Shown: positions 1-64,000 of the stretch, piece after piece
Numbering within the stretch: position 1 is the stretch's first letter
Layout of the letters: each line of letters opens with the position of its first letter
Assembly: GCF_001293685.1 (NCBI RefSeq)
Contig: NZ_BCAG01000003.1
Coordinates: forward strand, 2,046,001-2,110,000
From: Desulfatitalea tepidiphila
Lineage (GTDB): Bacteria; Desulfobacterota; Desulfobacteria; Desulfobacterales; Desulfosarcinaceae
Length of the DNA stretch: 64,000 nt
Direction: 5' to 3'
Translations under genes and position numbers: made by a program
Notes under the pieces: generated by a model
The model's input: only the letters and a program-made list of their open reading frames with translations
What the model was told of the DNA's origin: nothing
Database searches by the model: none

Positions 1-3
1 AGT

Positions 4-55
4 GCTACCTCCGAGGTGCATTTATTTAGACAACCGATGCAACCTCTGAGGTAGC
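4..55 (-). promoter_or_regulatory. Hairpin downstream of the GEMM riboswitch (possible expression platform)
   Basis: Two nearly complementary arms (4-21 and 37-55) can form a long stem with a 15-nt loop. The arms share the core GCTACCTC/GAGGTAGC. Read on the minus strand, the hairpin follows the riboswitch aptamer directly. It could be a terminator or an anti-structure element of the switch. The U-run that would decide this lies beyond position 1, so its role is inferred. Confidence 0.5.
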
Positions 56-64
56 CATCGTTTG

Positions 65-155
65 CCTTCGGCAACCCTGCTACCTTGTCCTCGGATGCCG
101 AGGATTTAGGCCAGTGGCTTTGCGTCCCACCCTTTCGGATGGTTTGCCGTTTCGG
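65..155 (-). promoter_or_regulatory. Cyclic di-GMP-I (GEMM-I) riboswitch aptamer
   Basis: The minus strand carries the conserved blocks of the GEMM-I aptamer in the right order: GGCAAACC, a GAAA-type tetraloop, GGGACGCAAAGCC, GGCCTAA, then GGTAGCAGGGTTGCCG closing the outer helix. These match the family's tetraloop, tetraloop receptor and c-di-GMP pocket. The controlled gene must lie leftward, outside this window, because transcription runs from 155 toward 1. Such switches usually control motility, pili, exopolysaccharide or cytochrome genes. The family call rests on motif order read by eye; a covariance-model score was not computed. Confidence 0.9.
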
Positions 156-361
156 GCAGTTCGATCTGAACTGACGCCGGACAAATTTTTAGCAAATATG
201 GTGCCATCAAATCTGAGCGATACCCTATATAGGGGTAACTTGCAAAGATCACACATTTTTCGAATTCAACTGGGAGCGCCGTGCAGCCTCAAATTTGCGT
301 TAAACCGGCAGGGGCGTATTGTAAAGGAGACAGGGTTTTCCGGGATGTGAACAGCGCGCTT

Positions 362-488
362 GGACGGCACCGTAAGAAGCCCAATATCTGCGTTGCGCTC
401 ATGCCGTGGTCCTTGCGGCGTACGACAAGTACGCCTCAGGACACGGAACTTCGCGCGCCTTGATCTTGAACTTCTTACGGTGCCGTCC
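362..488. repeat. MITE-like inverted-repeat element, family 1, copy A
   Basis: A 127-bp non-coding element bounded by a perfect 18-bp terminal inverted repeat (GGACGGCACCGTAAGAAG and its complement). A near-identical element of 126 bp lies in the opposite orientation at 26660-26785. The inside shares the blocks TGCGTTGCGCTCAT and GCGCGCCTTGATCTTG. It encodes no transposase, so it would need to be moved in trans or is a structural RNA/DNA repeat. Confidence 0.8.
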
Positions 489-518
489 GACAAGGGCTTT
501 TTAATGAATTGGTCAACA

Positions 519-1190
519 TTAAACCCGCTGCAGCAGCGAGACTTTTCTTCTATCGTCGAGAAACGGCAGTTGGTAGTAAACTGTTTCTATGGGAATCATT
601 CGAAGGTCTGTGGCATCTCTTGCCAGGCCCTCGGCTGAGCTGTCGTTGGGCCCTTGGTAGGCGATGAGCCGGCCCTGGGGCGCGAGCAGGGGCAATGCCA
701 GGCTGACGGCGGTCGTCAGGTCGGTGAGGGCCCGGCAAACCACCACCTGATAGCGTGCTTTGCGATCCGTCTGTTCCGCAAGGGTTTGAGCCCTCGCATG
801 GAGCGCCTCGATGCGCGTCAGGCGCAACTGGCGGATCACATGATTCACGAAACTGATTTTTTTGCGCACGCTGTCGATGAGCGTCATGTCCAGATCGGGC
901 CGCATGATCTTGAGGGGAATCCCCGGAAAACCGCCGCCCGTGCCGATATCGAGCAACGCCCCCTCTTCCGGGAGCAAATGAAGGGGGGCGATGGCATCCA
1001 GGCAATGTTTGACGGCAACGTGCACGGGATCGGTGATGGCGGTCAGGTTGGTGCGCTGGTTCCACTCGAGGAGCAATTGCACATGCAGGGCCATTTGGCG
1101 CGCCTGGTCCGGGGAGAGGGAATGTCCCAGCCGGTCAGCGCCCTGAACCAACAGGTCGATCCATGCGTCGGAGCCGATGCGGGTCGTCAT
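519..1190 (-). CDS. rsmG: 16S rRNA (guanine(527)-N7)-methyltransferase RsmG
   Basis: This 223-residue protein is the SAM-dependent enzyme that methylates N7 of G527 in the 530 loop of 16S rRNA. It has the expected length and the family's SAM-binding motif LLDIGTGGGFPGIPLKI near residue 80, preceded by the helical N-terminal segment with WNQRTNLTAI. Its ATG overlaps the stop of the upstream CoA-transferase gene (ATGA), so the two are translationally coupled. It is not beside mnmG/gidA or parAB, its common neighbours elsewhere. Identification is secure; loss of this enzyme gives low-level streptomycin resistance in other bacteria. Confidence 0.95.
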   Translation of the reverse strand: MTTRIGSDAWIDLLVQGADRLGHSLSPDQARQMALHVQLLLEWNQRTNLTAITDPVHVAVKHCLDAIAPLHLLPEEGALLDIGTGGGFPGIPLKIMRPDLDMTLIDSVRKKISFVNHVIRQLRLTRIEALHARAQTLAEQTDRKARYQVVVCRALTDLTTAVSLALPLLAPQGRLIAYQGPNDSSAEGLARDATDLRMIPIETVYYQLPFLDDRRKVSLLQRV

Positions 1191-3073
1191 TTCGTTTCAG
1201 AGGGTGCCTCGGCGGCATCATCGAAATCCATGATGACGGTGGTATCGATCCCCCCGCTGAGGTCGACTTTGGCATTGGGATAGCGCTTTTTGAATACCCG
1301 CAGCATGGCCTTATTTTCCTTGAGGACCGTGGCGGTGAAACCTTTGAAGCCGTTTTCCATGGCGATCTTCTCCAATTGGGGCAGCATGTGAGAGGTCACG
1401 CCCATGCCCTGGAAATCTTCCCGGACCACGAAGGCCACTTCGGCACGACCGGTGCCTTCATCGGCATACGAGCCGATGGCCACGATCTCCTGGTGGCCGC
1501 CTTTCTGGGTGAGTCCGATCAGTGACATGTTTTTACGGTAATCCACGCTGGCCCACTGCTGTTGGGCGTGCTCGTGCGAAAACAGGCGCATCTTGTAGAA
1601 AAACCGAAGATAGATGGTCTCTTCCTTCAGTGAATAGAAGAAGTTGCGGTATTCGAACTCGTCGGAGGGCAGCAGGGGCCGGAATTCGATGGTCTTTCCG
1701 TTGCGCAGGGTCACCCGTGATTTGTAGCTTTCCAGGAAGATCAGGTCGTCCTGGGCCGGTGGGAGCTGGTCGCCGAAGATGTAATGGCGTTTCTTGGCGA
1801 CATCGATCAGCTCTTCGCGGAATTTGGGATGGGCGATCTGGGCCAGTTCCATGACCCGCTGGTAGATGCTCTTGCCTTTCAATTCGGCAATGCCATATTC
1901 GGTCACCACGAAATTGACGTCGCCGCGGGTGGTCGCCACGCCGGCCCCCTCGCTCAGATGGGGGACGATACGCGACACCTTACCGCCCTGGGCCGTGGAA
2001 GGCAGTGCGATGATGGAAAAGCCGCCTTTCGACATGGCGCTGCCCCGCAGAAAGTCGACCTGGTCGCCGATGCCGCTGTAGAACAGGTAGCCCATGGAGT
2101 CGGTGCAGACCTGACCGGTCAGATCGACCTCCAGGGCCGAAGATATGGAGACCAGATTGTCGTTGCGGGCAATCACGGTGGGATCGTTTACAAAGTCCGA
2201 GGAACGGAAATAAAATTGGGGATTGTCATCCACATAACGGTAGAGTTTCTCCGATCCCATGCACAGCGAGGCCACCACCCGGCCGGGCAGCAGGGTCTTC
2301 TTCTTGTTGGTGATCACCCCCCTTTCCAGAAGCGGAACAAAGGCGTCGGTGATCACCTGAGTGTGCACCCCCAGATCCTTTTTGTCGGACAGGTAAGGCA
2401 GGATGGCATCGGGCAGATGGCCGAAGCCGATCTGGATGGTGGCGCCGTCGTCCACGAGCTGATTGACGTAATATCCGATACGGCTGGCCACCTCCTGGTT
2501 TTTGGACAGAGAGACGGCTTCTACGAGCGGTTCCTCGTGCAGAACGAAGTAATCGATGTCATCCACATGCACGATACAGTCGCCCCAGGTCCGGGGCATC
2601 ATGGGGTTGACCTGGGCGATGACCATCTTGGCGGCCTCCAGGCCGGCCTTGGTGATATCCACCGACACCCCCAGGCTGCAATACCCGAATCGATCCGGCG
2701 GACTGACCTGTACCAGGGCGACATCGAGACCGATGCGATTGCTGGCGAACATGTTGGGGATTTGCGACAGATAGGTGGGCAGATAGTCTATCTTGCCCTC
2801 GAAGGCCGCCTTGCGCATGCTGGTGCTGATAAAAAAAAGCTTCAGGGCGAATCTACGGAGAAATTTGGGGTCATCGACATATTTGGACAGGGTGAAAGAG
2901 AGCATCTGGTAAATGACCGCATCCTGAATGATCGGATTGGCAACCAGCGATCGAATCAGATGCTGAGGCTCGCCGCATCCGGTGCCGATGAAAATCCGGC
3001 TGCCGTTTTTTATGTGCGAAAGGGCCTCTTTGGTACTCGCCACCTTATCGGGACAGTATTCCCTGACGTCCAT
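1187..3073 (-). CDS. Acetyl-CoA hydrolase/transferase family protein with C-terminal GNAT domain
   Basis: The protein has 628 residues. Residues 1-440 match class I CoA-transferases of the acetyl-CoA hydrolase/4-hydroxybutyrate CoA-transferase type (GFGHLPDAILPYL near 216, then ITNKKKTLLPGR near 254). Residues 465-615 form a GNAT acyltransferase domain with the acetyl-CoA loop FQGMGV. The CoA-transferase half should move CoA between acyl groups through a catalytic glutamate; at the position where relatives usually read HTE or HSE, this protein reads HTQ (237-239). The enzyme may therefore be altered or non-canonical. Fusion to GNAT suggests acyl-CoA-linked protein acetylation or acetate metabolism, but this is inference. 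It is the first gene of a two-gene unit with rsmG and has a plausible promoter at 3191-3219. Confidence 0.85.
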   Translation of the reverse strand: MDVREYCPDKVASTKEALSHIKNGSRIFIGTGCGEPQHLIRSLVANPIIQDAVIYQMLSFTLSKYVDDPKFLRRFALKLFFISTSMRKAAFEGKIDYLPTYLSQIPNMFASNRIGLDVALVQVSPPDRFGYCSLGVSVDITKAGLEAAKMVIAQVNPMMPRTWGDCIVHVDDIDYFVLHEEPLVEAVSLSKNQEVASRIGYYVNQLVDDGATIQIGFGHLPDAILPYLSDKKDLGVHTQVITDAFVPLLERGVITNKKKTLLPGRVVASLCMGSEKLYRYVDDNPQFYFRSSDFVNDPTVIARNDNLVSISSALEVDLTGQVCTDSMGYLFYSGIGDQVDFLRGSAMSKGGFSIIALPSTAQGGKVSRIVPHLSEGAGVATTRGDVNFVVTEYGIAELKGKSIYQRVMELAQIAHPKFREELIDVAKKRHYIFGDQLPPAQDDLIFLESYKSRVTLRNGKTIEFRPLLPSDEFEYRNFFYSLKEETIYLRFFYKMRLFSHEHAQQQWASVDYRKNMSLIGLTQKGGHQEIVAIGSYADEGTGRAEVAFVVREDFQGMGVTSHMLPQLEKIAMENGFKGFTATVLKENKAMLRVFKKRYPNAKVDLSGGIDTTVIMDFDDAAEAPSETK

Positions 3074-3190
3074 CCATGTCTCCTTCTTGTCTGTGCCATC
3101 CCCCCATGGCTGATAGGTGCCATATCGGGCCAGCTGTTCCCGGGGCGACCGCTGGCGCCGGACCGCACGGTGTTTTGAAATTTGGCGCTA

Positions 3191-3219
3191 ATTTGACTTG
3201 AATTGTCGGCAAGTGTCAA
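3191..3219 (-). promoter_or_regulatory. Sigma-70-type promoter for the CoA-transferase-rsmG unit
   Basis: On the minus strand TTGACA (3214-3219) is followed after 17 bp by TCAAAT (3191-3196). A start near 3184 gives a leader of about 110 nt before the ATG at 3073. The -35 is perfect and the -10 matches 4 of 6 bases. Confidence 0.5.
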
Positions 3220-3246
3220 GCGGCCATTTCTGAAAACAGGCATTCT

Positions 3247-3281
3247 AACGAAATGCTATTCATTAAACCCGGCGTGAGTTG
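3247..3281. repeat. Short dispersed repeat shared with 28207-28241
   Basis: A segment containing CATTAAACCCGGCGTG aligns over about 35 bp to the region after the second PilZ gene, where the core reads CGTTAAACCCGTCGTG. It looks like a remnant of a larger dispersed element. Confidence 0.5.
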
Positions 3282-3314
3282 AGCAGGCGGTCGATGCCAC
3301 ACGCCAAGCGGTCA

Positions 3315-3406
3315 AGTGTCGCTAAAATGCACGGCGGGCGGCCCAGAAACTCGCTGCGCTCAAACAGTCTGGGCCGCTTGTCCGCTGTTTGCATTCTAGC
3401 GACACT
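3315..3406. repeat. Inverted-repeat element, family 4 (92 bp)
   Basis: The ends AGTGTCGCTAAAATGCA and TGCATTCTAGCGACACT are complementary with one mismatch. Farther in, GGCGGCCCAGA pairs with TCTGGGCCGC. The whole segment can fold as one long hairpin. It carries no gene and has no second copy in the window. Confidence 0.6.
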
Positions 3407-3564
3407 AAACCGCATGGCTCACGTGGCCCTGGCCACCTGTCCAACTCACGCCTATCATGTCCGTGCACTGCGATTTTTTTATCAAACGCCTTCCGCAAGG
3501 CCTGCCCTTAAAGGCGAATCACTTTCAGTTGGAATAGATGTTCTGAAAATTTATTATTTTTTTA

Positions 3565-3593
3565 TTGACAATCTATATTACGACCACTATTAA
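3565..3593 (+). promoter_or_regulatory. Sigma-70-type promoter upstream of EF-G
   Basis: TTGACA (3565-3570) and TATTAA (3588-3593) are separated by exactly 17 bp in an AT-rich stretch. Transcription would start near 3600, only about 16 nt before the strong terminator at 3616-3653. Confidence 0.6.
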
Positions 3594-3615
3594 TGCGTTT
3601 TTAATTGTTGTTATT

Positions 3616-3653
3616 CCCTCATTTGGTGGTTTTCCAAATGAGGGTTTTATTTT
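3616..3653 (+). terminator. Intrinsic terminator/attenuator in the EF-G leader
   Basis: A perfect 11-bp stem (CCCTCATTTGG with CCAAATGAGGG) with a 7-nt loop is followed by TTTTATTTT on the plus strand. No plus-strand gene ends here: the gene to the left reads leftward. The terminator therefore acts only on transcripts from the promoter at 3565. It gives either a tiny RNA of about 50 nt or attenuation of EF-G. The 3654-3882 stretch holds no other clear element. Confidence 0.75.
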
Positions 3654-3882
3654 GCCCGTATGGTAAAAACCATGGAATCGGCTCATCATCGGCTAACCTT
3701 TCTCCTGTAATTCCCTAAAGCACATTGCGGGTAAAGGAACACCGTATCCATCGCTCCGGATGATGGAAAAGAGGAAAGCTGTTTTAACCCATCAGCCCAG
3801 CTGGGTTGGGGCCATAGTTGACCCGCGGGACGGCCGGCACACGGCAGATGGATTGTGAAGATCGTATTAAAGGAAAAGAGAA

Positions 3883-5970
3883 ATGAACACCAACACCCAA
3901 TTCGTACGCAACATCGGCATCAGCGCTCATATCGATTCCGGCAAGACCACATTGACCGAGCGCATCCTTTTCTACACCCAGCGCATTCATGCCATCCACG
4001 ATGTCAAGGGCAAGGATGGGGTGGGCGCCACCATGGACTCCATGGAACTGGAAAAGGAGCGGGGCATCACCATCGCCTCGGCGGCCACCTTTTGCCAATG
4101 GAAAAACAATGAAATCAACATCATCGACACGCCGGGGCATGTGGACTTCACCATCGAGGTGGAGCGCTCCCTGCGGGTGCTCGACGGTGCCATTCTCGTG
4201 TTGTGTTCGGTGGGTGGTGTCCAGTCCCAATCCATCACCGTCGATCAGCAGATGAAACGCTACAATGTCCCGTGCATTGCTTTCATAAACAAGTGCGACC
4301 GCAGCGGTGCCAATCCGTTCCGGGTGATCGAACAGCTCAACAGCAAGTTGGGGCACAATGCCGTGGCCATGCAGATCCCCATCGGCCTGGAGGCCGGCCA
4401 TCAGGGCCTGGTGGATCTCGTCACCATGAAAGCCTTCTATTTCGAAGGAGACAATGGCGAAAAGATCATCGAGAAAGAGATTCCGACCGAGTTGCAGGAG
4501 GCGGCCCGTGAAAAACGCGAGGCGTTGATCGATGCGGCGACCATGTTTTCAGATGATCTTACCGAGACGGTCCTGGAAGAAAAGCCCGTATCGGCCCAGA
4601 TGCTCCTGGAAGCGGTCCGCACCGGCACCCTGCAGCGCAAACTGACCCCGGTCTTCATGGGCTCGGCTTACAAAAACAAGGGCGTACAACTACTCTTGGA
4701 TGCGGTCGTTTCTCTGCTGCCCTGCCCCGAGGAAGTGGTCAACCAGGCCCTGGACCTGAATGCCGATGAAACGCCGGTCGTCCTGAAAACCGATCCCAAG
4801 CTGCCCACCGTGTCGCTGGCCTTCAAGCTCGAGGATGGTCAATATGGACAATTGACCTATATCCGGGTGTACCAGGGCAAACTGGCCAAGGGCGATACGG
4901 TGGTCAACGTGCGCACCGGTAAAAAGATAAAAATCGGTCGACTGGTGCGCATGCATGCCAACCAGATGGAAGACATCCCCGAGCTTCCGGCCGGGTTCAT
5001 CGGGGCCATGTTCGGCGTCGACTGCGCCTCGGGCGACACCTTCGTCTCTCCGGAGGTGCGCCTGACCATGACCTCCATGTATGTGCCCGAACCGGTCATC
5101 TCCCTGGCCATATCCCCCAAGGATCACAAGGCCGAGATCAATATGTCCAAGGCCTTGAACCGTTTCAGCAAAGAAGACCCGACCTTCAAGACCCATGTGA
5201 ACGAAGAGACCGGAGAGACGATCATTTCGGGCATGGGCGAATTGCACCTGGAGGTCTATATCGAGCGCATGCGCCGGGAATACAGCGCCGAGGTGATCAC
5301 GGGCGCTCCCCAGGTCGCCTATCGGGAAACCATTACCCAGATGGCCGAATACGACTATATCCATAAAAAACAGACCGGCGGCTCGGGACAATACGGCCGC
5401 GTGGCCGGCTACATCGAGCCGTGCAGCGAAGCGGATTTCATTTTTGACAACAAGGTGGTCGGCGGTACGGTCCCGACCCAGTATATCCCCGCTTGTGAAA
5501 AGGGGTTCCGGGCCTGCATGGCCAAGGGCCCCAAACTTGAATTCCCGGTGACCGGCGTGCGCGTGGTACTCAACGATGGCGCCTCGCACAGCGTGGACTC
5601 CTCGGACATGGCATTCCAAGCGGCTGCGAGGGGCGGCTTCCTGCAGGCCTATGCCAAGGCCAAACCGGTGATCCAGGAGCCGATCATGAAGGTGGTGGTC
5701 GAGACGCCCACCGAATTCCAAGGGCCGGTCATGGGTTCGTTGAATCAGCGTCGCGGCATGATCGTCGGCACCCAGGACGAAGGGGTCATGTGCGCCATCG
5801 AATCCCAGGTGCCCTTGGCCGAGATGTTCGGATACTCGACGGTGCTGCGCTCGTTGACCCAGGGCAAGGCCCAGTTCACTATGGAGTTCGCCCAATACAA
5901 ACAGGTGCCGCAATCCATTGCCGAAGAGATTGCAAAGAAGGTCGGCGAAAAGAAAAAGAATGTGGCCTAG
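3883..5970 (+). CDS. fusA: Elongation factor G (spd/mitochondrial EFG1-like type)
   Basis: A 695-residue translational GTPase that catalyses ribosomal translocation. The G motifs are visible: AHIDSGKT (G1, near 16), GITI (G2), DTPGH (G3), NKCD (G4, instead of the usual NKMD) and GSA (G5). Domain IV has the expected GGSGQYG segment near residue 495. The phrase [17 protein letters not shown] is typical of mitochondrial EF-G1 and of the spirochaete-planctomycete-deltaproteobacterial form (spdEFG1) described as its sister, rather than the str-operon EF-G that reads AHIDAGKT. No rpsL, rpsG or tuf flanks it, which fits a stand-alone copy. RBS AAAGGA precedes the ATG. Whether it is the main translocase or works with a second EF-G in recycling cannot be told here. 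Confidence 0.93.
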
Positions 5971-6058
5971 TGCCCATCCACAAATGGCCCATTGGCCCGA
6001 TATCGGCGTCGCACGAAAAATATAATCCTCGGAATATCAACTACATGCCTGCGGTTTT

Positions 6059-6085
6059 ATTTTTCGTGCGCCTTGATCTCGAACC
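6059..6085. repeat. Fragment of the family 1 repeat
   Basis: The block TTCGTGCGCCTTGATCTCGA matches the internal part of the family 1 elements (TTCGCGCGCCTTGATCTTGA at 450-469). The terminal inverted repeats are missing. The 292-bp gap between EF-G and the next gene holds nothing else I recognise. Confidence 0.45.
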
Positions 6086-6262
6086 AATTTGCCTATATGT
6101 GGACGCGTACCAGTTAAGACAACCCCTGGAACGATCACGAATATGTCGCAGATAGAATCGGAGGCGGTCCCGACGGACCGCAACACCCGCCGTTGGACGC
6201 CTGCCATGTCCATGCAAAGGGACGGCAGCAACGGTCGGGTGATCCTTCTGAAGGAGAGGAGC

Positions 6263-6967
6263 ATGGCCATGTTGAAACAAGACCTTATCTTGCGCAATCC
6301 GCTGCGGTTGCTGGGGCATGAAAACGATGACATTCTCGAACCCGGCCAATTCGGCGCCGTGCTGGCGCGGGCGGGTGTGGGCAAAACCGCATTGATCGTG
6401 CAAATCGCCCTCAACACCATGCTGCGCAGCAAGAACGTGCTCCATATCAGCCTGAACGAGCCGGTCGGCAAGGTAGACCTGTGGTATCAAGAGGTGTTGG
6501 GACGGCTGGCCCAGCAATACCAGGTGACCCACCTGGATCAATTGTGGGACGCCATTGTACCGCACCGTTTTATCATGACGTTTCAGGTTGAAGGGTTCAG
6601 TGCGCCCAAACTCGAAGAGCGCCTCACCGATTTGACGCTGCAGAATATTTTCAAACCGGATATTCTCTTGATCGACGGTCAGCCGTTCGACCAGGACGTT
6701 CCCGAGGTGCTCAAGGAACTGAAGGCGCTCGCAACCCGCCTGAACCTGCCCATCTGGTTCACCATCACGACCCACCGGCACGAGGCGCCGGCCCCGGACG
6801 GGCTTCCGGTGCAACTGTCCTCGGTGCAGGAGCTGTTCGAGGTGGCGATCTCCCTGCAACCCGAGGAGCAGACCGTGCACATCAAAGCGTTAAAAGGCTG
6901 CTCACTTTCCGAAGCACAGCCTCCGCTGGTGCTGGATCCATCCACCATGCTGATCCAGGGGGTTTAG
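6263..6967 (+). CDS. RecA/KaiC-like P-loop ATPase, function unknown
   Basis: A 234-residue single-domain ATPase. Walker A is ARAGVGKT (35-42) and Walker B is DILLIDG (133-139), in the order and spacing of RecA/RadA/KaiC-superfamily folds. No zinc finger, DNA-binding domain or second ATPase domain is seen. The ATG at 6263 was chosen because AAGGAGAGG ends 4 nt upstream; an in-frame start 174 bp earlier lacks an RBS and adds low-complexity sequence. No operon partner is evident: EF-G ends 292 bp upstream and the next gene is convergent. The protein is often annotated simply as an AAA-family ATPase; no substrate can be assigned. Confidence 0.75.
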   Translation: MAMLKQDLILRNPLRLLGHENDDILEPGQFGAVLARAGVGKTALIVQIALNTMLRSKNVLHISLNEPVGKVDLWYQEVLGRLAQQYQVTHLDQLWDAIVPHRFIMTFQVEGFSAPKLEERLTDLTLQNIFKPDILLIDGQPFDQDVPEVLKELKALATRLNLPIWFTITTHRHEAPAPDGLPVQLSSVQELFEVAISLQPEEQTVHIKALKGCSLSEAQPPLVLDPSTMLIQGV

Positions 6968-7000
6968 TACCAAGCGGCCCTGAAAATGTCTGCCGAATTC

Positions 7001-7181
7001 ACTACGGGCGGGGATAAACCCCGCCCCTACAACGCCCGGCCATGGCGACTGCTTGTATTATGACAAATCCTCATAGGGGGGGTGAAGGCAATATCTTTAG
7101 CCTCCGAGCGAATTCGTGTTCCCCGAATGTGTAAGGGCGGGCTTTACGCCCGCCGGCAACGGCCGCTTAAGTTAATGACAT
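7001..7181. repeat. GC-rich palindromic repeat, family 2, copy 1
   Basis: Holds the paired blocks GGGCGGGG-ATAAA-CCCCGCCCC and GGGCGGGCTTTACGCCCGCC, and the shared middle GACTGCTTGTATTATGACAA. It matches copies at 19988-20141 and 26468-26621. Copy 1 has about 50 extra bases in the middle (around 7085-7135). It fills the convergent gap between the ATPase and the M48 protease, where its hairpins could also stop transcription from both sides. Confidence 0.7.
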
Positions 7182-7271
7182 CGCTTTAAAAAGCGTCTCG
7201 ACTGTTTTCAACAGATGCGTTGGAATTGCCGGGCGGATCCAACCCTTCGGCAGGTGTCGCCTGCTTTCGAA

Positions 7272-8507
7272 CTATAAACCAGCCAGGGCTTCGATACGTT
7301 GCAGCACCGGCGGATGCGAATAGTTCAAGAAAACGTAGAAGGGATGGGGCTGCAGATTGGACAGGTTGTCTACGGTCAATTTCTTCAACGCCGCAGCCAG
7401 GGCCCTCCCCCCTTCCCGCGCCGTCTGCATGGCAAATCGGTCGGCCTCGAACTCGTGACGCCGGGACAACCCATTTACGGCAATGCTCAGCACCATATCC
7501 ATGGGCGCATAGAGCAATCCGAAAAAGACCAATCCTGCATGGACGGAAACCTCCGGAACGTAAAACGCGGCAAACAACCCCGGGTAGGAGATGAACCGGG
7601 ATAGCACGAAAAACATCAATCCCGCCTGAGCGGTGCCGATGAGCAGCATCTTGACGATGTGATGCCGTTTGAAGTGGCCCATTTCGTGGGCCAGGACCGC
7701 CACAAGCTCTTCCACCGTGTGTTTGTCGACCAGGGTATCGAACAGCACGATCCGCCGATACCGGCCGAATCCACTGAAAAAGGCATTGGCCTTGGTGGAT
7801 CGTTTCGAACCATCCATGACGAAAATATTGTCCAATGCGAAACCGATGCTGTTCGCATAAGCCGTGATGGCATCGCGCAACGGGCCGTCGGGCAATGGTT
7901 TGAACCTGTTGAACAGCGGCATGATCCAGGTCGGGGCTATGTATTGCATCAACAGCATCACCCCCACGGTGAATCCCCATGCGTAGCACCAGGCGCGGTC
8001 ACCGGCATGGTTGAAGAAGAAGAGAACGGCGGCCAGCAGGGGGCCGCCGATGACGATACCCAGCAGCAAGGCCTTGAGCTTGTCCGCCAGATAGATCCGC
8101 CAGGTGGTCTTGTTGAATCCGAATCGGGCCTCGATCCCAAAAGTGGCATAGAGCCCGAACGGCAGCGTCAACAGGCCCTTTAAAAGGACCAGAACGCCGA
8201 TATAGATCAACCCACTGGGAACTGGAGAGAGGACGAGGCCGCTCACCCAACCGTCCAGCCAGGCGAATCCGCCTCCGAACCAGAAGAGCAGCAGTACGGC
8301 CAGGTCGAAAATCTCCACCCCCCAACCGAGATGTGTATTGGCGCGCAGATAGGCCTGGCTGCGGGCGTATTGTGCCGGGTCGTACCAGCCGGTGAACTGG
8401 TCCGGCAGCTGGTGGCGCAACGCCTTGAGGTTGAGATAGTCCGCTATCGACGAAATCAACGAACGGGTTACCAGCAGGGCCAGGATAAGGATTCCCAGTG
8501 CATTCAT
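7272..8507 (-). CDS. M48 family (Ste24/CaaX protease-like) zinc metallopeptidase
   Basis: A 411-residue integral membrane peptidase. The zinc motif HEMGH is at 274-278 and the third ligand lies in EFEADRFA (352-359). About six or seven hydrophobic segments surround it, as in Ste24/HtpX-like proteins. It probably cleaves misfolded or lipid-linked membrane proteins; bacteria generally lack CaaX prenylation, so the yeast substrate does not apply. The start overlaps the stop of the acyltransferase-hydrolase gene (ATGA), implying co-translation with it. The family assignment is firm; the substrate is unknown. Confidence 0.9.
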   Translation of the reverse strand: MNALGILILALLVTRSLISSIADYLNLKALRHQLPDQFTGWYDPAQYARSQAYLRANTHLGWGVEIFDLAVLLLFWFGGGFAWLDGWVSGLVLSPVPSGLIYIGVLVLLKGLLTLPFGLYATFGIEARFGFNKTTWRIYLADKLKALLLGIVIGGPLLAAVLFFFNHAGDRAWCYAWGFTVGVMLLMQYIAPTWIMPLFNRFKPLPDGPLRDAITAYANSIGFALDNIFVMDGSKRSTKANAFFSGFGRYRRIVLFDTLVDKHTVEELVAVLAHEMGHFKRHHIVKMLLIGTAQAGLMFFVLSRFISYPGLFAAFYVPEVSVHAGLVFFGLLYAPMDMVLSIAVNGLSRRHEFEADRFAMQTAREGGRALAAALKKLTVDNLSNLQPHPFYVFLNYSHPPVLQRIEALAGL

Positions 8508-10723
8508 GACTGGGACATCTCTTCGGCCGGCATCGTCGCGGGAGCCGGACGCTCGGGCACCGCTGCCTTGGCGAAGACCTGGTCCACGAAGTCCGCGATG
8601 ACCCGATGGACGCGCTCGGAGCCTTCGCCGAGCAGAATGCCATGGCGGTTGAAATTAAAGGCCATGTACTGCTTGTCCCTGGATCCGAGCATCTGGAAGA
8701 TACGCTCGGACCCTTTGGGATCCACCACCGGATCCTGCTGGGATTGGGCCACCAGGGCGGGCGCCTGAACGTTGGCCAGACGCGGTTCCAGGTAATCCAT
8801 CAGGCGTTCGAGCTCCACGACACCGGCGATGGGATTGCGGGAATAGTTGATGTGCGGATTTTCCGGCCGATTTTCCACGAACTCTTTTTTGGCTTCTTCC
8901 CAGCGCATCCGATCCATCAAGCGGTTCCAGGTGTCGACCACCGGCGCCAGGCGCGAAGCGGCATATTGTAGACGCAAGGGCGTGGAAACGGCGAATACGC
9001 CGGCGATGTCGCTCACCCGGCTGGCCAGTTCCAGGGCCAGGGCGGCCCCGGTGGAAAACCCGCCGATCACCGCGCGACGGCAGGTGTTGCGGATCAGGAT
9101 GTAGCCCTCTTCTAACGATCGAATCCAATCCTGGTAGCTGCAGCGCGCCAGGTCCTCCGGTGAGGTGCCGTGGCCCTTGAGGCGCGGCAGATAGACCCAG
9201 TAGCCTCTCCTGGACAAATAGTCGGCCAGGGTCCTCACCTCCGCCGGTGCGGCCATGTACCCGTGGCACAGCAGGATACCCAGCCGGCGGCGGTTGCCGC
9301 GCAGCAACACCGGACGCCCGATGTGTCTTGGCCTGGTTTCGCCTTGAATGAAAAAACGCTGGTAATCCGCCTCGAACGCTCGTTCGGCGCGTTGGTGCAT
9401 CTGGCGGGCGATTCGGGAGCGAAGAATGACATCGGGTGTCCAGCACAACCGGGATATTTTTCGTTGAAGCCGCTTCAGCGGTTCGACTTCGTTGGCCATG
9501 ACGGCCACCGGATTGTCGATACGGGCCAGATGAAAGTCGAAAGGCGATCCCAGTTTATGTCGGTTCCGGACGATAAAAGACGATTCCCGGCGCAGCACCT
9601 TGCTCTGTTCGGCGACGGTCAGAAAATCCTCCAGCTTGCTGTACCGGTCATCGACCAGGAGGTGGTTCTGGCTCTCCTCGATGCTGTGATGCAAATGGGT
9701 CGCACCGGGCGATGCGCCCCGTTCAATGGCCAGGAAGGCGCGCCGGCAGAAGCGGCTGAGTCGAATCCTATCACGAATGCTGTGTTGCAAAACAGAAGCG
9801 AAAATATGGTCGTGATTCACGGTGGTCATGCTGTAAATGGCCTCCATGTACCGCTGCATGATCTTCAGAGCCGCTTTGCGCAAATCGCCGACGCTCGGCA
9901 GGGGATCATCGAACTCGAAGGAGGCCGGGTTATGCATATCCGCCTGGATCGATCGGGTCTGCAGGTAAGGCGCCGCTTCGATGGCTTTGCCGAAGCGGAT
10001 GTCGATGTCCACACCGGAAGTCAGCATGGCCCCTTCGGTCATGAGCTCTTCGGTGAGCTTCTCGGGTAGATCCTCCACCAGTCGTTCGGCGATCTTTTTC
10101 AGGAGGTTTTCCCTGGCCCGCAGGGGATAGTAGGTGATGTTCACCGGAACGATACAGGTGCCTAAAGGACTCACATCGGACATGGCCTCCAGATTGAACA
10201 GGGGCAACAGCCGTTGCATCTCCAACGGTGCATGCTCGGCCAGCCACATGAAACGTTGGCGGTAAAACTCGGTTCGCAGGGCCAGGTGGGCGGCGCCGGT
10301 GTGGGGCGGGTGTTTGCCGCCCGCATATGAAACCATGTAGCGGCCCTTCTCGATGATCTTCTTATTTTTCACCATGCGCCCCTCGGGGAAAATGATCCAA
10401 CCGGCCTCGTTGGTCAAGAGGGTCTTGACGATCAGACGGTCCCGATGGGGATCCTTGGTGGAGACGGCGCCCACGGATTCCAGGAAGCGGCCGACGGCAC
10501 CGATGAAAAACTCCGAGGAGGCCAACGACCAGATCGGTGTCTGCACCAGTTTGTGCAGATAGTAGGGCATCAAAAAGGTTTCCAGGCGCGTAAAGTGATT
10601 GATCACGAAAATCTTTGCGCCTTCGGGGATGTTCTCCGTGCCGTGCAGGGCCACCTTTGCCTTGGAAAGATTGGCGAGGGTTTTGAACACCATGCTGGTG
10701 GTGCGATACGCAAATGGATTCAT
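8504..10723 (-). CDS. Fused PlsC-like acyltransferase and alpha/beta hydrolase
   Basis: A 739-residue two-domain protein. Residues 25-215 resemble glycerol-phosphate acyltransferases (PlsC family): the first block is NHFTRLE (42-48), an HX4E in place of the usual HX4D, and the third is FPEGR (112-116). Residues 470-720 form an alpha/beta hydrolase of the carboxylesterase/monoacylglycerol lipase type with nucleophile GFSTG (Ser557) and likely Asp664 and His694. A helical segment of about 250 residues joins them. The combination suggests acyl transfer and hydrolysis on the same lipid or a remodelling cycle; that is inference. It is the first gene of a two-gene unit with the M48 protease. Confidence 0.8.
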   Translation of the reverse strand: MNPFAYRTTSMVFKTLANLSKAKVALHGTENIPEGAKIFVINHFTRLETFLMPYYLHKLVQTPIWSLASSEFFIGAVGRFLESVGAVSTKDPHRDRLIVKTLLTNEAGWIIFPEGRMVKNKKIIEKGRYMVSYAGGKHPPHTGAAHLALRTEFYRQRFMWLAEHAPLEMQRLLPLFNLEAMSDVSPLGTCIVPVNITYYPLRARENLLKKIAERLVEDLPEKLTEELMTEGAMLTSGVDIDIRFGKAIEAAPYLQTRSIQADMHNPASFEFDDPLPSVGDLRKAALKIMQRYMEAIYSMTTVNHDHIFASVLQHSIRDRIRLSRFCRRAFLAIERGASPGATHLHHSIEESQNHLLVDDRYSKLEDFLTVAEQSKVLRRESSFIVRNRHKLGSPFDFHLARIDNPVAVMANEVEPLKRLQRKISRLCWTPDVILRSRIARQMHQRAERAFEADYQRFFIQGETRPRHIGRPVLLRGNRRRLGILLCHGYMAAPAEVRTLADYLSRRGYWVYLPRLKGHGTSPEDLARCSYQDWIRSLEEGYILIRNTCRRAVIGGFSTGAALALELASRVSDIAGVFAVSTPLRLQYAASRLAPVVDTWNRLMDRMRWEEAKKEFVENRPENPHINYSRNPIAGVVELERLMDYLEPRLANVQAPALVAQSQQDPVVDPKGSERIFQMLGSRDKQYMAFNFNRHGILLGEGSERVHRVIADFVDQVFAKAAVPERPAPATMPAEEMSQS

Positions 10724-10733
10724 AATCTAAGTA

Positions 10734-10762
10734 TTGACAGGTTTGGGGCTAACCTTTAGATT
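10734..10762 (+). promoter_or_regulatory. Sigma-70-type promoter for mnmA-mtaB
   Basis: TTGACA (10734-10739), a 17-bp spacer and TAGATT (10757-10762). A start near 10769 leaves a leader of about 125 nt before the chosen mnmA ATG. Confidence 0.5.
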
Positions 10763-10894
10763 GCGACCGAATTCATGCGTCGTCGGTGCTTCCCGTTCAG
10801 TCTGTGCCCGCCCAGCGAGGACAAGCGGCACCACGAATCACAGAGCGTAGATGTACAGAACAGATTTCAAGAAGTCAAACAGGCATTCATCCTG

Positions 10895-11980
10895 ATGCAA
10901 CCGTTCCTTGCCGTTGCCTTAAGTGGCGGGATTGACTCTCTGGTGTCCGCCGCCCTTCTGAAGGAACAAGGCCACCGGTTGATCGGTCTGCATTTCCTCA
11001 CCGGTTACGAAGCGGGTTTCCCCGTGCCGGAATCCGCGTCTGTGCCCGGCGGATCAGACGCCATCGCCGCTTTTGCCCGCAAGTCGATGGATCTTCTGGC
11101 CGCACAGATTGATATTCCTATTTACGTCATTGACTTGCGGTCACACTTTCAACGCCAGGTGGTGCGCTATTTTGTGGATACCTATGCCGGGGGCCGGACC
11201 CCCAACCCGTGTCTTGTCTGCAATCCCACAATTAAATACGGCTTGCTTCTCTCCGAGGCCATACGCCTGGGGGCGTCCGGAATAGCGACCGGCCACTACG
11301 CTCGAATCGAGCGCTCGACGGATGGCCGTATTCACCTGTTGCGCGGCAGGGATGCGAAGAAAGAGCAGTCCTATTTCCTCTCACGGTTGACCCAACTCCA
11401 ATTGGCCGCCGCCACGCTGCCGTTGGGCCACCTGACCAAGGCCCAAACGCGCCATATCGCCCAGCAGATGGGGCTCGTGCCCGTCAGCAGGCAGGAAAGC
11501 CAGGACATCTGTTTTATCCGGAGCAAGGGCTATGCGGATTTTTTAATGCAGCAACCCGGCTTTGCGTTCAGCCCGGGTCCCATCGAAAACAGCGAAGGGG
11601 AGACGATCGGCCGCCATAACGGGTTGCATCGTTTCACCATCGGCCAGCGCCGTGGGATCAACTGTCCGGCGGCGCGTCCTTATTATGTGATCCGAATCGA
11701 CATGGCCCGCAATTGCCTGATCGTCGGCCATAAAGAGCAGTTGCTGAGCCGTCAATGCCACGTCCGAGACATCAATTGGATCGGCCCGCCGCCCACAAGA
11801 CCCATTGCGGTCGAAACCAAGGTGCGCTACCGCCACGAGGCCGTGAAGGCGATAGTTGCACCCATCGGAGAATCCGATGCCCGGGTTGTGTTTGAAACGC
11901 CTGAACCTGCTGTGACACCCGGGCAGGGGGCGGTCTTTTACCAAGGCGATGAAGTGCTCGGCGGAGGATGGATCGAATGA
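10895..11980 (+). CDS. mnmA: tRNA-specific 2-thiouridylase MnmA
   Basis: A 361-residue enzyme that thiolates U34 of tRNA-Lys, -Glu and -Gln. The N-terminal PP-loop reads SGGIDS (10-15; most relatives have SGGVDS). The catalytic cysteines are Cys106 (NPCLVC) and Cys206 (SQDICF). TGHYAR, DAKKEQSYFL and FTIGQRRG are typical. The ATG at 10895 puts the PP-loop about nine residues from the start, as in the family; an upstream in-frame ATG at 10775 would add 40 residues without similarity. The RBS is poor. The stop overlaps the next gene's start. Confidence 0.92.
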   Translation: MQPFLAVALSGGIDSLVSAALLKEQGHRLIGLHFLTGYEAGFPVPESASVPGGSDAIAAFARKSMDLLAAQIDIPIYVIDLRSHFQRQVVRYFVDTYAGGRTPNPCLVCNPTIKYGLLLSEAIRLGASGIATGHYARIERSTDGRIHLLRGRDAKKEQSYFLSRLTQLQLAAATLPLGHLTKAQTRHIAQQMGLVPVSRQESQDICFIRSKGYADFLMQQPGFAFSPGPIENSEGETIGRHNGLHRFTIGQRRGINCPAARPYYVIRIDMARNCLIVGHKEQLLSRQCHVRDINWIGPPPTRPIAVETKVRYRHEAVKAIVAPIGESDARVVFETPEPAVTPGQGAVFYQGDEVLGGGWIE

Positions 11981-13287
11981 GATCCTATCTCATCGTCACG
12001 CTGGGATGCAAAGTGAATCAATGTGAATCCGCGGCACTGGGGCACGCCTTGGAGACGGCGGGGTATGCCCGGACCGACGACAAAGGCGCACCGGATGTCA
12101 TCGTCGTCAATACCTGTACGGTCACGGGCAAGGCAGCCATGCAGTCGCGCCAGACTATTCGGCAGGCCAGGCGCAGGCACCCCGCCGCCCGGATCGTGGT
12201 GACCGGCTGTTATGCCCAGACAGCTCCCGACGAAATAAAGGCCATCGCAGGGGTCGATATGATCGTCGGCCATGATAGCAAATTGCGCATCGCCGACCTG
12301 CTCGCTCGCGAACACCGTGCCGCCGATGCGTTGCCCTTCGTACACCACAGGAGCCTTTACGGCTGCAATTTTTCATCGATGCCGTCGGTCGCTTTCGAAG
12401 ATCGCACCCGCGCCTTTTTAAAAATCCAGGACGGATGCAATACCCGTTGCACATACTGCATCGTTCCCTATGCGCGTGGACAAAGCCGCAGCATGCCGGT
12501 CCAGGACGTCCTCGACCATATGCATTCCCTGGCGGGCAAAGCGGTTCGGGAAGTGGTTCTCACCGGAATCCACCTGGGGGTCTATGGTGCGGACCTGACG
12601 CCGAGCACTTCGCTGGCGACCGTCATCGAGACGATCCTGGCGAGCACCGCCATCGAACGTATCCGGCTCAGTTCCATAGAACCGGCCGAAGTGGAAGAAC
12701 GTATCGTAGCGTTAGCCGCGAAGTCCGGTGGCAGGCTATGCCGCCACTTTCATATTCCTTTGCAAAGCGGCGACAACGACGTTTTGGGGCGCATGGGAAG
12801 GCCTTATACCCGCCAGGCCTTTTTTGACCTCGTCAGCCGGATACATGCTCATGTGCCGGGCGCGGCCATTGGTGTGGATGTCATGGCCGGATTTCCGGGG
12901 GAGAGCGAGGCCGCTTTCGACAACACCTACCGACTGCTTGACGCGCTGCCCATCACCTATCTGCACGTGTTTCCCTATTCACCGCGGAAGGGAACGCCAG
13001 CGGCGACCTATCCGCAAAAAGTTCCGGAAAGCACGACCAAAGAGCGATGCCGTCGGTTACGCGATCTCGGCGACAGGAAGCGGACCGCATTTTACCATAC
13101 CATGATCGGTCAACGTCTCCAGGTGCTCACCGAAACCCGCACCGATCCGGAAACAGGCCAGGCCTTGGGATTGAGCGACAACTATATCCCGGTGGCGGTT
13201 GTGGGTGGAGATGTCGAAGCAAACCGGATGATATCGGTCCGCATCACGGCAATCGCGCCCGATGGCAGGGCCGTCGGCCTAATTTAG
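11977..13287 (+). CDS. mtaB: tRNA (N6-threonylcarbamoyladenosine(37)-C2)-methylthiotransferase MtaB
   Basis: A 436-residue radical-SAM enzyme that converts t6A37 to ms2t6A37 in tRNAs reading ANN codons. The N-terminal UPF0004 domain has Cys11, Cys47 and Cys78 for the auxiliary [4Fe-4S] cluster. The radical-SAM motif is CNTRCTYC (154-161), and a TRAM-like RNA-binding domain is at the C-terminus. TLGCKVNQCES and VNTCTVT separate it from MiaB and RimO. The start at 11977 gives a GGAGG with a 9-nt spacer and an ATGA overlap with mnmA. Its TAG overlaps the stop of the convergent VWA gene by 4 nt. Confidence 0.92.
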   Translation: MRSYLIVTLGCKVNQCESAALGHALETAGYARTDDKGAPDVIVVNTCTVTGKAAMQSRQTIRQARRRHPAARIVVTGCYAQTAPDEIKAIAGVDMIVGHDSKLRIADLLAREHRAADALPFVHHRSLYGCNFSSMPSVAFEDRTRAFLKIQDGCNTRCTYCIVPYARGQSRSMPVQDVLDHMHSLAGKAVREVVLTGIHLGVYGADLTPSTSLATVIETILASTAIERIRLSSIEPAEVEERIVALAAKSGGRLCRHFHIPLQSGDNDVLGRMGRPYTRQAFFDLVSRIHAHVPGAAIGVDVMAGFPGESEAAFDNTYRLLDALPITYLHVFPYSPRKGTPAATYPQKVPESTTKERCRRLRDLGDRKRTAFYHTMIGQRLQVLTETRTDPETGQALGLSDNYIPVAVVGGDVEANRMISVRITAIAPDGRAVGLI

Positions 13288-13934
13288 TGTGCGAAGATAC
13301 TCTCCAACCGTTCAAGGTCATTGATAACGCGCCAATTACCGCCGCCCTTTTCCGTTTTGCCACGCCATTTTTCGACCCGGTCCAGGTATTTTTTCGGGTC
13401 CCGGATGTCGTCGCGCAGTTTGGTGACATTCAAGGCAATGACGTTGAATCCGGAGAGTTGAAACGGCACATCCCGCACATACCCTTTGGCCAACTCTTCC
13501 TGGAGATCGGAAAAAATCAGGATATACTTCTGCCCTGCGCCGGCCTCATTAAGATATTCGACGGCTTGCAACAGACCACCCGAAATGTCCGTGTAATTGC
13601 TCCCTCTGACAGTCGTCACGAATTGCTCGATGGTTTGCTGAAACGATCGCTTCTGGTTATTGGCCACCGAAGGCCTGGGATCGAAACGGACCTTGGCGAC
13701 GATGTCTTTTTCGCTGAAACTTCCGGTATCGATTCGTCCGACCGCCAGGGTATCTCCCGGTTGAAGCGTACCCAGCAGATAGTTGATAATGGTCTGAGCC
13801 TTTTTCAATTCAGTAGTATAGGTCCCGGAGGTATCGAGCAGCATATAAACACCCCGGCTGCGGTCGACACCTTGGGAACAGCTGGTCATCATCATCCAGC
13901 CGATCAATAGCAAAAGAAGGCCTGCTGGTCTCAT
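13284..13934 (-). CDS. VWA-domain lipoprotein
   Basis: A 216-residue protein with a lipoprotein signal peptide ending MTSC (Cys19), so it is likely anchored in a membrane on the periplasmic side. The rest is a von Willebrand factor A-like domain: a MIDAS-like DTSGT (34-38), a Thr in the SNYTDISGG segment, and IFSDLQEE. VWA domains bind partner proteins through a divalent metal. The start overlaps the stop of the upstream membrane protein gene (ATGA), so the two surely act together. No MoxR ATPase, Bat or TerD genes are near, so it is not a usual VWA cluster. Function unknown. Confidence 0.75.
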   Translation of the reverse strand: MRPAGLLLLLIGWMMMTSCSQGVDRSRGVYMLLDTSGTYTTELKKAQTIINYLLGTLQPGDTLAVGRIDTGSFSEKDIVAKVRFDPRPSVANNQKRSFQQTIEQFVTTVRGSNYTDISGGLLQAVEYLNEAGAGQKYILIFSDLQEELAKGYVRDVPFQLSGFNVIALNVTKLRDDIRDPKKYLDRVEKWRGKTEKGGGNWRVINDLERLESIFAH

Positions 13935-15415
13935 TCGATCGCCTCCTTTTGCTGGGCGTTGTTTTCCGTCCTCCGACGCCTTTCCCTGGCCTCTCTATCG
14001 ATCTGATCCCGGCTGTCTCCAGTATCCTTTGTCTGCGATCTCTTTTGTATGATGACACCTTCAAGCCAGAGTGCAGGTACAATGACAAGATCATAGGCAT
14101 TGATGATCAGCCGCGATATGTAAAAACCCATGTTTCCCAAAAGCCGCAGAACGAATGCAATGATCCGCAGGGCGAAGGCGGCCAGGAGGCCGAGTACCGT
14201 TCTGGAGGAGGATATAAAAGATTCAAAAGGAATCGCAACGAAGGTGAGAATAAATGGCAGAATAAATCCCATGATCATCTGGCCGTAGGTTGGAATATTG
14301 CTCGTCACGGTCTGGGACGTGTCAATTCCGGCCAATGATTGCCGGAGCGCCTCCATGTCGGCCGCTATGCGATCGCGCATGAAAGCCAGGGAAGATTCGA
14401 CGCACGCCAGAATAAACAGAAAACTGAACAGGACCCAGAAGATGGTCTTTCTTTTGTTGTCTTCCATGCTGCCGATGATGGAAAACAACCGGGTGATGCG
14501 CAGCGCATCCATGACGAAGAATCCCAGAACAATCTCCAAGGACACGATAAACATGCCGGCCACATCGGAAGTCTTGAAATTGCCGATATAGCTGTTGCCG
14601 CCAACCATTTCCGACATGGGCAGCGCCACCAAGTTGAAATTGATCATGGCACCGACGACCGCGACGGCCAGGACCACACCGGAAATAAAAAATTGGGTCA
14701 GAGAGGATGAAGAGAGCTGCCGTGCGGCTGTTTCGCTTTGATTCAATGTCTTTTCATAGTTATCCATGTATCGATCGATCTTCTTCGATCGCTGATTCAA
14801 ATTGGAAATGGCTTTTTCCACGCCGCTGAGAGTCTTTTTCACATTGCGCCAAAAAGGCAGCATGCGACTGAGAATGCTGTGACGTTCGGCGACATCGCGG
14901 CGGTGCCTCTCAACAGCCGCTTTGTGCTGTTCGTTAAGTGTCTGGTGAATTTCCTCCAGCATGTTCACGACCATACGATCGCCGGTGGGCTTGATGTTGG
15001 CAATTGCATCGATCACCTTGACCCAATCGGGCAAGGTCTGGGGAATTTCCGCACTCTTTTGGTAGTCTTCTTCCAGTTTGAGCAGATCTTCGGAAAGCAT
15101 GCGCTGGACCTTGGGGTATCCTTCCAGGTCCCGGCGGACGGCATCGCTGATCCGATCGAACTCGCGCTCGACCTTTCGTTCCGCCAGTTCCAAACCGGCG
15201 GTCATCAGTACCTCCTGGTTGCGCAGCTGAAGCCTTTTTTCGGCCAGTTTTACGGAAGAAGCGGCTAAGCGCATGGCATTGTAGATAATTCTTCCAAATG
15301 AAGCCATGGAACGATGAAACGGTTTGCGGGCGAAATACATGGCCAATAACAACAGCACCAGCCAAAGAATACCGGAAAGCAACGGGATGGGTGTGATGGA
15401 TAATATATGCGCCAT
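13931..15415 (-). CDS. Multi-pass membrane protein with coiled-coil region, partner of the VWA lipoprotein
   Basis: A 494-residue protein I do not recognise. One membrane helix is near the N-terminus, then about 200 mostly helical, charged residues that probably form coiled coils. Several hydrophobic segments follow (roughly 230-450), and the tail is highly charged. The ATG at 15415 was chosen for GGAGG 5 nt upstream. The topology suggests a membrane scaffold whose helical part reaches into one compartment. The ATGA overlap with the VWA lipoprotein implies a two-component membrane assembly. No known domain family is assigned. Confidence 0.7.
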   Translation of the reverse strand: MAHILSITPIPLLSGILWLVLLLLAMYFARKPFHRSMASFGRIIYNAMRLAASSVKLAEKRLQLRNQEVLMTAGLELAERKVEREFDRISDAVRRDLEGYPKVQRMLSEDLLKLEEDYQKSAEIPQTLPDWVKVIDAIANIKPTGDRMVVNMLEEIHQTLNEQHKAAVERHRRDVAERHSILSRMLPFWRNVKKTLSGVEKAISNLNQRSKKIDRYMDNYEKTLNQSETAARQLSSSSLTQFFISGVVLAVAVVGAMINFNLVALPMSEMVGGNSYIGNFKTSDVAGMFIVSLEIVLGFFVMDALRITRLFSIIGSMEDNKRKTIFWVLFSFLFILACVESSLAFMRDRIAADMEALRQSLAGIDTSQTVTSNIPTYGQMIMGFILPFILTFVAIPFESFISSSRTVLGLLAAFALRIIAFVLRLLGNMGFYISRLIINAYDLVIVPALWLEGVIIQKRSQTKDTGDSRDQIDREARERRRRTENNAQQKEAIE

Positions 15416-15702
15416 GAGAACCTCCACGATTTGGTGTCCATCCACAAAACACGCTTATTCAAAACAGGATCTGTTCTATAACCAACTCAATTATAAATGC
15501 AATATATGCGCCAGCGCCCACGCTTCCTGTTATGATATGCGAATTCACAATTCTCAACTGTTTGAGCGATTTTTGTACATAATCCATACAATATTTGACA
15601 GTCTCGTAAAATGCGCCTGGGGATACAAAAGTGAACAAGTTCAGTTCGTCGGGTGCGTTGGGTCTATCGGGGCCTGGGAGAATCGATTTGGAGTCGTGAG
15701 GT

Positions 15703-16389
15703 TCACTCGTCGGCCGGAAATTTGCTACCGGGAAGGTCCTCTTTACCAGGACTGTTTATGGCCAGCGCCTTGTCTCCCTCCAGCCGCACATCATAAAAGA
15801 CGTAAGCCTTTGCCATTTCGCGCAAGTTCTCCACGGATTCCTTTAATTGCAGAATGTGTCCATCCGTACACCGGTTTGCCGTTTCGCTTGCACGACTGCC
15901 GCCATTGGGAGCGATCTCATCGATGATGTGCATGCATTGTCCGGTCTGCTTCCATATATACAAAAGCAACTCCTGCAAATTGGCGGCAAGCTCATTGATG
16001 CCCGATCCAATCTGCCCGAACTCATCGGAACCGGAAATGTCCACCGTCTCGTTGAGTTTTCCCTGGGCGAGGTTATAGACTGCACGCTGGATTTTTTGGA
16101 GGGGATGATGGATTCGGCGCGTGGCGGTTCGCACCCATATGACCGATAAAATCAGGGCAGAAAAATAGCCGGCCGTTAGAAGCAGAAAAACCCGCAGCTT
16201 TATGCCGGAATAAGGCGTTTGCGCCGCCTGGGCGTTGCCGAGCGTCTGATCTGACGCAGTAAGGTGGTAATGATCCAAGCCGCTGGATATTTCATTATAT
16301 ACCAGGATAAAGGCCAAGGCAGCGGTGAGCAATACGATCAGTAGTAGCGACCACATCCATCGGCGAATATAGGACAATCCATTATTCAT
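15703..16389 (-). CDS. HAMP-domain membrane protein without an output domain
   Basis: A 228-residue protein with two membrane helices (about 12-30 and 68-86) around a short periplasmic loop of some 35 residues. A HAMP domain follows (RIHHPLQKIQRAV to FGQIGSGINELAANL). The C-terminal 90 residues have no kinase, MCP-signalling or GGDEF domain. It lies 70 bp after cheW in the same direction and is probably co-transcribed. It may be a regulatory partner for the chemoreceptor or a decayed receptor. The ATG at 16389 is used; an in-frame TTG lies five codons upstream. Confidence 0.7.
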   Translation of the reverse strand: MNNGLSYIRRWMWSLLLIVLLTAALAFILVYNEISSGLDHYHLTASDQTLGNAQAAQTPYSGIKLRVFLLLTAGYFSALILSVIWVRTATRRIHHPLQKIQRAVYNLAQGKLNETVDISGSDEFGQIGSGINELAANLQELLLYIWKQTGQCMHIIDEIAPNGGSRASETANRCTDGHILQLKESVENLREMAKAYVFYDVRLEGDKALAINSPGKEDLPGSKFPADE

Positions 16390-16459
16390 GAGCGGCCAAA
16401 TCAAAGGCTGACTATCTGTATGAAGTCAAATTCACCGTACTCTTGCATGATGACGGGAT

Positions 16460-16936
16460 TCACAACCGATCCAGGGCGGCGACCTCCTCATCATTGAGCA
16501 TACGCTCGAGGTCAACGACCACAAGAAGGCCTCTCTGTGTTTCGGTGACGCCGCGGATATACTTGCTTCTAAGACCCGACAAGATAATGTCCGGCGCCGG
16601 TAAAATGGTATCTTCACGAACCCTCAATATCGGCGTCACCGAATCCACTCGATATCCTACCTGTCGGCTACCGGCCTGGGCGACTAAAACCCATGATTTT
16701 TCTTGGCCCACGGTCGACGGGGATACGCCCATCAGGTGACCCAGGTTGACGATGGGAATGACTTGCCCCCTGAGCTGTGTGATCCCCTCTACGAACCGCG
16801 GTGCAGCAATTGCTTCTCCCACTTCCGGTTCACGGAGGATTTCACGAATGGTCAGGATATCGGCACCCAGCAATTTGGGACCGACATGGAAACCGATGAG
16901 TTGAACGATATTTTCCTGGTCTAGACTCAGCGCCAT
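16460..16936 (-). CDS. cheW: Chemotaxis coupling protein CheW
   Basis: A 158-residue single CheW domain that links chemoreceptors to the kinase CheA in the signalling array. Typical segments are LLGADILTIREIL, QLRGQVIPIVNLG and the C-terminal VVDLERML. The length is normal. It lies 75 bp after the chemoreceptor gene, separated by a strong hairpin (16957-16989). It may therefore be expressed at a lower level by read-through or from its own promoter. No cheA, cheY, cheB or cheR lies in the window. Confidence 0.93.
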   Translation of the reverse strand: MALSLDQENIVQLIGFHVGPKLLGADILTIREILREPEVGEAIAAPRFVEGITQLRGQVIPIVNLGHLMGVSPSTVGQEKSWVLVAQAGSRQVGYRVDSVTPILRVREDTILPAPDIILSGLRSKYIRGVTETQRGLLVVVDLERMLNDEEVAALDRL

Positions 16937-16947
16937 AGCGACTCATC

Positions 16948-16996
16948 CAAAAAGAGGCGGCGTGCCGCAAAGGGCCTGAGGCACGCCGCTCTTTTG
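16948..16996. terminator. Intrinsic terminator between chemoreceptor gene and cheW
   Basis: A 10-bp GC stem (GCGGCGTGCC at 16957-16966 with GGCACGCCGC at 16980-16989) is flanked by A/T runs on both sides. On the minus strand it ends in CTCTTTTT, as expected for the chemoreceptor transcript. It is symmetrical enough to work on the plus strand too. Confidence 0.75.
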
Positions 16997-17011
16997 TTCA
17001 TTCAGCGATTA

Positions 17012-19534
17012 CTACTCGCCCGGGTTTTCCCGTTCGCCGGGATTACTGCTGCTCGCGGCATCGAATCCTTCGACGACCTCACCCCTGCGGATCTTGAACT
17101 GGGCCACCTGTCGTGTCAGGTTGGCAGACAAGCGCTGCATCTCCAGGGTAATACCCACAACCTGGCTTGCACCGGACGCCGTCTGTTTGGCGCGTTCCGC
17201 AGATTCGGTGGTCACCTCTCGCAGATGCTGGGATCGACCGGCCTGGGCATCGGTCAATTGCTTCACATGTTCCGAACGCTGTACGATGCCGCGCATCTCT
17301 TCACCCACGGTATTGGATCGCTCCGTGGCCTTGGCCACCTGTTGGGAAATGTGGTTGGCTTTTTCCACCAGCGCGGAGAGCGCCTTTTGGGCCGCTTCAC
17401 GCCGAGCGCCCTGCTGGCCAGCCATGCCGGCGATATCTTTTGCCAAACGGCTCAGGTCGTCGACCAGTTTATTGACTTCGGATGTATTGTCAGCCAGCAA
17501 GTCGGATGCCCGGGCGATCTCTTCGATGGCACGCATGTTGATTTCACCACCCTGGGCAATTTTGTGCAGAGCACCTTGGGAACGGTCGGTCAGACGGGTC
17601 CCCTCTTCAACCTTATTGGTCGAATCCTTGATCAGTTGGGTAATCTCCTTGGCAGCTTCGGAAGATCGCTGGGCCAGCTTACCGACTTCGTCCGCGACCA
17701 CTGCAAAACCACGTCCGTGCACACCAGCTCTGGCCGCTTCGATGGCCGCGTTAAGCGCCAGCAAGTTCGTTTGTTCCGCAATTTCGGTGATGACGCCGAT
17801 GATGTCTGCAATCTGCTCGGACGAACTCTTAATGGCCTGCATACCTTTAACGGTGGCGTCTACCGTGTTTCGACCTTCTTCGGCTGCATCAAGCACCATG
17901 CGGCCTTGCTCGGTGGCCCGGTTGGCGGCCCGAGTCATCTCTTCCACCGATTTTGCAATCTGGCGCATCGACTCGGTCATCTGCAGCACCTGTTCGCTCT
18001 GGCGCTGTGCGATGGCGGTAACCTTGCCGCCGGTTTCACCCATGGCCGCCACACGTTCCGTCGCAACGCTCGCTTCCTGGATCTGCTCGCTGCTCGCATC
18101 GTCCATCTGTTTCATCTCTTGAATCAGTTGGGTCAACCTTTCAAAAGATTTGTTGGCCACCTCCGCCTGGCTGTTGGAAGCCTGTTGCACCTGGCTGGCA
18201 GTTTCACCCATCTGCGCCACGGTCTCGAGCACCGCGACCATCTGTTTTTCTTCCTGCTCGGCACGGTCGCGGTTGGCCGTCGCGCGTTTGGCCACATCTG
18301 CGGACTGGCTGTTCACGCCTTTGGCAGCATCTTCAACCATGCCGAATGAATCGCGCATGGCTTTCATCATGTTGTTGAACTCACGACCCATCATGCCGAT
18401 CTCGTCCCTCGAACTGACGGGTACGTCGAGGGTCAAATCGCGTTCCCGGGCCACCTGACGAATCGTGTTGGCCATGCCGAGAATCGGGCGCGTGATGTTA
18501 CCAACCAGCAACCAGATGACGCCTGCCAGAACGAGGACGGCCAGCAGGCCGATCATGCCTGCCTGGATTGAAATCTGACGCGCGGGCGCGGTGATGGTTT
18601 TCTCCGGGATGTTCGTGGCCAGACTCCAAGGTTTATCAGAAAAGCCGATCTGGATGGGTGAGAAAGCGTAAAAGGCCACCTGGCCAGACGTCTTGGAAAG
18701 TTTTCTTTCGGTGGCTTCCATACCGTTTTTCACCGCCTGGATGCTCTCCGGCAGGAACTCGAAAAACTCCATCGGTTTGCCGACGTTGCTCCAACGGGTG
18801 GGATGGGCGGCAAAAATGCCGTTGTTGGCGATCATAAATCCATACCCATCCTCGTAAAATCTCACGCGTTTGATGATGGCTTCAAATGATTTCAGAGGGA
18901 TATCGATGCCGACGACGCCCACGACCTGGTCATTGAAACGAATGGGAACGGCCATGACGGTCTTGTATTGTTGTTCGCCATTGATTTCAAAAATGGTGGG
19001 ATCGAAAACGACCTCACGTCCTGTACTCAGGGGGTTCAGATAATAATCTCCCTTGCCCGGGACATTGTACTCTTGCAGGGGCATCAACTCCGGCAGACCC
19101 GTCAGGCGGTTCCAATACGGCACGAAACGGCCCGTTTCATCATGGCCGGCGGCGTTGGCAAACTCCTTGTCCTTATTGTCCAAGGCATTGGGCTCCCAAC
19201 AGGTCCAAACCGCCACGAAGCTGGGGTATTCCTCCAGAATATTCTTAAGAATGCTGTTGATCGTACCCCGGTCCGGCACACCCCGGTTTTTCATACCCTG
19301 CATGGTTTGGGCCAGAGTTCGGGCCGTGTCGATGGCCACCTGCATGTCGGCCTGCACCACCGTGGCCCAATGGCGGCCAACCTCCTTGGCAGCCTCTTCG
19401 GCCTGCGCTAATGCATTGTCGCGTGCTTTCCACCAGATATAGGCAATGGACAAAGAAAGCGCCAAAATAGCTACTAAAAGGATCTGAGCCATCATTTTGG
19501 GCCTTAACCCCAGTGATCTGATCTTATCCAACAT
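17012..19534 (-). CDS. Methyl-accepting chemotaxis protein with periplasmic Cache sensor
   Basis: An 840-residue chemoreceptor. A membrane helix is at about 13-32, a large periplasmic dCache-type ligand domain covers 35-325, a second helix 327-350 and HAMP 352-405. A long cytoplasmic coiled coil follows, with the signalling tip [20 protein letters not shown] (about 620-640) that contacts CheA and CheW. The Cache part contains [11 protein letters not shown] and [11 protein letters not shown], often seen in sensors of small organic molecules; the ligand is unknown. The ATG at 19534 has GGAGG 8 nt upstream; the longer in-frame start would add 15 residues before the signal anchor. A sigma-28 promoter lies 200 bp upstream. 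Confidence 0.93.
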
Positions 19535-19731
19535 GTTTCTTGCCTCCTGTCCGTAGTTGCCGAAATTTTTCCCGGGCAATTTCCATCCGATTCTAAATTC
19601 CTTTTAGTCCGTCAATCCGTGAGCAACATGTCTCACTGGGATTGATTTGCAAAATTTCCCCCCCTCTGAATGAACTCGACCTTTTCAGGTTTCCAGGGGA
19701 GTCCAAATACAAATTGGTAATGCTTTTTCGA

Positions 19732-19758
19732 TTATCGGTTCATTAAAAAAAATCTTTA
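19732..19758 (-). promoter_or_regulatory. Sigma-28 (FliA) promoter for the chemoreceptor gene
   Basis: On the minus strand TAAA (19755-19758), exactly 15 bp, then ACCGATAA (19732-19739). The sigma-28 consensus is TAAA-N15-GCCGATAA, so 11 of 12 bases match. A start near 19725 gives a leader of about 190 nt. The site makes the receptor part of the late flagellar regulon. The rest of the 700-bp gap (19535-20236) holds a family 2 repeat and AT-rich sequence with no gene. Confidence 0.75.
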
Positions 19759-19987
19759 ATATGGGAGGGAAGAATTAAATCGATTCGGTTGTGTGTTCAA
19801 TGAATATAGATAAATCTAAAAGCAATTAAATTATGTATAAAAGCATGGAGCCATAAAATATCATCCGGGTTATTGTCAAACAAAAGATGGACGGCGAATT
19901 TCTTGAAAATTAAATAATATTTGAAACTTGCCAGGTAAAAGGGGCAGGGTTAAGTGTGAGGGGGACCTGTTTTTGAAAGATAAAAAG

Positions 19988-20141
19988 CAATGCCGTTGAC
20001 GTTAGGCGTTTGGTTTCCATTCGGGCGGGGCTGAACCCCGCCCCTGCAACGCCCGGTCATGACAGCTGCTTGTATTATAACAAGATCTCGTAGGGGCGGG
20101 CTTTATGCCCGCCCGCAACGCCCGCGTAAGTTACTGACATT
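19988..20141. repeat. GC-rich palindromic repeat, family 2, copy 2
   Basis: About 154 bp with GGGCGGGGCTGAACCCCGCC and GGGGCGGGCTTTATGCCCGC hairpins, and imperfect terminal inverted repeats beginning AATGCCGTTGAC and ending GTTACTGACATT. It is closely similar to copies 1 and 3. It is intergenic and non-coding. Confidence 0.75.
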
Positions 20142-20236
20142 GAGATAAAAGCTGAATCGATAAAGAGGGATTTGTCCGCCGATCGCTACCGCTGTCGAAT
20201 TGATTTCTTGTCTATGAGCTAAGGGGGGCAGGCCTA

Positions 20237-20644
20237 TCATGACCCCAGAGCCGATGACATCATGTCATTTTGGCGACGAATGAGTGAATTGATCTGCACT
20301 TGTTGAGATAGGGACAACGAGCCGAATTCCACGCCGATCCTTTTAATCATTAAAGAAGCGAAGGATCCATTCAGCGCACTGTCGATGGTCGAAACCAACC
20401 TGGCGGGCAGATTGCGGATAAAATAGCCTTTGCCGGTTGCAAACAGGTCCACATGGAGGTCGCGGCGGCCGCTCAATCTGTTGGAAACCGCATCCAAATC
20501 GACAAACGTGAATGCCATGCCGGTCGAGCTGATCTCCACCATTTGCCCCATCATCTCGGGTTGGGTGTCAACGACGACGTAGACATTTTCATCGACCTGG
20601 GTTCGTTTTTCTTTGCGACGGTTGTCTTCGGAAATCTTTTCCAT
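20237..20644 (-). CDS. PilZ-domain protein
   Basis: A 135-residue protein with the two c-di-GMP-binding signatures of PilZ domains: an arginine-rich N-terminal stretch (NRRKEKR, 8-14) and an [D/N]xSxxG-like motif that here reads EISSTG. IGVEFGSLS is also typical. It would act as a cytoplasmic c-di-GMP effector. The ATG at 20644 is preferred because it places the Arg motif close to the N-terminus; a longer in-frame start at 20737 would add 31 unrelated residues. It is monocistronic, and the partner is unknown. Confidence 0.75.
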   Translation of the reverse strand: MEKISEDNRRKEKRTQVDENVYVVVDTQPEMMGQMVEISSTGMAFTFVDLDAVSNRLSGRRDLHVDLFATGKGYFIRNLPARLVSTIDSALNGSFASLMIKRIGVEFGSLSLSQQVQINSLIRRQNDMMSSALGS

Positions 20645-20968
20645 GTACACTCTTTTTCCCCCGCCCCTGACATTTAATACATGAATGGCGTTTATCTTTG
20701 AAAACACGTAACGGCCGGGAATAATACGGCATCGCATTTAAGCAATAGCCATACCAAAACGTTATCACGTTGTTATTTATGATATTTACTGTAACTTGAT
20801 GGCCCTTTTCAGCTCAAAAAATTGCACCCATAGGGATAAATGCACCTTTTTTGCGCACTTTGAAAAAATCCCGATCAAATTTTGTCCATTGGCTTTTGGC
20901 ACCAATTTCTGTATTCGACCCTGTGAATTGGAACGGGACTCAGAATCATTTTGTGGGGGCGCAACGAC
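20645..20968. other. Divergent intergenic region, pilZ-lgt
   Basis: AT-rich, 324 bp. It must carry the promoters of both genes, but I see no strong -35/-10 pair. Short overlapping reading frames here lack ribosome binding sites and family features. Confidence 0.4.
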
Positions 20969-21835
20969 ATGCAAGCTTTCTGGGATTGGTGGCAGCATCT
21001 GCCGGAACATATCGACCCGGTCATTTTCCAAATCGGCAGTTTCCGCCTCCAGTATTATGGCCTGATGTACCTATTGGCCTTCGGCACGACCTACCTCATC
21101 GCCCGATACCGCCTTAAAAATGAAACCCGCTGGCATGTATCGATCGAACATTTACAAGGCCTCATGACGGCCATGATCCTCGGACTGATCCTGGGGGCAA
21201 GGCTGGGATATGTCGTGTTTTATAATTTTTCTTACTACGCGGTAAATCCTCTGGAAATATTCCTGCCTTTCGAATTTCGCGATGGCATCCGCTTCACCGG
21301 CATATCCGGGATGTCCTATCATGGGGGGTTGGTCGGAACCTTTTTGGGTATGTGGTGGTATTCGCGCAAATATCGGTTGGGCGCATTCACCGCCCTGGAT
21401 CTGCTTCCCCCCTGTGCGGCAGCAGGATATACGTTCGGTCGCATCGGCAACTTTCTCAACGGCGAGTTGTGGGGGCGAGTCACCAGCGCACCGATCGGCA
21501 TGCATTTTCCCAATGCGGGAGACCATGCCTTGCGCCATCCCTCGCAACTCTACGAGGCTTTCGGCGAAGGCATACTTCTGTTTATCTTGTTGTGGTCGTT
21601 ACGCCATCGCATCCGCACACCGGGCGTCATGTTCAGCTGCTACCTGATCGGTTACGGCGTGATCCGTTTTGTCATAGAGTTCTTCAGGGAGCCAGATGCG
21701 CATCTTGGTTTCGTCTTTTTCACCCTCTCCATGGGCCAGATGCTATGCGGCACCATGATATTGATCGGTCTGGCATCGATGATTTTCTTTTTTAAACTTT
21801 CAGGAAATAGTCGTGGAAGCAATCGTCCTGATTAA
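20969..21835 (+). CDS. lgt: Prolipoprotein diacylglyceryl transferase Lgt
   Basis: A 288-residue inner-membrane enzyme that transfers diacylglycerol from phosphatidylglycerol to the lipobox cysteine of prolipoproteins. About seven membrane helices, SGMSYHGGLVG (the H-G-G-L family motif) and the signature GRIGNFLNGELWGR are present. The ATG at 20969 gives MQAFWDWW as N-terminus. The gene ends inside the 3' end of the convergent pdxT, with a 44-bp overlap. Several window proteins (VWA protein, M16 peptidase) are lipoproteins it would modify. Confidence 0.95.
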   Translation: MQAFWDWWQHLPEHIDPVIFQIGSFRLQYYGLMYLLAFGTTYLIARYRLKNETRWHVSIEHLQGLMTAMILGLILGARLGYVVFYNFSYYAVNPLEIFLPFEFRDGIRFTGISGMSYHGGLVGTFLGMWWYSRKYRLGAFTALDLLPPCAAAGYTFGRIGNFLNGELWGRVTSAPIGMHFPNAGDHALRHPSQLYEAFGEGILLFILLWSLRHRIRTPGVMFSCYLIGYGVIRFVIEFFREPDAHLGFVFFTLSMGQMLCGTMILIGLASMIFFFKLSGNSRGSNRPD

Positions 21836-22352
21836 GCTCGGGATGAAAGGTGGTGGCCATGATCTTATCTTTTTGTATAAATACCGGATCGTTACCACGG
21901 CTGGCGTGAACGGTCACCTCTTCACCGACGCGATCGATGCGCGGTGCCCGGATAAAAACCGCGGGGTAGCGTTCTTGTTTCATCACCGGGATGTCGATGA
22001 AGTGAACGCTGCTGGCAATTTGTCGCCCGTAGGCATTGCGGATGACCGATATGGGCAATGCGGCGAGGCTCCCCGCATTGCCATCGACCTGTTCCGCCAA
22101 AAGAATCGAGCCGGCACACACCCCCCATACCGGCATGCCCTCACGGATTCTTTGGTACAGCGGTGTCCGCATATCGAATTCTTCGAGAAACTTGGCCATC
22201 ACCGTGCTTTCGCCACCCGGTATGATCAAGCGGTCAATGGCGTTCAACGCCATGCTGTCCCGCACGATCCGATAGGACACGGCACAACGCTTTAAGTGGG
22301 GAATATGGTCCAGAAAAGCGCCTTGCAGTCCCAATAAACCGACAATCGTCAT
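21792..22352 (-). CDS. pdxT: Pyridoxal 5'-phosphate synthase glutaminase subunit PdxT
   Basis: A 186-residue class I glutamine amidotransferase that supplies ammonia to PdxS for PLP synthesis. GGESTV, the nucleophile segment GVCAGS and the catalytic TTFHPEL are all present, and the length is typical. It follows pdxS by 76 bp on the same strand. Its end overlaps lgt by 44 bp tail to tail. Confidence 0.95.
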   Translation of the reverse strand: MTIVGLLGLQGAFLDHIPHLKRCAVSYRIVRDSMALNAIDRLIIPGGESTVMAKFLEEFDMRTPLYQRIREGMPVWGVCAGSILLAEQVDGNAGSLAALPISVIRNAYGRQIASSVHFIDIPVMKQERYPAVFIRAPRIDRVGEEVTVHASRGNDPVFIQKDKIMATTFHPELNQDDCFHDYFLKV

Positions 22353-22428
22353 ACCACACCCCCTGCAAGCCCGCCAAACGATCGAGCCTGTCTATCACCC
22401 GCTTTGCCGGTTTGTGCGGCCGGACGGA

Positions 22429-23298
22429 TCAAACACCGCGTTCCGCCATTTTAATGTCGAGGGCCTCTTTCTCGAGGCCGATCATGGCGGTACCGAGGTT
22501 TTTGGATATCTCCACCAGCCTGGCAGGATCCTGATAATGGATGACGGCCTGTACGATGGCATGGGCCATTTTAGGCGGATTCTGGGACTTGAAAACGCCG
22601 GACCCGACAAATACGCCATCCGAGCCCAACGCCATCATCAACGCCGCGTCGGCCGGTGTCGCAACACCGCCGGCCGCAAAATTCACCACGCTCAGTCGGC
22701 CCAAATCCCGGGTCTCCTTGACAAGCGCCACCGGAACGCGCATCTGGCCGGCCAATTGAATCAACTGGTGCTCGTCCAATCCCTTGAGGGCATCGATCTC
22801 CTCGTTGATGGCGCGCATATGACGCACTGCCTCGACGATGTTTCCGGTGCCGGCTTCACCCTTGGTCCGGATCATGGCCGCCCCTTCGTTGATCCGTCTC
22901 AAAGCCTCACCCAGATTCCGGGCGCCGCACACGAAAGGCACCTTAAACCGATGCTTCTCCACATGGCGGCTCTCGTCGGCGGGCGTCAACACCTCGCTCT
23001 CATCGACGAAATCCACACCGATGGCTTCCAAGATACGGGCCTCCATGAAATGGCCGATGCGCACCTTGGCCATTACCGGAACACTCACCGCATCCATGAT
23101 CGCCTGGATCATGGCCGGATCGCTCATGCGTGCCACCTGCCCATCCTTGCGAATGTCTGCGGGCACCCTCTCCAGGGCCATTACCGCGCAAGCCCCTGCC
23201 TCCTGAGCGATACGCGCTTGTTCCGGGGTCGTCACGTCCATGATGACGCCGTTTTTAAACATTTCTGCAAAGCCCTTGTTAATCTTTTCTCTTGCCAT
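22429..23298 (-). CDS. pdxS: Pyridoxal 5'-phosphate synthase lyase subunit PdxS
   Basis: A 289-residue (beta/alpha)8 enzyme that makes PLP from ribose 5-phosphate, glyceraldehyde 3-phosphate and PdxT-derived ammonia. [20 protein letters not shown] and [19 protein letters not shown] match the family and hold the two catalytic lysines. It is the first gene of pdxST and is transcribed divergently from the MocR-type regulator, the arrangement known for PdxR control. Confidence 0.96.
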
Positions 23299-23376
23299 GT
23301 TGCTATCCCTCTTCCTGAATTGATGTTGCGCGATATTTGTCTCGCGCTGGATTTATAAAATGTCCGAACGATCTAC

Positions 23377-23431
23377 TGTTGCATTTAAAGCAACAATCGT
23401 TTAAGTTGATTAGTACAATTAATGAATTGTA
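23377..23431. promoter_or_regulatory. Candidate PdxR operators between pdxS and its regulator
   Basis: Two perfect inverted repeats lie in the 148-bp divergent region: TGTTGC-ATTTAAA-GCAACA (23377-23395) and TACAAT-TAATGA-ATTGTA (23414-23431). The second sits just before the regulator's start codon, which suggests autorepression. Assignment to PdxR is inferred from position. Confidence 0.55.
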
Positions 23432-23446
23432 TTATACGTGTCAAGC

Positions 23447-24742
23447 ATGAATTCAAAAAAACCCCTCTATCGAAAGATCGCCGAAATTATCCAGGGACGG
23501 ATCGCCGCCGGCCTCTACAAACCGGGTGAACGCATTCCGCCGATACGCACGTTCACAGGCGAGTTCGGCGTCAACAAGGCCACTGTCCACAAGGCCTTCG
23601 AACGGCTCAAGATCCAAGGATTGATCGAAAACAAGGTGGGCAGCGGTTCCTACGTGCGCTTTCCCGAAAAGATTGACTCGTTTGCCGGCCGCTTCGATTT
23701 CCGGACCGACTATTTGGCGCCCCACCTGTTTGCCCATGAAACGGCACACATCATCTTCAATGATATCTTCTCCAGAGAAAAGCATGGGGCCTTGGCCCCT
23801 ACCCCGGCCGAGGGTGATCCAGAACTGTTACAGGTCCTGAGCCAGTATTACCATGTGCCGGACCACGGCATGCTGATGATATCTGGCGCCCAACAAGGCC
23901 TGGACCTGGTGTCAAAAGTGTTTTCAGCCAAAATCTCGGAATCGATTCTTTTCGAGGACCCGACCTATCCAGGCGCGATTTCCCTGTTCCGCGCGCGCCA
24001 TTTTGTCCCCTTGCAAGATGACGGACCGGATATCGAACAATTCGATCTGCGCCTGACCGGCCAGATTCGGCTCTTTTATGCCATGCCATCCATTCACAAC
24101 CCCACGGGGATGTCGTACAGCCGGGAAAAAAAGGAGGCTGTGGTCCAACGCGCCCGGCAACACCCGTTCTATATTATCGAAGACGATTACCTGGGCGAGT
24201 TGAGGCGGGCCACACCGCGTTTCATCGACATGGCACCGGATCGCACCATTCATATCAAGTCATTTTCACAAACCACGTCCGCCGGAATCCGCCTAGGGTT
24301 CATGGTTGTGCCGACAGATCTTTACGAAAAGTTTGTCTACGCCAAATTCTCATCCGATATCCATTCATTCGGCCTGCTTCAAAAATTTCTACGCGAGTTC
24401 ATCAAACAGGGCCACTACGCGAAACATATCGAAATGGTCGATCGCGTCGCCCGGCATCGCCGGATGCGGCTGTCAACGTGCATCGAAGCGTTCCCGTTTC
24501 TCAAGATCCCACACGAGCAAAACGGATACAGCCTATGGGTCGAATCCCAACTTCCCATGGATTTGTCGCATGCCCCCTGGTGCAGTGGCGATGCGTTTTC
24601 TTTTTCGCCCCGCTTCAAAAACTACTTCAAACTTGCCTTCATGCATATGGACGAAGAGAGGTTCGAACAAAGCCTCTCCTATCTTACAGACTTGATACAA
24701 CGGCATGTGGCCTGCAACTCCAAGGGTGGGTTTAATGAATAA
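23447..24742 (+). CDS. pdxR: MocR/PdxR-family transcriptional regulator (GntR HTH plus aminotransferase-like domain)
   Basis: A 431-residue regulator. Residues 1-75 form a GntR winged helix (YRKIAEIIQGRIAAGLYKPG, then VNKATVHKAFERL). Residues 95-425 form a fold-type I aminotransferase-like domain that senses PLP. ISGAQQGLDLVSKVF, HNPTG and IKSFSQTTSAGIRLGF (the last with the PLP lysine) are visible. Divergence from pdxST indicates that it controls PLP synthesis. The start is uncertain: ATG at 23447 or GTG at 23438, neither with a clear RBS. Confidence 0.85.
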   Translation: MNSKKPLYRKIAEIIQGRIAAGLYKPGERIPPIRTFTGEFGVNKATVHKAFERLKIQGLIENKVGSGSYVRFPEKIDSFAGRFDFRTDYLAPHLFAHETAHIIFNDIFSREKHGALAPTPAEGDPELLQVLSQYYHVPDHGMLMISGAQQGLDLVSKVFSAKISESILFEDPTYPGAISLFRARHFVPLQDDGPDIEQFDLRLTGQIRLFYAMPSIHNPTGMSYSREKKEAVVQRARQHPFYIIEDDYLGELRRATPRFIDMAPDRTIHIKSFSQTTSAGIRLGFMVVPTDLYEKFVYAKFSSDIHSFGLLQKFLREFIKQGHYAKHIEMVDRVARHRRMRLSTCIEAFPFLKIPHEQNGYSLWVESQLPMDLSHAPWCSGDAFSFSPRFKNYFKLAFMHMDEERFEQSLSYLTDLIQRHVACNSKGGFNE

Positions 24743-24856
24743 CGTTCATTCAGAATCGTCGGCCGGCCTCGCAGAGAGTTGTAATATTGCCCCTTCTGGA
24801 TTAAAAGCAGATCCGTCGTTTTCACCTAAAGCCCGATTTCAAGGATCAAGTTTACT

Positions 24857-26464
24857 ATGATTACCCTGTTGGACTATGGCGCCGGAAATGTGCGCAGCGT
24901 GATCAATGCCATCGAAAGTCTGGGGGAGAAGGTGCAGGTGGCTTCCCATCCCGACCATATCCATGGCGCCCGGAAGCTGGTTTTTCCCGGCGTCGGCGCC
25001 TTTGGCAACATGATGCAGATCTTGCACGACAAGCAACTGGTTGAACCGCTGAAGAGATACCTCGCTTCCGGACGTCCATTTCTGGGGATCTGTCTGGGCA
25101 TGCATGCCTTGTTCGAAGCAAGCGAGGAGTCGCCGGGGATCCCTGGGCTAGCATTTTTCAAAGGTCAGGTCAACCGCTTCGACGTCCCCCTGGCCGTGCC
25201 GCATATCGGCTGGAACGGCATCAAGGCGCGTCAGTCGTCACGCCTCTTCAACGATGTGGACAAGGATGAAAAGTTTTATTTCGTCCATTCGTATCATGTG
25301 GTTCCCGATGACCAGGGTATCGTCCTCACCACCACGGATTACGGCTATGAATTTGTCAGCGCCATTCAGCAGGGCCAGATCATCGCCACCCAGTATCACC
25401 CCGAAAAAAGCGGTCCGGCGGGTTTGCGCCTTCTGCGGAATTTTTTAAATTCATCGCTTGAACCAGCGGCCTTGGCCACCGGCCATGATCGAACCCGGTT
25501 GGCCAAACGCATCATCGCCTGTTTGGATGTGCGTGCCAATGACAAAAATAATCTGGTGGTGACCAAGGGAGATCAGTACGACGTTCGGGCGCAGGGTGAG
25601 GTGCGTGATCTGGGAAACCCGGTGGATCTGGCTCAGCGCTACTATGAAGAGGGGGCCGATGAAATCACTTTTCTCAATATTACGGGTTTTCGCGACTTTC
25701 CATTGGCCGATATGCCTATGCTGGAAGTGCTCGAAAAGACCTCTCGGCGGGTATTCGTCCCACTGACCATCGGCGGCGGCATCCGGGATTTCACCGATGC
25801 CAATGGCCGTGCCTATTCCGCGCTGCAGGTGGCCGCGGCCTATTTTCGCTCCGGTGCGGACAAGATTTCCATTGGCAGCGATGCGGTGCCTGTCGTCGAG
25901 GCCTATCTTGAGAACGGCAAAGCCACCGGCCAGAGCGCCATAGAACAAATTTCCCGGGTCTACGGCAGCCAGGCCGTCGTCATTTCCATCGATCCGCGGC
26001 GCGTCTACGTCCCTTCACCCGCAGATGTTCCCTACCAGGTCATTCACACCGATGTGCCCGGCCCCAACGGTGAATCTTATTGCTGGTACCAATGCACGAT
26101 CAAGGGGGGACGCGAGGGGCGACCGGTCGATGCCATCACCCTGGCCCAGACCTGTCAGACGCTGGGGGCCGGGGAAATCCTGCTGAATTGCATCGATCGT
26201 GACGGCACCAATTCCGGGTACGACCTCGAGCTCGTTCGAGCCGTCAAAAATGCCGTTTCCATACCGGTCATCGCCTCCAGCGGGGCTGGTGCATTGTCGC
26301 ATTTTTACGACGTGTTCGCTCTCACCGATGCCGATGCCGCCCTTGCGGCAGGTATTTTTCATCGCCGTGAGGTACCGATTCAGGCCGTCAAGCAATTTTT
26401 AACCGGCAAGGTGGTGATCCGCAGGATTGCGTCATCGCCCCCAACCAGGCCCATACAGGCTTAA
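24857..26464 (+). CDS. hisHF: Fused imidazole glycerol phosphate synthase HisH-HisF (HIS7-type)
   Basis: A 535-residue bifunctional enzyme making imidazole glycerol phosphate and AICAR in histidine synthesis. The N-terminal glutaminase has Cys79 (GICLGMH), His181 and Glu183 (QYHPEKS). The C-terminal cyclase has the catalytic Asp224 (ACLDVR) and a second acid in CIDRDGTNSGYD. Most bacteria keep HisH and HisF separate, near 200 and 255 residues. The fusion, together with segments such as AAAYFRSGADKISIGSDAV and AVVISIDPRRVYV, resembles the eukaryotic HIS7 form. No other his gene is near, and it stands alone between two gaps. The RBS is weak (AGGAT). Confidence 0.93.
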   Translation: MITLLDYGAGNVRSVINAIESLGEKVQVASHPDHIHGARKLVFPGVGAFGNMMQILHDKQLVEPLKRYLASGRPFLGICLGMHALFEASEESPGIPGLAFFKGQVNRFDVPLAVPHIGWNGIKARQSSRLFNDVDKDEKFYFVHSYHVVPDDQGIVLTTTDYGYEFVSAIQQGQIIATQYHPEKSGPAGLRLLRNFLNSSLEPAALATGHDRTRLAKRIIACLDVRANDKNNLVVTKGDQYDVRAQGEVRDLGNPVDLAQRYYEEGADEITFLNITGFRDFPLADMPMLEVLEKTSRRVFVPLTIGGGIRDFTDANGRAYSALQVAAAYFRSGADKISIGSDAVPVVEAYLENGKATGQSAIEQISRVYGSQAVVISIDPRRVYVPSPADVPYQVIHTDVPGPNGESYCWYQCTIKGGREGRPVDAITLAQTCQTLGAGEILLNCIDRDGTNSGYDLELVRAVKNAVSIPVIASSGAGALSHFYDVFALTDADAALAAGIFHRREVPIQAVKQFLTGKVVIRRIASSPPTRPIQA

Positions 26465-26467
26465 AGT

Positions 26468-26621
26468 CAATGTCGTCAACTCAAGGCGTTCAGGTTTCCA
26501 TACGGCCGGGGTTAAACCCTGCCCCAACACCGCCTTTTTATAGCGATTGACTGTATTACAGTCCAAATCTCGAGGGGCGGGCTTTATGCCCGCCCGCAAC
26601 ATCCGCTTAAACTATCGAGAT
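26468..26621. repeat. GC-rich palindromic repeat, family 2, copy 3
   Basis: Starts only 4 bp after the hisHF stop. It shares AATGTCGTCAAC at the left end, CAGGTTTCCATACGG, and GGGGCGGGCTTTATGCCCGC with copy 2. Its hairpins could double as the hisHF terminator. Confidence 0.72.
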
Positions 26622-26659
26622 TGCCCCTCAAGTTGACAGTCCTGTAAAAATTCGTTTCT

Positions 26660-26785
26660 GGACGGCGCCGTAGAAAGGCCAAGATCAAGGCGCGCGACAT
26701 TCCCTGTCCTGAGGCGTACTTGTCTTACGCTGCAAGGACCACGGGATGAGCGCAACGCAGATACTGGGCTTTTTGCGGCGCGGTC
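26660..26785. repeat. MITE-like inverted-repeat element, family 1, copy B
   Basis: A 126-bp element, inverted relative to copy A at 362-488, with the same internal blocks (reverse complement contains TGCGTTGCGCTCATCCCGTG and GCGCGCCTTGATCTTG). The terminal repeats are imperfect here: GGACGGCGCCGTA on the left and GCGGCGCGGTC on the right. The right end reaches into the radC stop codon. Confidence 0.78.
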
Positions 26786-27443
26786 AAAGTTGCCCATGCT
26801 CCATCAGGCTGAAATACGACTCGAGATTGAAGATAATGTGGTCGAGCAGTTTAATGCCAAGCGTGTTGCCGGCGGCCTTGAGTTGTGCGGTCACATTCAG
26901 ATCGTCCTGGCTGGGATTGAGGTTCCCGGATGGATGGTTATGAGCCACGATCACAGCCGAAGCCCTATCGGTGATGGGGTCAGCGAACACTTCACGGGGA
27001 TGGACCAAAGCTCGATTGACCAATCCGACGGAAACCGTGCGTACCGCGATCACCTCGTTGGCGCCGTTCAGGGAGATGCATAAAAAATGTTCTTGGGTAC
27101 GATCGGCAATGTGCCGAATAAGAGGATAGGCATCAGGGGGGAAAGCGATCTTGAATCCATGGGGGCGGATGCGCCGCCGGGCAAACTCCAGTCCGGCCAC
27201 CAGCAGTGAAGCTTTGGCTTTACCGACGCCGTCGATACCCATGAGTTGCTCCACGGTGGCTGAATGGCCGAGGCGGTCCAACTCGTTCAATATTTTCGAG
27301 GCTAAGGTCATTACGCCCATTTTGCGATTCCCACTGCCGAGCAGAATCGCCAGGAGCTCCACATCCGAAAGTGCGTGCGCCCCTTTCTGAGCCAATTTTT
27401 CTCTGGGGCGCTCATGGATGGGTATATGCTGGATAGACTTCAT
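26784..27443 (-). CDS. radC: RadC family (UPF0758) JAB1/MPN-domain protein
   Basis: A 219-residue protein. The N-terminal helix-hairpin-helix segment reads LMGIDGVGKAKASLL, and the C-terminal MPN/JAMM domain has the metal motif AHNHPSGNLNPSQDD. The family was once linked to DNA repair, but its role is unclear; the motif suggests a metallo-isopeptidase or nuclease-associated function. The ATG at 27443 follows AGGAC by 6 nt. The last codon and stop lie at the edge of a family 1 repeat, which may have replaced the original 3' end. Confidence 0.9.
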   Translation of the reverse strand: MKSIQHIPIHERPREKLAQKGAHALSDVELLAILLGSGNRKMGVMTLASKILNELDRLGHSATVEQLMGIDGVGKAKASLLVAGLEFARRRIRPHGFKIAFPPDAYPLIRHIADRTQEHFLCISLNGANEVIAVRTVSVGLVNRALVHPREVFADPITDRASAVIVAHNHPSGNLNPSQDDLNVTAQLKAAGNTLGIKLLDHIIFNLESYFSLMEHGQL

Positions 27444-27653
27444 GGTTGCGTCCTTTGTCACCGGAATCGGTTCTTGAAAAGGAATCACCGGTTATCATGT
27501 GTTCGACATTCGCCGAGAAACGATACGAATACCAGGATAGATAGTGTGTTTCCGAAAATGGCCCATTTGTCTGTTTCTGGCAGGGCACTGGATACACAAT
27601 CCGGCGGCACGGTGCCGCCGCAGGCTGGAAAATCCACGAATATATAGAGATTG

Positions 27654-27682
27654 TTGACAGTTTTAGGGCTTTATATTTAAAT
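27654..27682 (+). promoter_or_regulatory. Sigma-70-type promoter upstream of the second PilZ gene
   Basis: TTGACA (27654-27659), a 17-bp spacer and TTAAAT (27677-27682). If used, the family 3 palindromic element lies wholly within the mRNA leader. Confidence 0.5.
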
Positions 27683-27708
27683 ATTTTTCAAGTCAAGGAT
27701 CTTTCACC

Positions 27709-27876
27709 CTAGTGGTCGCGGGCAAAAATACAGGGACGCAACGAGATGGTCGAGGCGCCCGGCCCGCAAGGCGCGAGAAGCGAGAACAGCGGGCCTGTTT
27801 GAGTGCCGAGCAACGCAGTCGGGACGGGATGCATCGGCCATCGAATGCCGCTGTATTCATGCTTGCGACCACTTAG
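27709..27876. repeat. Inverted-repeat element, family 3 (168 bp), in the pilZ leader
   Basis: The ends CTAGTGGTCGCGGGCA and its imperfect complement TGCTTGCGACCACTTAG bound a GC-rich interior. About 20 of 26 terminal bases pair, including the inner ATACAG/CTGTAT. It ends 6 bp before the pilZ ribosome binding site. Confidence 0.6.
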
Positions 27877-27896
27877 CTACCAAGGAGCAAATCAGC

Positions 27897-28169
27897 GTGG
27901 ATGACCATGGATATGATTTCCGGCGGAAGCATGAGAGGAAAAACTACCTCGCTGATGTCGTTTTTGCATATAAAGGACGTGCATACGGTGGAACGATTAA
28001 AAACATCAGCCTCGGAGGGGCCTTCATTACGACGGCCAGTGTGAATCAATTCTCTTCAGGAGACATCATCACCATCAGCATCCCTTTTACGGATGGGTCC
28101 AAAAGCGTAAAACGCAGGGCTCGAGTCGGATGGCGGAATGAAATCGGCTTTGCGGTCGAGTTTATCTAA
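27897..28169 (+). CDS. Small PilZ-domain protein
   Basis: A 90-residue protein that is almost only a PilZ domain: basic RRKHERKNY (residues 8-16) and the NISLGGAF motif, followed by EIGFAVEF. It should bind c-di-GMP and act on a partner. The start is a GTG with AAGGAG 9 nt upstream. The gene stands alone, with a palindromic element filling its leader. Small single-domain PilZ proteins often adapt motility or secretion machines, but the partner is not visible here. Confidence 0.82.
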   Translation: MDDHGYDFRRKHERKNYLADVVFAYKGRAYGGTIKNISLGGAFITTASVNQFSSGDIITISIPFTDGSKSVKRRARVGWRNEIGFAVEFI

Positions 28170-28170
28170 A

Positions 28171-28243
28171 ATTTTTCGCATGCCTTGATCTCGACCTATC
28201 GATGCGAACTGAATGCTGTTCGTTAAACCCGTCGTGGGTGGGC
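28171..28243. repeat. Composite of dispersed repeat remnants
   Basis: The left part (TTCGCATGCCTTGATCTCGA) matches the inside of family 1 elements and 6059-6085. The right part (TTCGTTAAACCCGTCGTGGG) matches 3247-3281. They lie in tandem between two convergent genes. Confidence 0.45.
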
Positions 28244-28245
28244 AC

Positions 28246-28953
28246 TTATTCAAGGCTATTCAAAAAAGGCGCAAAAATCGATTTAATATGCGCCAAGGAG
28301 TCCTCCACGGGTGGCATGAGAAATTTTGCGAACACATCGAGATGAACCAGCGCATTCACGACTGAATCCTTGGAGGAAGCTGCCCGCAATCGCTGAACCA
28401 TGGCATCGTTGAGTCGTGCGATATCGTTGTATATCTTCACCAGGCCATCGAGGCTCACATCTGCCTGACCCATTCCGTTTGTTGTGAAATAGCGCCCCAT
28501 GAGATAGGTGGCCGCAGCCCGCCAGAGAGTTTCATCCTTGCTGGCAAAGGGCAGGTGGAAGCGTGCCATGGGTTTGAAAAAATGGGTATACGGACAGCGA
28601 CTTCCCGCGATCAGCAGGCCCATGAGAGAACTCAACCCCTCTTGAGCCGTGGTTTGCAGTTCCACCCGGCGTTCCGAGCTCACCACACTGACCGATATCT
28701 TGTCGAAAGACATCAAATGATCGAATTTGGTGATGGCCGGGACCAAATTCAAGGCGACCGGGCAATGGGGTTCTTTATTGGGTTGCAGGGGGCAATGAAC
28801 GCATTTTTCGTATTCAAGACGCGTCCAAAAGAGTGCCTTTTTCGGGAGCTCCGTGATCAGTTCGGTTTTTCGTGCATCGAAAGCGAGGTCAAAGATTTCC
28901 AGATCCCCATTCGGCAATGTGAATGTGTAGGCAATACGAAAAGTTTTGGGCAT
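28246..28953 (-). CDS. Hypothetical protein with four conserved-looking cysteines
   Basis: A 235-residue soluble protein that I do not recognise. The cysteines are Cys51 and Cys54 (CVHC), Cys64 (HCPV) and Cys120 (RCPYTHFF). Their clustering suggests a zinc or iron-sulfur site, with the first three in a CX2CX9C pattern. The N-terminal 50 residues look like a beta-rich domain and the second half is helical. No signal peptide or membrane helix. It stands alone between dispersed repeats and the acetylation genes. The metal site is inference. Confidence 0.65.
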   Translation of the reverse strand: MPKTFRIAYTFTLPNGDLEIFDLAFDARKTELITELPKKALFWTRLEYEKCVHCPLQPNKEPHCPVALNLVPAITKFDHLMSFDKISVSVVSSERRVELQTTAQEGLSSLMGLLIAGSRCPYTHFFKPMARFHLPFASKDETLWRAAATYLMGRYFTTNGMGQADVSLDGLVKIYNDIARLNDAMVQRLRAASSKDSVVNALVHLDVFAKFLMPPVEDSLAHIKSIFAPFLNSLE

Positions 28954-29111
28954 GGCGCGATGTCCTCATCGATCGCGTGAAAGAGGTGGAGGATGGACAC
29001 TGGTGCGATAGTCAGGTGGTGTGTTCAATTGAATGAAATAACCGTGTCTTTTTGTATAACATCCAGCCGCCGCGCGGCATCGTTTTGCCGTCCCTGCCAT
29101 AGGTGGCAGGC

Positions 29112-29140
29112 TTGACAATGCAGCCCCAGGGCCCTATATC
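29112..29140 (+). promoter_or_regulatory. Sigma-70-type promoter for the MBOAT operon
   Basis: TTGACA (29112-29117), 17 bp, then TATATC (29135-29140). Just upstream, CCTGCCA-TAGG-TGGCAGG (29093-29110) is a perfect palindrome that could be an operator. The rest of the 28954-29271 gap shows no gene. Confidence 0.55.
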
Positions 29141-29271
29141 AATTCGGCCTGCAACCGCTCATTCCTTATATGCATTTTTATCTGCAAAAAACAGGCCGCC
29201 CTGTGATCGCGGCTTGGCAGGCGGATCATCACCCGGAAAAATAAACAGACCATGCAGGCATTCGTGCGTTA

Positions 29272-30702
29272 ATGCTTTTCGCCACTACGATTTTTCTCCT
29301 ATTTTTTCTTCCGGCAACAATCGGTAGTTACTACATCGAGAAATCATTTTTTGGCAACCGGTTCCGCAACATTGTCCTGCTGCTTTTCAGTTATTTGTTC
29401 TATGCCTACGGGGCTGCCGAATTCGTTTTTATCCTGTTCTTCTCCACGGTGTCAGATTACCTGATCGGGCTCGCTTTACGTGAATCCAAATACCACAGGA
29501 AATGGTGGGTTGGCATCTCCACCATACTGAATTTAGGCCTCATCACCTATTTCAAGTATGCCAATTTTTTAGTCACCGAGATAACCAGTTGGATAGCGGC
29601 GATGGGCGTCGATGCACCCCAGGATTGGGTTGCGGTGGCGCTGCCGATCGGCATCTCGTTTTTTACCTTTCAAAAAATGAGCTACATCATCGATATCTAC
29701 AGAAGGCAAGCCGAGCCGATCACTCGATTCGTAGACTTTGCCCTCTATGTCGCCATGTTTCCCCAATTGATCGCCGGCCCCATCGTTCGATTCAAGGATA
29801 TTGCAGTCCAGCTCGAACTTCGAGCGGAAACGTGGGAACGTTTCTATCTGGGCGCCATGCGATTTTGCTGGGGGCTTTCGAAAAAGGTGTTTATTGCCGA
29901 CGCCTGCGGTCAGATTGCCGACGCGGTCTTCGAATTGAATATGGGAGCGTTGGACACCAAAAGCGCCTGGTTGGGAGCCGCGGCCTATACCCTGCAAATC
30001 TACTTTGATTTTTCGGCCTACTCGGATATGGCCATCGGTCTTGCCAGGCTCTTCGGTTTCGAATTGCGCGAAAACTTCAACCGCCCCTATGCCGCGGTGA
30101 GCATGACTGATTTTTGGCGCAGATGGCATATATCGCTCAGCACCTGGTTCAGAGACTATCTCTACATCCCCCTGGGTGGAAATCGAAAAGGAACGGCCCG
30201 CACCGCGTTCAATCTGCTCCTGGTGTTCACTCTATGCGGCCTCTGGCACGGCGCCAATTGGACATTCGTTGCCTGGGGGTTGTATCATGGTTTTTTTCTC
30301 GGCATCGAAAGGCTCACCGGCCTTCGCAAACTACCGCAACACCGATGGATGGTGCCACGACGCGCCGTCATTTTTCTTTTGGTGATGTTCGGCTGGGTGC
30401 TTTTCCGTTCGGAAAACATCGCATCGGCCATTGGCTTCATGCAAACGATGGTGGTCCCCTCGGACCTTGCGCTGGCATTCGATGTGTACGAGGTGTTGCA
30501 TCATCGTAACATCTTGTTTATGGCGATTGCAGCAGCGGGGACCCTCGGCGCGTCCCGGTTGCCGACGATCGAAGACATCATGCGCTGCGAGGGGCCTCTG
30601 AGAGCGTTCGTAAGCATGGTCCTTCTGTTCATCATGCTTCCCTACTGTGCGGGCACGATGATGGCGGGAGGTAGTCATCCGTTTATCTACTTCCGCTTTT
30701 AA
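29272..30702 (+). CDS. MBOAT family O-acyltransferase (AlgI-like)
   Basis: A 476-residue multi-pass membrane protein that moves acetyl groups across or at the inner membrane for polysaccharide O-acetylation, as AlgI does for alginate. MBOAT features are FFTFQKMSYIIDIYR, FPQLIAGPIVRF, NFNRPYAAVSMTDFWRRWHI and the invariant His in LCGLWHGANWTF. It is followed after 32 bp by the AlgJ-like/esterase protein, its presumed periplasmic partner. No alginate, cellulose or other synthase lies nearby, so the polymer is unknown. Confidence 0.92.
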   Translation: MLFATTIFLLFFLPATIGSYYIEKSFFGNRFRNIVLLLFSYLFYAYGAAEFVFILFFSTVSDYLIGLALRESKYHRKWWVGISTILNLGLITYFKYANFLVTEITSWIAAMGVDAPQDWVAVALPIGISFFTFQKMSYIIDIYRRQAEPITRFVDFALYVAMFPQLIAGPIVRFKDIAVQLELRAETWERFYLGAMRFCWGLSKKVFIADACGQIADAVFELNMGALDTKSAWLGAAAYTLQIYFDFSAYSDMAIGLARLFGFELRENFNRPYAAVSMTDFWRRWHISLSTWFRDYLYIPLGGNRKGTARTAFNLLLVFTLCGLWHGANWTFVAWGLYHGFFLGIERLTGLRKLPQHRWMVPRRAVIFLLVMFGWVLFRSENIASAIGFMQTMVVPSDLALAFDVYEVLHHRNILFMAIAAAGTLGASRLPTIEDIMRCEGPLRAFVSMVLLFIMLPYCAGTMMAGGSHPFIYFRF

Positions 30703-30734
30703 GCGACCGACCCAATGCAATACGGCCTGGGCAT

Positions 30735-33599
30735 ATGAATTCTGACAAACCTGCTGATCGGCATCGAAAATGGGGGGGACCGCATGTTTTTTCCTTCCTC
30801 TTCATGTTGATACTCGTTTTACCCGTTACCTTGGGCGTACTGGGTGTTGCTTCTCCGGCGCTTGACGATACGCCCCAGGCACAAGCGCCGTTGATGGACT
30901 TCAGGGCGTTGATGATGCCGGAATACTACCGGGCCTGGGGAAGCTATCTGGATGAGCGGCTGTCGCTGAGCGGAGTGTTGACAAGAATGAAGCGATGGGT
31001 GGATTACCGGCTGTTTTCGATGACTGATGTCAAAAGCATCCATGTGGGTCGCGAGGGGTGGCTGTTTCAGCAAGATTCGATCGCGTCGGACCCGACTGCC
31101 GCAATCGATCAGAGGCGCCGTTTCCGGCAGATGATATTTCAATTGACGGCGGTCGCCCACCTGGTGGAGACATCGGGACGCCGACTGGTGTTTACCATCG
31201 CACCCGACAAAGCGAAGATCTACCCGGAATATCTAGGTTATCTTCCCAAACACACGGAGCTTCGCCAGACCGATTACGACATCTTCCTCGATGAGTGCAA
31301 GTTGGCCGATTGCCGGTGGTTCATACCGCTGGACGATCTCTTCATGGCGGCCAAATCAGATGAACACTGGCTATACGACAAGCACAGCGCCGTGTGGAAT
31401 CAACGCGGTGCCCGTTTGGCCGCCGAAGCGCTGCTCAACGCCGTCTTTGAGGACGATGCATCGATTCAACCCAACTATTATGACCTGGGAGCCCAAGTCA
31501 TGGGGGCGCCCATCGCGTCTCAGAGACCATCTGCTTCCCAAGACCGGCAGTTATCTTCGCTGGTGCTGTATGGCGGCATGGCGATGAATGAATTGATCCC
31601 GAACGTATCGCCCTATTTCAGCCGCACCGATGCGATTGCCACCGATACGATCCCATCGCCGAACCATGGAGAGAATATGTCGCACTATGACGCGGCCATG
31701 GTGGTGCTCGATGGGACCCAGATCGATAAATTCGTGCTCGACCTGGACCGTATCTGTAACGTGCTCGACGTCGAATCATTGGCCCAGCAAGCCGATTCAA
31801 TCCCTTTGATCACTGTTTCCAGCGAATCGCAACTCTCCTTAAGAACTGAAGGGAACAAGCTGGAGGTCAAATCCCTCGGGTCACAGTCCGCTTTTCTACT
31901 TCCCCCCCTGCCCGGTTCCGAGCCCGGCGTATTGAGAGTACTTGTAATGGAACTTTCGTCGCCCAATGCCGATACGCTTCGATGGCATATCGGCGCGACG
32001 TTTTCCGATGGCGGCGAAAAGCAGATCTTCAAAGGAGACAACCGCCTTTATTTCCCACTACCGGTGCAACCTTCGGTACGCCTCCGCATCCACCCTGGAA
32101 GGCATACCGGCCTGTTTTACCTCAACAAAGCCATGGTGCTCGAATACGCCAATGGACTCACCCAGGCGAGCCTGCCGAACGAGGATCAAAGGAGATGGCC
32201 CGTCCCAGCCATCGCAAGTGACGAAAGCCATATGGCGAAATCGGCGGGTTCCCGGGAGTCCCTGCCCGCACCCGCTGGCGTCGAGGCGTCCGCGATTCAG
32301 CTCCACGATTTTGACGAGAGGCGAATTTTCCAGCGTTCCGGGAAAAGCGCCGACATCGTCGTTTCCGGCGTTTACCGGGGACGACCCGATGCAATAGAAG
32401 CGCGGGTTTCGAACCATTCGAACCAGGATTGGGCCACGCCCTGGACCGTCATCGACAACAACCCAACCGACGGAGTCTTCATGGGCATTATGCCTGAAGT
32501 CCCCCAAGGTGGGTGGTATCGTCTTGCCGTGCGCTTCTCCAATGACCAGGACATCATGGATGTAGGAAAATCCAGATGGGGTGTCGGCCTGCTGGCGGCC
32601 TGCATCGGACAATCCAATATGAAAGAGTGGTTTCATAGCGGCAGCGACCTGTCCCCCCACTCTTTGCTTTCCGTGCATCGCGACAGCCAGTGGATCGCCA
32701 TGGGGGAATCCGGCAATGGCGCCATTGCACTGGGAAATCGTTTGATCGGCAGACTCGGCATTCCGGTCGGGCTGCTGGATTACGCGGTCAATGGTTCCGG
32801 TCTTCGGAAGGAAGCCGACTGGGGCGCCGGCTATTGGCTGGACCGGTCACATGCGTCCATCTACAACCAATTTATTCAGGGTGTCGCAAAAACAGGCGGT
32901 ATGCTCGAGTATGTCATCTGGATGCAAGGGGAAGCCGATGCGGCGCGGGCCACGATCAGTGAGCGCCAATACCGGAATGCACTTAAAACCTTCCTCGAAC
33001 AACATCTTCGCCAGGACATCGTCAACGGGTCACACCTTCGACATCTTCCCTTGTTGATCGTTGGCATGCCAAAACGCCCGGTTGGCAAAGATGGCCCTCA
33101 TCAAGCCATCCGGGCCGCGCTGCATGCCGTGGCCGAAGAGACTGAGGACTGCTACTTGTCGGCGATCTCCATGGATTTGCCAAACATGGGACGGCAACAT
33201 CTGACCCCTTCCGCCTATACCACGCTGGGACTGCGGGTGGCACAAACGATTCTGTATCTGAACGGCGAAGAGAGTTACTATCGAGGGCCGTCGGTGGTTG
33301 GCGCGACCAGGGTGGATACTCAAACCATCGACATTCGAATCGCACACCGGGGAGGCTTCGATTTCAACCCTCGGGTAGCCATCACCGGCTGGGAGCTGGT
33401 CGGGGGAGGATCGACTTTGACGACGGCTCAAATTGCGCGCCGAGATGCCGACACGATTCGGATCTCGATGTCCGAGGCATTCAACGGCCCGATAACCATT
33501 CGCTATCTCTCTGGCGCCATGCCCGATGCCAATAGGGCCGTTCATGACAACTCGCCCATGGAACTCCCCCTGGAGCCGGCCGAGTTAACCCTCGAGTGA
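30735..33599 (+). CDS. AlgJ-like domain fused to a sialate O-acetylesterase-like SGNH domain
   Basis: A 954-residue envelope protein. A signal anchor is at 14-36. An AlgJ/AlgX-type domain follows (about 50-350) with VGREGWLFQQD, FTIAPDKAKIYPE and YDKHSAVWNQRGA (Asp/His dyad). In such enzymes a nucleophile-bearing segment of the GTSYS/GDSFS kind follows; here it reads LVLYGGMAMNE, with no serine. After a beta-rich stretch, residues 615-860 form a sialate-esterase-like domain: GQSNM (about 623-627), WMQGEAD and HLTPSAYTTLG; about 90 Ig-like residues close the protein. It probably works with the MBOAT protein in acetylating or trimming a surface polysaccharide. The fusion is unusual and the active sites need testing. 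Confidence 0.8.
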   Translation: MNSDKPADRHRKWGGPHVFSFLFMLILVLPVTLGVLGVASPALDDTPQAQAPLMDFRALMMPEYYRAWGSYLDERLSLSGVLTRMKRWVDYRLFSMTDVKSIHVGREGWLFQQDSIASDPTAAIDQRRRFRQMIFQLTAVAHLVETSGRRLVFTIAPDKAKIYPEYLGYLPKHTELRQTDYDIFLDECKLADCRWFIPLDDLFMAAKSDEHWLYDKHSAVWNQRGARLAAEALLNAVFEDDASIQPNYYDLGAQVMGAPIASQRPSASQDRQLSSLVLYGGMAMNELIPNVSPYFSRTDAIATDTIPSPNHGENMSHYDAAMVVLDGTQIDKFVLDLDRICNVLDVESLAQQADSIPLITVSSESQLSLRTEGNKLEVKSLGSQSAFLLPPLPGSEPGVLRVLVMELSSPNADTLRWHIGATFSDGGEKQIFKGDNRLYFPLPVQPSVRLRIHPGRHTGLFYLNKAMVLEYANGLTQASLPNEDQRRWPVPAIASDESHMAKSAGSRESLPAPAGVEASAIQLHDFDERRIFQRSGKSADIVVSGVYRGRPDAIEARVSNHSNQDWATPWTVIDNNPTDGVFMGIMPEVPQGGWYRLAVRFSNDQDIMDVGKSRWGVGLLAACIGQSNMKEWFHSGSDLSPHSLLSVHRDSQWIAMGESGNGAIALGNRLIGRLGIPVGLLDYAVNGSGLRKEADWGAGYWLDRSHASIYNQFIQGVAKTGGMLEYVIWMQGEADAARATISERQYRNALKTFLEQHLRQDIVNGSHLRHLPLLIVGMPKRPVGKDGPHQAIRAALHAVAEETEDCYLSAISMDLPNMGRQHLTPSAYTTLGLRVAQTILYLNGEESYYRGPSVVGATRVDTQTIDIRIAHRGGFDFNPRVAITGWELVGGGSTLTTAQIARRDADTIRISMSEAFNGPITIRYLSGAMPDANRAVHDNSPMELPLEPAELTLE

Positions 33600-33720
33600 G
33601 CCAAGGACGACCAGGATGACGGCATGGGACTCAAATACAATTTCCCTTGACACCTATTCGAAATTTACCCACACTAAAAATATTTGTAATGTTTGCTAAA
33701 TCTAAAAATCCCATCGGGCC

Positions 33721-34632
33721 ATGACGAAAAAGCTCCCCTCAAAACCAACGGATATCCCTTCGGATCAACTTACCCATGGGACGTCGACGAACGAAGGGCG
33801 CCAACAACCGGCCAATGAGGATGGGTGCGCCTTCACTGCGCTGATCGATATGTGCAACCACATCTGCAGGTCCAATCATCTCGACTCATTGCTGCAAATG
33901 GTCGCAACTCAAGTTCGAAGCATGGTCCCGTCCGAAGGCAGCATCATCCTGCTCTGTGATCCTGTCGAAAACGGCCCCGTCCCAGCGGCAATGAGTGTCG
34001 ATCATGGTGAATTGGAAACCGTTTTCAGGTCTGATGGTAAAATGATTGGACAGCGCCTGGCCGGCCACGTGTGTGAAACCGGCATTCCGATTTTAGAAAA
34101 TCAAGGCAGCCAAACCTGCCATCCGGCACCAGAGGGTTTTGACCTCAACCGGATAGTAAACCGCATCGTGGTTCCGTTAACTGCCTTGAACCGCACGGCA
34201 GGCGTCGTGATTGTAGTGAACAAAAGGGATGGCATTTTCAACGAAGCGGATATGGCTCTGCTGAGCACGGTCTGCGGCCTGACGGCATTGGCCATGGAGA
34301 ATATTCAAGCCCGTGAATCCTTGCTGGATTATCGCAGCCAACTGGAAAATTTCAACACCGCCAGGGACCGCGTGATCCACCAGTTCTCCCATGCGCTTAA
34401 AACCCCATTGGCCGTACTGATCGCGTCCTTGAAACTGTTGAGCAGGCATTTGAACCGATCCACTGGCGACGCCTGGCTTCCTGTTTATGATCGCGCCCAG
34501 CGAAACTTGGCAAGACTGCTCTCCATCGAGTACGAAATGGAAGACATCCTGGGACAACGGCAGGATAGCACACCACCCACAAAAACGGTTCCAGACCCAA
34601 AAGCCGTCCGAGCGAAAGCCGATCTTGAATAA
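33721..34632 (+). CDS. GAF-domain protein with a histidine kinase dimerisation domain but no ATPase domain
   Basis: A 303-residue cytoplasmic protein. Residues 35-195 form a GAF sensor domain. Residues 205-285 form a HisKA-like domain with H-box HQFSHALKTPL (His224). The HATPase domain that should follow is absent; the protein ends 80 residues later without N, G1 or G2 boxes. The next gene, 32 bp on, encodes a small kinase with an ATPase domain. The two may form a split kinase or act in trans on each other. The RBS is weak. Confidence 0.75.
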   Translation: MTKKLPSKPTDIPSDQLTHGTSTNEGRQQPANEDGCAFTALIDMCNHICRSNHLDSLLQMVATQVRSMVPSEGSIILLCDPVENGPVPAAMSVDHGELETVFRSDGKMIGQRLAGHVCETGIPILENQGSQTCHPAPEGFDLNRIVNRIVVPLTALNRTAGVVIVVNKRDGIFNEADMALLSTVCGLTALAMENIQARESLLDYRSQLENFNTARDRVIHQFSHALKTPLAVLIASLKLLSRHLNRSTGDAWLPVYDRAQRNLARLLSIEYEMEDILGQRQDSTPPTKTVPDPKAVRAKADLE

Positions 34633-34664
34633 CTGTGCCCTCGGGTCAAAAGGAAAGCGCCGAT

Positions 34665-35561
34665 ATGACCGACACCCTCTCCAGGAACGACCGGATTCTG
34701 AATTCACAGGAACCAGATGTCGATGCATCAAAAATCGAGGGGGAGGACATCAGTACCACCGCGTGCCAGGACGCGGAAACGGAAACGGTCCAAGAGTCCT
34801 TTTTCCGTCAGGTCAACATCGAGTTTTTGTTCCACGAGTTGAAAGACCCGGTCAGCATCATTGAAACGGGCGTCCGCATGCTTTTGGATAAAAAGACGGC
34901 CATGAACCCCTTGAGTCCATCCCAGGAACGCACCCTGACCCGGATATTGCGCAATGTCCACAAAACCCGCGATATGCTCAACGAATTACTGGAAGTCGGC
35001 CGAGCCGAAAGCGCCTGCTTCAATTGCCATGTGTTTGATCCCATCCGTCTCCTGCACGAAAAGCTGCTGGAGGTGATCGAAAAGAACGATCCTGAACTTT
35101 ACGAAGAAATTCGACAGGAGCCGGATCAGCAAGGTTGTATGGCGATTCTGGGCAAGAGGGGCATCCGCCTCGACATCGCACCATCGGCGAGAGGCGTGAC
35201 CATGGCGCAGGATGAACTGAAATTCGGTCAAATGGTTGGCAATCTGCTAAAAAACGGGCTCTACTACCGGCGTCGGCAACTCCTCATTCATATATCTTTT
35301 CAACACGAACGTCTGTCCATCGCGGTCCGTGACGATGGCCCGGGTATCGCCCCAGAACATCACGAGGACATATTCATGCGCTACAAACAGATTCTCGCGC
35401 CGGCGGGGGTCGCCCGAAGCAGTCATGGATTGGGATTGGCGGTTTCCCGCATTATGGCAAGATCCATGGGCGGCGACATCACCATCGAAAGCGAATTGGG
35501 TTTCGGCGCCTTGTTCAAACTGGCGTTGCCCGTTTCGCACCCCAAAACCAACAACGGTTGA
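34665..35561 (+). CDS. Small cytoplasmic histidine kinase
   Basis: A 298-residue kinase with no sensor domain and no membrane helix. The H-box is FHELKDPVS (His57). The ATPase domain has N-box NLLKNGLYY, G1 DDGPGIAPE and G2 SHGLGLAVSR. An N-terminal stretch of about 50 acidic residues may dock it to the upstream GAF protein. The ATG at 34665 was chosen for AGGAAAG upstream. No response regulator is adjacent. It may phosphorylate, or be tuned by, the GAF-HisKA protein encoded just before it. Confidence 0.8.
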   Translation: MTDTLSRNDRILNSQEPDVDASKIEGEDISTTACQDAETETVQESFFRQVNIEFLFHELKDPVSIIETGVRMLLDKKTAMNPLSPSQERTLTRILRNVHKTRDMLNELLEVGRAESACFNCHVFDPIRLLHEKLLEVIEKNDPELYEEIRQEPDQQGCMAILGKRGIRLDIAPSARGVTMAQDELKFGQMVGNLLKNGLYYRRRQLLIHISFQHERLSIAVRDDGPGIAPEHHEDIFMRYKQILAPAGVARSSHGLGLAVSRIMARSMGGDITIESELGFGALFKLALPVSHPKTNNG

Positions 35562-35784
35562 TACAATACTTAACCATTCGATATCTTTCGATATAAAAAT
35601 TCCCTCCAAGTGTTTGCAGATCCAACTGCCGCAATAAACGGCCGATTTTTAATTTCATGCTAAATTTTCCGCCGCACAGGTCGATAATAGAATTGGATCG
35701 GGACTCGGTTTTTTTAAAAACGCCCAAGGCATGTTCCCGCTGTTCAAGCACAGCCCAAACTGCATCAGAAAAGGGGGTAGTTTC

Positions 35785-37131
35785 ATGAAAATGTTAAATA
35801 AATTAAGCCACATGGCATTTTTTTGCATCATCATGCTGGTGGCAAGCTCGCCGTGCTGGGGGGCGGATACGATTAAAATCGGCATCATCGGGCCCATGAA
35901 GTTTGAAGTAGGCCAGGCACAATGGAACGGTGCGGAACTTGCCGCCGAGCAGATAAACGCGGAAGGTGGCATGAGAGTGGGGAACCGAAGAATGAAAGTG
36001 GAGATCATTAAGGCCGACTCCAACGAATTCTTCAGCATACCGGACGCGGTCAATGCCATGGAAAGATTGATTCTAAAAGATAAGGTGGATTTCGTGGCAG
36101 GCGGATTCAGAACCGAAGCCGTCTTGGCCATGCAAGACATGGCCATGGACAATAAAATCATCTTCGCCGGCGCCGGCGCTGCACACCCCGAACTCTGCCT
36201 GAGGGTAGCCAAGGACTACAATCGCTATAAATATTGGTTCCGCATAGCCCCCATAAACTCCTCATATCTCGTTAAAAATATGTTTCATCAAGTCCTCAGC
36301 GTGGCGACCTACATGAAAAAGAATCTCAATATTGACCGCCTCAAAGTGGCCATTGTCGCCGATAAAGCCATGTGGGCCGATGGAATGGTAAAAGCCGCCG
36401 AAAGTTATCTGCCCATGATGGGTATGGAGGTGGTTGGAAACTGGCGGCCATTGCCGACTGCCACGGATGTCACTGCGGAGCTTACGGCCATTCAGCGGAC
36501 CGGTGCCCATATGATCCTGACGATGAATACGGGTCCGGTGGGCATTCCACTGCCCAAGCAGGCCGGTGAACTTAAAATTCCAGCAGTCGTGATGGGGATT
36601 AACACAACAGCCGCTAAAGAAGACTTCTGGGACACGACCCAAGGCATGTGCAACTACAGCATGACAACTGAAAGCTACTGTAGAGGCGTCGAATACAACG
36701 AGTTGACCGCCCCATTTGTGGAAACTTATTACAAGCGCTACGGCGCCACGCCCTCATATACTTCGGCGACTTATAGCTTCATCAAACACATTCTGCCCGC
36801 CGCCATCGAAAAAGCGGGGTCTCTGAATTCGGATAAACTGGTATCCATTATCGAAGACAGCGTCAACAAAACGCCTGCCGGCATGGTGGCATTTGAAAAA
36901 GATTCAGAGGGGCGTCATCTCCACGAATTGAAGGCCGGTCCGGGATGGGCGACATTCCTGGCCGTGCAATGGGTCGATGGCCAGATGCAAGCGGTTTGGC
37001 CTCACTTCAAATGGACTAGCCCTTATTGGCAGTATAGCGTCGAGCCGCCGGACCAACCCAATAAATATAGCCTCAAGGGGTTAAAACCCTATGTAATTCC
37101 ACCTTGGGTCACAGCTGCCTATAAAAAGTAG
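35785..37131 (+). CDS. Periplasmic substrate-binding protein, branched-chain amino acid type
   Basis: A 448-residue type I periplasmic binding protein (Peripla_BP_6 fold). A cleavable signal peptide ends near SSPCWGA. IKIGIIGPMKFEVGQ and WNGAELAAEQINAEGG are typical of the LivK/urea/amide-binding group. No permease or ATPase genes are near, so it may be a sensor protein or serve a transporter encoded elsewhere. It lies 223 bp after the kinase pair on the same strand and could feed ligand information to them. The ATG at 35785 has a GGGGG-type RBS 7 nt upstream. A strong terminator follows. Confidence 0.85.
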   Translation: MKMLNKLSHMAFFCIIMLVASSPCWGADTIKIGIIGPMKFEVGQAQWNGAELAAEQINAEGGMRVGNRRMKVEIIKADSNEFFSIPDAVNAMERLILKDKVDFVAGGFRTEAVLAMQDMAMDNKIIFAGAGAAHPELCLRVAKDYNRYKYWFRIAPINSSYLVKNMFHQVLSVATYMKKNLNIDRLKVAIVADKAMWADGMVKAAESYLPMMGMEVVGNWRPLPTATDVTAELTAIQRTGAHMILTMNTGPVGIPLPKQAGELKIPAVVMGINTTAAKEDFWDTTQGMCNYSMTTESYCRGVEYNELTAPFVETYYKRYGATPSYTSATYSFIKHILPAAIEKAGSLNSDKLVSIIEDSVNKTPAGMVAFEKDSEGRHLHELKAGPGWATFLAVQWVDGQMQAVWPHFKWTSPYWQYSVEPPDQPNKYSLKGLKPYVIPPWVTAAYKK

Positions 37132-37225
37132 GTGCTCAGACTCACCAAGTTGCTTAAGGCAAAATCACCGGTCCGAGATGAATTGCAGGCCGGCATCTGC
37201 GAGACCCATAAATGCTTCACACTAC

Positions 37226-37256
37226 AGCAGCCCTTCAGACGAAGGGCTGCTTTTTC
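37226..37256 (+). terminator. Intrinsic terminator after the binding-protein gene
   Basis: A perfect 11-bp stem (AGCAGCCCTTC with GAAGGGCTGCT), a tetraloop and TTTTT. It ends the GAF/kinase/binding-protein block on the plus strand. Confidence 0.9.
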
Positions 37257-37363
37257 ATTGCCTTGTCACTAAAAACCACCTGTTTTCTATCTATCTTAAT
37301 TTAATAAGTATTTTAGATGGAATACGTAATTAGGTACCGTAGTTCATAGTCACTTATTTAGTA

Positions 37364-37391
37364 TTGCCTTTTGGTAATTTATTGATATAAT
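37364..37391 (+). promoter_or_regulatory. Promoter for khpA
   Basis: TTGCCT (37364-37369), 16 bp, then a perfect TATAAT (37386-37391) in a very AT-rich stretch. The start near 37398 gives a 100-nt leader. Apart from this promoter and the terminator, the 37132-37498 gap is empty. Confidence 0.6.
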
Positions 37392-37498
37392 ACGTTTCCA
37401 TACACCCACCACCCCATCCACAGAGGCGCAATTGCAGTTGAATCCGCGATCGTTTTCGTCAGGGTTCGATTCAAACCGTCGTAAAAAGGAGAGGTGAT

Positions 37499-37729
37499 AT
37501 GAAGGAGCTGATTAGTTTTATTGCGCAGTCATTGGTGGATCATCCTGATGCAGTCAGCGTTAGCGAGGTAGAAGGAAATCAAACAACCGTATTGGAATTG
37601 AAGGTGGCCAAAGAAGATCTCGGCAAGGTGATTGGAAAGCAAGGGAGAACCGCTCAAGCGATGCGAACCATCCTAAGTGCCGTTTCATCCAAAGTCAAAA
37701 AACGGACCGTGCTTGAAATCATCGAGTAG
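37499..37729 (+). CDS. khpA: KH-domain RNA-binding protein KhpA (YlqC family)
   Basis: A 76-residue single KH domain with the RNA-binding GKQGR loop ([13 protein letters not shown]). In many bacteria KhpA pairs with KhpB/EloR and binds many small RNAs and mRNAs. It usually sits between rpsP and rimM; here it stands alone with its own promoter and a strong RBS (AAGGAGAGG). The separate location suggests relocation or a second copy. A GC hairpin (37755-37777) lies downstream. Confidence 0.9.
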
Positions 37730-37754
37730 AATACCCTACCGCTAAAGGTTGCTT

Positions 37755-37777
37755 GGGCGGGCGATCCAGGCCCGCCC
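37755..37777. terminator. GC-rich hairpin between two convergent genes
   Basis: GGGCGGGC-GATCCAG-GCCCGCCC is a perfect 8-bp stem between khpA and the convergent 53-residue gene. The T-run is weak on both strands, so it may be Rho-independent only in part. Confidence 0.5.
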
Positions 37778-37795
37778 GCCTTCTAACTGTTGGTC

Positions 37796-37957
37796 CTAAG
37801 AGCCATGGTAATGGTCATGTTTCTTTCGGTTTAAAATCTCTTCGACGAAAATCACGTCCAAAAGCCCCATCTCGTCTGTGGGAGTCCTGGCGATCAGCTC
37901 ATCCAACCTATCCTTTTCAATTCGAAAAAAATGACGGGTATTGATCTTCTCTTTCAT
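37796..37957 (-). CDS. Small protein of 53 residues, function unknown
   Basis: A short reading frame starting ATG at 37957 with a strong RBS (AAAGGAG, 9-nt spacer). The product begins MKEKINTRHFFRIEKDRLDE and ends with a His-rich tail (KKHDHYHGS). It is soluble, charged and probably helical, with no cysteine. It is convergent with khpA and sits 286 bp before the pyrG stop. The RBS and codon pattern support translation; I know no family for it. Confidence 0.6.
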   Translation of the reverse strand: MKEKINTRHFFRIEKDRLDELIARTPTDEMGLLDVIFVEEILNRKKHDHYHGS

Positions 37958-38243
37958 TGTATTGAACTCCTTTAGTATTAACTCACCAGAAGGAATGTGC
38001 TTCTGAGGAATGTGATTGATGACAAACTAAGATCGTTTAAAAGCAATTTTCCTGCCATTGAAGGCGCATATATTTTTGTATTTATTCAGCCACTTAAATT
38101 TTGGCCAGAAAATATTGACGCCCAAGTCCATGACAAGAATTTGGCAGGACGACAACATCGACACATTAAGAGTCACGGCCACTTCGCATGCATCGAAGCG
38201 AAGCAGCACGGTGGGATGGACATTTACGGTGAGATGGGCAAAG

Positions 38244-39899
<1,656 letters not shown>

Positions 39900-40047
39900 C
39901 TATGCCTTGCCCTCCTTGTGGAACCTTTCGTCCGGGTTTCTTGTTTTTTAACATAAACACCCCGGATGTGAAAGCAGGATTTGACAGTGCGGATGGATCA
40001 CGAAGACATCGGAGAGGTTGGCTTTCGGTCTTGCGGTCCAAAAAGTC

Positions 40048-40917
40048 CTAATTCTCGAATTTTTGCTGAAACTGTTCGATGGCCCGCTGCACTTCATCCA
40101 CACCGCTCTCCGGTACGGCAGGTGTGGCAACTGACTCCTCAGAAGGGTAATTCCGCATCAATTGGGCAATATCAAAAAGGTCACCATGCAAATCGGCATC
40201 CACCGCCAACCCTATGGCGTCGATGCGTCGAATCAGCCGCCCCTGATGTTGCGTCTCGACACGGGCGGGATACCAGAGATTATCTTTCTTCTGCCAATCG
40301 CGATATAAAAATTCTATGCGTTCATCGGGTTCGTCACTTGAGACGTTGATCCATCTCACTGGCAGGAGACTTTCCTTGTCCACCCATACCTGAGATACAC
40401 TTTCGTCCGGATAGTCGGCACCGATGACATACACCACGCGGCCTTCGAAAATACCAAGGCTGGTTGTCCCCGTATCCACATTCGATGAAAGCAACATTTT
40501 GTGAAGCGCGTAGCGGGACCGATAGAGAAGAAGATCTTTGTACCTGTCGAACCGGCTTTCAGGATCATCGGTCCGATATCCGTCCACGATCGTGATTGTC
40601 TCTCTGCCGGATTGAACAAAAATACGTTCGATTTGAGCGTTACGGGTGTCCGAACGAAATCGATCTGGAAAAAAATAGCTTAAGGTTTCCCTGATCACCA
40701 ATTCTTGTTCGGGGGTTGCACTATCTATCAGGGTCACCTGCTGATCGACACGCAATGTTTTAGCGCCCGCCAAATTCCGTGTCATCAACTCCAATACGTG
40801 TGGACCCTCCAAAACATGGCTGTGCACCGAAAACGCGGACAGCAGCACGCTGAGTGCTGCTGCCGCGATCAACAAGCAAAACTGTTTCGAACAAGATCGT
40901 GAGATCCGATCTGGCAT
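40048..40917 (-). CDS. LolA/RseB-like outer membrane lipoprotein-sorting family protein
   Basis: A 289-residue secreted protein. The N-terminal signal segment is LLIAAAALSVLLSAFS. The rest is beta-rich and resembles the lipid-binding LolA/LolB/RseB half-barrel fold (HVLELMTRNLAGAKTLRVDQ, VWVDKESLLPVRW). It may carry lipids or lipoproteins in the periplasm. It is longer than LolA (near 200) and has an acidic C-terminal tail. The start at 40917 was chosen because it places the signal peptide at the N-terminus, with AGAGGA upstream. It follows eno by 64 bp. Confidence 0.65.
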   Translation of the reverse strand: MPDRISRSCSKQFCLLIAAAALSVLLSAFSVHSHVLEGPHVLELMTRNLAGAKTLRVDQQVTLIDSATPEQELVIRETLSYFFPDRFRSDTRNAQIERIFVQSGRETITIVDGYRTDDPESRFDRYKDLLLYRSRYALHKMLLSSNVDTGTTSLGIFEGRVVYVIGADYPDESVSQVWVDKESLLPVRWINVSSDEPDERIEFLYRDWQKKDNLWYPARVETQHQGRLIRRIDAIGLAVDADLHGDLFDIAQLMRNYPSEESVATPAVPESGVDEVQRAIEQFQQKFEN

Positions 40918-40981
40918 TCCCTTGATTCCTCTTGCATCGTTTACCCACATTCTGCAAACGAGCATTCCAGCGATTTTCCCT

Positions 40982-42280
<1,299 letters not shown>

Positions 42281-42519
42281 CTATTCACTTCCCGGACCAA
42301 TAACGTCGTGGCATTTTAAGCGCTTTCATCGTTCTTCACCTAAAATGTCCACAGCCGCTGGACCACATCGTTCAAGGAAGCCGGCCGTTAAAATAAATAT
42401 GGTGAATCTCCTCGAAATTATCCGAAAAACCTAAACCAAGGTGTTGATGGACATCAAACTGTTCTGATCATTTACGCCTGAAGGCGGTTCCTGCGAATGG
42501 TGCAACACGCAATAACGAC

Positions 42520-42583
42520 TTGACAATTTAACGGCGCATGTTACTCTGACCGCCAGGCCTTGTCAAGAAGATGGCCTGCTTTT
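42520..42583 (+). promoter_or_regulatory. Promoter and leader hairpin before the winged-helix gene
   Basis: TTGACA (42520-42525) with TACTCT (42542-42547) after 16 bp. A hairpin CAGGCC/GGCCTG followed by CTTTTT (to 42583) sits in the leader and might attenuate. The rest of the 334-bp gap (42263-42596) shows no gene. Confidence 0.4.
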
Positions 42584-42596
42584 TAAGGCAGTTAGT

Positions 42597-43058
42597 ATGA
42601 ATTATGCAGCTGCCTCAACAGCAGAAATAATAAGGGGGGCCGATGTACTGATGGGAGAAAAGAGCCTATACTCGGAAGGTCATCTATTCGTTGCGGCCAT
42701 TCGTATCCTGGAGCATCAAAACGGGGCGCCGCCGGACATGAATCAAATCTGCACGCTGATCCGATTTTCGAATGAACAGGCCGGCCTTATCAGCCGTCGT
42801 TTGCAGGAAGCCGGTATTGTCGAGCCGGTTTCGGGGCCGTTCGGCGACCGATGGGTGGTTGCCGACCACCCCAAACTGGAAGAACTGCCCAGAGAAACGG
42901 AAGTCAGCCAGTTGGACAACGCACTGAAAAAATTCCAGTCGGAACGCGACAAACTCGCCGAGAAGGTCGCCTCAATTAAAGAACAACAGGCTAAAAAGAA
43001 AAAAGAGCTATTCGCCGACATCGAAAAAAAGTTGAAAAAAGACCTTTCAAACAAATAG
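42597..43058 (+). CDS. Small protein with winged-helix-like domain and C-terminal coiled coil
   Basis: A 153-residue protein that I cannot name. Residues 25-95 look like a winged helix (AAIRILEHQNG, AGLISRRLQEAGIVEPV, then a beta wing GDRWVV). Residues 100-150 form a lysine/glutamate-rich coiled coil (EKVASIKEQQAKKKKELF). It may be a DNA-binding or scaffold protein. It is convergent with murA, only 34 bp apart. An internal ATG at 42651 could be the true start. Confidence 0.65.
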   Translation: MNYAAASTAEIIRGADVLMGEKSLYSEGHLFVAAIRILEHQNGAPPDMNQICTLIRFSNEQAGLISRRLQEAGIVEPVSGPFGDRWVVADHPKLEELPRETEVSQLDNALKKFQSERDKLAEKVASIKEQQAKKKKELFADIEKKLKKDLSNK

Positions 43059-43092
43059 GGTCGACACGCCTGTCTTATCCCCGAAGGCAGCA

Positions 43093-44346
43093 TCAGGCCT
43101 TGACGCGCTTGATGGCGGCCCCCAGCGACTGGAACTTTTCTTCCATCGCTTCATAACCGCGATCCAAATGGTAAACCCGGTTGACCTCGGTCGTATTATC
43201 CGCAATCAAACCCGCCAGAACCAGGCAGGCACTGGCCCTCAAATCGCTGGCCATCACCGGCGCGCCGGAAAGTCGCTTGACGCCCTTGACCAGGGCTGAA
43301 TTGCCTGAAACAGTGATGTCCGCTCCCATGCGCCGAAGCTCGCTGACATGAATGAAGCGGTTTTCGAAAATGGTTTCCGATATCAGGCACGATCCTTTGG
43401 CCACCGTCATCAGGGTCATGAACTGGGCCTGCATATCGGTGGGAAACCCCGGATAGGGCAATGTCTTGATATCCACGCTGTTGATCGCCGGTCCGCCCTG
43501 AACGTGAAGGACCGCCCCCTGCACATCGATACGCGCACCGGCCAGCCTTAATTTGTGGATGATCGCCTCGTTGTGCTCCGGTTCGGCGCCTTGGATGGTC
43601 ACATCGCCCCCGGTCAATGCTGCGGCGGTCATAAAGGTGCCTGTCTCGATGCGATCGGGAATGATGCGCGCGGTGACCGGCCGCAATGTATCCACGCCAT
43701 GGATAACGATCTCGGGGGTGCCGGCTCCCCTTACATCGCCCCCCATCTGATTGATTACATCGGCCAGGGCCGAGACTTCAGGCTCGCAGGCGGCGTTTCG
43801 AAGAATCGTGGTGCCTTGGGCCAATGCAGCGGCCATCATCAGGTTCTCGGTTCCTGTCACGGTGACGACATCGAAGTAGATCTCGGCGCCTTTCAACTGG
43901 TCGCAGGCGGCCTCCACGTAACCGTGCGTGAGGTCGATTCTGGCCCCCATCAAACCCAGCCCCCGCAGATGCAAGTTGATCGGCCGCGCACCTATGGCGC
44001 ATCCGCCGGGCAACGACACACGCGCCTTTTTCATTCGGGCCAGGAGCGGGCCAAGCACCAGAATGGAGGCCCGCATTTTGCGAACCAGATCATAGGGCGC
44101 TTCATGGCAGTTCAGACCGCCGGCATCCACGGAAACGGTATGACCCTCCCTTTGGCAACGTACGCCCAGATGGACGAGCAGATCCAATGTGCTTTGAATG
44201 TCTTTCAATACAGGCACGTTTGAAAACGAATTCGGCCCATCGCACAAAAGGGACGAGATCAATATCGGCAGGGCGGCATTCTTTGCGCCACTGATCTGCA
44301 CGGTTCCCCTTAAAGGCCGCCCCCCTCGTACAAGAATCTTATCCAT
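43093..44346 (-). CDS. murA: UDP-N-acetylglucosamine 1-carboxyvinyltransferase MurA
   Basis: A 417-residue enzyme for the first committed step of peptidoglycan synthesis. The catalytic loop [15 protein letters not shown] keeps the active-site Cys, so the enzyme should be fosfomycin-sensitive. [12 protein letters not shown] and [11 protein letters not shown]-like [12 protein letters not shown] are present. It follows the qrc-operon terminator and stands alone. Confidence 0.96.
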
Positions 44347-44416
44347 GCTCTCTATTTTCCTCTCACATGAATCCAGGCAAAAAGATGTGATACTCTATCA
44401 TGGTCGTCCGAGCGAA

Positions 44417-44457
44417 CAAGAAAAAAGAGCGTTTCCCATTGCCTGAGAAACGCTCTT
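44417..44457 (-). terminator. Intrinsic terminator of the qrc operon
   Basis: On the minus strand AAGAGCGTTTC and GAAACGCTCTT form a perfect 11-bp stem with an 11-nt loop, followed by TTTTC. It lies 48 bp after the small membrane protein gene, which places that gene inside the qrc transcript. Confidence 0.9.
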
Positions 44458-44504
44458 AAGGGATCTCAATGATTACCGATCAAGAGAGAGATACGAAGGA
44501 TACC

Positions 44505-44663
44505 TTAATGGTGATGCCCTCCCTTACCCTGGGCGGTGTCCACTACGGCCTTGATGACGCAGTACGTCATGCCGAGACCGATCACCGACAGCGCATACCA
44601 CAGGCCACCGTGAAAAACCATGTGCCCCATGTCCCATACCCATTCGAAATTAAAAGGGAACAT
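44505..44663 (-). CDS. Small single-span membrane protein at the end of the qrc operon
   Basis: A 52-residue protein that starts 26 nt after the qrcD stop with a very strong RBS (AAGGAGG, 6-nt spacer). It begins MFPFNFEWVWDMGHMVFHGG, has one hydrophobic helix (LWYALSVIGLGMTYCVI) and ends in GKGGHHH. The aromatic and His-rich N-terminus fits a helix lying at the membrane surface. It resembles the tiny accessory subunits of respiratory complexes (CcoQ-like in style, not in sequence). Position before the operon terminator makes a Qrc accessory subunit likely. I do not know whether it has been described. Confidence 0.75.
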   Translation of the reverse strand: MFPFNFEWVWDMGHMVFHGGLWYALSVIGLGMTYCVIKAVVDTAQGKGGHHH

Positions 44664-44688
44664 TTAAAGCCTCCTTACAGTTCCAATC

Positions 44689-45963
44689 TTAGGATGCGGT
44701 GGCCGCCTCTTCGACGGTGTCGGGTACCGTTACCGGATTGAGCTCCTTTTCCTGGGGAAAAATCGGCAAGTAACGGTAGGAAATCATGATCAGGATGACG
44801 CCATATGCAACTGGCAGGATGGTTGTCGCCACCTCCTGCCAACTGGGGATATACAGCGCCCAGCTATCGAAGGTCATGACCGGCACGGCCATGGTTTGCA
44901 GCACCATGACCCAGCGGTTGAGCGATACACCGATGATGGCCAGAACCGTAGCGAGCACACGCCAGAACCCACTTTCCCGAGTCGGCTTGTAAATCAACAG
45001 CAAGCCGGGGAGCCAACCGCACAGGACGATTTCGGTGAACAAGATCCATTTTCCATACAATGCATTGTTCTGGAAAAAGAATTCCCACTGAAGCCCTTTC
45101 GATGGCGCGGTGCTGTACATCCAGTAGAGGGTATCGGCAGTTTTGGCGATGATATAGGTAAATATCATCCATCCTGAAATCTTGGCCAAAAGAAAAACCA
45201 CATTATCTTTGACCAGTTTTTTTCGAGTGATTTTTTCGGTCAACCAGGTAATGAAGAGGGTGAACGACGGTCCAAAAGCGGCCGCCGACCAGGTGAAAAG
45301 GAAAAAGGTGAACGGCCAGATCAAGATATGTTCACGATAGGAAAAAGGCCTTCCGAACAGCACGCCTGCCACGCCCCCCAGGGAACCCTGGTGGAAGAAG
45401 GAGAGAAATGCGCCGGTGGCGGCAAATACGGCCATGATCGAATGCATGTTGTGGCCCAGGTTGTGGAAAAAAGGCACCTTGTCGATCTGTCGGTTTTCCA
45501 GAACCAGAGGAATGTACTCAATGGTCAGGACAGCGAAATAACACGAGAGGCAGAAAGCCACTTCGGTCAGCATGGAATGCACGTTGGCATGCCAGAAGAT
45601 AAACCAGCTGCGCAGGGGTTGTCCGACATCGATGGCCAGAATCAGCAGCGCCGAGCTATAGCAGATAAACCCGATCAAGACGGCGTAGTTGATGATATTT
45701 TTCAGCTCATCTTTGCCGATGACATACCGGAGCAATCCAGAGAAAAAGGCGCCACCGCCCAAGGCGATAACCGCCAGGTCGGCCCATATCCACAAGGCAA
45801 ACCCATAATAATCGTTCATGTTGGTTTGATTCAGCCCTTTGATCCAGCATAGCAGCATGGCATAGACGCCCCATAGTAGAACGGCGCCCACTACAGCCAA
45901 GCCCAGCAGGAATTTCCATAGGGAACACCGTTTGACGCCCTCGGGTATCAATGCAGAATCCAT
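44689..45963 (-). CDS. qrcD: Qrc complex integral membrane subunit QrcD (NrfD/PsrC family)
   Basis: A 424-residue protein with about ten membrane helices, of the NrfD/PsrC family that binds menaquinone. In Qrc it takes electrons from QrcC and reduces menaquinone. YGFALWIWADLAVIALGGGA and SCYFAVLTIEYIPL are NrfD-like. The ATG at 45963 was chosen for AAGGAG 9 nt upstream; an in-frame ATG 33 nt earlier is less well placed. It is fourth in qrcABCD. Confidence 0.93.
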   Translation of the reverse strand: MDSALIPEGVKRCSLWKFLLGLAVVGAVLLWGVYAMLLCWIKGLNQTNMNDYYGFALWIWADLAVIALGGGAFFSGLLRYVIGKDELKNIINYAVLIGFICYSSALLILAIDVGQPLRSWFIFWHANVHSMLTEVAFCLSCYFAVLTIEYIPLVLENRQIDKVPFFHNLGHNMHSIMAVFAATGAFLSFFHQGSLGGVAGVLFGRPFSYREHILIWPFTFFLFTWSAAAFGPSFTLFITWLTEKITRKKLVKDNVVFLLAKISGWMIFTYIIAKTADTLYWMYSTAPSKGLQWEFFFQNNALYGKWILFTEIVLCGWLPGLLLIYKPTRESGFWRVLATVLAIIGVSLNRWVMVLQTMAVPVMTFDSWALYIPSWQEVATTILPVAYGVILIMISYRYLPIFPQEKELNPVTVPDTVEEAATAS

Positions 45964-46074
45964 AAGGTTGCGCTCCTTGTTCTCCTTGCTATTCAAATCG
46001 ATCTATCGATTCCACCCCTGTCGCTGCTCGTTCTGTCGCAACGGCATGGGGGTACTCAAGATGTATCTTCCCCA

Positions 46075-46917
46075 TCAACCGTGCGTGTCGGCCTTGCCTT
46101 GCAAACCGACGGGTTCGCCAGGCAGATAGTTGTCCCCGGACTTGCGTACCCAGTCCCGACTCGACAAATAGTATACCTTGGTATTGGTGCCCAGACGTTC
46201 CAACAACCGGAACGCACGAGGATTATGGGAGCGATAATGGTGCTCTATATCGGGCTTGACGATTTGATGCACCAGATGTTCGGGATTGTTTAAATCGCCA
46301 AACACGATGGCGCCTGCCGGACAGGCCTGGGTACAGGCGGTCTGATATTCCTCTTCACGGATCTCACGCCGGCCTTCCGCATAGGCCTTGTCCCTTGCTT
46401 GCTGGTATCGATGAAAGCAGAAGCTGCATTTTTCCACCACGCCGCGCATTCGAGGCGACACATTCGGACTGAGGGATTTTTCCATACCGGCCGGCCAGAC
46501 CGGGTCCCACCAGTTGAAATAACGGGCATGATAAGGACAGGCGGCCATGCAGTAACGGCATCCGAAACAACGCGTATAAATCTGGCTGACAATACCGGTT
46601 TCGACGCTGTAATCAGTCGCCGTGGCGGGGCATACCGAAACACAGGGGGAGTGCCCCTCGTGCTGCCCCGCACAGTGTTGGCACGGTCGCGGGATGAAGG
46701 CCACTTCCGTATTCGGAAACTTTTCGTTGTTGGAAATCTTGTATACCCGCAGCCAAGTGATGCTCAGCAGTTTGTCGGTTTCATCCTGCTTGAACGGCAC
46801 ATTGTTCTCGGAAAAACAAGCCACCATACAGGAGCCGCATCCCGTGCATTTGTCTACGTCAATCGCCATGCCGTATCGTTTGGGCCGATGTTGTGTCTGC
46901 GTCTGCGTCTGTTTCAT
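46075..46917 (-). CDS. qrcC: Qrc complex iron-sulfur subunit QrcC
   Basis: A 280-residue ferredoxin-like protein that wires QrcB to QrcD. Four cysteine clusters are visible: CTGCGSCMVAC, CQHCAGQHEGHSPCVSVC, CFGCRYCMAACPYH and CSFC...CTQACPAGAI. They resemble those of PsrB/DmsB-type subunits. No signal peptide, consistent with co-export with the Tat-bearing QrcB. It lies 97 bp after qrcB. Confidence 0.94.
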   Translation of the reverse strand: MKQTQTQTQHRPKRYGMAIDVDKCTGCGSCMVACFSENNVPFKQDETDKLLSITWLRVYKISNNEKFPNTEVAFIPRPCQHCAGQHEGHSPCVSVCPATATDYSVETGIVSQIYTRCFGCRYCMAACPYHARYFNWWDPVWPAGMEKSLSPNVSPRMRGVVEKCSFCFHRYQQARDKAYAEGRREIREEEYQTACTQACPAGAIVFGDLNNPEHLVHQIVKPDIEHHYRSHNPRAFRLLERLGTNTKVYYLSSRDWVRKSGDNYLPGEPVGLQGKADTHG

Positions 46918-47014
46918 CAGAACCTCGTTTAAGCAGTTTGAGCCTGTTTTGATAAGTCGTCAGGATCCATTGTCGTCCGATCCGGGGTGCCGCCGGCCAT
47001 CCGGCGAAAGGCCA

Positions 47015-49237
47015 CTACCCTTTTGCAAGTTTAGCCCAGCTGCCCCAAGCCGCATCCAGACCGGACGCCGGATCCTCCACCGGAGCGATCAGTTGGTTGA
47101 CATTAACGCCCTTGCCGGCCAGAAAACCATCATAGGCGGTATGCCCCAGTCCACGGGCCATGGCCACGATGCCCGGTCGAATGCCCTCGTCCAGGTGAAC
47201 ACGAACGTCGGCACTGCCCGCCGGTGTCGTGATCGTGGCCGACGCTCCTTCTTTCAGGTTCAACTTTGCGGCGGTTTCAGGATTCAACTCCACGAAGCCG
47301 GCCTGCCCTTTAAGTGTCGTGTCTGAAAGGATTTTCAGCATGAAGGGGGAACTGCCGACATATTGGCTGCTCAGCCGGATGGTATCGTACGCAACGAGCT
47401 GCAGTGGATACTCACTTTCGTCCCCGGCCGGAAGCGGCGCATCCGCCAGGTAAATGGCGCCGATGGTTTCGTTCATCAAAACAAACTTACCGGATGCCGT
47501 TTTAAACCCATCAGCACCAGCGGCATGAGTGGTTTCCGGCACTTCCCAGTGGCCCTTTTCCAACAGGGTTTCCCAAGCATCGGACAGGGTCTCCTTCAGG
47601 CAGGTCGCATAGTCGGTCCATGGGAAAGCAGCTGCCACGGATCCTTCCATCGCATGGGCGATCTGGATAATCGTGTCACCGACATGCTGGGTGTTGTGGA
47701 GCGGGGCAACGACGGGGCGACACAATCCGACCCTGCGCCGGGTAGTACCGGCCTTGACTGGAACGTCCTCATATCTTTCCAAATAGATAGGGTTGGGCAA
47801 AATGAGGTCGGATTGCATGGCGGTTTCATCCATAAAGGATGAAAAACTGACGACAAAAGGAATCTTGGAAAATGCCGTCCGCACCTTGTCGGCACCCGGC
47901 AGACTGTAACATGGATTGGATTCGGCGACCAGCAGTGCCTGCAGATCGGCGCTGCCGGCACCGACGGCCTCGATCATGCGGTGCACTTTATAGCCGGGAT
48001 TGGGATAGACGACATCGCCCTTCTGGTCCAGCCGTGGGGTTTGCAATCCGGCGGCGGCAACGTCATCCGGCTGCAGTGCGGGCCATTGAATATAATCGTA
48101 ACCCGCCATGGCTTGAATCCCGCCCGGACGATTGATACTGCCTGCCAGCGCATTGAGTGCGTTTACCGCCAATGCCTCTTTGAGACTTCCGGGTTGCTGC
48201 CCCTTGCCTTTACCGTACACCGCCAATGGATGCTTGGCATCTGCAAAGGCGATCGCAGTACTGATGATTTGGTCTGTGGCAAGCCCGGTGCGATCCGCGA
48301 TTTTCTCGGGCGCGTATTTTTCGGCGACCATGGCGGAAAACGCCTCGAATCCCTCGGCCCACTGGGAGACGAATCCGTGGTCGTATCGATTTCTTGTGAT
48401 GAGCACGTGTGCGATGGAAAGCGCCACATCCGCCTCGGTCCCGGGTTTGGGGGCGAGCCAGATATCCGACTTGGCGGCCGTATTCGAGAGCCTCGAATCG
48501 ATCTGGGCCAATTTTCCACCATCCGCCCTGAGCCGATTGACGGCCTGCATCATCCTCGGAGAGGCGCCATATCCTTCTAGAAGGGCGCTGCCGAAGCTGA
48601 GGACAAAATCCGCCTGCTCCACATCCATCCCCACGAATCCTTCCTCTCCCTGGGTCAGGGCCAGGACTGCTGCCTGGCTATCCTCCATGGAGGGCATGCG
48701 ATAGAAGTTGGGCGACCCGACGGCGGTCAGCAATCGTTTCATCAATTGCGGAACCGTACCCGTGTCTTCAGATGCTAGGGCGGCCACGGCCTGGGGCTGA
48801 CCTTTGCTGCGCAGGTCATTCAGTCGGCCGGCGACCTCTTCGATGGCTTCCTCCCAGGATATTGTTTGCCAGCGGTTTTCCCCCCGTTCGCCCACGCGTT
48901 TCAAAGGCGCCTGGATCCGAGTGGGACCATACAGCAGCTGCAAACCGGATAACCCCAGCAGACATATGCCGCCGGGATTCATGCCGCTCGACTCCTGACC
49001 TTCGATTTTCACGGCCCGCTCGTCGACCTTTCGAACGCGAATGCCGCAATGCCCGGGGCACAGGGTGCAGGTGGTATTGATGTAAGCATATTCGCCGTCC
49101 GGGGGGACCGGCGTCCATGGCCAGTTTTGGGACCAGATGGAAAGATCGTCGGTCAGTTTCCAAGGTAATGGCGAAAGAGCCGTTCCCGCGGCGCCTCCGA
49201 TGGAAAAGGCCAAAAAGCATCGTCTGGACAGTTTCAT
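47015..49237 (-). CDS. qrcB: Qrc complex molybdopterin oxidoreductase-like subunit QrcB
   Basis: A 740-residue protein of the molybdopterin oxidoreductase superfamily. The twin-arginine signal SRRCFL is at the N-terminus, so it is exported folded. One Fe-S motif (CTLCPGHC, with a later GGIC) follows the signal. In characterised Qrc this subunit has lost molybdenum cofactor and catalysis and serves as an electron wire and scaffold. I see no obvious Mo-ligand Cys or Sec. It is second in the operon. Confidence 0.93.
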   Translation of the reverse strand: MKLSRRCFLAFSIGGAAGTALSPLPWKLTDDLSIWSQNWPWTPVPPDGEYAYINTTCTLCPGHCGIRVRKVDERAVKIEGQESSGMNPGGICLLGLSGLQLLYGPTRIQAPLKRVGERGENRWQTISWEEAIEEVAGRLNDLRSKGQPQAVAALASEDTGTVPQLMKRLLTAVGSPNFYRMPSMEDSQAAVLALTQGEEGFVGMDVEQADFVLSFGSALLEGYGASPRMMQAVNRLRADGGKLAQIDSRLSNTAAKSDIWLAPKPGTEADVALSIAHVLITRNRYDHGFVSQWAEGFEAFSAMVAEKYAPEKIADRTGLATDQIISTAIAFADAKHPLAVYGKGKGQQPGSLKEALAVNALNALAGSINRPGGIQAMAGYDYIQWPALQPDDVAAAGLQTPRLDQKGDVVYPNPGYKVHRMIEAVGAGSADLQALLVAESNPCYSLPGADKVRTAFSKIPFVVSFSSFMDETAMQSDLILPNPIYLERYEDVPVKAGTTRRRVGLCRPVVAPLHNTQHVGDTIIQIAHAMEGSVAAAFPWTDYATCLKETLSDAWETLLEKGHWEVPETTHAAGADGFKTASGKFVLMNETIGAIYLADAPLPAGDESEYPLQLVAYDTIRLSSQYVGSSPFMLKILSDTTLKGQAGFVELNPETAAKLNLKEGASATITTPAGSADVRVHLDEGIRPGIVAMARGLGHTAYDGFLAGKGVNVNQLIAPVEDPASGLDAAWGSWAKLAKG

Positions 49238-49325
49238 AAATTTACCTCAGCCTATCTCGCCCATTGGTGTTTCGTGTTGATGTGCATCGACGCCGATCCT
49301 GCGGTTGCATTTCCGTGTCCTGCGA

Positions 49326-50012
49326 TCATTTGTGGCAAACGAAGCACGCGTCCCGGCCGGTTTGCACGCTGGAATCGTGAAGGGTATCATGCTGGGCATG
49401 GCATTGCGCGCAGTCATCCATCTTCATCCGATCCCACGTATTCTGTTTAAAACCGGCGATGTTGCGTCCCCAGATATCCCGGCTCAGTCCGGTGATGCGA
49501 TTCTCTTCGTAGGGCTTTAAACTTTCGGATTTGCCGATAGGACCGTGGCACGTTTCGCAATCCATTTTAGCGCCGAACACATGTGCCGAATGGGAGAAAA
49601 AGACACAGTCGGGCTGACGGGAATAGACCAGCCACGGCACCTCTCTGTCCGTGGCGACGTAATGCTCGACGAAAATCTTTTCATTCTCGCTCTCTCCGAG
49701 CAACTCCGCGTGGCAATCGGTACACTGCGCCAGGCGGGGGGATCCTGAGAAAGAGCCGTCTTCCCGGAAAAAGTGACAGCTTTGGCAACCGTTGTCGACC
49801 TGTTCCAGATGAAGCTTGTGGTTGAAATCGATGGGTTGGCTTTTTTGGCTGTACAGCAGCTTCGGGAATATCGACCAACCGACAACCATACTCAATGCCA
49901 GGCCGAGAATGAAAAATAGGAGAATGTAGGGGCCACTTCGGGGGTCACTCGGTGAGGAGGCGTGGGCGTCACCTGTCCTGCCGTCTGTTTGGTGCTTCTC
50001 GTTGCTGCTCAT
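49326..50012 (-). CDS. qrcA: Qrc complex multihaem cytochrome c subunit QrcA
   Basis: A 228-residue membrane-anchored cytochrome c, the electron entry point from periplasmic cytochrome c3. One N-terminal membrane helix (YILLFFILGLALSMVVGW) is followed by five CXXCH motifs (CQSCH, CTDCH, CETCH, CAQCH, CFVCH). Studied QrcA proteins carry six haems. The Cys/His pair in DCVFFSH (CX3SH) could hold a sixth by one thioether bond; this is inference. The ATG at 50012 has GGAG 5 nt upstream. It is first in qrcABCD. Confidence 0.93.
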   Translation of the reverse strand: MSSNEKHQTDGRTGDAHASSPSDPRSGPYILLFFILGLALSMVVGWSIFPKLLYSQKSQPIDFNHKLHLEQVDNGCQSCHFFREDGSFSGSPRLAQCTDCHAELLGESENEKIFVEHYVATDREVPWLVYSRQPDCVFFSHSAHVFGAKMDCETCHGPIGKSESLKPYEENRITGLSRDIWGRNIAGFKQNTWDRMKMDDCAQCHAQHDTLHDSSVQTGRDACFVCHK

Positions 50013-50332
50013 GGACACTCCGTCATGTTGTTATGGGATCCGGTTCGATCTGTTAAAATCGCTTACCACATCGCCAGCCACATTTTCGGCGGGTCGGCCC
50101 TTGCCATGCCATCGGCGGAACCGACTTACCATATGACAAACGGGCTTTTGCCCGAACTGCACTTCAACAGGATATCTTTCAGCACGTTGCGGCAAATGCC
50201 GGAGAGGCGCCACGAAAGGCTTTTTTCTATCCAGACCGCCCTATTTTGTCAAGCCAAATTCAACGGATAGGGGGTCGTCCACAAATAGGATCCTGTTTGT
50301 GGATGGGCCCTAAATAGTCCCATGGGGGGAAA
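50013..50332. other. Gap between ccsA and qrcA
   Basis: This 320-bp gap separates the haem-attachment genes from qrcA. It holds the palindrome CCACAAA-TAGGATCCTG-TTTGTGG (50280-50303), just past the ccsA stop on the minus strand, with no T-run. A qrc promoter is expected here but I see no convincing one. No gene is apparent. Confidence 0.45.
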
Positions 50333-51184
50333 TTATAATTGTTCTCCATAGCTGTGCAGACCTGCCAGCCAATAATTCACGCCAAAATAGGTGAACAGCA
50401 CGGCACCGAAGCCAACGATCGATAGCACTGCGATCCGTTTGCCACGCCATCCGCGCATCATCCTGAAATGCAACAGCGCGGCATAAATCAACCAGGTGAT
50501 CAACGACCAGGTCTCCTTGGGGTCCCAGCTCCAATAACGGGTCCATGCCTGTTTGGCCCAGACGGCACCGGTAATAATGCCGACGGTCAGAAAGAGGAAA
50601 CCGAACAACACCAATTGGTGCGTCAGTTCGTCCAGCAGCGCTGAGGAAGGTAGCCGCCCGGCCAGGTGTTGGGCAGGCGCTCTCTGGTCCTCGGATTTCA
50701 TCAGGTACATGATGCTGATGGCAAAGGCCACTGCAAACGCTGCGTATCCGAGGAAACAGGTGATCACGTGTGCGATCAACCAGTTGCTTTTCAAAGCCGG
50801 TATAAGGGGTTGGATGCTTTTATCCGGTGACAAGGAGGCGTAGGCAAGCGCAAGACAGGCCAAGGGCATGGCGAAAGCGCCCATGGTACGATTCTTGTAT
50901 CGACGTTCCATCAAGAGATAGATCAAGCCAATGGTCCAGGCAAAAAAGACCAGGGATTCATACATGTTCGAAAAAGGAGCATGGCCGAATTCATCGCCCA
51001 TCCGGTAGGATTCGATCCATCGCATGGCGATCCCGATGGTGCTGCCCAACCATGCGAACAGTGCGACCCACGTGGCCATTTTTCCCACCGATTCTTTGTG
51101 GAAAACCCATGCGAACAGATAGAGTGTGCCTGCCGCACCATATATAAAGGTGACCGCGGAAAGGACCCAAGCGTTATACTCCAT
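50333..51184 (-). CDS. ccsA: Cytochrome c biogenesis protein CcsA/ResC (System II)
   Basis: A 283-residue membrane protein of the CcsA/ResC/CcmC family with about eight helices. The Trp-rich haem-handling motif is present as WSWDPKETWSLITW, with the flanking conserved histidines. With ResB it moves haem to the periplasm and attaches it to CXXCH motifs. The ATG at 51184 follows GAGGG by 8 nt; longer in-frame starts run into resB. It follows resB by 28 bp and precedes qrcA, its likely client. Confidence 0.93.
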   Translation of the reverse strand: MEYNAWVLSAVTFIYGAAGTLYLFAWVFHKESVGKMATWVALFAWLGSTIGIAMRWIESYRMGDEFGHAPFSNMYESLVFFAWTIGLIYLLMERRYKNRTMGAFAMPLACLALAYASLSPDKSIQPLIPALKSNWLIAHVITCFLGYAAFAVAFAISIMYLMKSEDQRAPAQHLAGRLPSSALLDELTHQLVLFGFLFLTVGIITGAVWAKQAWTRYWSWDPKETWSLITWLIYAALLHFRMMRGWRGKRIAVLSIVGFGAVLFTYFGVNYWLAGLHSYGEQL

Positions 51185-51212
51185 GTTTTCAACCCTCGAT
51201 TTGTTAAATAGA

Positions 51213-52682
51213 TTACTCTTCCGATAAGTTTGAAGCTCTATTTTCACGGGTGCCGTCAGCCATCTCACACAGTTCATCGGCCATCCGCTCCAGCTCAAGC
51301 TTGAATCCCATCTTGGCCTTATTGGCCTTTCCGGCCACCAAGACCCTGGTCGCCCCGTCCATGGCAGCCACATCGACCACCAGTTGCCGATGGGACATGA
51401 AAAAGGTAATCCAGCACCCGATGATCATCAGCACGAAGCCCGAATAGACCAACTCGATGCCCGGATCGTAGACGACCTGCAGTCCCGTGTAGTATCGTTC
51501 CTCCACGTGGGGCCTGATTTCAGCCATCACCGAAATGACCACTTGTCCCTTGCGCATGGAATCGAACTTGGGAAAATGGAAAGGCAATGTCACCGCCTGC
51601 GCCTCTCCCCCGCCGGTGGTCAGGTTCACGATGAGCGCGGGTCCCAATGCCATGTTCATGAACTTCGCCTCCGGCAGGAATTCCTCGACGCTGAGCCGGC
51701 CCAGCCCCTCGGGGATCTCCAGGGTTTCTCCCATGGATACCTCGGCCGTATAGACCATGCCCGATGCGACACTCTGAAATTGTAATTCGATCTTTTCGGG
51801 AGGCGCTGTCATCGGTGGCAGGGCCGGTTGACCGCCGTCCATTTTCCCATAGCTGGATTGATACAGACCTATGCCCTGGTGGTAGAGGGGGTCGTTCACG
51901 ATAATGTCTCTTTTCAGGATCTCCCGGCCCGCTTCGATAATCGTGACGCTGGATCTGAATTCTTTGGGTCTGTTGCCCCCCTCGTAAAACGAAACATTGA
52001 AATCATCGCATCGTACCTGAAACGGAAGCTGCAGTTGGCGGCCCGTGTGGCGAAGATCGATGGAATCGGCCGTTTCGCCTTCGGGAATGGCGACAAATCC
52101 TTCAAACCCAAAATTCGAACCGATCAGACCACCCAAGAGCAGCACCACGATACTGAAATGGACGACATAGACCCCCAATCGGCTTAAGCGCCCTTTTTCG
52201 GCGGTCACGGCAAATCCGCTTTCCGTATCTATCACCCTACAATAGCGAAAACTCCTGGCCACCTTGTCGCGAAAGGGTTCCCGGAGCTGGGCCGCGTCCA
52301 GACCGCTGTTGAATTCGATGCGGTCTTGACGTTTCCGATAATTCTCCAGATCGAACTTCGGGTGGCGCGTAAAAATCACTTTACCAGTGGTTTTCAAACG
52401 GTCGATCGAACATACCACGATATTGGCCACGAGCAGGGCCATCAATCCGATAAACCACCAGGAGTGGTACATGTCCACGATATCGAGGATGAGAAACAGT
52501 TGGTATCTGAAGAGGCCGAAAATTCGGATATAATCTTCTGCGCCGGCGTTCTGGGGTATCACCGTCCCGAATATCGAGAGCACCGCCATACATAACAACA
52601 GCACAACGGTCAGCTTGAGAGAAGCGAAAAAATCCCACAAGCTACTGATAATATTTGCTGAAACATCGTTTTTCAAGCTCAT
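51213..52682 (-). CDS. resB: Cytochrome c biogenesis protein ResB/Ccs1 (System II)
   Basis: A 489-residue protein with several N-terminal membrane helices, a large periplasmic domain (about 200-400) and one C-terminal helix. LKLTVVLLLCMAVLSIFGTVIPQNA and YVVHFSIVVLLLGGLIGSNFGFEG are ResB blocks. It acts with CcsA as the haem lyase. It heads the resB-ccsA-qrcABCD run; a weak RBS precedes ATG 52682. Confidence 0.93.
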   Translation of the reverse strand: MSLKNDVSANIISSLWDFFASLKLTVVLLLCMAVLSIFGTVIPQNAGAEDYIRIFGLFRYQLFLILDIVDMYHSWWFIGLMALLVANIVVCSIDRLKTTGKVIFTRHPKFDLENYRKRQDRIEFNSGLDAAQLREPFRDKVARSFRYCRVIDTESGFAVTAEKGRLSRLGVYVVHFSIVVLLLGGLIGSNFGFEGFVAIPEGETADSIDLRHTGRQLQLPFQVRCDDFNVSFYEGGNRPKEFRSSVTIIEAGREILKRDIIVNDPLYHQGIGLYQSSYGKMDGGQPALPPMTAPPEKIELQFQSVASGMVYTAEVSMGETLEIPEGLGRLSVEEFLPEAKFMNMALGPALIVNLTTGGGEAQAVTLPFHFPKFDSMRKGQVVISVMAEIRPHVEERYYTGLQVVYDPGIELVYSGFVLMIIGCWITFFMSHRQLVVDVAAMDGATRVLVAGKANKAKMGFKLELERMADELCEMADGTRENRASNLSEE

Positions 52683-52834
52683 TTACAGGGCCTTTTTCCC
52701 TCCATTATGTGCGATCAACGGGATAATCGCTGGTGCGAATTCGCTGTTTAGCAGATCGGCAATGAGGTGACAACCCACCATCGCGGGTCCACGCTAACCC
52801 AATGTGAATTTTCGGCAAAACAGGCAATATTGGC

Positions 52835-55726
52835 TTAATTGCGATGTGCCGGCACAATGACCAGCCTGGCGGCCTGGCTGTCGATCACATACCGACGGGC
52901 CATCGAGGTGATCTCGGCAGCGGTGATGGCGGCATAATCCCTTTCGATGGTCCTGGCCCAATCGATCTGTTCCGGGTGGCGGCTCGCACCGATCAGTACA
53001 CTGTTGAGCCAGTATCGATTCGACTGACGCATATCTTTGATCTGCACCAGGGTTGGGTCCAAAGCGCGTCTCAACTCATCCGGGTGGATACCTTGAGCAG
53101 CCAAACCAGATCCAATCTGCTCCACCTTTTCGGCAATAGAATCCACGTGCCGGGGATCGACAAGCAGCATGCAAAGCAGCATACCGTAACCGTCATAAGC
53201 GCGGTAGGCGCGGTGATAAGCATAAGGCGAATAGGCAGCCCCCAGCTTCTCACGCACCTGGACCCTGAGTCTTTCCGAGAAAATCTCCGAAAGAATCGAC
53301 AAACGTCTTGTCCTTCCGATGTCCCAAAAATCATCGGTAGGATAAGCTACCACCACCATTCCTCTGTCGATGGCCGTATCGATTTTCAATTCAAAGGACT
53401 CGCCCCTTGGAAATACTGGACCAGGACGGTCTTGGGCGGCAGCCGCCACATCGGATCTCTTCTTCAATGCCCCAAAATATAGGGAGACCAATTGGGTGGC
53501 TTCTTCCACCGAAAAATCCCCCACCAGAGAAATTTCGAGCGGACCTTGTGCCATTTGTGCTCCGAACCAGCGCTCGATTTCAGGGATGGTTCTCTCTTTC
53601 AGATGGTTCAAGGCGGGCCAGCCCAAACGGGTATCGCCGCCTCCAAGTACCTTCATACCTTCAAGCTGCAATATGCCTTCGACGCTGTGGACCATCCCGC
53701 GATGCTTTTGTTCAAGCTGTTTGAAAGCAAGCTCGAGTGATTCCGGACGATAGCCCGGGTCTTTTATCATGGTGTAAAGCAATTGCAGCAATAGCGGCAG
53801 CTCGGAACTCGATGCGTTTCCCTCCAGAACAAACATGTCTTCACGCACATCCAGGCTCATTTCGGCCTGCCTGCCGGCCAGCGCCTGTTCCAGCTCGATT
53901 CGGTTCATCGTACCGAAACCGGAGTCGTTGATGACCATTTCAGTCAATTGCGCGAGTCCGGGCTGATCCGGGGGTTCGGAATAGCGTCCCGCCCCGAAGG
54001 AGAGTGCGGCACTGATTTCATTTTTTTTGAAATCGGTTCTCTTCATCAACAGCGTCACCCCGTTTTCAAAAAGCACTCGCACAACTCCCAGATCGTCCAT
54101 GCGCACCTGCTCTTTGATCTGTCCTGCCCGCGATGGCATCTCTAAGTAGGGAAATGTCGACAGCTCCCGGTCAGTCGGCGGCTCGACGCTCTCCTGTAAA
54201 CTGGAAAGATAAGTGGAACGAACGATGTGCTCGGGCGTAGAGGCGTCCCCGGTCAAATCGGCATTTCCGGTCACCAGAACGAGACGATGATCTTCCGGCC
54301 AAAGTGATGAAAACGCCCTGTTCACATCATTCAAATCGGCTTGATCGATCATCGGTGAGAGCAACTGCTGTCGCTGTAGTGACGATTGAAACGCCTGCCA
54401 GTGATTGAAACTGCCCATCACCTGTTGTGCCAGGGCCCGGCTTTCCCTGGTTCCCATCTCATCCACATCCCGCTGAAGATCTGCCCGCATCGATTTTTTG
54501 ACACGCTCGAGCTCAGATGGCGTAAAGCCAAAAACCAATGCCTGCCTGAGCGTTTGTTCCAGAAGGGGTAACACTTCCTTCCACTGTTCCGGCTTGCAAT
54601 CCACCGATATGTTGCTGTAACGAATCTGCTGGAGAAAATCTCCCGAACCGACCTCTGCACGGGTTATCGTCCCTTTGTTTTCGTGAACGAGACTGTCGAG
54701 CCGCCATTGCATCATGCGATCGGCGAGTTCTTTCAGAAGGGTATCCTTTTGCCGCCCGGTACCATCGGGCAAAGGAACCTCCTGCCGCACCGTTTCAATG
54801 CTCACGGTGGTTGCGCCCGACTCTTTTTCATAGTGATAAAAAGTTTTCAGTCCCTGGTGACTGAAACGACCGAAAGGCGGCAGATCCCTCTTGGGGCTGC
54901 GAGCCCGCATACTTTCAAATTGTGCCTTTATCAAGGGTTCGGCCCGGGCCCGATCAAAATCACCGACCATCACCAGGAACATTCGTTCAGGTCGGTACCA
55001 GGCATCGTAAAATTGTCTCAACCGCTTTGAATCGAAATCGAGGATGCTTTCGGTTTTCCCGATGGGAAAGCGTTTCGCTACCAGACTCCCCGGCATCTCA
55101 AAGTTGAACGTCGCTTTCAATGTTCGATAATGGGCGGAATCGCGTGCGCGCTTTTCAGCCAAAACGACCCCTTTTTCCTTTTCCACCTCTTCGTGTAAAA
55201 AAAGTGCGCCTTCGGCGAAGTCTCCCAACACCAAAAGTCCGTCCGCAATACTCTGGGGATCGCCGCTTGGCAGCAGGATATCATAGACAGTTTCACCAAA
55301 ACCGGTGTGCGCGTTTGCATCCGGTCCAAATTGCATACCGATCCGTTGAAAGTACTTGACCAATTCGCCCGGGGGAAAATGCTTTGAACCATCGAAAAGC
55401 ATATGCTCCAAAAAATGGGCGATTCCCTCTTCTCCTTCAAACTCGGCCAATGATCCGGATTGAACATACAAATGAATGCTCACCCTATTGAGCGGGGTCC
55501 TGTTCTCCAGCATGACGTATCGAAAACCATTGTCCAAACGCCCCAACATCAAAGCTGGATCAGGTTCGAGATCACTACCCGTGTGGGGCCAATCCGGCTT
55601 TTCAATCAATACCTGGGCCGAATTTTCCGGCGGTGTGGAAGCGCCGAAGTGGGCACAACCCGCCAGCAAGAAAATGGTGCACAAAAAAAGGCTTCTTTTA
55701 ATCCCGGTCCAAATTGAAACAGGCAT
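52835..55726 (-). CDS. M16 family zinc metallopeptidase lipoprotein
   Basis: A 963-residue pitrilysin-type peptidase with the tandem M16 domain pairs of its class. The lipobox is LAGC (Cys24), so it is membrane-anchored in the periplasm. The inverted zinc motif HFLEH is at 104-108 in the first domain. The later domains lack it, as usual. It degrades short peptides or mature signal fragments in relatives. It is monocistronic, 152 bp upstream of resB on the same strand. Confidence 0.93.
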   Translation of the reverse strand: MPVSIWTGIKRSLFLCTIFLLAGCAHFGASTPPENSAQVLIEKPDWPHTGSDLEPDPALMLGRLDNGFRYVMLENRTPLNRVSIHLYVQSGSLAEFEGEEGIAHFLEHMLFDGSKHFPPGELVKYFQRIGMQFGPDANAHTGFGETVYDILLPSGDPQSIADGLLVLGDFAEGALFLHEEVEKEKGVVLAEKRARDSAHYRTLKATFNFEMPGSLVAKRFPIGKTESILDFDSKRLRQFYDAWYRPERMFLVMVGDFDRARAEPLIKAQFESMRARSPKRDLPPFGRFSHQGLKTFYHYEKESGATTVSIETVRQEVPLPDGTGRQKDTLLKELADRMMQWRLDSLVHENKGTITRAEVGSGDFLQQIRYSNISVDCKPEQWKEVLPLLEQTLRQALVFGFTPSELERVKKSMRADLQRDVDEMGTRESRALAQQVMGSFNHWQAFQSSLQRQQLLSPMIDQADLNDVNRAFSSLWPEDHRLVLVTGNADLTGDASTPEHIVRSTYLSSLQESVEPPTDRELSTFPYLEMPSRAGQIKEQVRMDDLGVVRVLFENGVTLLMKRTDFKKNEISAALSFGAGRYSEPPDQPGLAQLTEMVINDSGFGTMNRIELEQALAGRQAEMSLDVREDMFVLEGNASSSELPLLLQLLYTMIKDPGYRPESLELAFKQLEQKHRGMVHSVEGILQLEGMKVLGGGDTRLGWPALNHLKERTIPEIERWFGAQMAQGPLEISLVGDFSVEEATQLVSLYFGALKKRSDVAAAAQDRPGPVFPRGESFELKIDTAIDRGMVVVAYPTDDFWDIGRTRRLSILSEIFSERLRVQVREKLGAAYSPYAYHRAYRAYDGYGMLLCMLLVDPRHVDSIAEKVEQIGSGLAAQGIHPDELRRALDPTLVQIKDMRQSNRYWLNSVLIGASRHPEQIDWARTIERDYAAITAAEITSMARRYVIDSQAARLVIVPAHRN

Positions 55727-56113
55727 GATGACTGTCCTTTTTTCTCAGTTCACGTTTCGGAAAACCAATATCAGCCATCTCAGGCAAGACGGTTGAGTTC
55801 AACACATATTTGTTGGACTGAAAGATCTTTCTTGAGACAGCTTGAACAAAATAAGAATGCAAAAAAAGGATGGCAAGTTTTTAAAAGGGACGGAAATGGA
55901 GATCGTCGATGAAAGGTGTGAACTCGGAATAGATGATTTTATGATCCGCCTGGCAGAGAGGAGGCCTTTTGAATTAACACCAAAGAAGGTCCTTCAGCGC
56001 CACCTGCATAGCGCAGGGGCGCTGAAAGATCGCCTCTCTATCAAATAGCATTTCCGATGCGTTCTATCCGGAAAAACAAGCACCCCTGAGCAAAGGGCAC
56101 AATACAGCGGCTG
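55727..56113. other. Gap between H1-like gene and M16 peptidase gene
   Basis: Contains a 9-bp palindrome (TTCAGCGCC at 55993-56001 with GGCGCTGAA at 56018-56026) lacking a T-run. A short plus-strand reading frame (55857-56048) has no good RBS. No supported gene. Confidence 0.4.
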
Positions 56114-56512
56114 CTATGCCTTTACGTAAACACCGCGGCTGACCGTCTTGATCATTCCTTTTTTGCTCAGCTTGTAAAGGGCATTGCTCAATTGACGCGA
56201 TTCCAGATTGGTCTTGGATTTCAGATTGGCGATGTCTGCCCCGTTCTTGCTTTTGGCGATCACATCAAGCACGTTCTCCAAAACCGTACCCTTGCCTGCG
56301 GCGGCCGGCGCTGGTTTGGCAGCAGCTTTTTTGGTTTTTGGGGCTTTGGCCTTGCTTGCAGCTTTCTTCTTGGGTTTGGCTGCAGCCTTTGACTTTGCAG
56401 GTGCGGCTTTGACAGGTTGCGCTGCCAATTGATCGTTTAATTTTTCCAGTTTTTGGGCGAGGCTCGTCAAATTTTTCGCGATGGTCTTAATTTGGGTCTG
56501 TACTTTCTTCAT
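56114..56512 (-). CDS. Histone H1-like Lys/Ala-rich protein with winged-helix end
   Basis: A 132-residue basic protein in three parts: a short coiled coil (1-33), a Lys/Ala/Pro-rich tail (34-75, repeats like KPKKKAASKAKAPKTKKAAA) and a winged-helix domain (76-132; LENVLDVIAKSKNGADIANL, NALYKLSKKGMIKT). The middle resembles eukaryotic H1 tails and bacterial Hc1/AlgP-type proteins. It would bind DNA non-specifically and organise the nucleoid; that is inferred from composition. A strong RBS (TAAGGAGGT) implies high expression. Confidence 0.8.
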   Translation of the reverse strand: MKKVQTQIKTIAKNLTSLAQKLEKLNDQLAAQPVKAAPAKSKAAAKPKKKAASKAKAPKTKKAAAKPAPAAAGKGTVLENVLDVIAKSKNGADIANLKSKTNLESRQLSNALYKLSKKGMIKTVSRGVYVKA

Positions 56513-57069
56513 ATTACTACCTCCTTAATGTTTTAATTTCGTTACGAAATTTACCCTTTTAACTCAGCCCTATTATACGACTCGAAAATTGTCAACAACT
56601 TCTTATAAAAAAAGTAGCATTATTTTATGCCTTTAAATTTGCAAAGCATAAAAATCTTCGCACACCCGCTTGGCACAAGCATTTGGTAGAAAAGAGAACA
56701 AATAGAACCTTTGTCGAATTTTTACTGCACAAATGCTAATTCACCGAATATTAACCAATATCAGGACCTAAGGGACCGCACCCGAACCAAGGGAAACCTT
56801 ATCGGACCTCCGGATGAAATTTTAACTCTGCAGGCGCCTGATAGGGGAAGACAACCCAATCTACCTGAGAAACGGATTACCAAATCTCGCGTTGCGCTGC
56901 TATCATTGCTCTCCCGATCGAAGGGGGGACGGTTTTATGTTACTGACGCCTCCCGGTATGCGTCTGACCCGCTTGAACCATATCGCCGGCCGTCTGTTTT
57001 TATTGAGTTGGAAGGGTCAGGATGTTATAAAAACAACTGCACCAAAAACCATATCGAGGATCTGATTTG
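56513..57069. other. Divergent AT-rich region between H1-like and helicase genes
   Basis: The minus strand has a perfect -10 TATAAT (plus 56572-56577) before the H1-like gene, with a weak -35 about 17 bp upstream. The right 350 bp contain an open frame (56711-57070) with no family features and a TTG start. I do not support it as a gene. Confidence 0.45.
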
Positions 57070-59034
57070 ATGACCCATAGCGGAGACCAAGGGCAATCTG
57101 AAGGAAAAAGCATACAGTTTCATGAATTGCTCAATCCTGAACAATTGGAAGCTGTCACCTTTGGAGATGGTCCCTTATTGGTGATCGCCGGCGCAGGAAG
57201 TGGAAAGACACGCACCTTGACCCATCGGGTCGCCCATCTCGTTCAACGGGGCGTTGCCCCCAATACCATTCTCCTGCTCTCCTTCACACGCAAGGCTTCC
57301 CAGGAGATGCTCAGGCGCGCCTCAGAATTACTGGATCGACGTTGTCGTGAAGTCGCCGGAGGGACATTTCATTCTTTTTCCAACAGCATCTTGCGTCGAT
57401 ATTCGGCCAAAATCGGTTTTCCCCAAGGCTTTTCCATCATGGACCGGAGTGATGCGGAGGACCTCATCGGATTCATTCGCAAAGCGCTCGACACCACCGA
57501 ACAGGGACGTCACTTGCCTAGAAAATCCACCCTGGCAACCCTGTTCAGCCGTGCCATAAATAAAAACACCACCCTGGAAGAAATTATTTATGAAGACTAC
57601 CCACACTTTGGTTTCCAGATCGATCTGATCAACAAGATATGGATCGGTTATCAAAATCGAAAACGCGAATTGAGTCTTCTCGATTTTGATGACCTGCTTG
57701 TCTATTTTCATCGATTACTCTCTGAGAATCCGGATGTGCGTGATCGCCTGACGACTTCCTATACCCACATTCTGGTAGACGAATACCAGGACACCAATTT
57801 CATTCAAGCGGAAATCGTCTCTTTGCTTGCCGGCAAAAACGAAAACATCATGGTTGTCGGTGACGATGCGCAAAGCATCTATGCATTCCGGGGAGCCAAT
57901 TACAAAAATATCATCGAATTTCCTAATAGATTTCCCGGGACCCGCCTGATCAAACTTGAAGAAAACTACCGGAGCCTGCAACCGATTCTCGACCTTGCCA
58001 ACGCTGTCATCGAACCAGCAACAGAAAAGTATTCGAAGTGTCTGTTTACCCGCAGAGGTGGCGGCGATCTGCCGGTCCTGGTGGCATCAGCCAGTGAAAA
58101 TGCCCAGTCCCGATATGTAACACAGGAAATTTTACGACTCCGCAACGAAGGAGTCGCTTTGGATCGCATCGCAGTGTTGTTCCGGGCAAGCTTCCAGGCG
58201 TTCGACCTGGAAGTGGAGCTAAACCGCGCGGCCATCTCCTATGTAAAGGTCGGCGGTTTTAAATTCACCGAATCGGCCCATATCAAGGATATTCTTGCAC
58301 ACCTCAGAATATTCGCCGCACCACAGGATCAATTGAGCTGGACCCGAGTCCTTTTGTTGGTAGAAAAAATCGGACCTGCCACTGCCCTGCGGATCTATAC
58401 GGCCGTTCTCAAGGAGGGTGCCGGCCCCACCGGGTTGCTGAGTGCAAAGCTTAAAATGAAACCCAATGCCGGATTCGACCGTCTCAAACAACTGATTGCA
58501 GCCATGGATGCGACACCGCATCCAATTTCCCGCTGGGGGGAAATAGTGCTGGAATACTACAAACCTTATTTGGAAACCGCCTACGATGACCACCCCCGCC
58601 GACTGAGAGACCTGGAGCAACTCATTAGTATCATGGAGAGATACGACCGGCTGGATGATTTCCTGGATGATATGGCCCTGGATCCGCCCAACGACAGTGT
58701 TGCCAATGGTCTGGCCCCAACGGACTCGCATCGGAACCAGCTTGTGCTATCGACCATTCACTCGGCCAAAGGGCTGGAATGGCATACGGTTTTTATTATA
58801 TGGGCCCTGGATGGGCGGTTCCCGTCCATCCAAGCCATCGACAACCCCGACACCCTGGAAGAGGAACGCCGCCTGATGTACGTCGCCATCACCAGGGCCC
58901 AGCAATCCTTGCACATCACCTATCCGGTTCAGATTTTCGATCGCGCGACGCAATCATTGCTATATGAACCGTCCCGTTTTTTGGAGGATGCACCGGAAGC
59001 ACTACTCAAGCGCCGCTTTTTCACCCCCCACTAA
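57070..59034 (+). CDS. UvrD/PcrA/Rep-family ATP-dependent DNA helicase
   Basis: A 654-residue superfamily 1A 3'-5' helicase. Motif I is AGAGSGKTRTLTHR, motif II VDEYQDTN, motif III GDDAQSIYAFRGA and motif V-VI STIHSAKGLEW and MYVAITRAQ. It is a little shorter than UvrD or PcrA (about 720) and lacks their long C-terminal extension, fitting a Rep-like or unclassified branch. It probably acts in repair or replication restart. The ATG at 57070 is preferred over a TTG one codon earlier. Confidence 0.92.
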   Translation: MTHSGDQGQSEGKSIQFHELLNPEQLEAVTFGDGPLLVIAGAGSGKTRTLTHRVAHLVQRGVAPNTILLLSFTRKASQEMLRRASELLDRRCREVAGGTFHSFSNSILRRYSAKIGFPQGFSIMDRSDAEDLIGFIRKALDTTEQGRHLPRKSTLATLFSRAINKNTTLEEIIYEDYPHFGFQIDLINKIWIGYQNRKRELSLLDFDDLLVYFHRLLSENPDVRDRLTTSYTHILVDEYQDTNFIQAEIVSLLAGKNENIMVVGDDAQSIYAFRGANYKNIIEFPNRFPGTRLIKLEENYRSLQPILDLANAVIEPATEKYSKCLFTRRGGGDLPVLVASASENAQSRYVTQEILRLRNEGVALDRIAVLFRASFQAFDLEVELNRAAISYVKVGGFKFTESAHIKDILAHLRIFAAPQDQLSWTRVLLLVEKIGPATALRIYTAVLKEGAGPTGLLSAKLKMKPNAGFDRLKQLIAAMDATPHPISRWGEIVLEYYKPYLETAYDDHPRRLRDLEQLISIMERYDRLDDFLDDMALDPPNDSVANGLAPTDSHRNQLVLSTIHSAKGLEWHTVFIIWALDGRFPSIQAIDNPDTLEEERRLMYVAITRAQQSLHITYPVQIFDRATQSLLYEPSRFLEDAPEALLKRRFFTPH

Positions 59035-59190
59035 ACGCCCGGCGTCGCACGATCCTAACCGGTAGCGCAGATGACTTCGTGGATCGATCGACCTCCAGTT
59101 GCCTTTATGAATCCTACCATTAATGGTGGTCCCTGTGTTTCCCAAAACAATATATTGAGCTTTTTTCCTTTACCTGCCGATACCGACCAT

Positions 59191-59230
59191 GCTAACAGAC
59201 CGCTAACATTTTCTTGACAAGACGCTGACG
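59191..59230 (+). promoter_or_regulatory. Four phased Pho-box-like repeats upstream of the phosphate transporter
   Basis: Four 7-bp units lie exactly 11 bp apart: GCTAACA (59191), GCTAACA (59202), CTTGACA (59213) and GCTGACG (59224), each separated by 4 bp. PhoB boxes are direct repeats of 7 bp plus 4 bp with a GCTGTCA-like unit, so these resemble a double Pho box. TTGACA in the third unit might also be a -35. PhoB control of pit is inference. Confidence 0.55.
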
Positions 59231-59304
59231 CAACCGCACCGCGACGCCGGTTGCACCGAAAGAGGCCGAGAGAGCCAACCGGCGGGAACGACAACAGCTG
59301 ACCT

Positions 59305-60528
59305 ATGCTTACTGAATACAGCGTTCTTATTATAGGATACATCTTCGGCTTTTACATGGCCTGGAACATAGGTGCCAACGATGTGGCCAATTCAATGGCC
59401 TCGGCCGTCGGCGCCAAGGCGATCACCATTCGACAGGCAGTTTTAATTGCCGCCATCCTGAATATCCTGGGCGCGACGCTGATCGGCTCCCATGTGACCA
59501 ACACCATTCGAAAAGGCATCGTTTCCACCGAGGTGATGAGTGATCCGCACCTGGCCCTCATTGGGGCCCTGTCCGCGCTTCTTGCCGCCGCCCTGTGGGT
59601 TTCGTTCGCCACTTGGAAATCGTTGCCCGTTTCCACCACCCACTCCATCGTCGGCTCGATGATCGGTTTCGGCATCATGGCGGGCGGCATGAAGGTGATC
59701 AACTGGATGAAACTTTTCGCCGTCGTAATGAGTTGGATCATCTCACCTATTTTTAGTTTGATCATCGGTTACGTACTTTTTAAGCTTATCGTGCGTCTGA
59801 TTCTATCCCAGGAGAACGCGGCCGCGGCCGCCTGGCGGCTCTCTCCCGTTTTCATCGGCAGCGCCTGTTTCGTGGTCGTCCTCTCGTTTCTGTTTAAAAC
59901 TCCATTGGGCCAGCAATTGGCGATCGGAACCCCCATGGCGATATTGATTGCGATCGCCGCGTCAGTGGCGCTGGGCATCGCCGGGCGCTGGGGCATCAGA
60001 AAGCTCCTGGCTGAAAAGGGAGACACGGTCGAACTGATCTTTCGGAGGATCCAAATCGGCACCTCATGCTATGTGGCTCTGGCTCAAGGTGCCAACGATG
60101 TGGCCAATGCCATTGGTCCCTTGGCCGTGATCTATTTCATCGTCAAGACCGGTTCGGTGGGTTCGACGGTGCCGGTCCCGATTTTCCTTCTCCTTTTTGG
60201 CGGAGCCGGCATCGCCTGCGGCATTTGGATGGCCGGCTCCCGAGTCATGACCACCCTGGGCACCAAAATCACGACCTTGACGAACACCCGCGGTTTTTCC
60301 GTGGATTTTGCAGCCGCCACCACCGTATTGTTGGCTTCCAAGCTTGGGCTGCCGGTTTCGACCACCCATGCCGCTGTCGGGGGCGTATTGGGTGTCGGAC
60401 TTGCCCGTGGAATTGAGGCCGTTAACTTCAGAATCGTTTTTCAAATTATGATTTACTGGATACTGACGGTGCCGGCCGCCGCTTTGACCAGCATGCTCTT
60501 GTTCTGGGTGCTTCGTGCCATATATTAG
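59305..60528 (+). CDS. Inorganic phosphate transporter, PiT family
   Basis: A 407-residue carrier with about ten membrane helices. The duplicated PiT signature is clear: NIGANDVANSMASAVGAKA near the N-terminus and AQGANDVANAIGPLAV in the second half, plus PVSTTHAAVGGVLGVGLARG. It imports phosphate, or a metal-phosphate complex, with protons or sodium. A DUF47 protein follows after 20 bp, the usual operon partner. Pho-box-like repeats stand upstream. Confidence 0.94.
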   Translation: MLTEYSVLIIGYIFGFYMAWNIGANDVANSMASAVGAKAITIRQAVLIAAILNILGATLIGSHVTNTIRKGIVSTEVMSDPHLALIGALSALLAAALWVSFATWKSLPVSTTHSIVGSMIGFGIMAGGMKVINWMKLFAVVMSWIISPIFSLIIGYVLFKLIVRLILSQENAAAAAWRLSPVFIGSACFVVVLSFLFKTPLGQQLAIGTPMAILIAIAASVALGIAGRWGIRKLLAEKGDTVELIFRRIQIGTSCYVALAQGANDVANAIGPLAVIYFIVKTGSVGSTVPVPIFLLLFGGAGIACGIWMAGSRVMTTLGTKITTLTNTRGFSVDFAAATTVLLASKLGLPVSTTHAAVGGVLGVGLARGIEAVNFRIVFQIMIYWILTVPAAALTSMLLFWVLRAIY

Positions 60529-60548
60529 ATTGAATTAGGGAGGGATCG

Positions 60549-61217
60549 ATGCGTTTGCCATTTTTCTCCATGTTTTTAACCTCACCATTTGAAGGCATTC
60601 AAGAGCATGCCGAAAAAATCAAGGAGTGCGCCTGGTCCTTTCAGCAGGCCATCGAATGCTATATCTCCATTCGCTGCACCCGCTTTGAAGAGTTGCGGCA
60701 GGAGGTTTGTCGAATGGAACGTGAGGCCGACGGTATCAAGCGACGCATCCGTGGGCACCTGCCCATAGGCACATTGATGCCGGTCAGCAAGTTCCAGCTG
60801 TTTCGCTACCTGCGTGAACAAGATGGCGTGCTCGACGCGTTGGAGGATGCCTTGGATTGGATATCCTATCGTGCGGAAGCGGGAATCCCGCCGGAAGTGG
60901 AAAAAGATTTTTTGCTGCTCGTGGATGCGGTCATCGATCCCATCGAGGAACTGTACAAAATGGTTTGTGAAGCCCGCAAATATTTTAAAACCTATAATGA
61001 AGATCAGCGAACCGTGGTCAAGGATATCATCCGCAATTTACGGCAGCAGGAGCATGATGCCGACAAACTCGAGGATGCCATTAAAAGGAACATCTTTCAC
61101 AAATGCACCGATGCCGTCACGGTTTATCATACGGTGCGGCTCGCCGAGATCATCGGCTCCATTGCCGATCATGCCGAAAATGCGGGTGATATGATGCGGG
61201 CCATGCTTGCCAAATAG
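60549..61217 (+). CDS. DUF47 (TIGR00153) PhoU-like protein
   Basis: A 222-residue helical protein of the TIGR00153/DUF47 family, distantly related to PhoU and usually encoded with PiT transporters. EGIQEHAEKIKECAWSF and LRQQEHDADKLEDAIKR are typical. It probably controls transporter activity. It is the second gene of a two-gene unit with PiT. Confidence 0.92.
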   Translation: MRLPFFSMFLTSPFEGIQEHAEKIKECAWSFQQAIECYISIRCTRFEELRQEVCRMEREADGIKRRIRGHLPIGTLMPVSKFQLFRYLREQDGVLDALEDALDWISYRAEAGIPPEVEKDFLLLVDAVIDPIEELYKMVCEARKYFKTYNEDQRTVVKDIIRNLRQQEHDADKLEDAIKRNIFHKCTDAVTVYHTVRLAEIIGSIADHAENAGDMMRAMLAK

Positions 61218-61236
61218 CCAATGCCCTCCATGGACC

Positions 61237-61467
61237 TTAGAAGAATGCCCATTTGATATAAAGGGCCAGAATAATCCATAGCACGGCACACAGGATGTAG
61301 GCCTTCCAGTTTGTCAGGCGTTCTGCCATCCCATGCTCGGTCACTTTTCCAAGGCGTGTCTTGCAATAGGGGCACACCTTGGCATCCAGCGGAACATACT
61401 CATAACATTCGGGGCACTTTTTGCTGGCATATTTCCTCTCTTGGTCCGTCCAGCCCTTCTTTGCCAT
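61237..61467 (-). CDS. Small zinc-ribbon membrane protein
   Basis: A 76-residue protein. A zinc ribbon (CPEC at 18-21 and CPYC at 33-36) is followed by one C-terminal membrane helix (YILCAVLWIILALYIKW). The ribbon should face the cytoplasm. It is convergent with the DUF47 gene. Function unknown; the domain layout is clear. Confidence 0.75.
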   Translation of the reverse strand: MAKKGWTDQERKYASKKCPECYEYVPLDAKVCPYCKTRLGKVTEHGMAERLTNWKAYILCAVLWIILALYIKWAFF

Positions 61468-61556
61468 GCGCTCCCCTCCTCATACATATGCAATGCCAAC
61501 ACCTGAGTGAAAAACGACTCCGCCAAAACCATGTCGAGCTTCTGACCTATGAGAAT

Positions 61557-63452
61557 TTACTGGATCATATCCCGCTTGATCTCAATACGACCGTTCGCCC
61601 TTAAATCGGACAGCCATTGTTGAAAAGCAGCCTGTTTTTTTTGTTCGACCAAACGACGCATCAGATCGCTTTTTTCCGTTTCAAAGCCATCGGCATCTGC
61701 CGCTTTTCGGTCCTTATATTGAATCATGTACCACGATCCTTTTGCCTTGAACACTTCATCTGGAAAGGGCTGGTCGGCTTGGAGCATAAATGCCGACTTC
61801 GACAATGCGGGTTCATATCCGATACCCGGTACGACACCGTTTCTCTTGAAAAATCCTGTTTCAGCGACCGTGAGCCCGAATGAAGCGGCCGTGCTCGCGA
61901 AATCAGCCCCCGCCTTCAAATCGGTCAGACACTTTTCGGCATCCTTCCTGGCCTGCTCGTCCTGACGAAGTGCAACGGCGTCCGCCTTGGCCTGCTCGAA
62001 CACCTGCTCGAGCGGTGGAATTTCAGACGCTTTTTGCTCCGTCACCTGGATCAGATAATATCCATTGCCAAAGTCTTGAATTTCACTGATGTCCATCTTC
62101 TGCAATCCCAAGGCGACCTTGGCAAATTCAGCGCCATTGTTGATCCTCTCTTCTTGGGGACCCTCCGGACCGAAAAAGTCGGTCTGAAAAACAGGCAGTT
62201 GATTCTGTTGGGCGGCTGCAGCCAGGTCATCTCCATCATAGACCGCATCATACATCGACTCTGCTTTCTGGAGAGCGATTTTACCGGCCTGCTCGTCAAT
62301 GATTTTTTCCCGGATGCGATCGGTCGCTTCCACCAGACTCTCAATCTTTGCCTCGTTGATCTTTTCAACTTTAATCAGATGCCATCCGAAACGGCTCCTT
62401 ACCGGTTCACTGATCTCACCGGCCTGCATTGCAAAGGCCTTATCCGCAAAGGGCTTGACCATTTCATCTCTTTTGAAAGCTCCCAGATAACCGTCTTGTT
62501 CACGGGAAGGCCCCTCGGAATGTTTTCGGGCCAGCTGGTCAAAAGGCTCACCCGCTTTGGCCAGCTTAAAAACCTCCTCGGCCCTCTTCTGTTGGTCGGC
62601 GACAGTTTGTTCATCGGCATCTTCATCGAGCTTAAAAAGAATATGACGTGCCTCGACGGTTTTTTCGCGTTTGAACTCGTCAGGATGTTCGTTGTAATAC
62701 TGCGCGATCTGCTCGTCCGTCACCTTCACTTCGGCCTTATAAGCCGTCGGATCAAAATGGAGGTAGACGACTTTGACTTGGGGATCGGTCTTGTATTGTT
62801 CCTTATGTTCCTCAAAATAGGTTTCGACTTCTGGCCTGGTCACGGTAATATCTTTATATCGTTCAGGAGAGAACACCACATAATTCAGATTCACTTCGGC
62901 ATTGTACCAATCATACCACTGGCGAGCTTCCTCCTCTGTCACAATCGCACTGTTGGCCACCAGCTCTCGCAATTGGTCCATTAGCAAATCCTGCCTCAAG
63001 CCGTCACGGAACTCCGCGGTCGTAACCCTATTCTGCGCCAGAATGTAACTCGCACGCTGTTCGTCAAAAACTCCGTTGTTCTGGAAAGCCGGAATAGCAT
63101 AAATCGCCTGATCCAATGTTTCTTCGGCAATTTGAAGATCCAAACGTTCCGCCTCCTGAACCATCAACACCTGATCTATGAGCTGATTCAGAGCCTGCTC
63201 TTTGAGGTTGAGGTTTTGGAGCAACCCATTGTCCAAGGCCCCACCATACATACGACGATACTGCTCGAGCAACCGATCGTAGTGCTGCCGGTAGGCCGTA
63301 TAGGAAATCGCCTCATCGTTGACCTCGGCAACCGTGTTCGCTTGCCGGGTGGTAAAACTACCAACGCCCCAAAACACAAAAACAACGACGATGGCGAACA
63401 GCACCACCTTGATCATCCAGTTGCCTGCTTGCTTGCGCATAATACTGAGCAT
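61557..63452 (-). CDS. ppiD: Periplasmic folding chaperone PpiD (SurA-N plus parvulin domains)
   Basis: A 631-residue envelope chaperone. One N-terminal membrane anchor (VVLFAIVVVFVFWGVGSF), a SurA-like chaperone segment (about 35-260) and a parvulin peptidyl-prolyl isomerase domain (about 265-370; ARHILFKL, FGWHLIKVEKI). Further helical regions follow, as in PpiD. It helps newly exported proteins leave the Sec channel. It is monocistronic. Confidence 0.93.
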   Translation of the reverse strand: MLSIMRKQAGNWMIKVVLFAIVVVFVFWGVGSFTTRQANTVAEVNDEAISYTAYRQHYDRLLEQYRRMYGGALDNGLLQNLNLKEQALNQLIDQVLMVQEAERLDLQIAEETLDQAIYAIPAFQNNGVFDEQRASYILAQNRVTTAEFRDGLRQDLLMDQLRELVANSAIVTEEEARQWYDWYNAEVNLNYVVFSPERYKDITVTRPEVETYFEEHKEQYKTDPQVKVVYLHFDPTAYKAEVKVTDEQIAQYYNEHPDEFKREKTVEARHILFKLDEDADEQTVADQQKRAEEVFKLAKAGEPFDQLARKHSEGPSREQDGYLGAFKRDEMVKPFADKAFAMQAGEISEPVRSRFGWHLIKVEKINEAKIESLVEATDRIREKIIDEQAGKIALQKAESMYDAVYDGDDLAAAAQQNQLPVFQTDFFGPEGPQEERINNGAEFAKVALGLQKMDISEIQDFGNGYYLIQVTEQKASEIPPLEQVFEQAKADAVALRQDEQARKDAEKCLTDLKAGADFASTAASFGLTVAETGFFKRNGVVPGIGYEPALSKSAFMLQADQPFPDEVFKAKGSWYMIQYKDRKAADADGFETEKSDLMRRLVEQKKQAAFQQWLSDLRANGRIEIKRDMIQ

Positions 63453-63746
63453 GCCGATTTCTCTCCTGAGCCGGCTTCGCCGGAGTATGAAAGTAGAAAG
63501 ATGTGCGGGCCAGAAAGATGGCGTATGGCATGGTTTGAATCATCCTGACCTCCTTCTGCCGCACATCCGTTTCAAGGGATCTTTTGCATTAAAGACCTTC
63601 AATGAAATCCGTTCTGACAAAATCCTTCATGCATTAAACGAGGAATATTAGGCGGTATTGCCATCTTTGTCAATCATTACAAGCACCCTGCGAAGATGGT
63701 ATCGGCCCAAGAGTGATTGTTTCTGCTAAACTATTTAAAAATTGCG

Positions 63747-63775
63747 TTGACAGAAGATTATCAGTTTGTTAGGTA
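63747..63775 (+). promoter_or_regulatory. Promoter for tRNA-Ala
   Basis: TTGACA (63747-63752), 17 bp, then TAGGTA (63770-63775), placing the start about 8 nt before the tRNA. The -10 is weak. The rest of the 63453-63789 gap is the ppiD leader and AT-rich sequence. Confidence 0.55.
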
Positions 63776-63789
63776 GCCCATTCACGTTC

Positions 63790-63865
63790 GGGGCTGTAGC
63801 TCAGCTGGGAGAGCGCATGACTGGCAGTCATGAGGTCAGGGGTTCGATCCCCCTCAGCTCCACCA
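63790..63865 (+). tRNA. tRNA-Ala (anticodon GGC)
   Basis: A full 76-nt cloverleaf: acceptor GGGGCTG/CAGCTCC, D-arm GCTC/GAGC, anticodon stem CATGA/TCATG with loop CTGGCAG (anticodon GGC), T-arm AGGGG-TTCGATC-CCCCT and an encoded CCA end. It reads GCC and GCU alanine codons. Confidence 0.97.
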
Positions 63866-63879
63866 AATTTTAAATATAC

Positions 63880-63914
63880 GGGGACTGTCTAATCAAACAG
63901 TCCCCGTTTTTTTT
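63880..63914 (+). terminator. Intrinsic terminator after tRNA-Ala
   Basis: GGGGACTGT and ACAGTCCCC form a perfect 9-bp stem with an 8-nt loop, followed by G and eight T. The remaining 86 bases to the window end show no identifiable gene. Confidence 0.92.
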
Positions 63915-64000
63915 GATGGATAAGAAATCCGGTCTAGATAGAGATGAATCGCAACGGCGCCTCGGCACAAGACGATAAATCGCCGAACGCGCTGTTTGGC

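Follow-up and report, generated by a model that had tools for sequence, protein, structure and literature searches.

Within the window, by which we mean the whole 64,000-nucleotide stretch of Desulfatitalea tepidiphila DNA that was analysed, the + strand carries an MBOAT O-acyltransferase gene (29272..30702; 476 aa) and, after a gap of 32 bases, a gene for a 954-aa fusion protein (30735..33599) in which an AlgJ/AlgX-like half precedes a SASA/CE20-type half. Both open reading frames lie where the first-pass annotation had placed them, with matches to PF03062 for the first and to PF16822 and PF03629 for the second. The MBOAT scores 107 bits against PF03062 (Pfam cut-off 27; E 1.6e-30) and is the sole match to this family in the source genome. 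It carries a conserved His (His326 of WHG by hand count on the ORF; 30247..30249, +) and ends in the hexapeptide FIYFRF (30682..30699, +), an example of the C-terminal FXYXXF motif whose Tyr functions as an acyl shuttle (PMC12148441); each feature is present in 24/24 aligned members, and also in L055. A conserved His together with the FXYXXF Tyr motif defines the MBOATs of MBOAT–SGNH pairs (PMC12148441), and the window MBOAT shows both traits of such bacterial enzymes, the PF03062 match and the His/FXYXXF combination.

The fusion protein, all of whose features lie on the + strand, begins with a hydrophobic helix (residues 16–35, 30780..30839) that is a probable membrane anchor; it is recognized from the sequence, and the model shows a helix there with low confidence. 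There follow an AlgJ-like SGNH core (residues 100–345, 31032..31769), assigned through PF16822 and through AlgJ (4o8v) by both sequence and fold, a domain modelled as rich in beta strands (residues 350–472, 31782..32150), and a 43-aa linker (32154..32282) that is probably flexible, with low pLDDT at residues 474–516, and that ranges from 41 to 372 aa across 23 members. The second half comprises a beta domain (residues 520–610, 32292..32564; strands with pLDDT mostly >90), the SASA/CE20-type SGNH domain matching PF03629 (residues 611–842, 32565..33260), and a C-terminal beta domain seen in the model (residues 850–948, 33282..33578), which falls within the stretch common to viral homologues.

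Downstream of the fusion, the window contains CTP synthase and enolase genes, with matching genes in genome G180, and GAF/HisKA genes also follow the fusion; because the CTP synthase cluster directly follows the fusion in G180, the GAF/HisKA genes are probably not part of the MBOAT–fusion unit. One group of loci has genes for a Ser/Thr kinase, a PP2C, an FHA-cyclase and a polysaccharide deacetylase (annotated on L067 only), and another has a PlsB-type acyltransferase gene and genes, named from N-terminal sequence, that are presumably ParE/ParC-like. A polysaccharide-operon link was considered and rejected, as no common polymer pathway was seen among the neighbours of the fusion loci compared, and nothing tied the pair to any particular surface polysaccharide.

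The ALGX profile PF16822 matches residues 103–240 of the fusion (46.2 bits, Pfam cut-off 26.5; E 5.9e-12), in an alignment that covers only profile positions 2–133 of 268. Membership of the AlgX/AlgJ fold is indicated by this above-threshold score and by the PxK signature, with Pro157 and Lys159 (the latter at 31209..31211, +) retained in 25/25 fusion rows and 14/14 standalone AlgJ proteins. The family alignment places Met282, the third residue of GGMAM (31578..31580, +), where AlgJ has its catalytic Ser, and Ser218-Ala219-Val220 (31386..31394, +) where it has the DxH Asp and His, the latter assignment being shared by the alignment to 4o8v. Since Met282 replaces Ser, and Ser218 and Val220 replace Asp and His, all three triad residues are missing; the first-pass annotation had noticed the lost nucleophile, and the alignment extends the loss to the whole of Ser-His-Asp. 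Among fusion rows the Ser occurs in 2/25 (versus 14/14 standalone), the Asp in 0/25 (versus 12/14) and the His in 1/25 (versus 14/14), and no row out of 25 has the full triad that, with the (R/K)TDTHW motif, characterizes AlgX/AlgJ O-acetyltransferases. The standalone set of 14 excludes L104, L105 and L109, for which no AlgJ-type ORF was listed; a control locus, L111, has such an ORF and no adjoining MBOAT match. Judged from sequence, the AlgJ half looks like a pseudoenzyme across the whole fusion group. Its low conservation does not in itself point to decay: mean pairwise identity in fusion loci is 35.1 for the AlgJ core, 60.5 for MBOAT and 60.7 for the SASA core, and standalone pairs give 29.8 for AlgJ versus 47.6 for MBOAT, a similar AlgJ/MBOAT ratio, which gives no support to relaxed constraint on the AlgJ half as a whole.

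In the second half, PF03629 matches residues 665–840 (50.6 bits, Pfam cut-off 24.8; E 2.6e-13), and the GQSNM motif reported earlier as belonging to a fused SGNH-type domain is present. The residues that define SASA in a review (PMC9487903), namely the GQS block I Ser, QGE in block III and the block V His, are near-invariant. The G, Q and S of GQS, which include the predicted nucleophile Ser627 (32613..32615, +), are each found in 25/25 rows; in QGE, with Glu733 at 32931..32933 (+), Q and E are found in 24/25 and G in 25/25; and His822 (33198..33200, +), the predicted general base, is found in 25/25. A Tyr in the His822 column is the misplaced end of a fragment, L048 (G158), left out of the 25-row tallies. 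The block V Asp is missing, as had been read from MGRQHLTP: three residues before His stands Gly819 (33189..33191, +), with Gly in 25/25. NanS likewise has no block V Asp, according to the same review (PMC9487903), and the missing Asp alone does not mark the enzyme as dead.

The second half, modelled at pLDDT 94.8, has a CE20 fold, and its best nine PDB matches by Foldseek are chains of 7kmm, SIAE, 9h4u and 9ega, all named esterases or deacetylases, with E values, for the whole second half, of 2.2e-23 for 7kmm (XAC1771), 2.8e-23 for SIAE 8f9p and 1.1e-18 for 9h4u. We take 7kmm to be XacXaeA and 9h4u to be Fl8CE20_II. A profile sequence search of the PDB returned no CE20 chain, with only 2apj below 0.001. 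The CE20 DxH, with its anchor Asp/Asn and water-mediated triad, is absent, with Arg or Lys two residues before His in every row except one. The earlier label of sialate esterase is only the family name of a domain whose modelled fold is that of CE20 and whose closest relatives found are phage proteins.

The existence of 23 full-length fusions indicates that the domain combination is not due to chance. A search for the same fusion beside MBOAT genes, as the first-pass annotation had advised, found the arrangement conserved, with MBOAT directly upstream in 25/25 loci with upstream sequence (24, plus L055). Thus neither outcome named beforehand as counting against the first-pass annotation, an intact triad in the first domain (judged by alignment) or a fusion that is not conserved, was observed. 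In 19/24 the closest potential fusion start is no more than 9 bases from the MBOAT stop, where the nearest ATG/GTG was used, a choice favouring short distances. In the MBOAT tree, the fusion-linked MBOATs all fall on one side of a branch with moderate support (92/67), and their sister belongs to an unfused MBOAT+AlgJ pair (G733, L101) whose AlgJ has Ser, His and Asp; this sister lies in a group of 25 supported at 100/99. Among open-licence papers, preprints aside, no description of this fusion was found by title or start of abstract.

The phage proteins closest to the second half are in some cases of tail type, and most have the block V Asp. Viral homologues were found on 24 contigs (e.g. L142, L145 and L146), are alignable over almost the entire second half with up to 41% identity, and had neither an AlgJ half nor an MBOAT beside them in the available sequence of 24/24 loci. 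Of 22 distinct viral homologues, 4 have lost the His, and 15 of the 18 that keep it have Asp three residues before. Phage-side annotation indicates a tail fiber (phrog_4201) and, by fold, proteins of Salmonella phages ViI and Vi06; 1 of 50,697 phage records matches, with 25.8% identity and the annotation putative tail fiber protein, and a plasmid search for the second half gave no match. Within the phylum, 10/297 genomes, the source genome included, have PF03629 matches, and a bacterial origin for the SASA half is not supported there: the best other bacterial ORF in the retrieved loci reaches 14.9 bits against the family profile, versus 95–450 bits for the viral homologues, a comparison that is not even-handed because the viral set was picked by similarity to the second half and the bacterial scan used narrow patterns. 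We tentatively suggest, as a possibility that falls well short of probable, that an ancestor of these bacteria on one occasion acquired a phage tail-type esterase domain, which was fused to the AlgJ-type transferase subunit and became the transferase itself, while the original triad decayed and the block V Asp was lost in the shift from hydrolysis to transfer. If this were true, the host would decorate its own surface glycan with a former phage receptor-modifying domain.

With somewhat better than even confidence, we read the locus as an MBOAT–SGNH O-acyltransferase in which transfer falls to the phage-type CE20 domain, leaving the dead AlgJ half to dock or position; the transfer part of the earlier proposal of an acetyl transfer and editing machine thereby stands as the best reading. 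By analogy with PatA (PMC12148441), the MBOAT would take an acyl group, presumably acetyl, from acyl-CoA onto the Tyr of FIYFRF at the periplasmic face. The fusion protein would sit in the membrane beside it, with the triad-less AlgJ-like half as a docking or positioning scaffold, and the tethered SASA/CE20 domain would accept the acyl group on Ser627, with His822 and a Gln626/QGE oxyanion arrangement, and hand it on to a glycan of the periplasm or surface. What the sequences show is the gene pairing, the lost AlgJ triad, the near-invariant SASA active-site residues, the retained MBOAT His and Tyr motif and the grouping of the MBOATs in the tree; the acyl identity, docking and a preference for transfer over hydrolysis are inferred. 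Against this transferase reading, loss of the block V Asp may weaken any catalysis, the nine best fold matches of the model are named esterases or deacetylases, and we know of no SASA transferase.

The editing part of the proposal becomes the strongest rival, though an unlikely one: the SASA/CE20 domain would be an O-acetylesterase that trims or edits an MBOAT-acetylated glycan, leaving transfer to the MBOAT or to some other, unlinked SGNH protein. The CE20/SASA relatives with known activity in the literature found are esterases, as are the named best fold matches, the phage relatives resemble tail esterases, and a further SGNH protein, a GDSL lipase-like ORF of 240 aa, is encoded elsewhere in the source genome. 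However, the fusion occupies the place of the transferase subunit beside MBOAT, and the Asp kept by most viral homologues is lost in 25/25. Furthermore, 25 of 27 genomes with the fusion, complete or in part, many of them incomplete drafts, had no other ALGX-family protein found (exactly one match, the fusion, in 23; two in 2; none in 2, where the AlgJ half falls beyond the contig end), in a count confined to the ALGX family. MBOAT matches in the same genomes number one in 22, two in 3 and none in 2.

It is improbable that neither SGNH domain transfers, with the glycan acylated straight from the MBOAT acyl-Tyr and presented by the fusion as a lectin-like scaffold. The lost AlgJ triad, the missing block V Asp and the several beta domains would suit such a role, but a pure binder would not need the near-invariant Ser627, His822, Gln626 and QGE, and the 4/22 viral homologues without His indicate that His loss does occur where the family tolerates it. 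Least credible of all is an AlgJ-like half still catalytic through displaced residues, e.g. the D-K-H at 215–217. In the window protein D215 and H217 do stand three residues before the canonical site, but H217 is found in only 2/26 and D215 in 11/26 members with a letter there, and no conserved Ser lies near 282.

Acylation of alginate, cellulose and peptidoglycan is attributed to MBOAT–SGNH pairs, in which the SGNH partner is regarded as the transferase that carries out catalysis (PMC12148441). In the carriers of the fusion, some relatives of sulfate-reducing bacteria, a fused phage-esterase-like domain appears to have assumed the catalytic role. If transfer does proceed via the second domain, docking and catalysis would be separable and the catalytic module replaceable, even by a phage-type one, raising the question of what separates an acyltransferase from an esterase, given that most phage relatives are unlike the fusion domains at the catalytic-loop Asp. 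Compared with the CE20 esterases (7kmm, 8f9p and 9h4u), which are its best PDB fold matches (12–19% identity in the best nine), the SASA/CE20 domain shares the GQSNM block I but differs in that an AlgJ half lacking its triad is fused to it, next to an MBOAT, and in that the block V Asp is missing from its usual positions. The phage SASA-type proteins come without an AlgJ half or MBOAT and mostly with the Asp, whereas the fusion has both partners and no Asp. The G733 pair (L101) has the closest MBOAT outside the fusion group and the AlgJ fold, but its AlgJ keeps Asp, His and Ser (DSHW, ADSFM) and has no SASA match. Like PatA/PatB and AlgI/AlgJ(/AlgX), the locus pairs an MBOAT with an adjoining SGNH-type protein that has a hydrophobic N-terminal helix, and it shares with them the MBOAT His, the C-terminal FXYXXF, the AlgJ fold and the PxK signature; unlike in those systems, the AlgJ-type domain of the fusion is without its triad and a second SGNH domain, from a different family, is fused behind it.

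On the + strand of the window, a predicted O-acyltransferase gene with a Pfam MBOAT match (29272-30702, 476 aa) is followed, 32 bases further on, by a 954-aa ORF (30735-33599) that matches Pfam ALGX over residues 103-240 and SASA over residues 665-840, hereafter the fusion. The search for this fusion beside MBOAT genes, which the first-pass annotation had proposed, gave 23 full-length fusions, the window's included; among all family loci, an MBOAT lies directly upstream in 24 and in a further locus, L055 (L044 and L046 offer no upstream sequence, and L048 holds only an MBOAT-like piece). The nearest ATG or GTG of the fusion frame lies at most 9 bases from the MBOAT stop in 19 of the 24, against 33 bases in the window. 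In 24/24 members, as well as in L055, the MBOAT has both the His of WHG and, at its C terminus, FIY(F/Y)(R/K)F.

Among PDB sequences, the first half of the fusion matches AlgJ best (4o8v; E 1.2e-6 with a single sequence, E 3.3e-10 with a profile); PMC4148444 gives the triad of P. putida AlgJ as D190, H192 and S288. To evaluate the triad, 25 fusion rows (23 full-length plus the contig-cut L045 and L047) were aligned with 14 standalone, unfused AlgJ-type proteins, 13 of which come from loci with an MBOAT. The annotated absence of the nucleophile Ser was borne out, Ser occurring in 2/25 fusion rows versus 14/14 standalone proteins, and the loss extends to Asp (0/25 versus 12/14) and His (1/25 versus 14/14); by the Ser-His-Asp test, the half falls outside AlgJ as an enzyme. 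The AlgJ PxK signature nevertheless persists, with Pro157 and Lys159 present in 25/25 fusion rows, indicating that the AlgJ fold is still under constraint. The mean pairwise identity of the AlgJ core in fusions is low (35.1), compared to 60.7 for the second-half (SASA) core (23 rows) and 60.5 for the MBOAT (24 rows). However, standalone pairs show a similar ratio of AlgJ to MBOAT identity (29.8 and 47.6), and the low value is therefore not evidence of decay.

The second half presents a different picture. Across 25 aligned rows (23 full-length plus L034 and L044), Ser627, Asn686, Gly687, Asp814 and His822 are each invariant, and Gln731 and Glu733 are each present in 24. The position three before His822 is Gly in all 25 rows, and the usual Asp is thus absent there, as had been noted for the window protein. 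According to PMC9487903, the SASA oxyanion hole involves a block I Gln held in place by a QGE motif, and NanS lacks the block V Asp; CE20 enzymes with an inserted domain rely on a water-mediated triad. The missing block V Asp consequently does not exclude activity. An AlphaFold model of the whole fusion protein, in which the linker between halves spans 41-372 aa (median 70) across the family, was of moderate quality (pLDDT 69.1), its PDB matches including CE20 chains, AlgX and AlgJ. Modeling the second half alone, with viral homologues added to the alignment, gave pLDDT 94.8 and pTM 0.91, with 7kmm (2.2e-23) and SIAE 8f9p (2.8e-23) as top PDB matches.

In a scan of viral contigs, 24 loci were found to encode proteins related to the second half; they align with almost all of it, at up to 41% identity. 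Within the retrieved sequence, a SASA-type ORF was present in 24/24 loci and an AlgJ- or MBOAT-profile match at E 1e-3 in 0/24. Three loci were examined for phage context and showed signs of it: an endolysin beside the L142 protein, a portal protein in L145 and, in L146, a match to tail fiber assembly. Two further matches of the 1916-aa L146 protein, to phage tail domains, fall just below Pfam cut-offs. The window fusion protein itself matches phrog_4201, a tail fiber protein (1.5e-6), and its fold matches in BFVD, the best of which is unnamed (1.0e-19), number among them proteins from the Salmonella phages ViI and Vi06. The His is kept in 18 of 22 distinct viral proteins and lost in 4; among the 18, Asp lies three before it in 15 and four before it in 2, and Asn occurs in 1. 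Since Gly holds this position in 25/25 fusion rows, replacement of Asp by Gly is a mark of the fusion group. The direction of domain transfer between phage and bacteria is an inference. One viral contig, L161, encodes two second-half-type proteins at a short distance from each other (730-3423 and 5279-6601), of which only one has the His.

Both halves lie in one ORF in 23 of 28 rows of the family set (window included, duplicates removed), while L034, L044, L045 and L047 show a single half and reach a contig end. In L048 (2352-3452; genome G158), a single open frame of 286 aa holds an MBOAT-like piece and, directly after it, an AlgJ piece, while the second half is represented by just 32 residues; this looks like a remnant of the pair left by decay, unless it reflects an assembly error. 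In the class sample, 36/389 genomes have some match to the fusion (E 1e-5), 25 to the second half and 11 to the AlgJ half only, the latter including G158 and G360 as pieces of the fusion. The second-half profile matches 26/389 genomes of the order sample, G158 solely via its 32-residue piece, and the fusion occurs in 2 of 11 listed genomes of the window's own genus. In the phylum sample (395 genomes, some of the same order), the 26 matching genomes besides the window's own gave AlgJ-half matches only. Of the eleven loci from the named collection, 9 belong to MAGs of Desulfobacterales or Desulfobacteraceae; the other 2 (L036 and L041) are from 'Deltaproteobacteria bacterium' MAGs, which the local lineage table places under Myxococcota. 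At its end, L036 is identical to the G313 protein, from a genome of the window's order.

A tree was built from 38 MBOATs, 24 of them fusion-linked (without L055) and 14 standalone, and rooted at the midpoint for drawing. The fusion-linked members form one side of a branch with moderate support (92/67), and in 91% of 200 bootstrap trees fusion linkage requires a single change. The MBOAT of genome G733 groups with them at 100/99, and the AlgJ next to it is unfused and retains Ser, His and Asp. A single fusion event with triad loss is the simplest reading. The profile match of this unfused AlgJ (L101, 7632-8759) runs ~40 codons beyond its TGA stop, and its C-terminal part may have been cut short.

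Gene neighborhoods were also recorded. A DUF6901 gene (28246-28953, - strand) diverges from the window MBOAT, and the same neighbor precedes the pair in G180 (L050). At 33721-35561 (+), a GAF protein that has no ATPase domain and matches HisKA weakly, below the cut-off, is followed 2 bases on by a HisKA and HATPase protein; these are either two genes or a single sensor kinase that has been split. A 535-aa ORF at 24857-26464 (+) with glutamine amidotransferase and His_biosynth domains is probably a fused HisH and HisF. In eight loci (L042, L043, L061, L062, L063, L066, L067 and L068) the pair adjoins genes of a Ser/Thr-kinase-holding cluster, with a PP2C-cluster gene in 6/8, an FHA-cyclase cluster in 4/8 and a polysaccharide deacetylase cluster in 7/8.

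Other candidate transferases were surveyed in the 27 genomes that carry all or part of the fusion, many of them incomplete drafts. One ALGX-family match, in each case the fusion, was found in 23, two in 2, and none in 2, where the AlgJ half lies beyond a contig end; MBOAT matches number one in 22, two in 3 and none in 2, the sole MBOAT of G285 sitting on another contig. A second MBOAT is present in G180, G246 and G267, accompanied in G180 and G267 by a second ALGX-family protein; in G180 the two additional genes are adjacent and make up a standard pair, with the motifs DTHW and DSF. Covering ALGX-family and GDSL-type SGNH partners, the window's own genome has one ALGX-family match, one MBOAT match and one GDSL lipase-like ORF away from the locus.

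In the simplest account, the MBOAT would load an acyl group on its own C-terminal Tyr, the AlgJ half would serve for docking, and the tethered SASA/CE20 domain would pass the acyl group on via Ser627. Hydrolysis by the second half in place of transfer is a serious rival. Of the first-pass proposal of an acetyl transfer and editing machine, transfer, by way of the second domain, is the best reading, and editing is that rival. In a search of open-licence papers, preprints aside, no paper on an MBOAT with an AlgJ/SASA fusion was apparent. In PMC12148441, the Tyr of the PatA FXYXXF motif is auto-acetylated, and the acetylated hexapeptide can be used as a donor by PatB. We file the MBOAT and fusion pair with the MBOAT-SGNH kind, as a new variant whose AlgJ half is without the triad.
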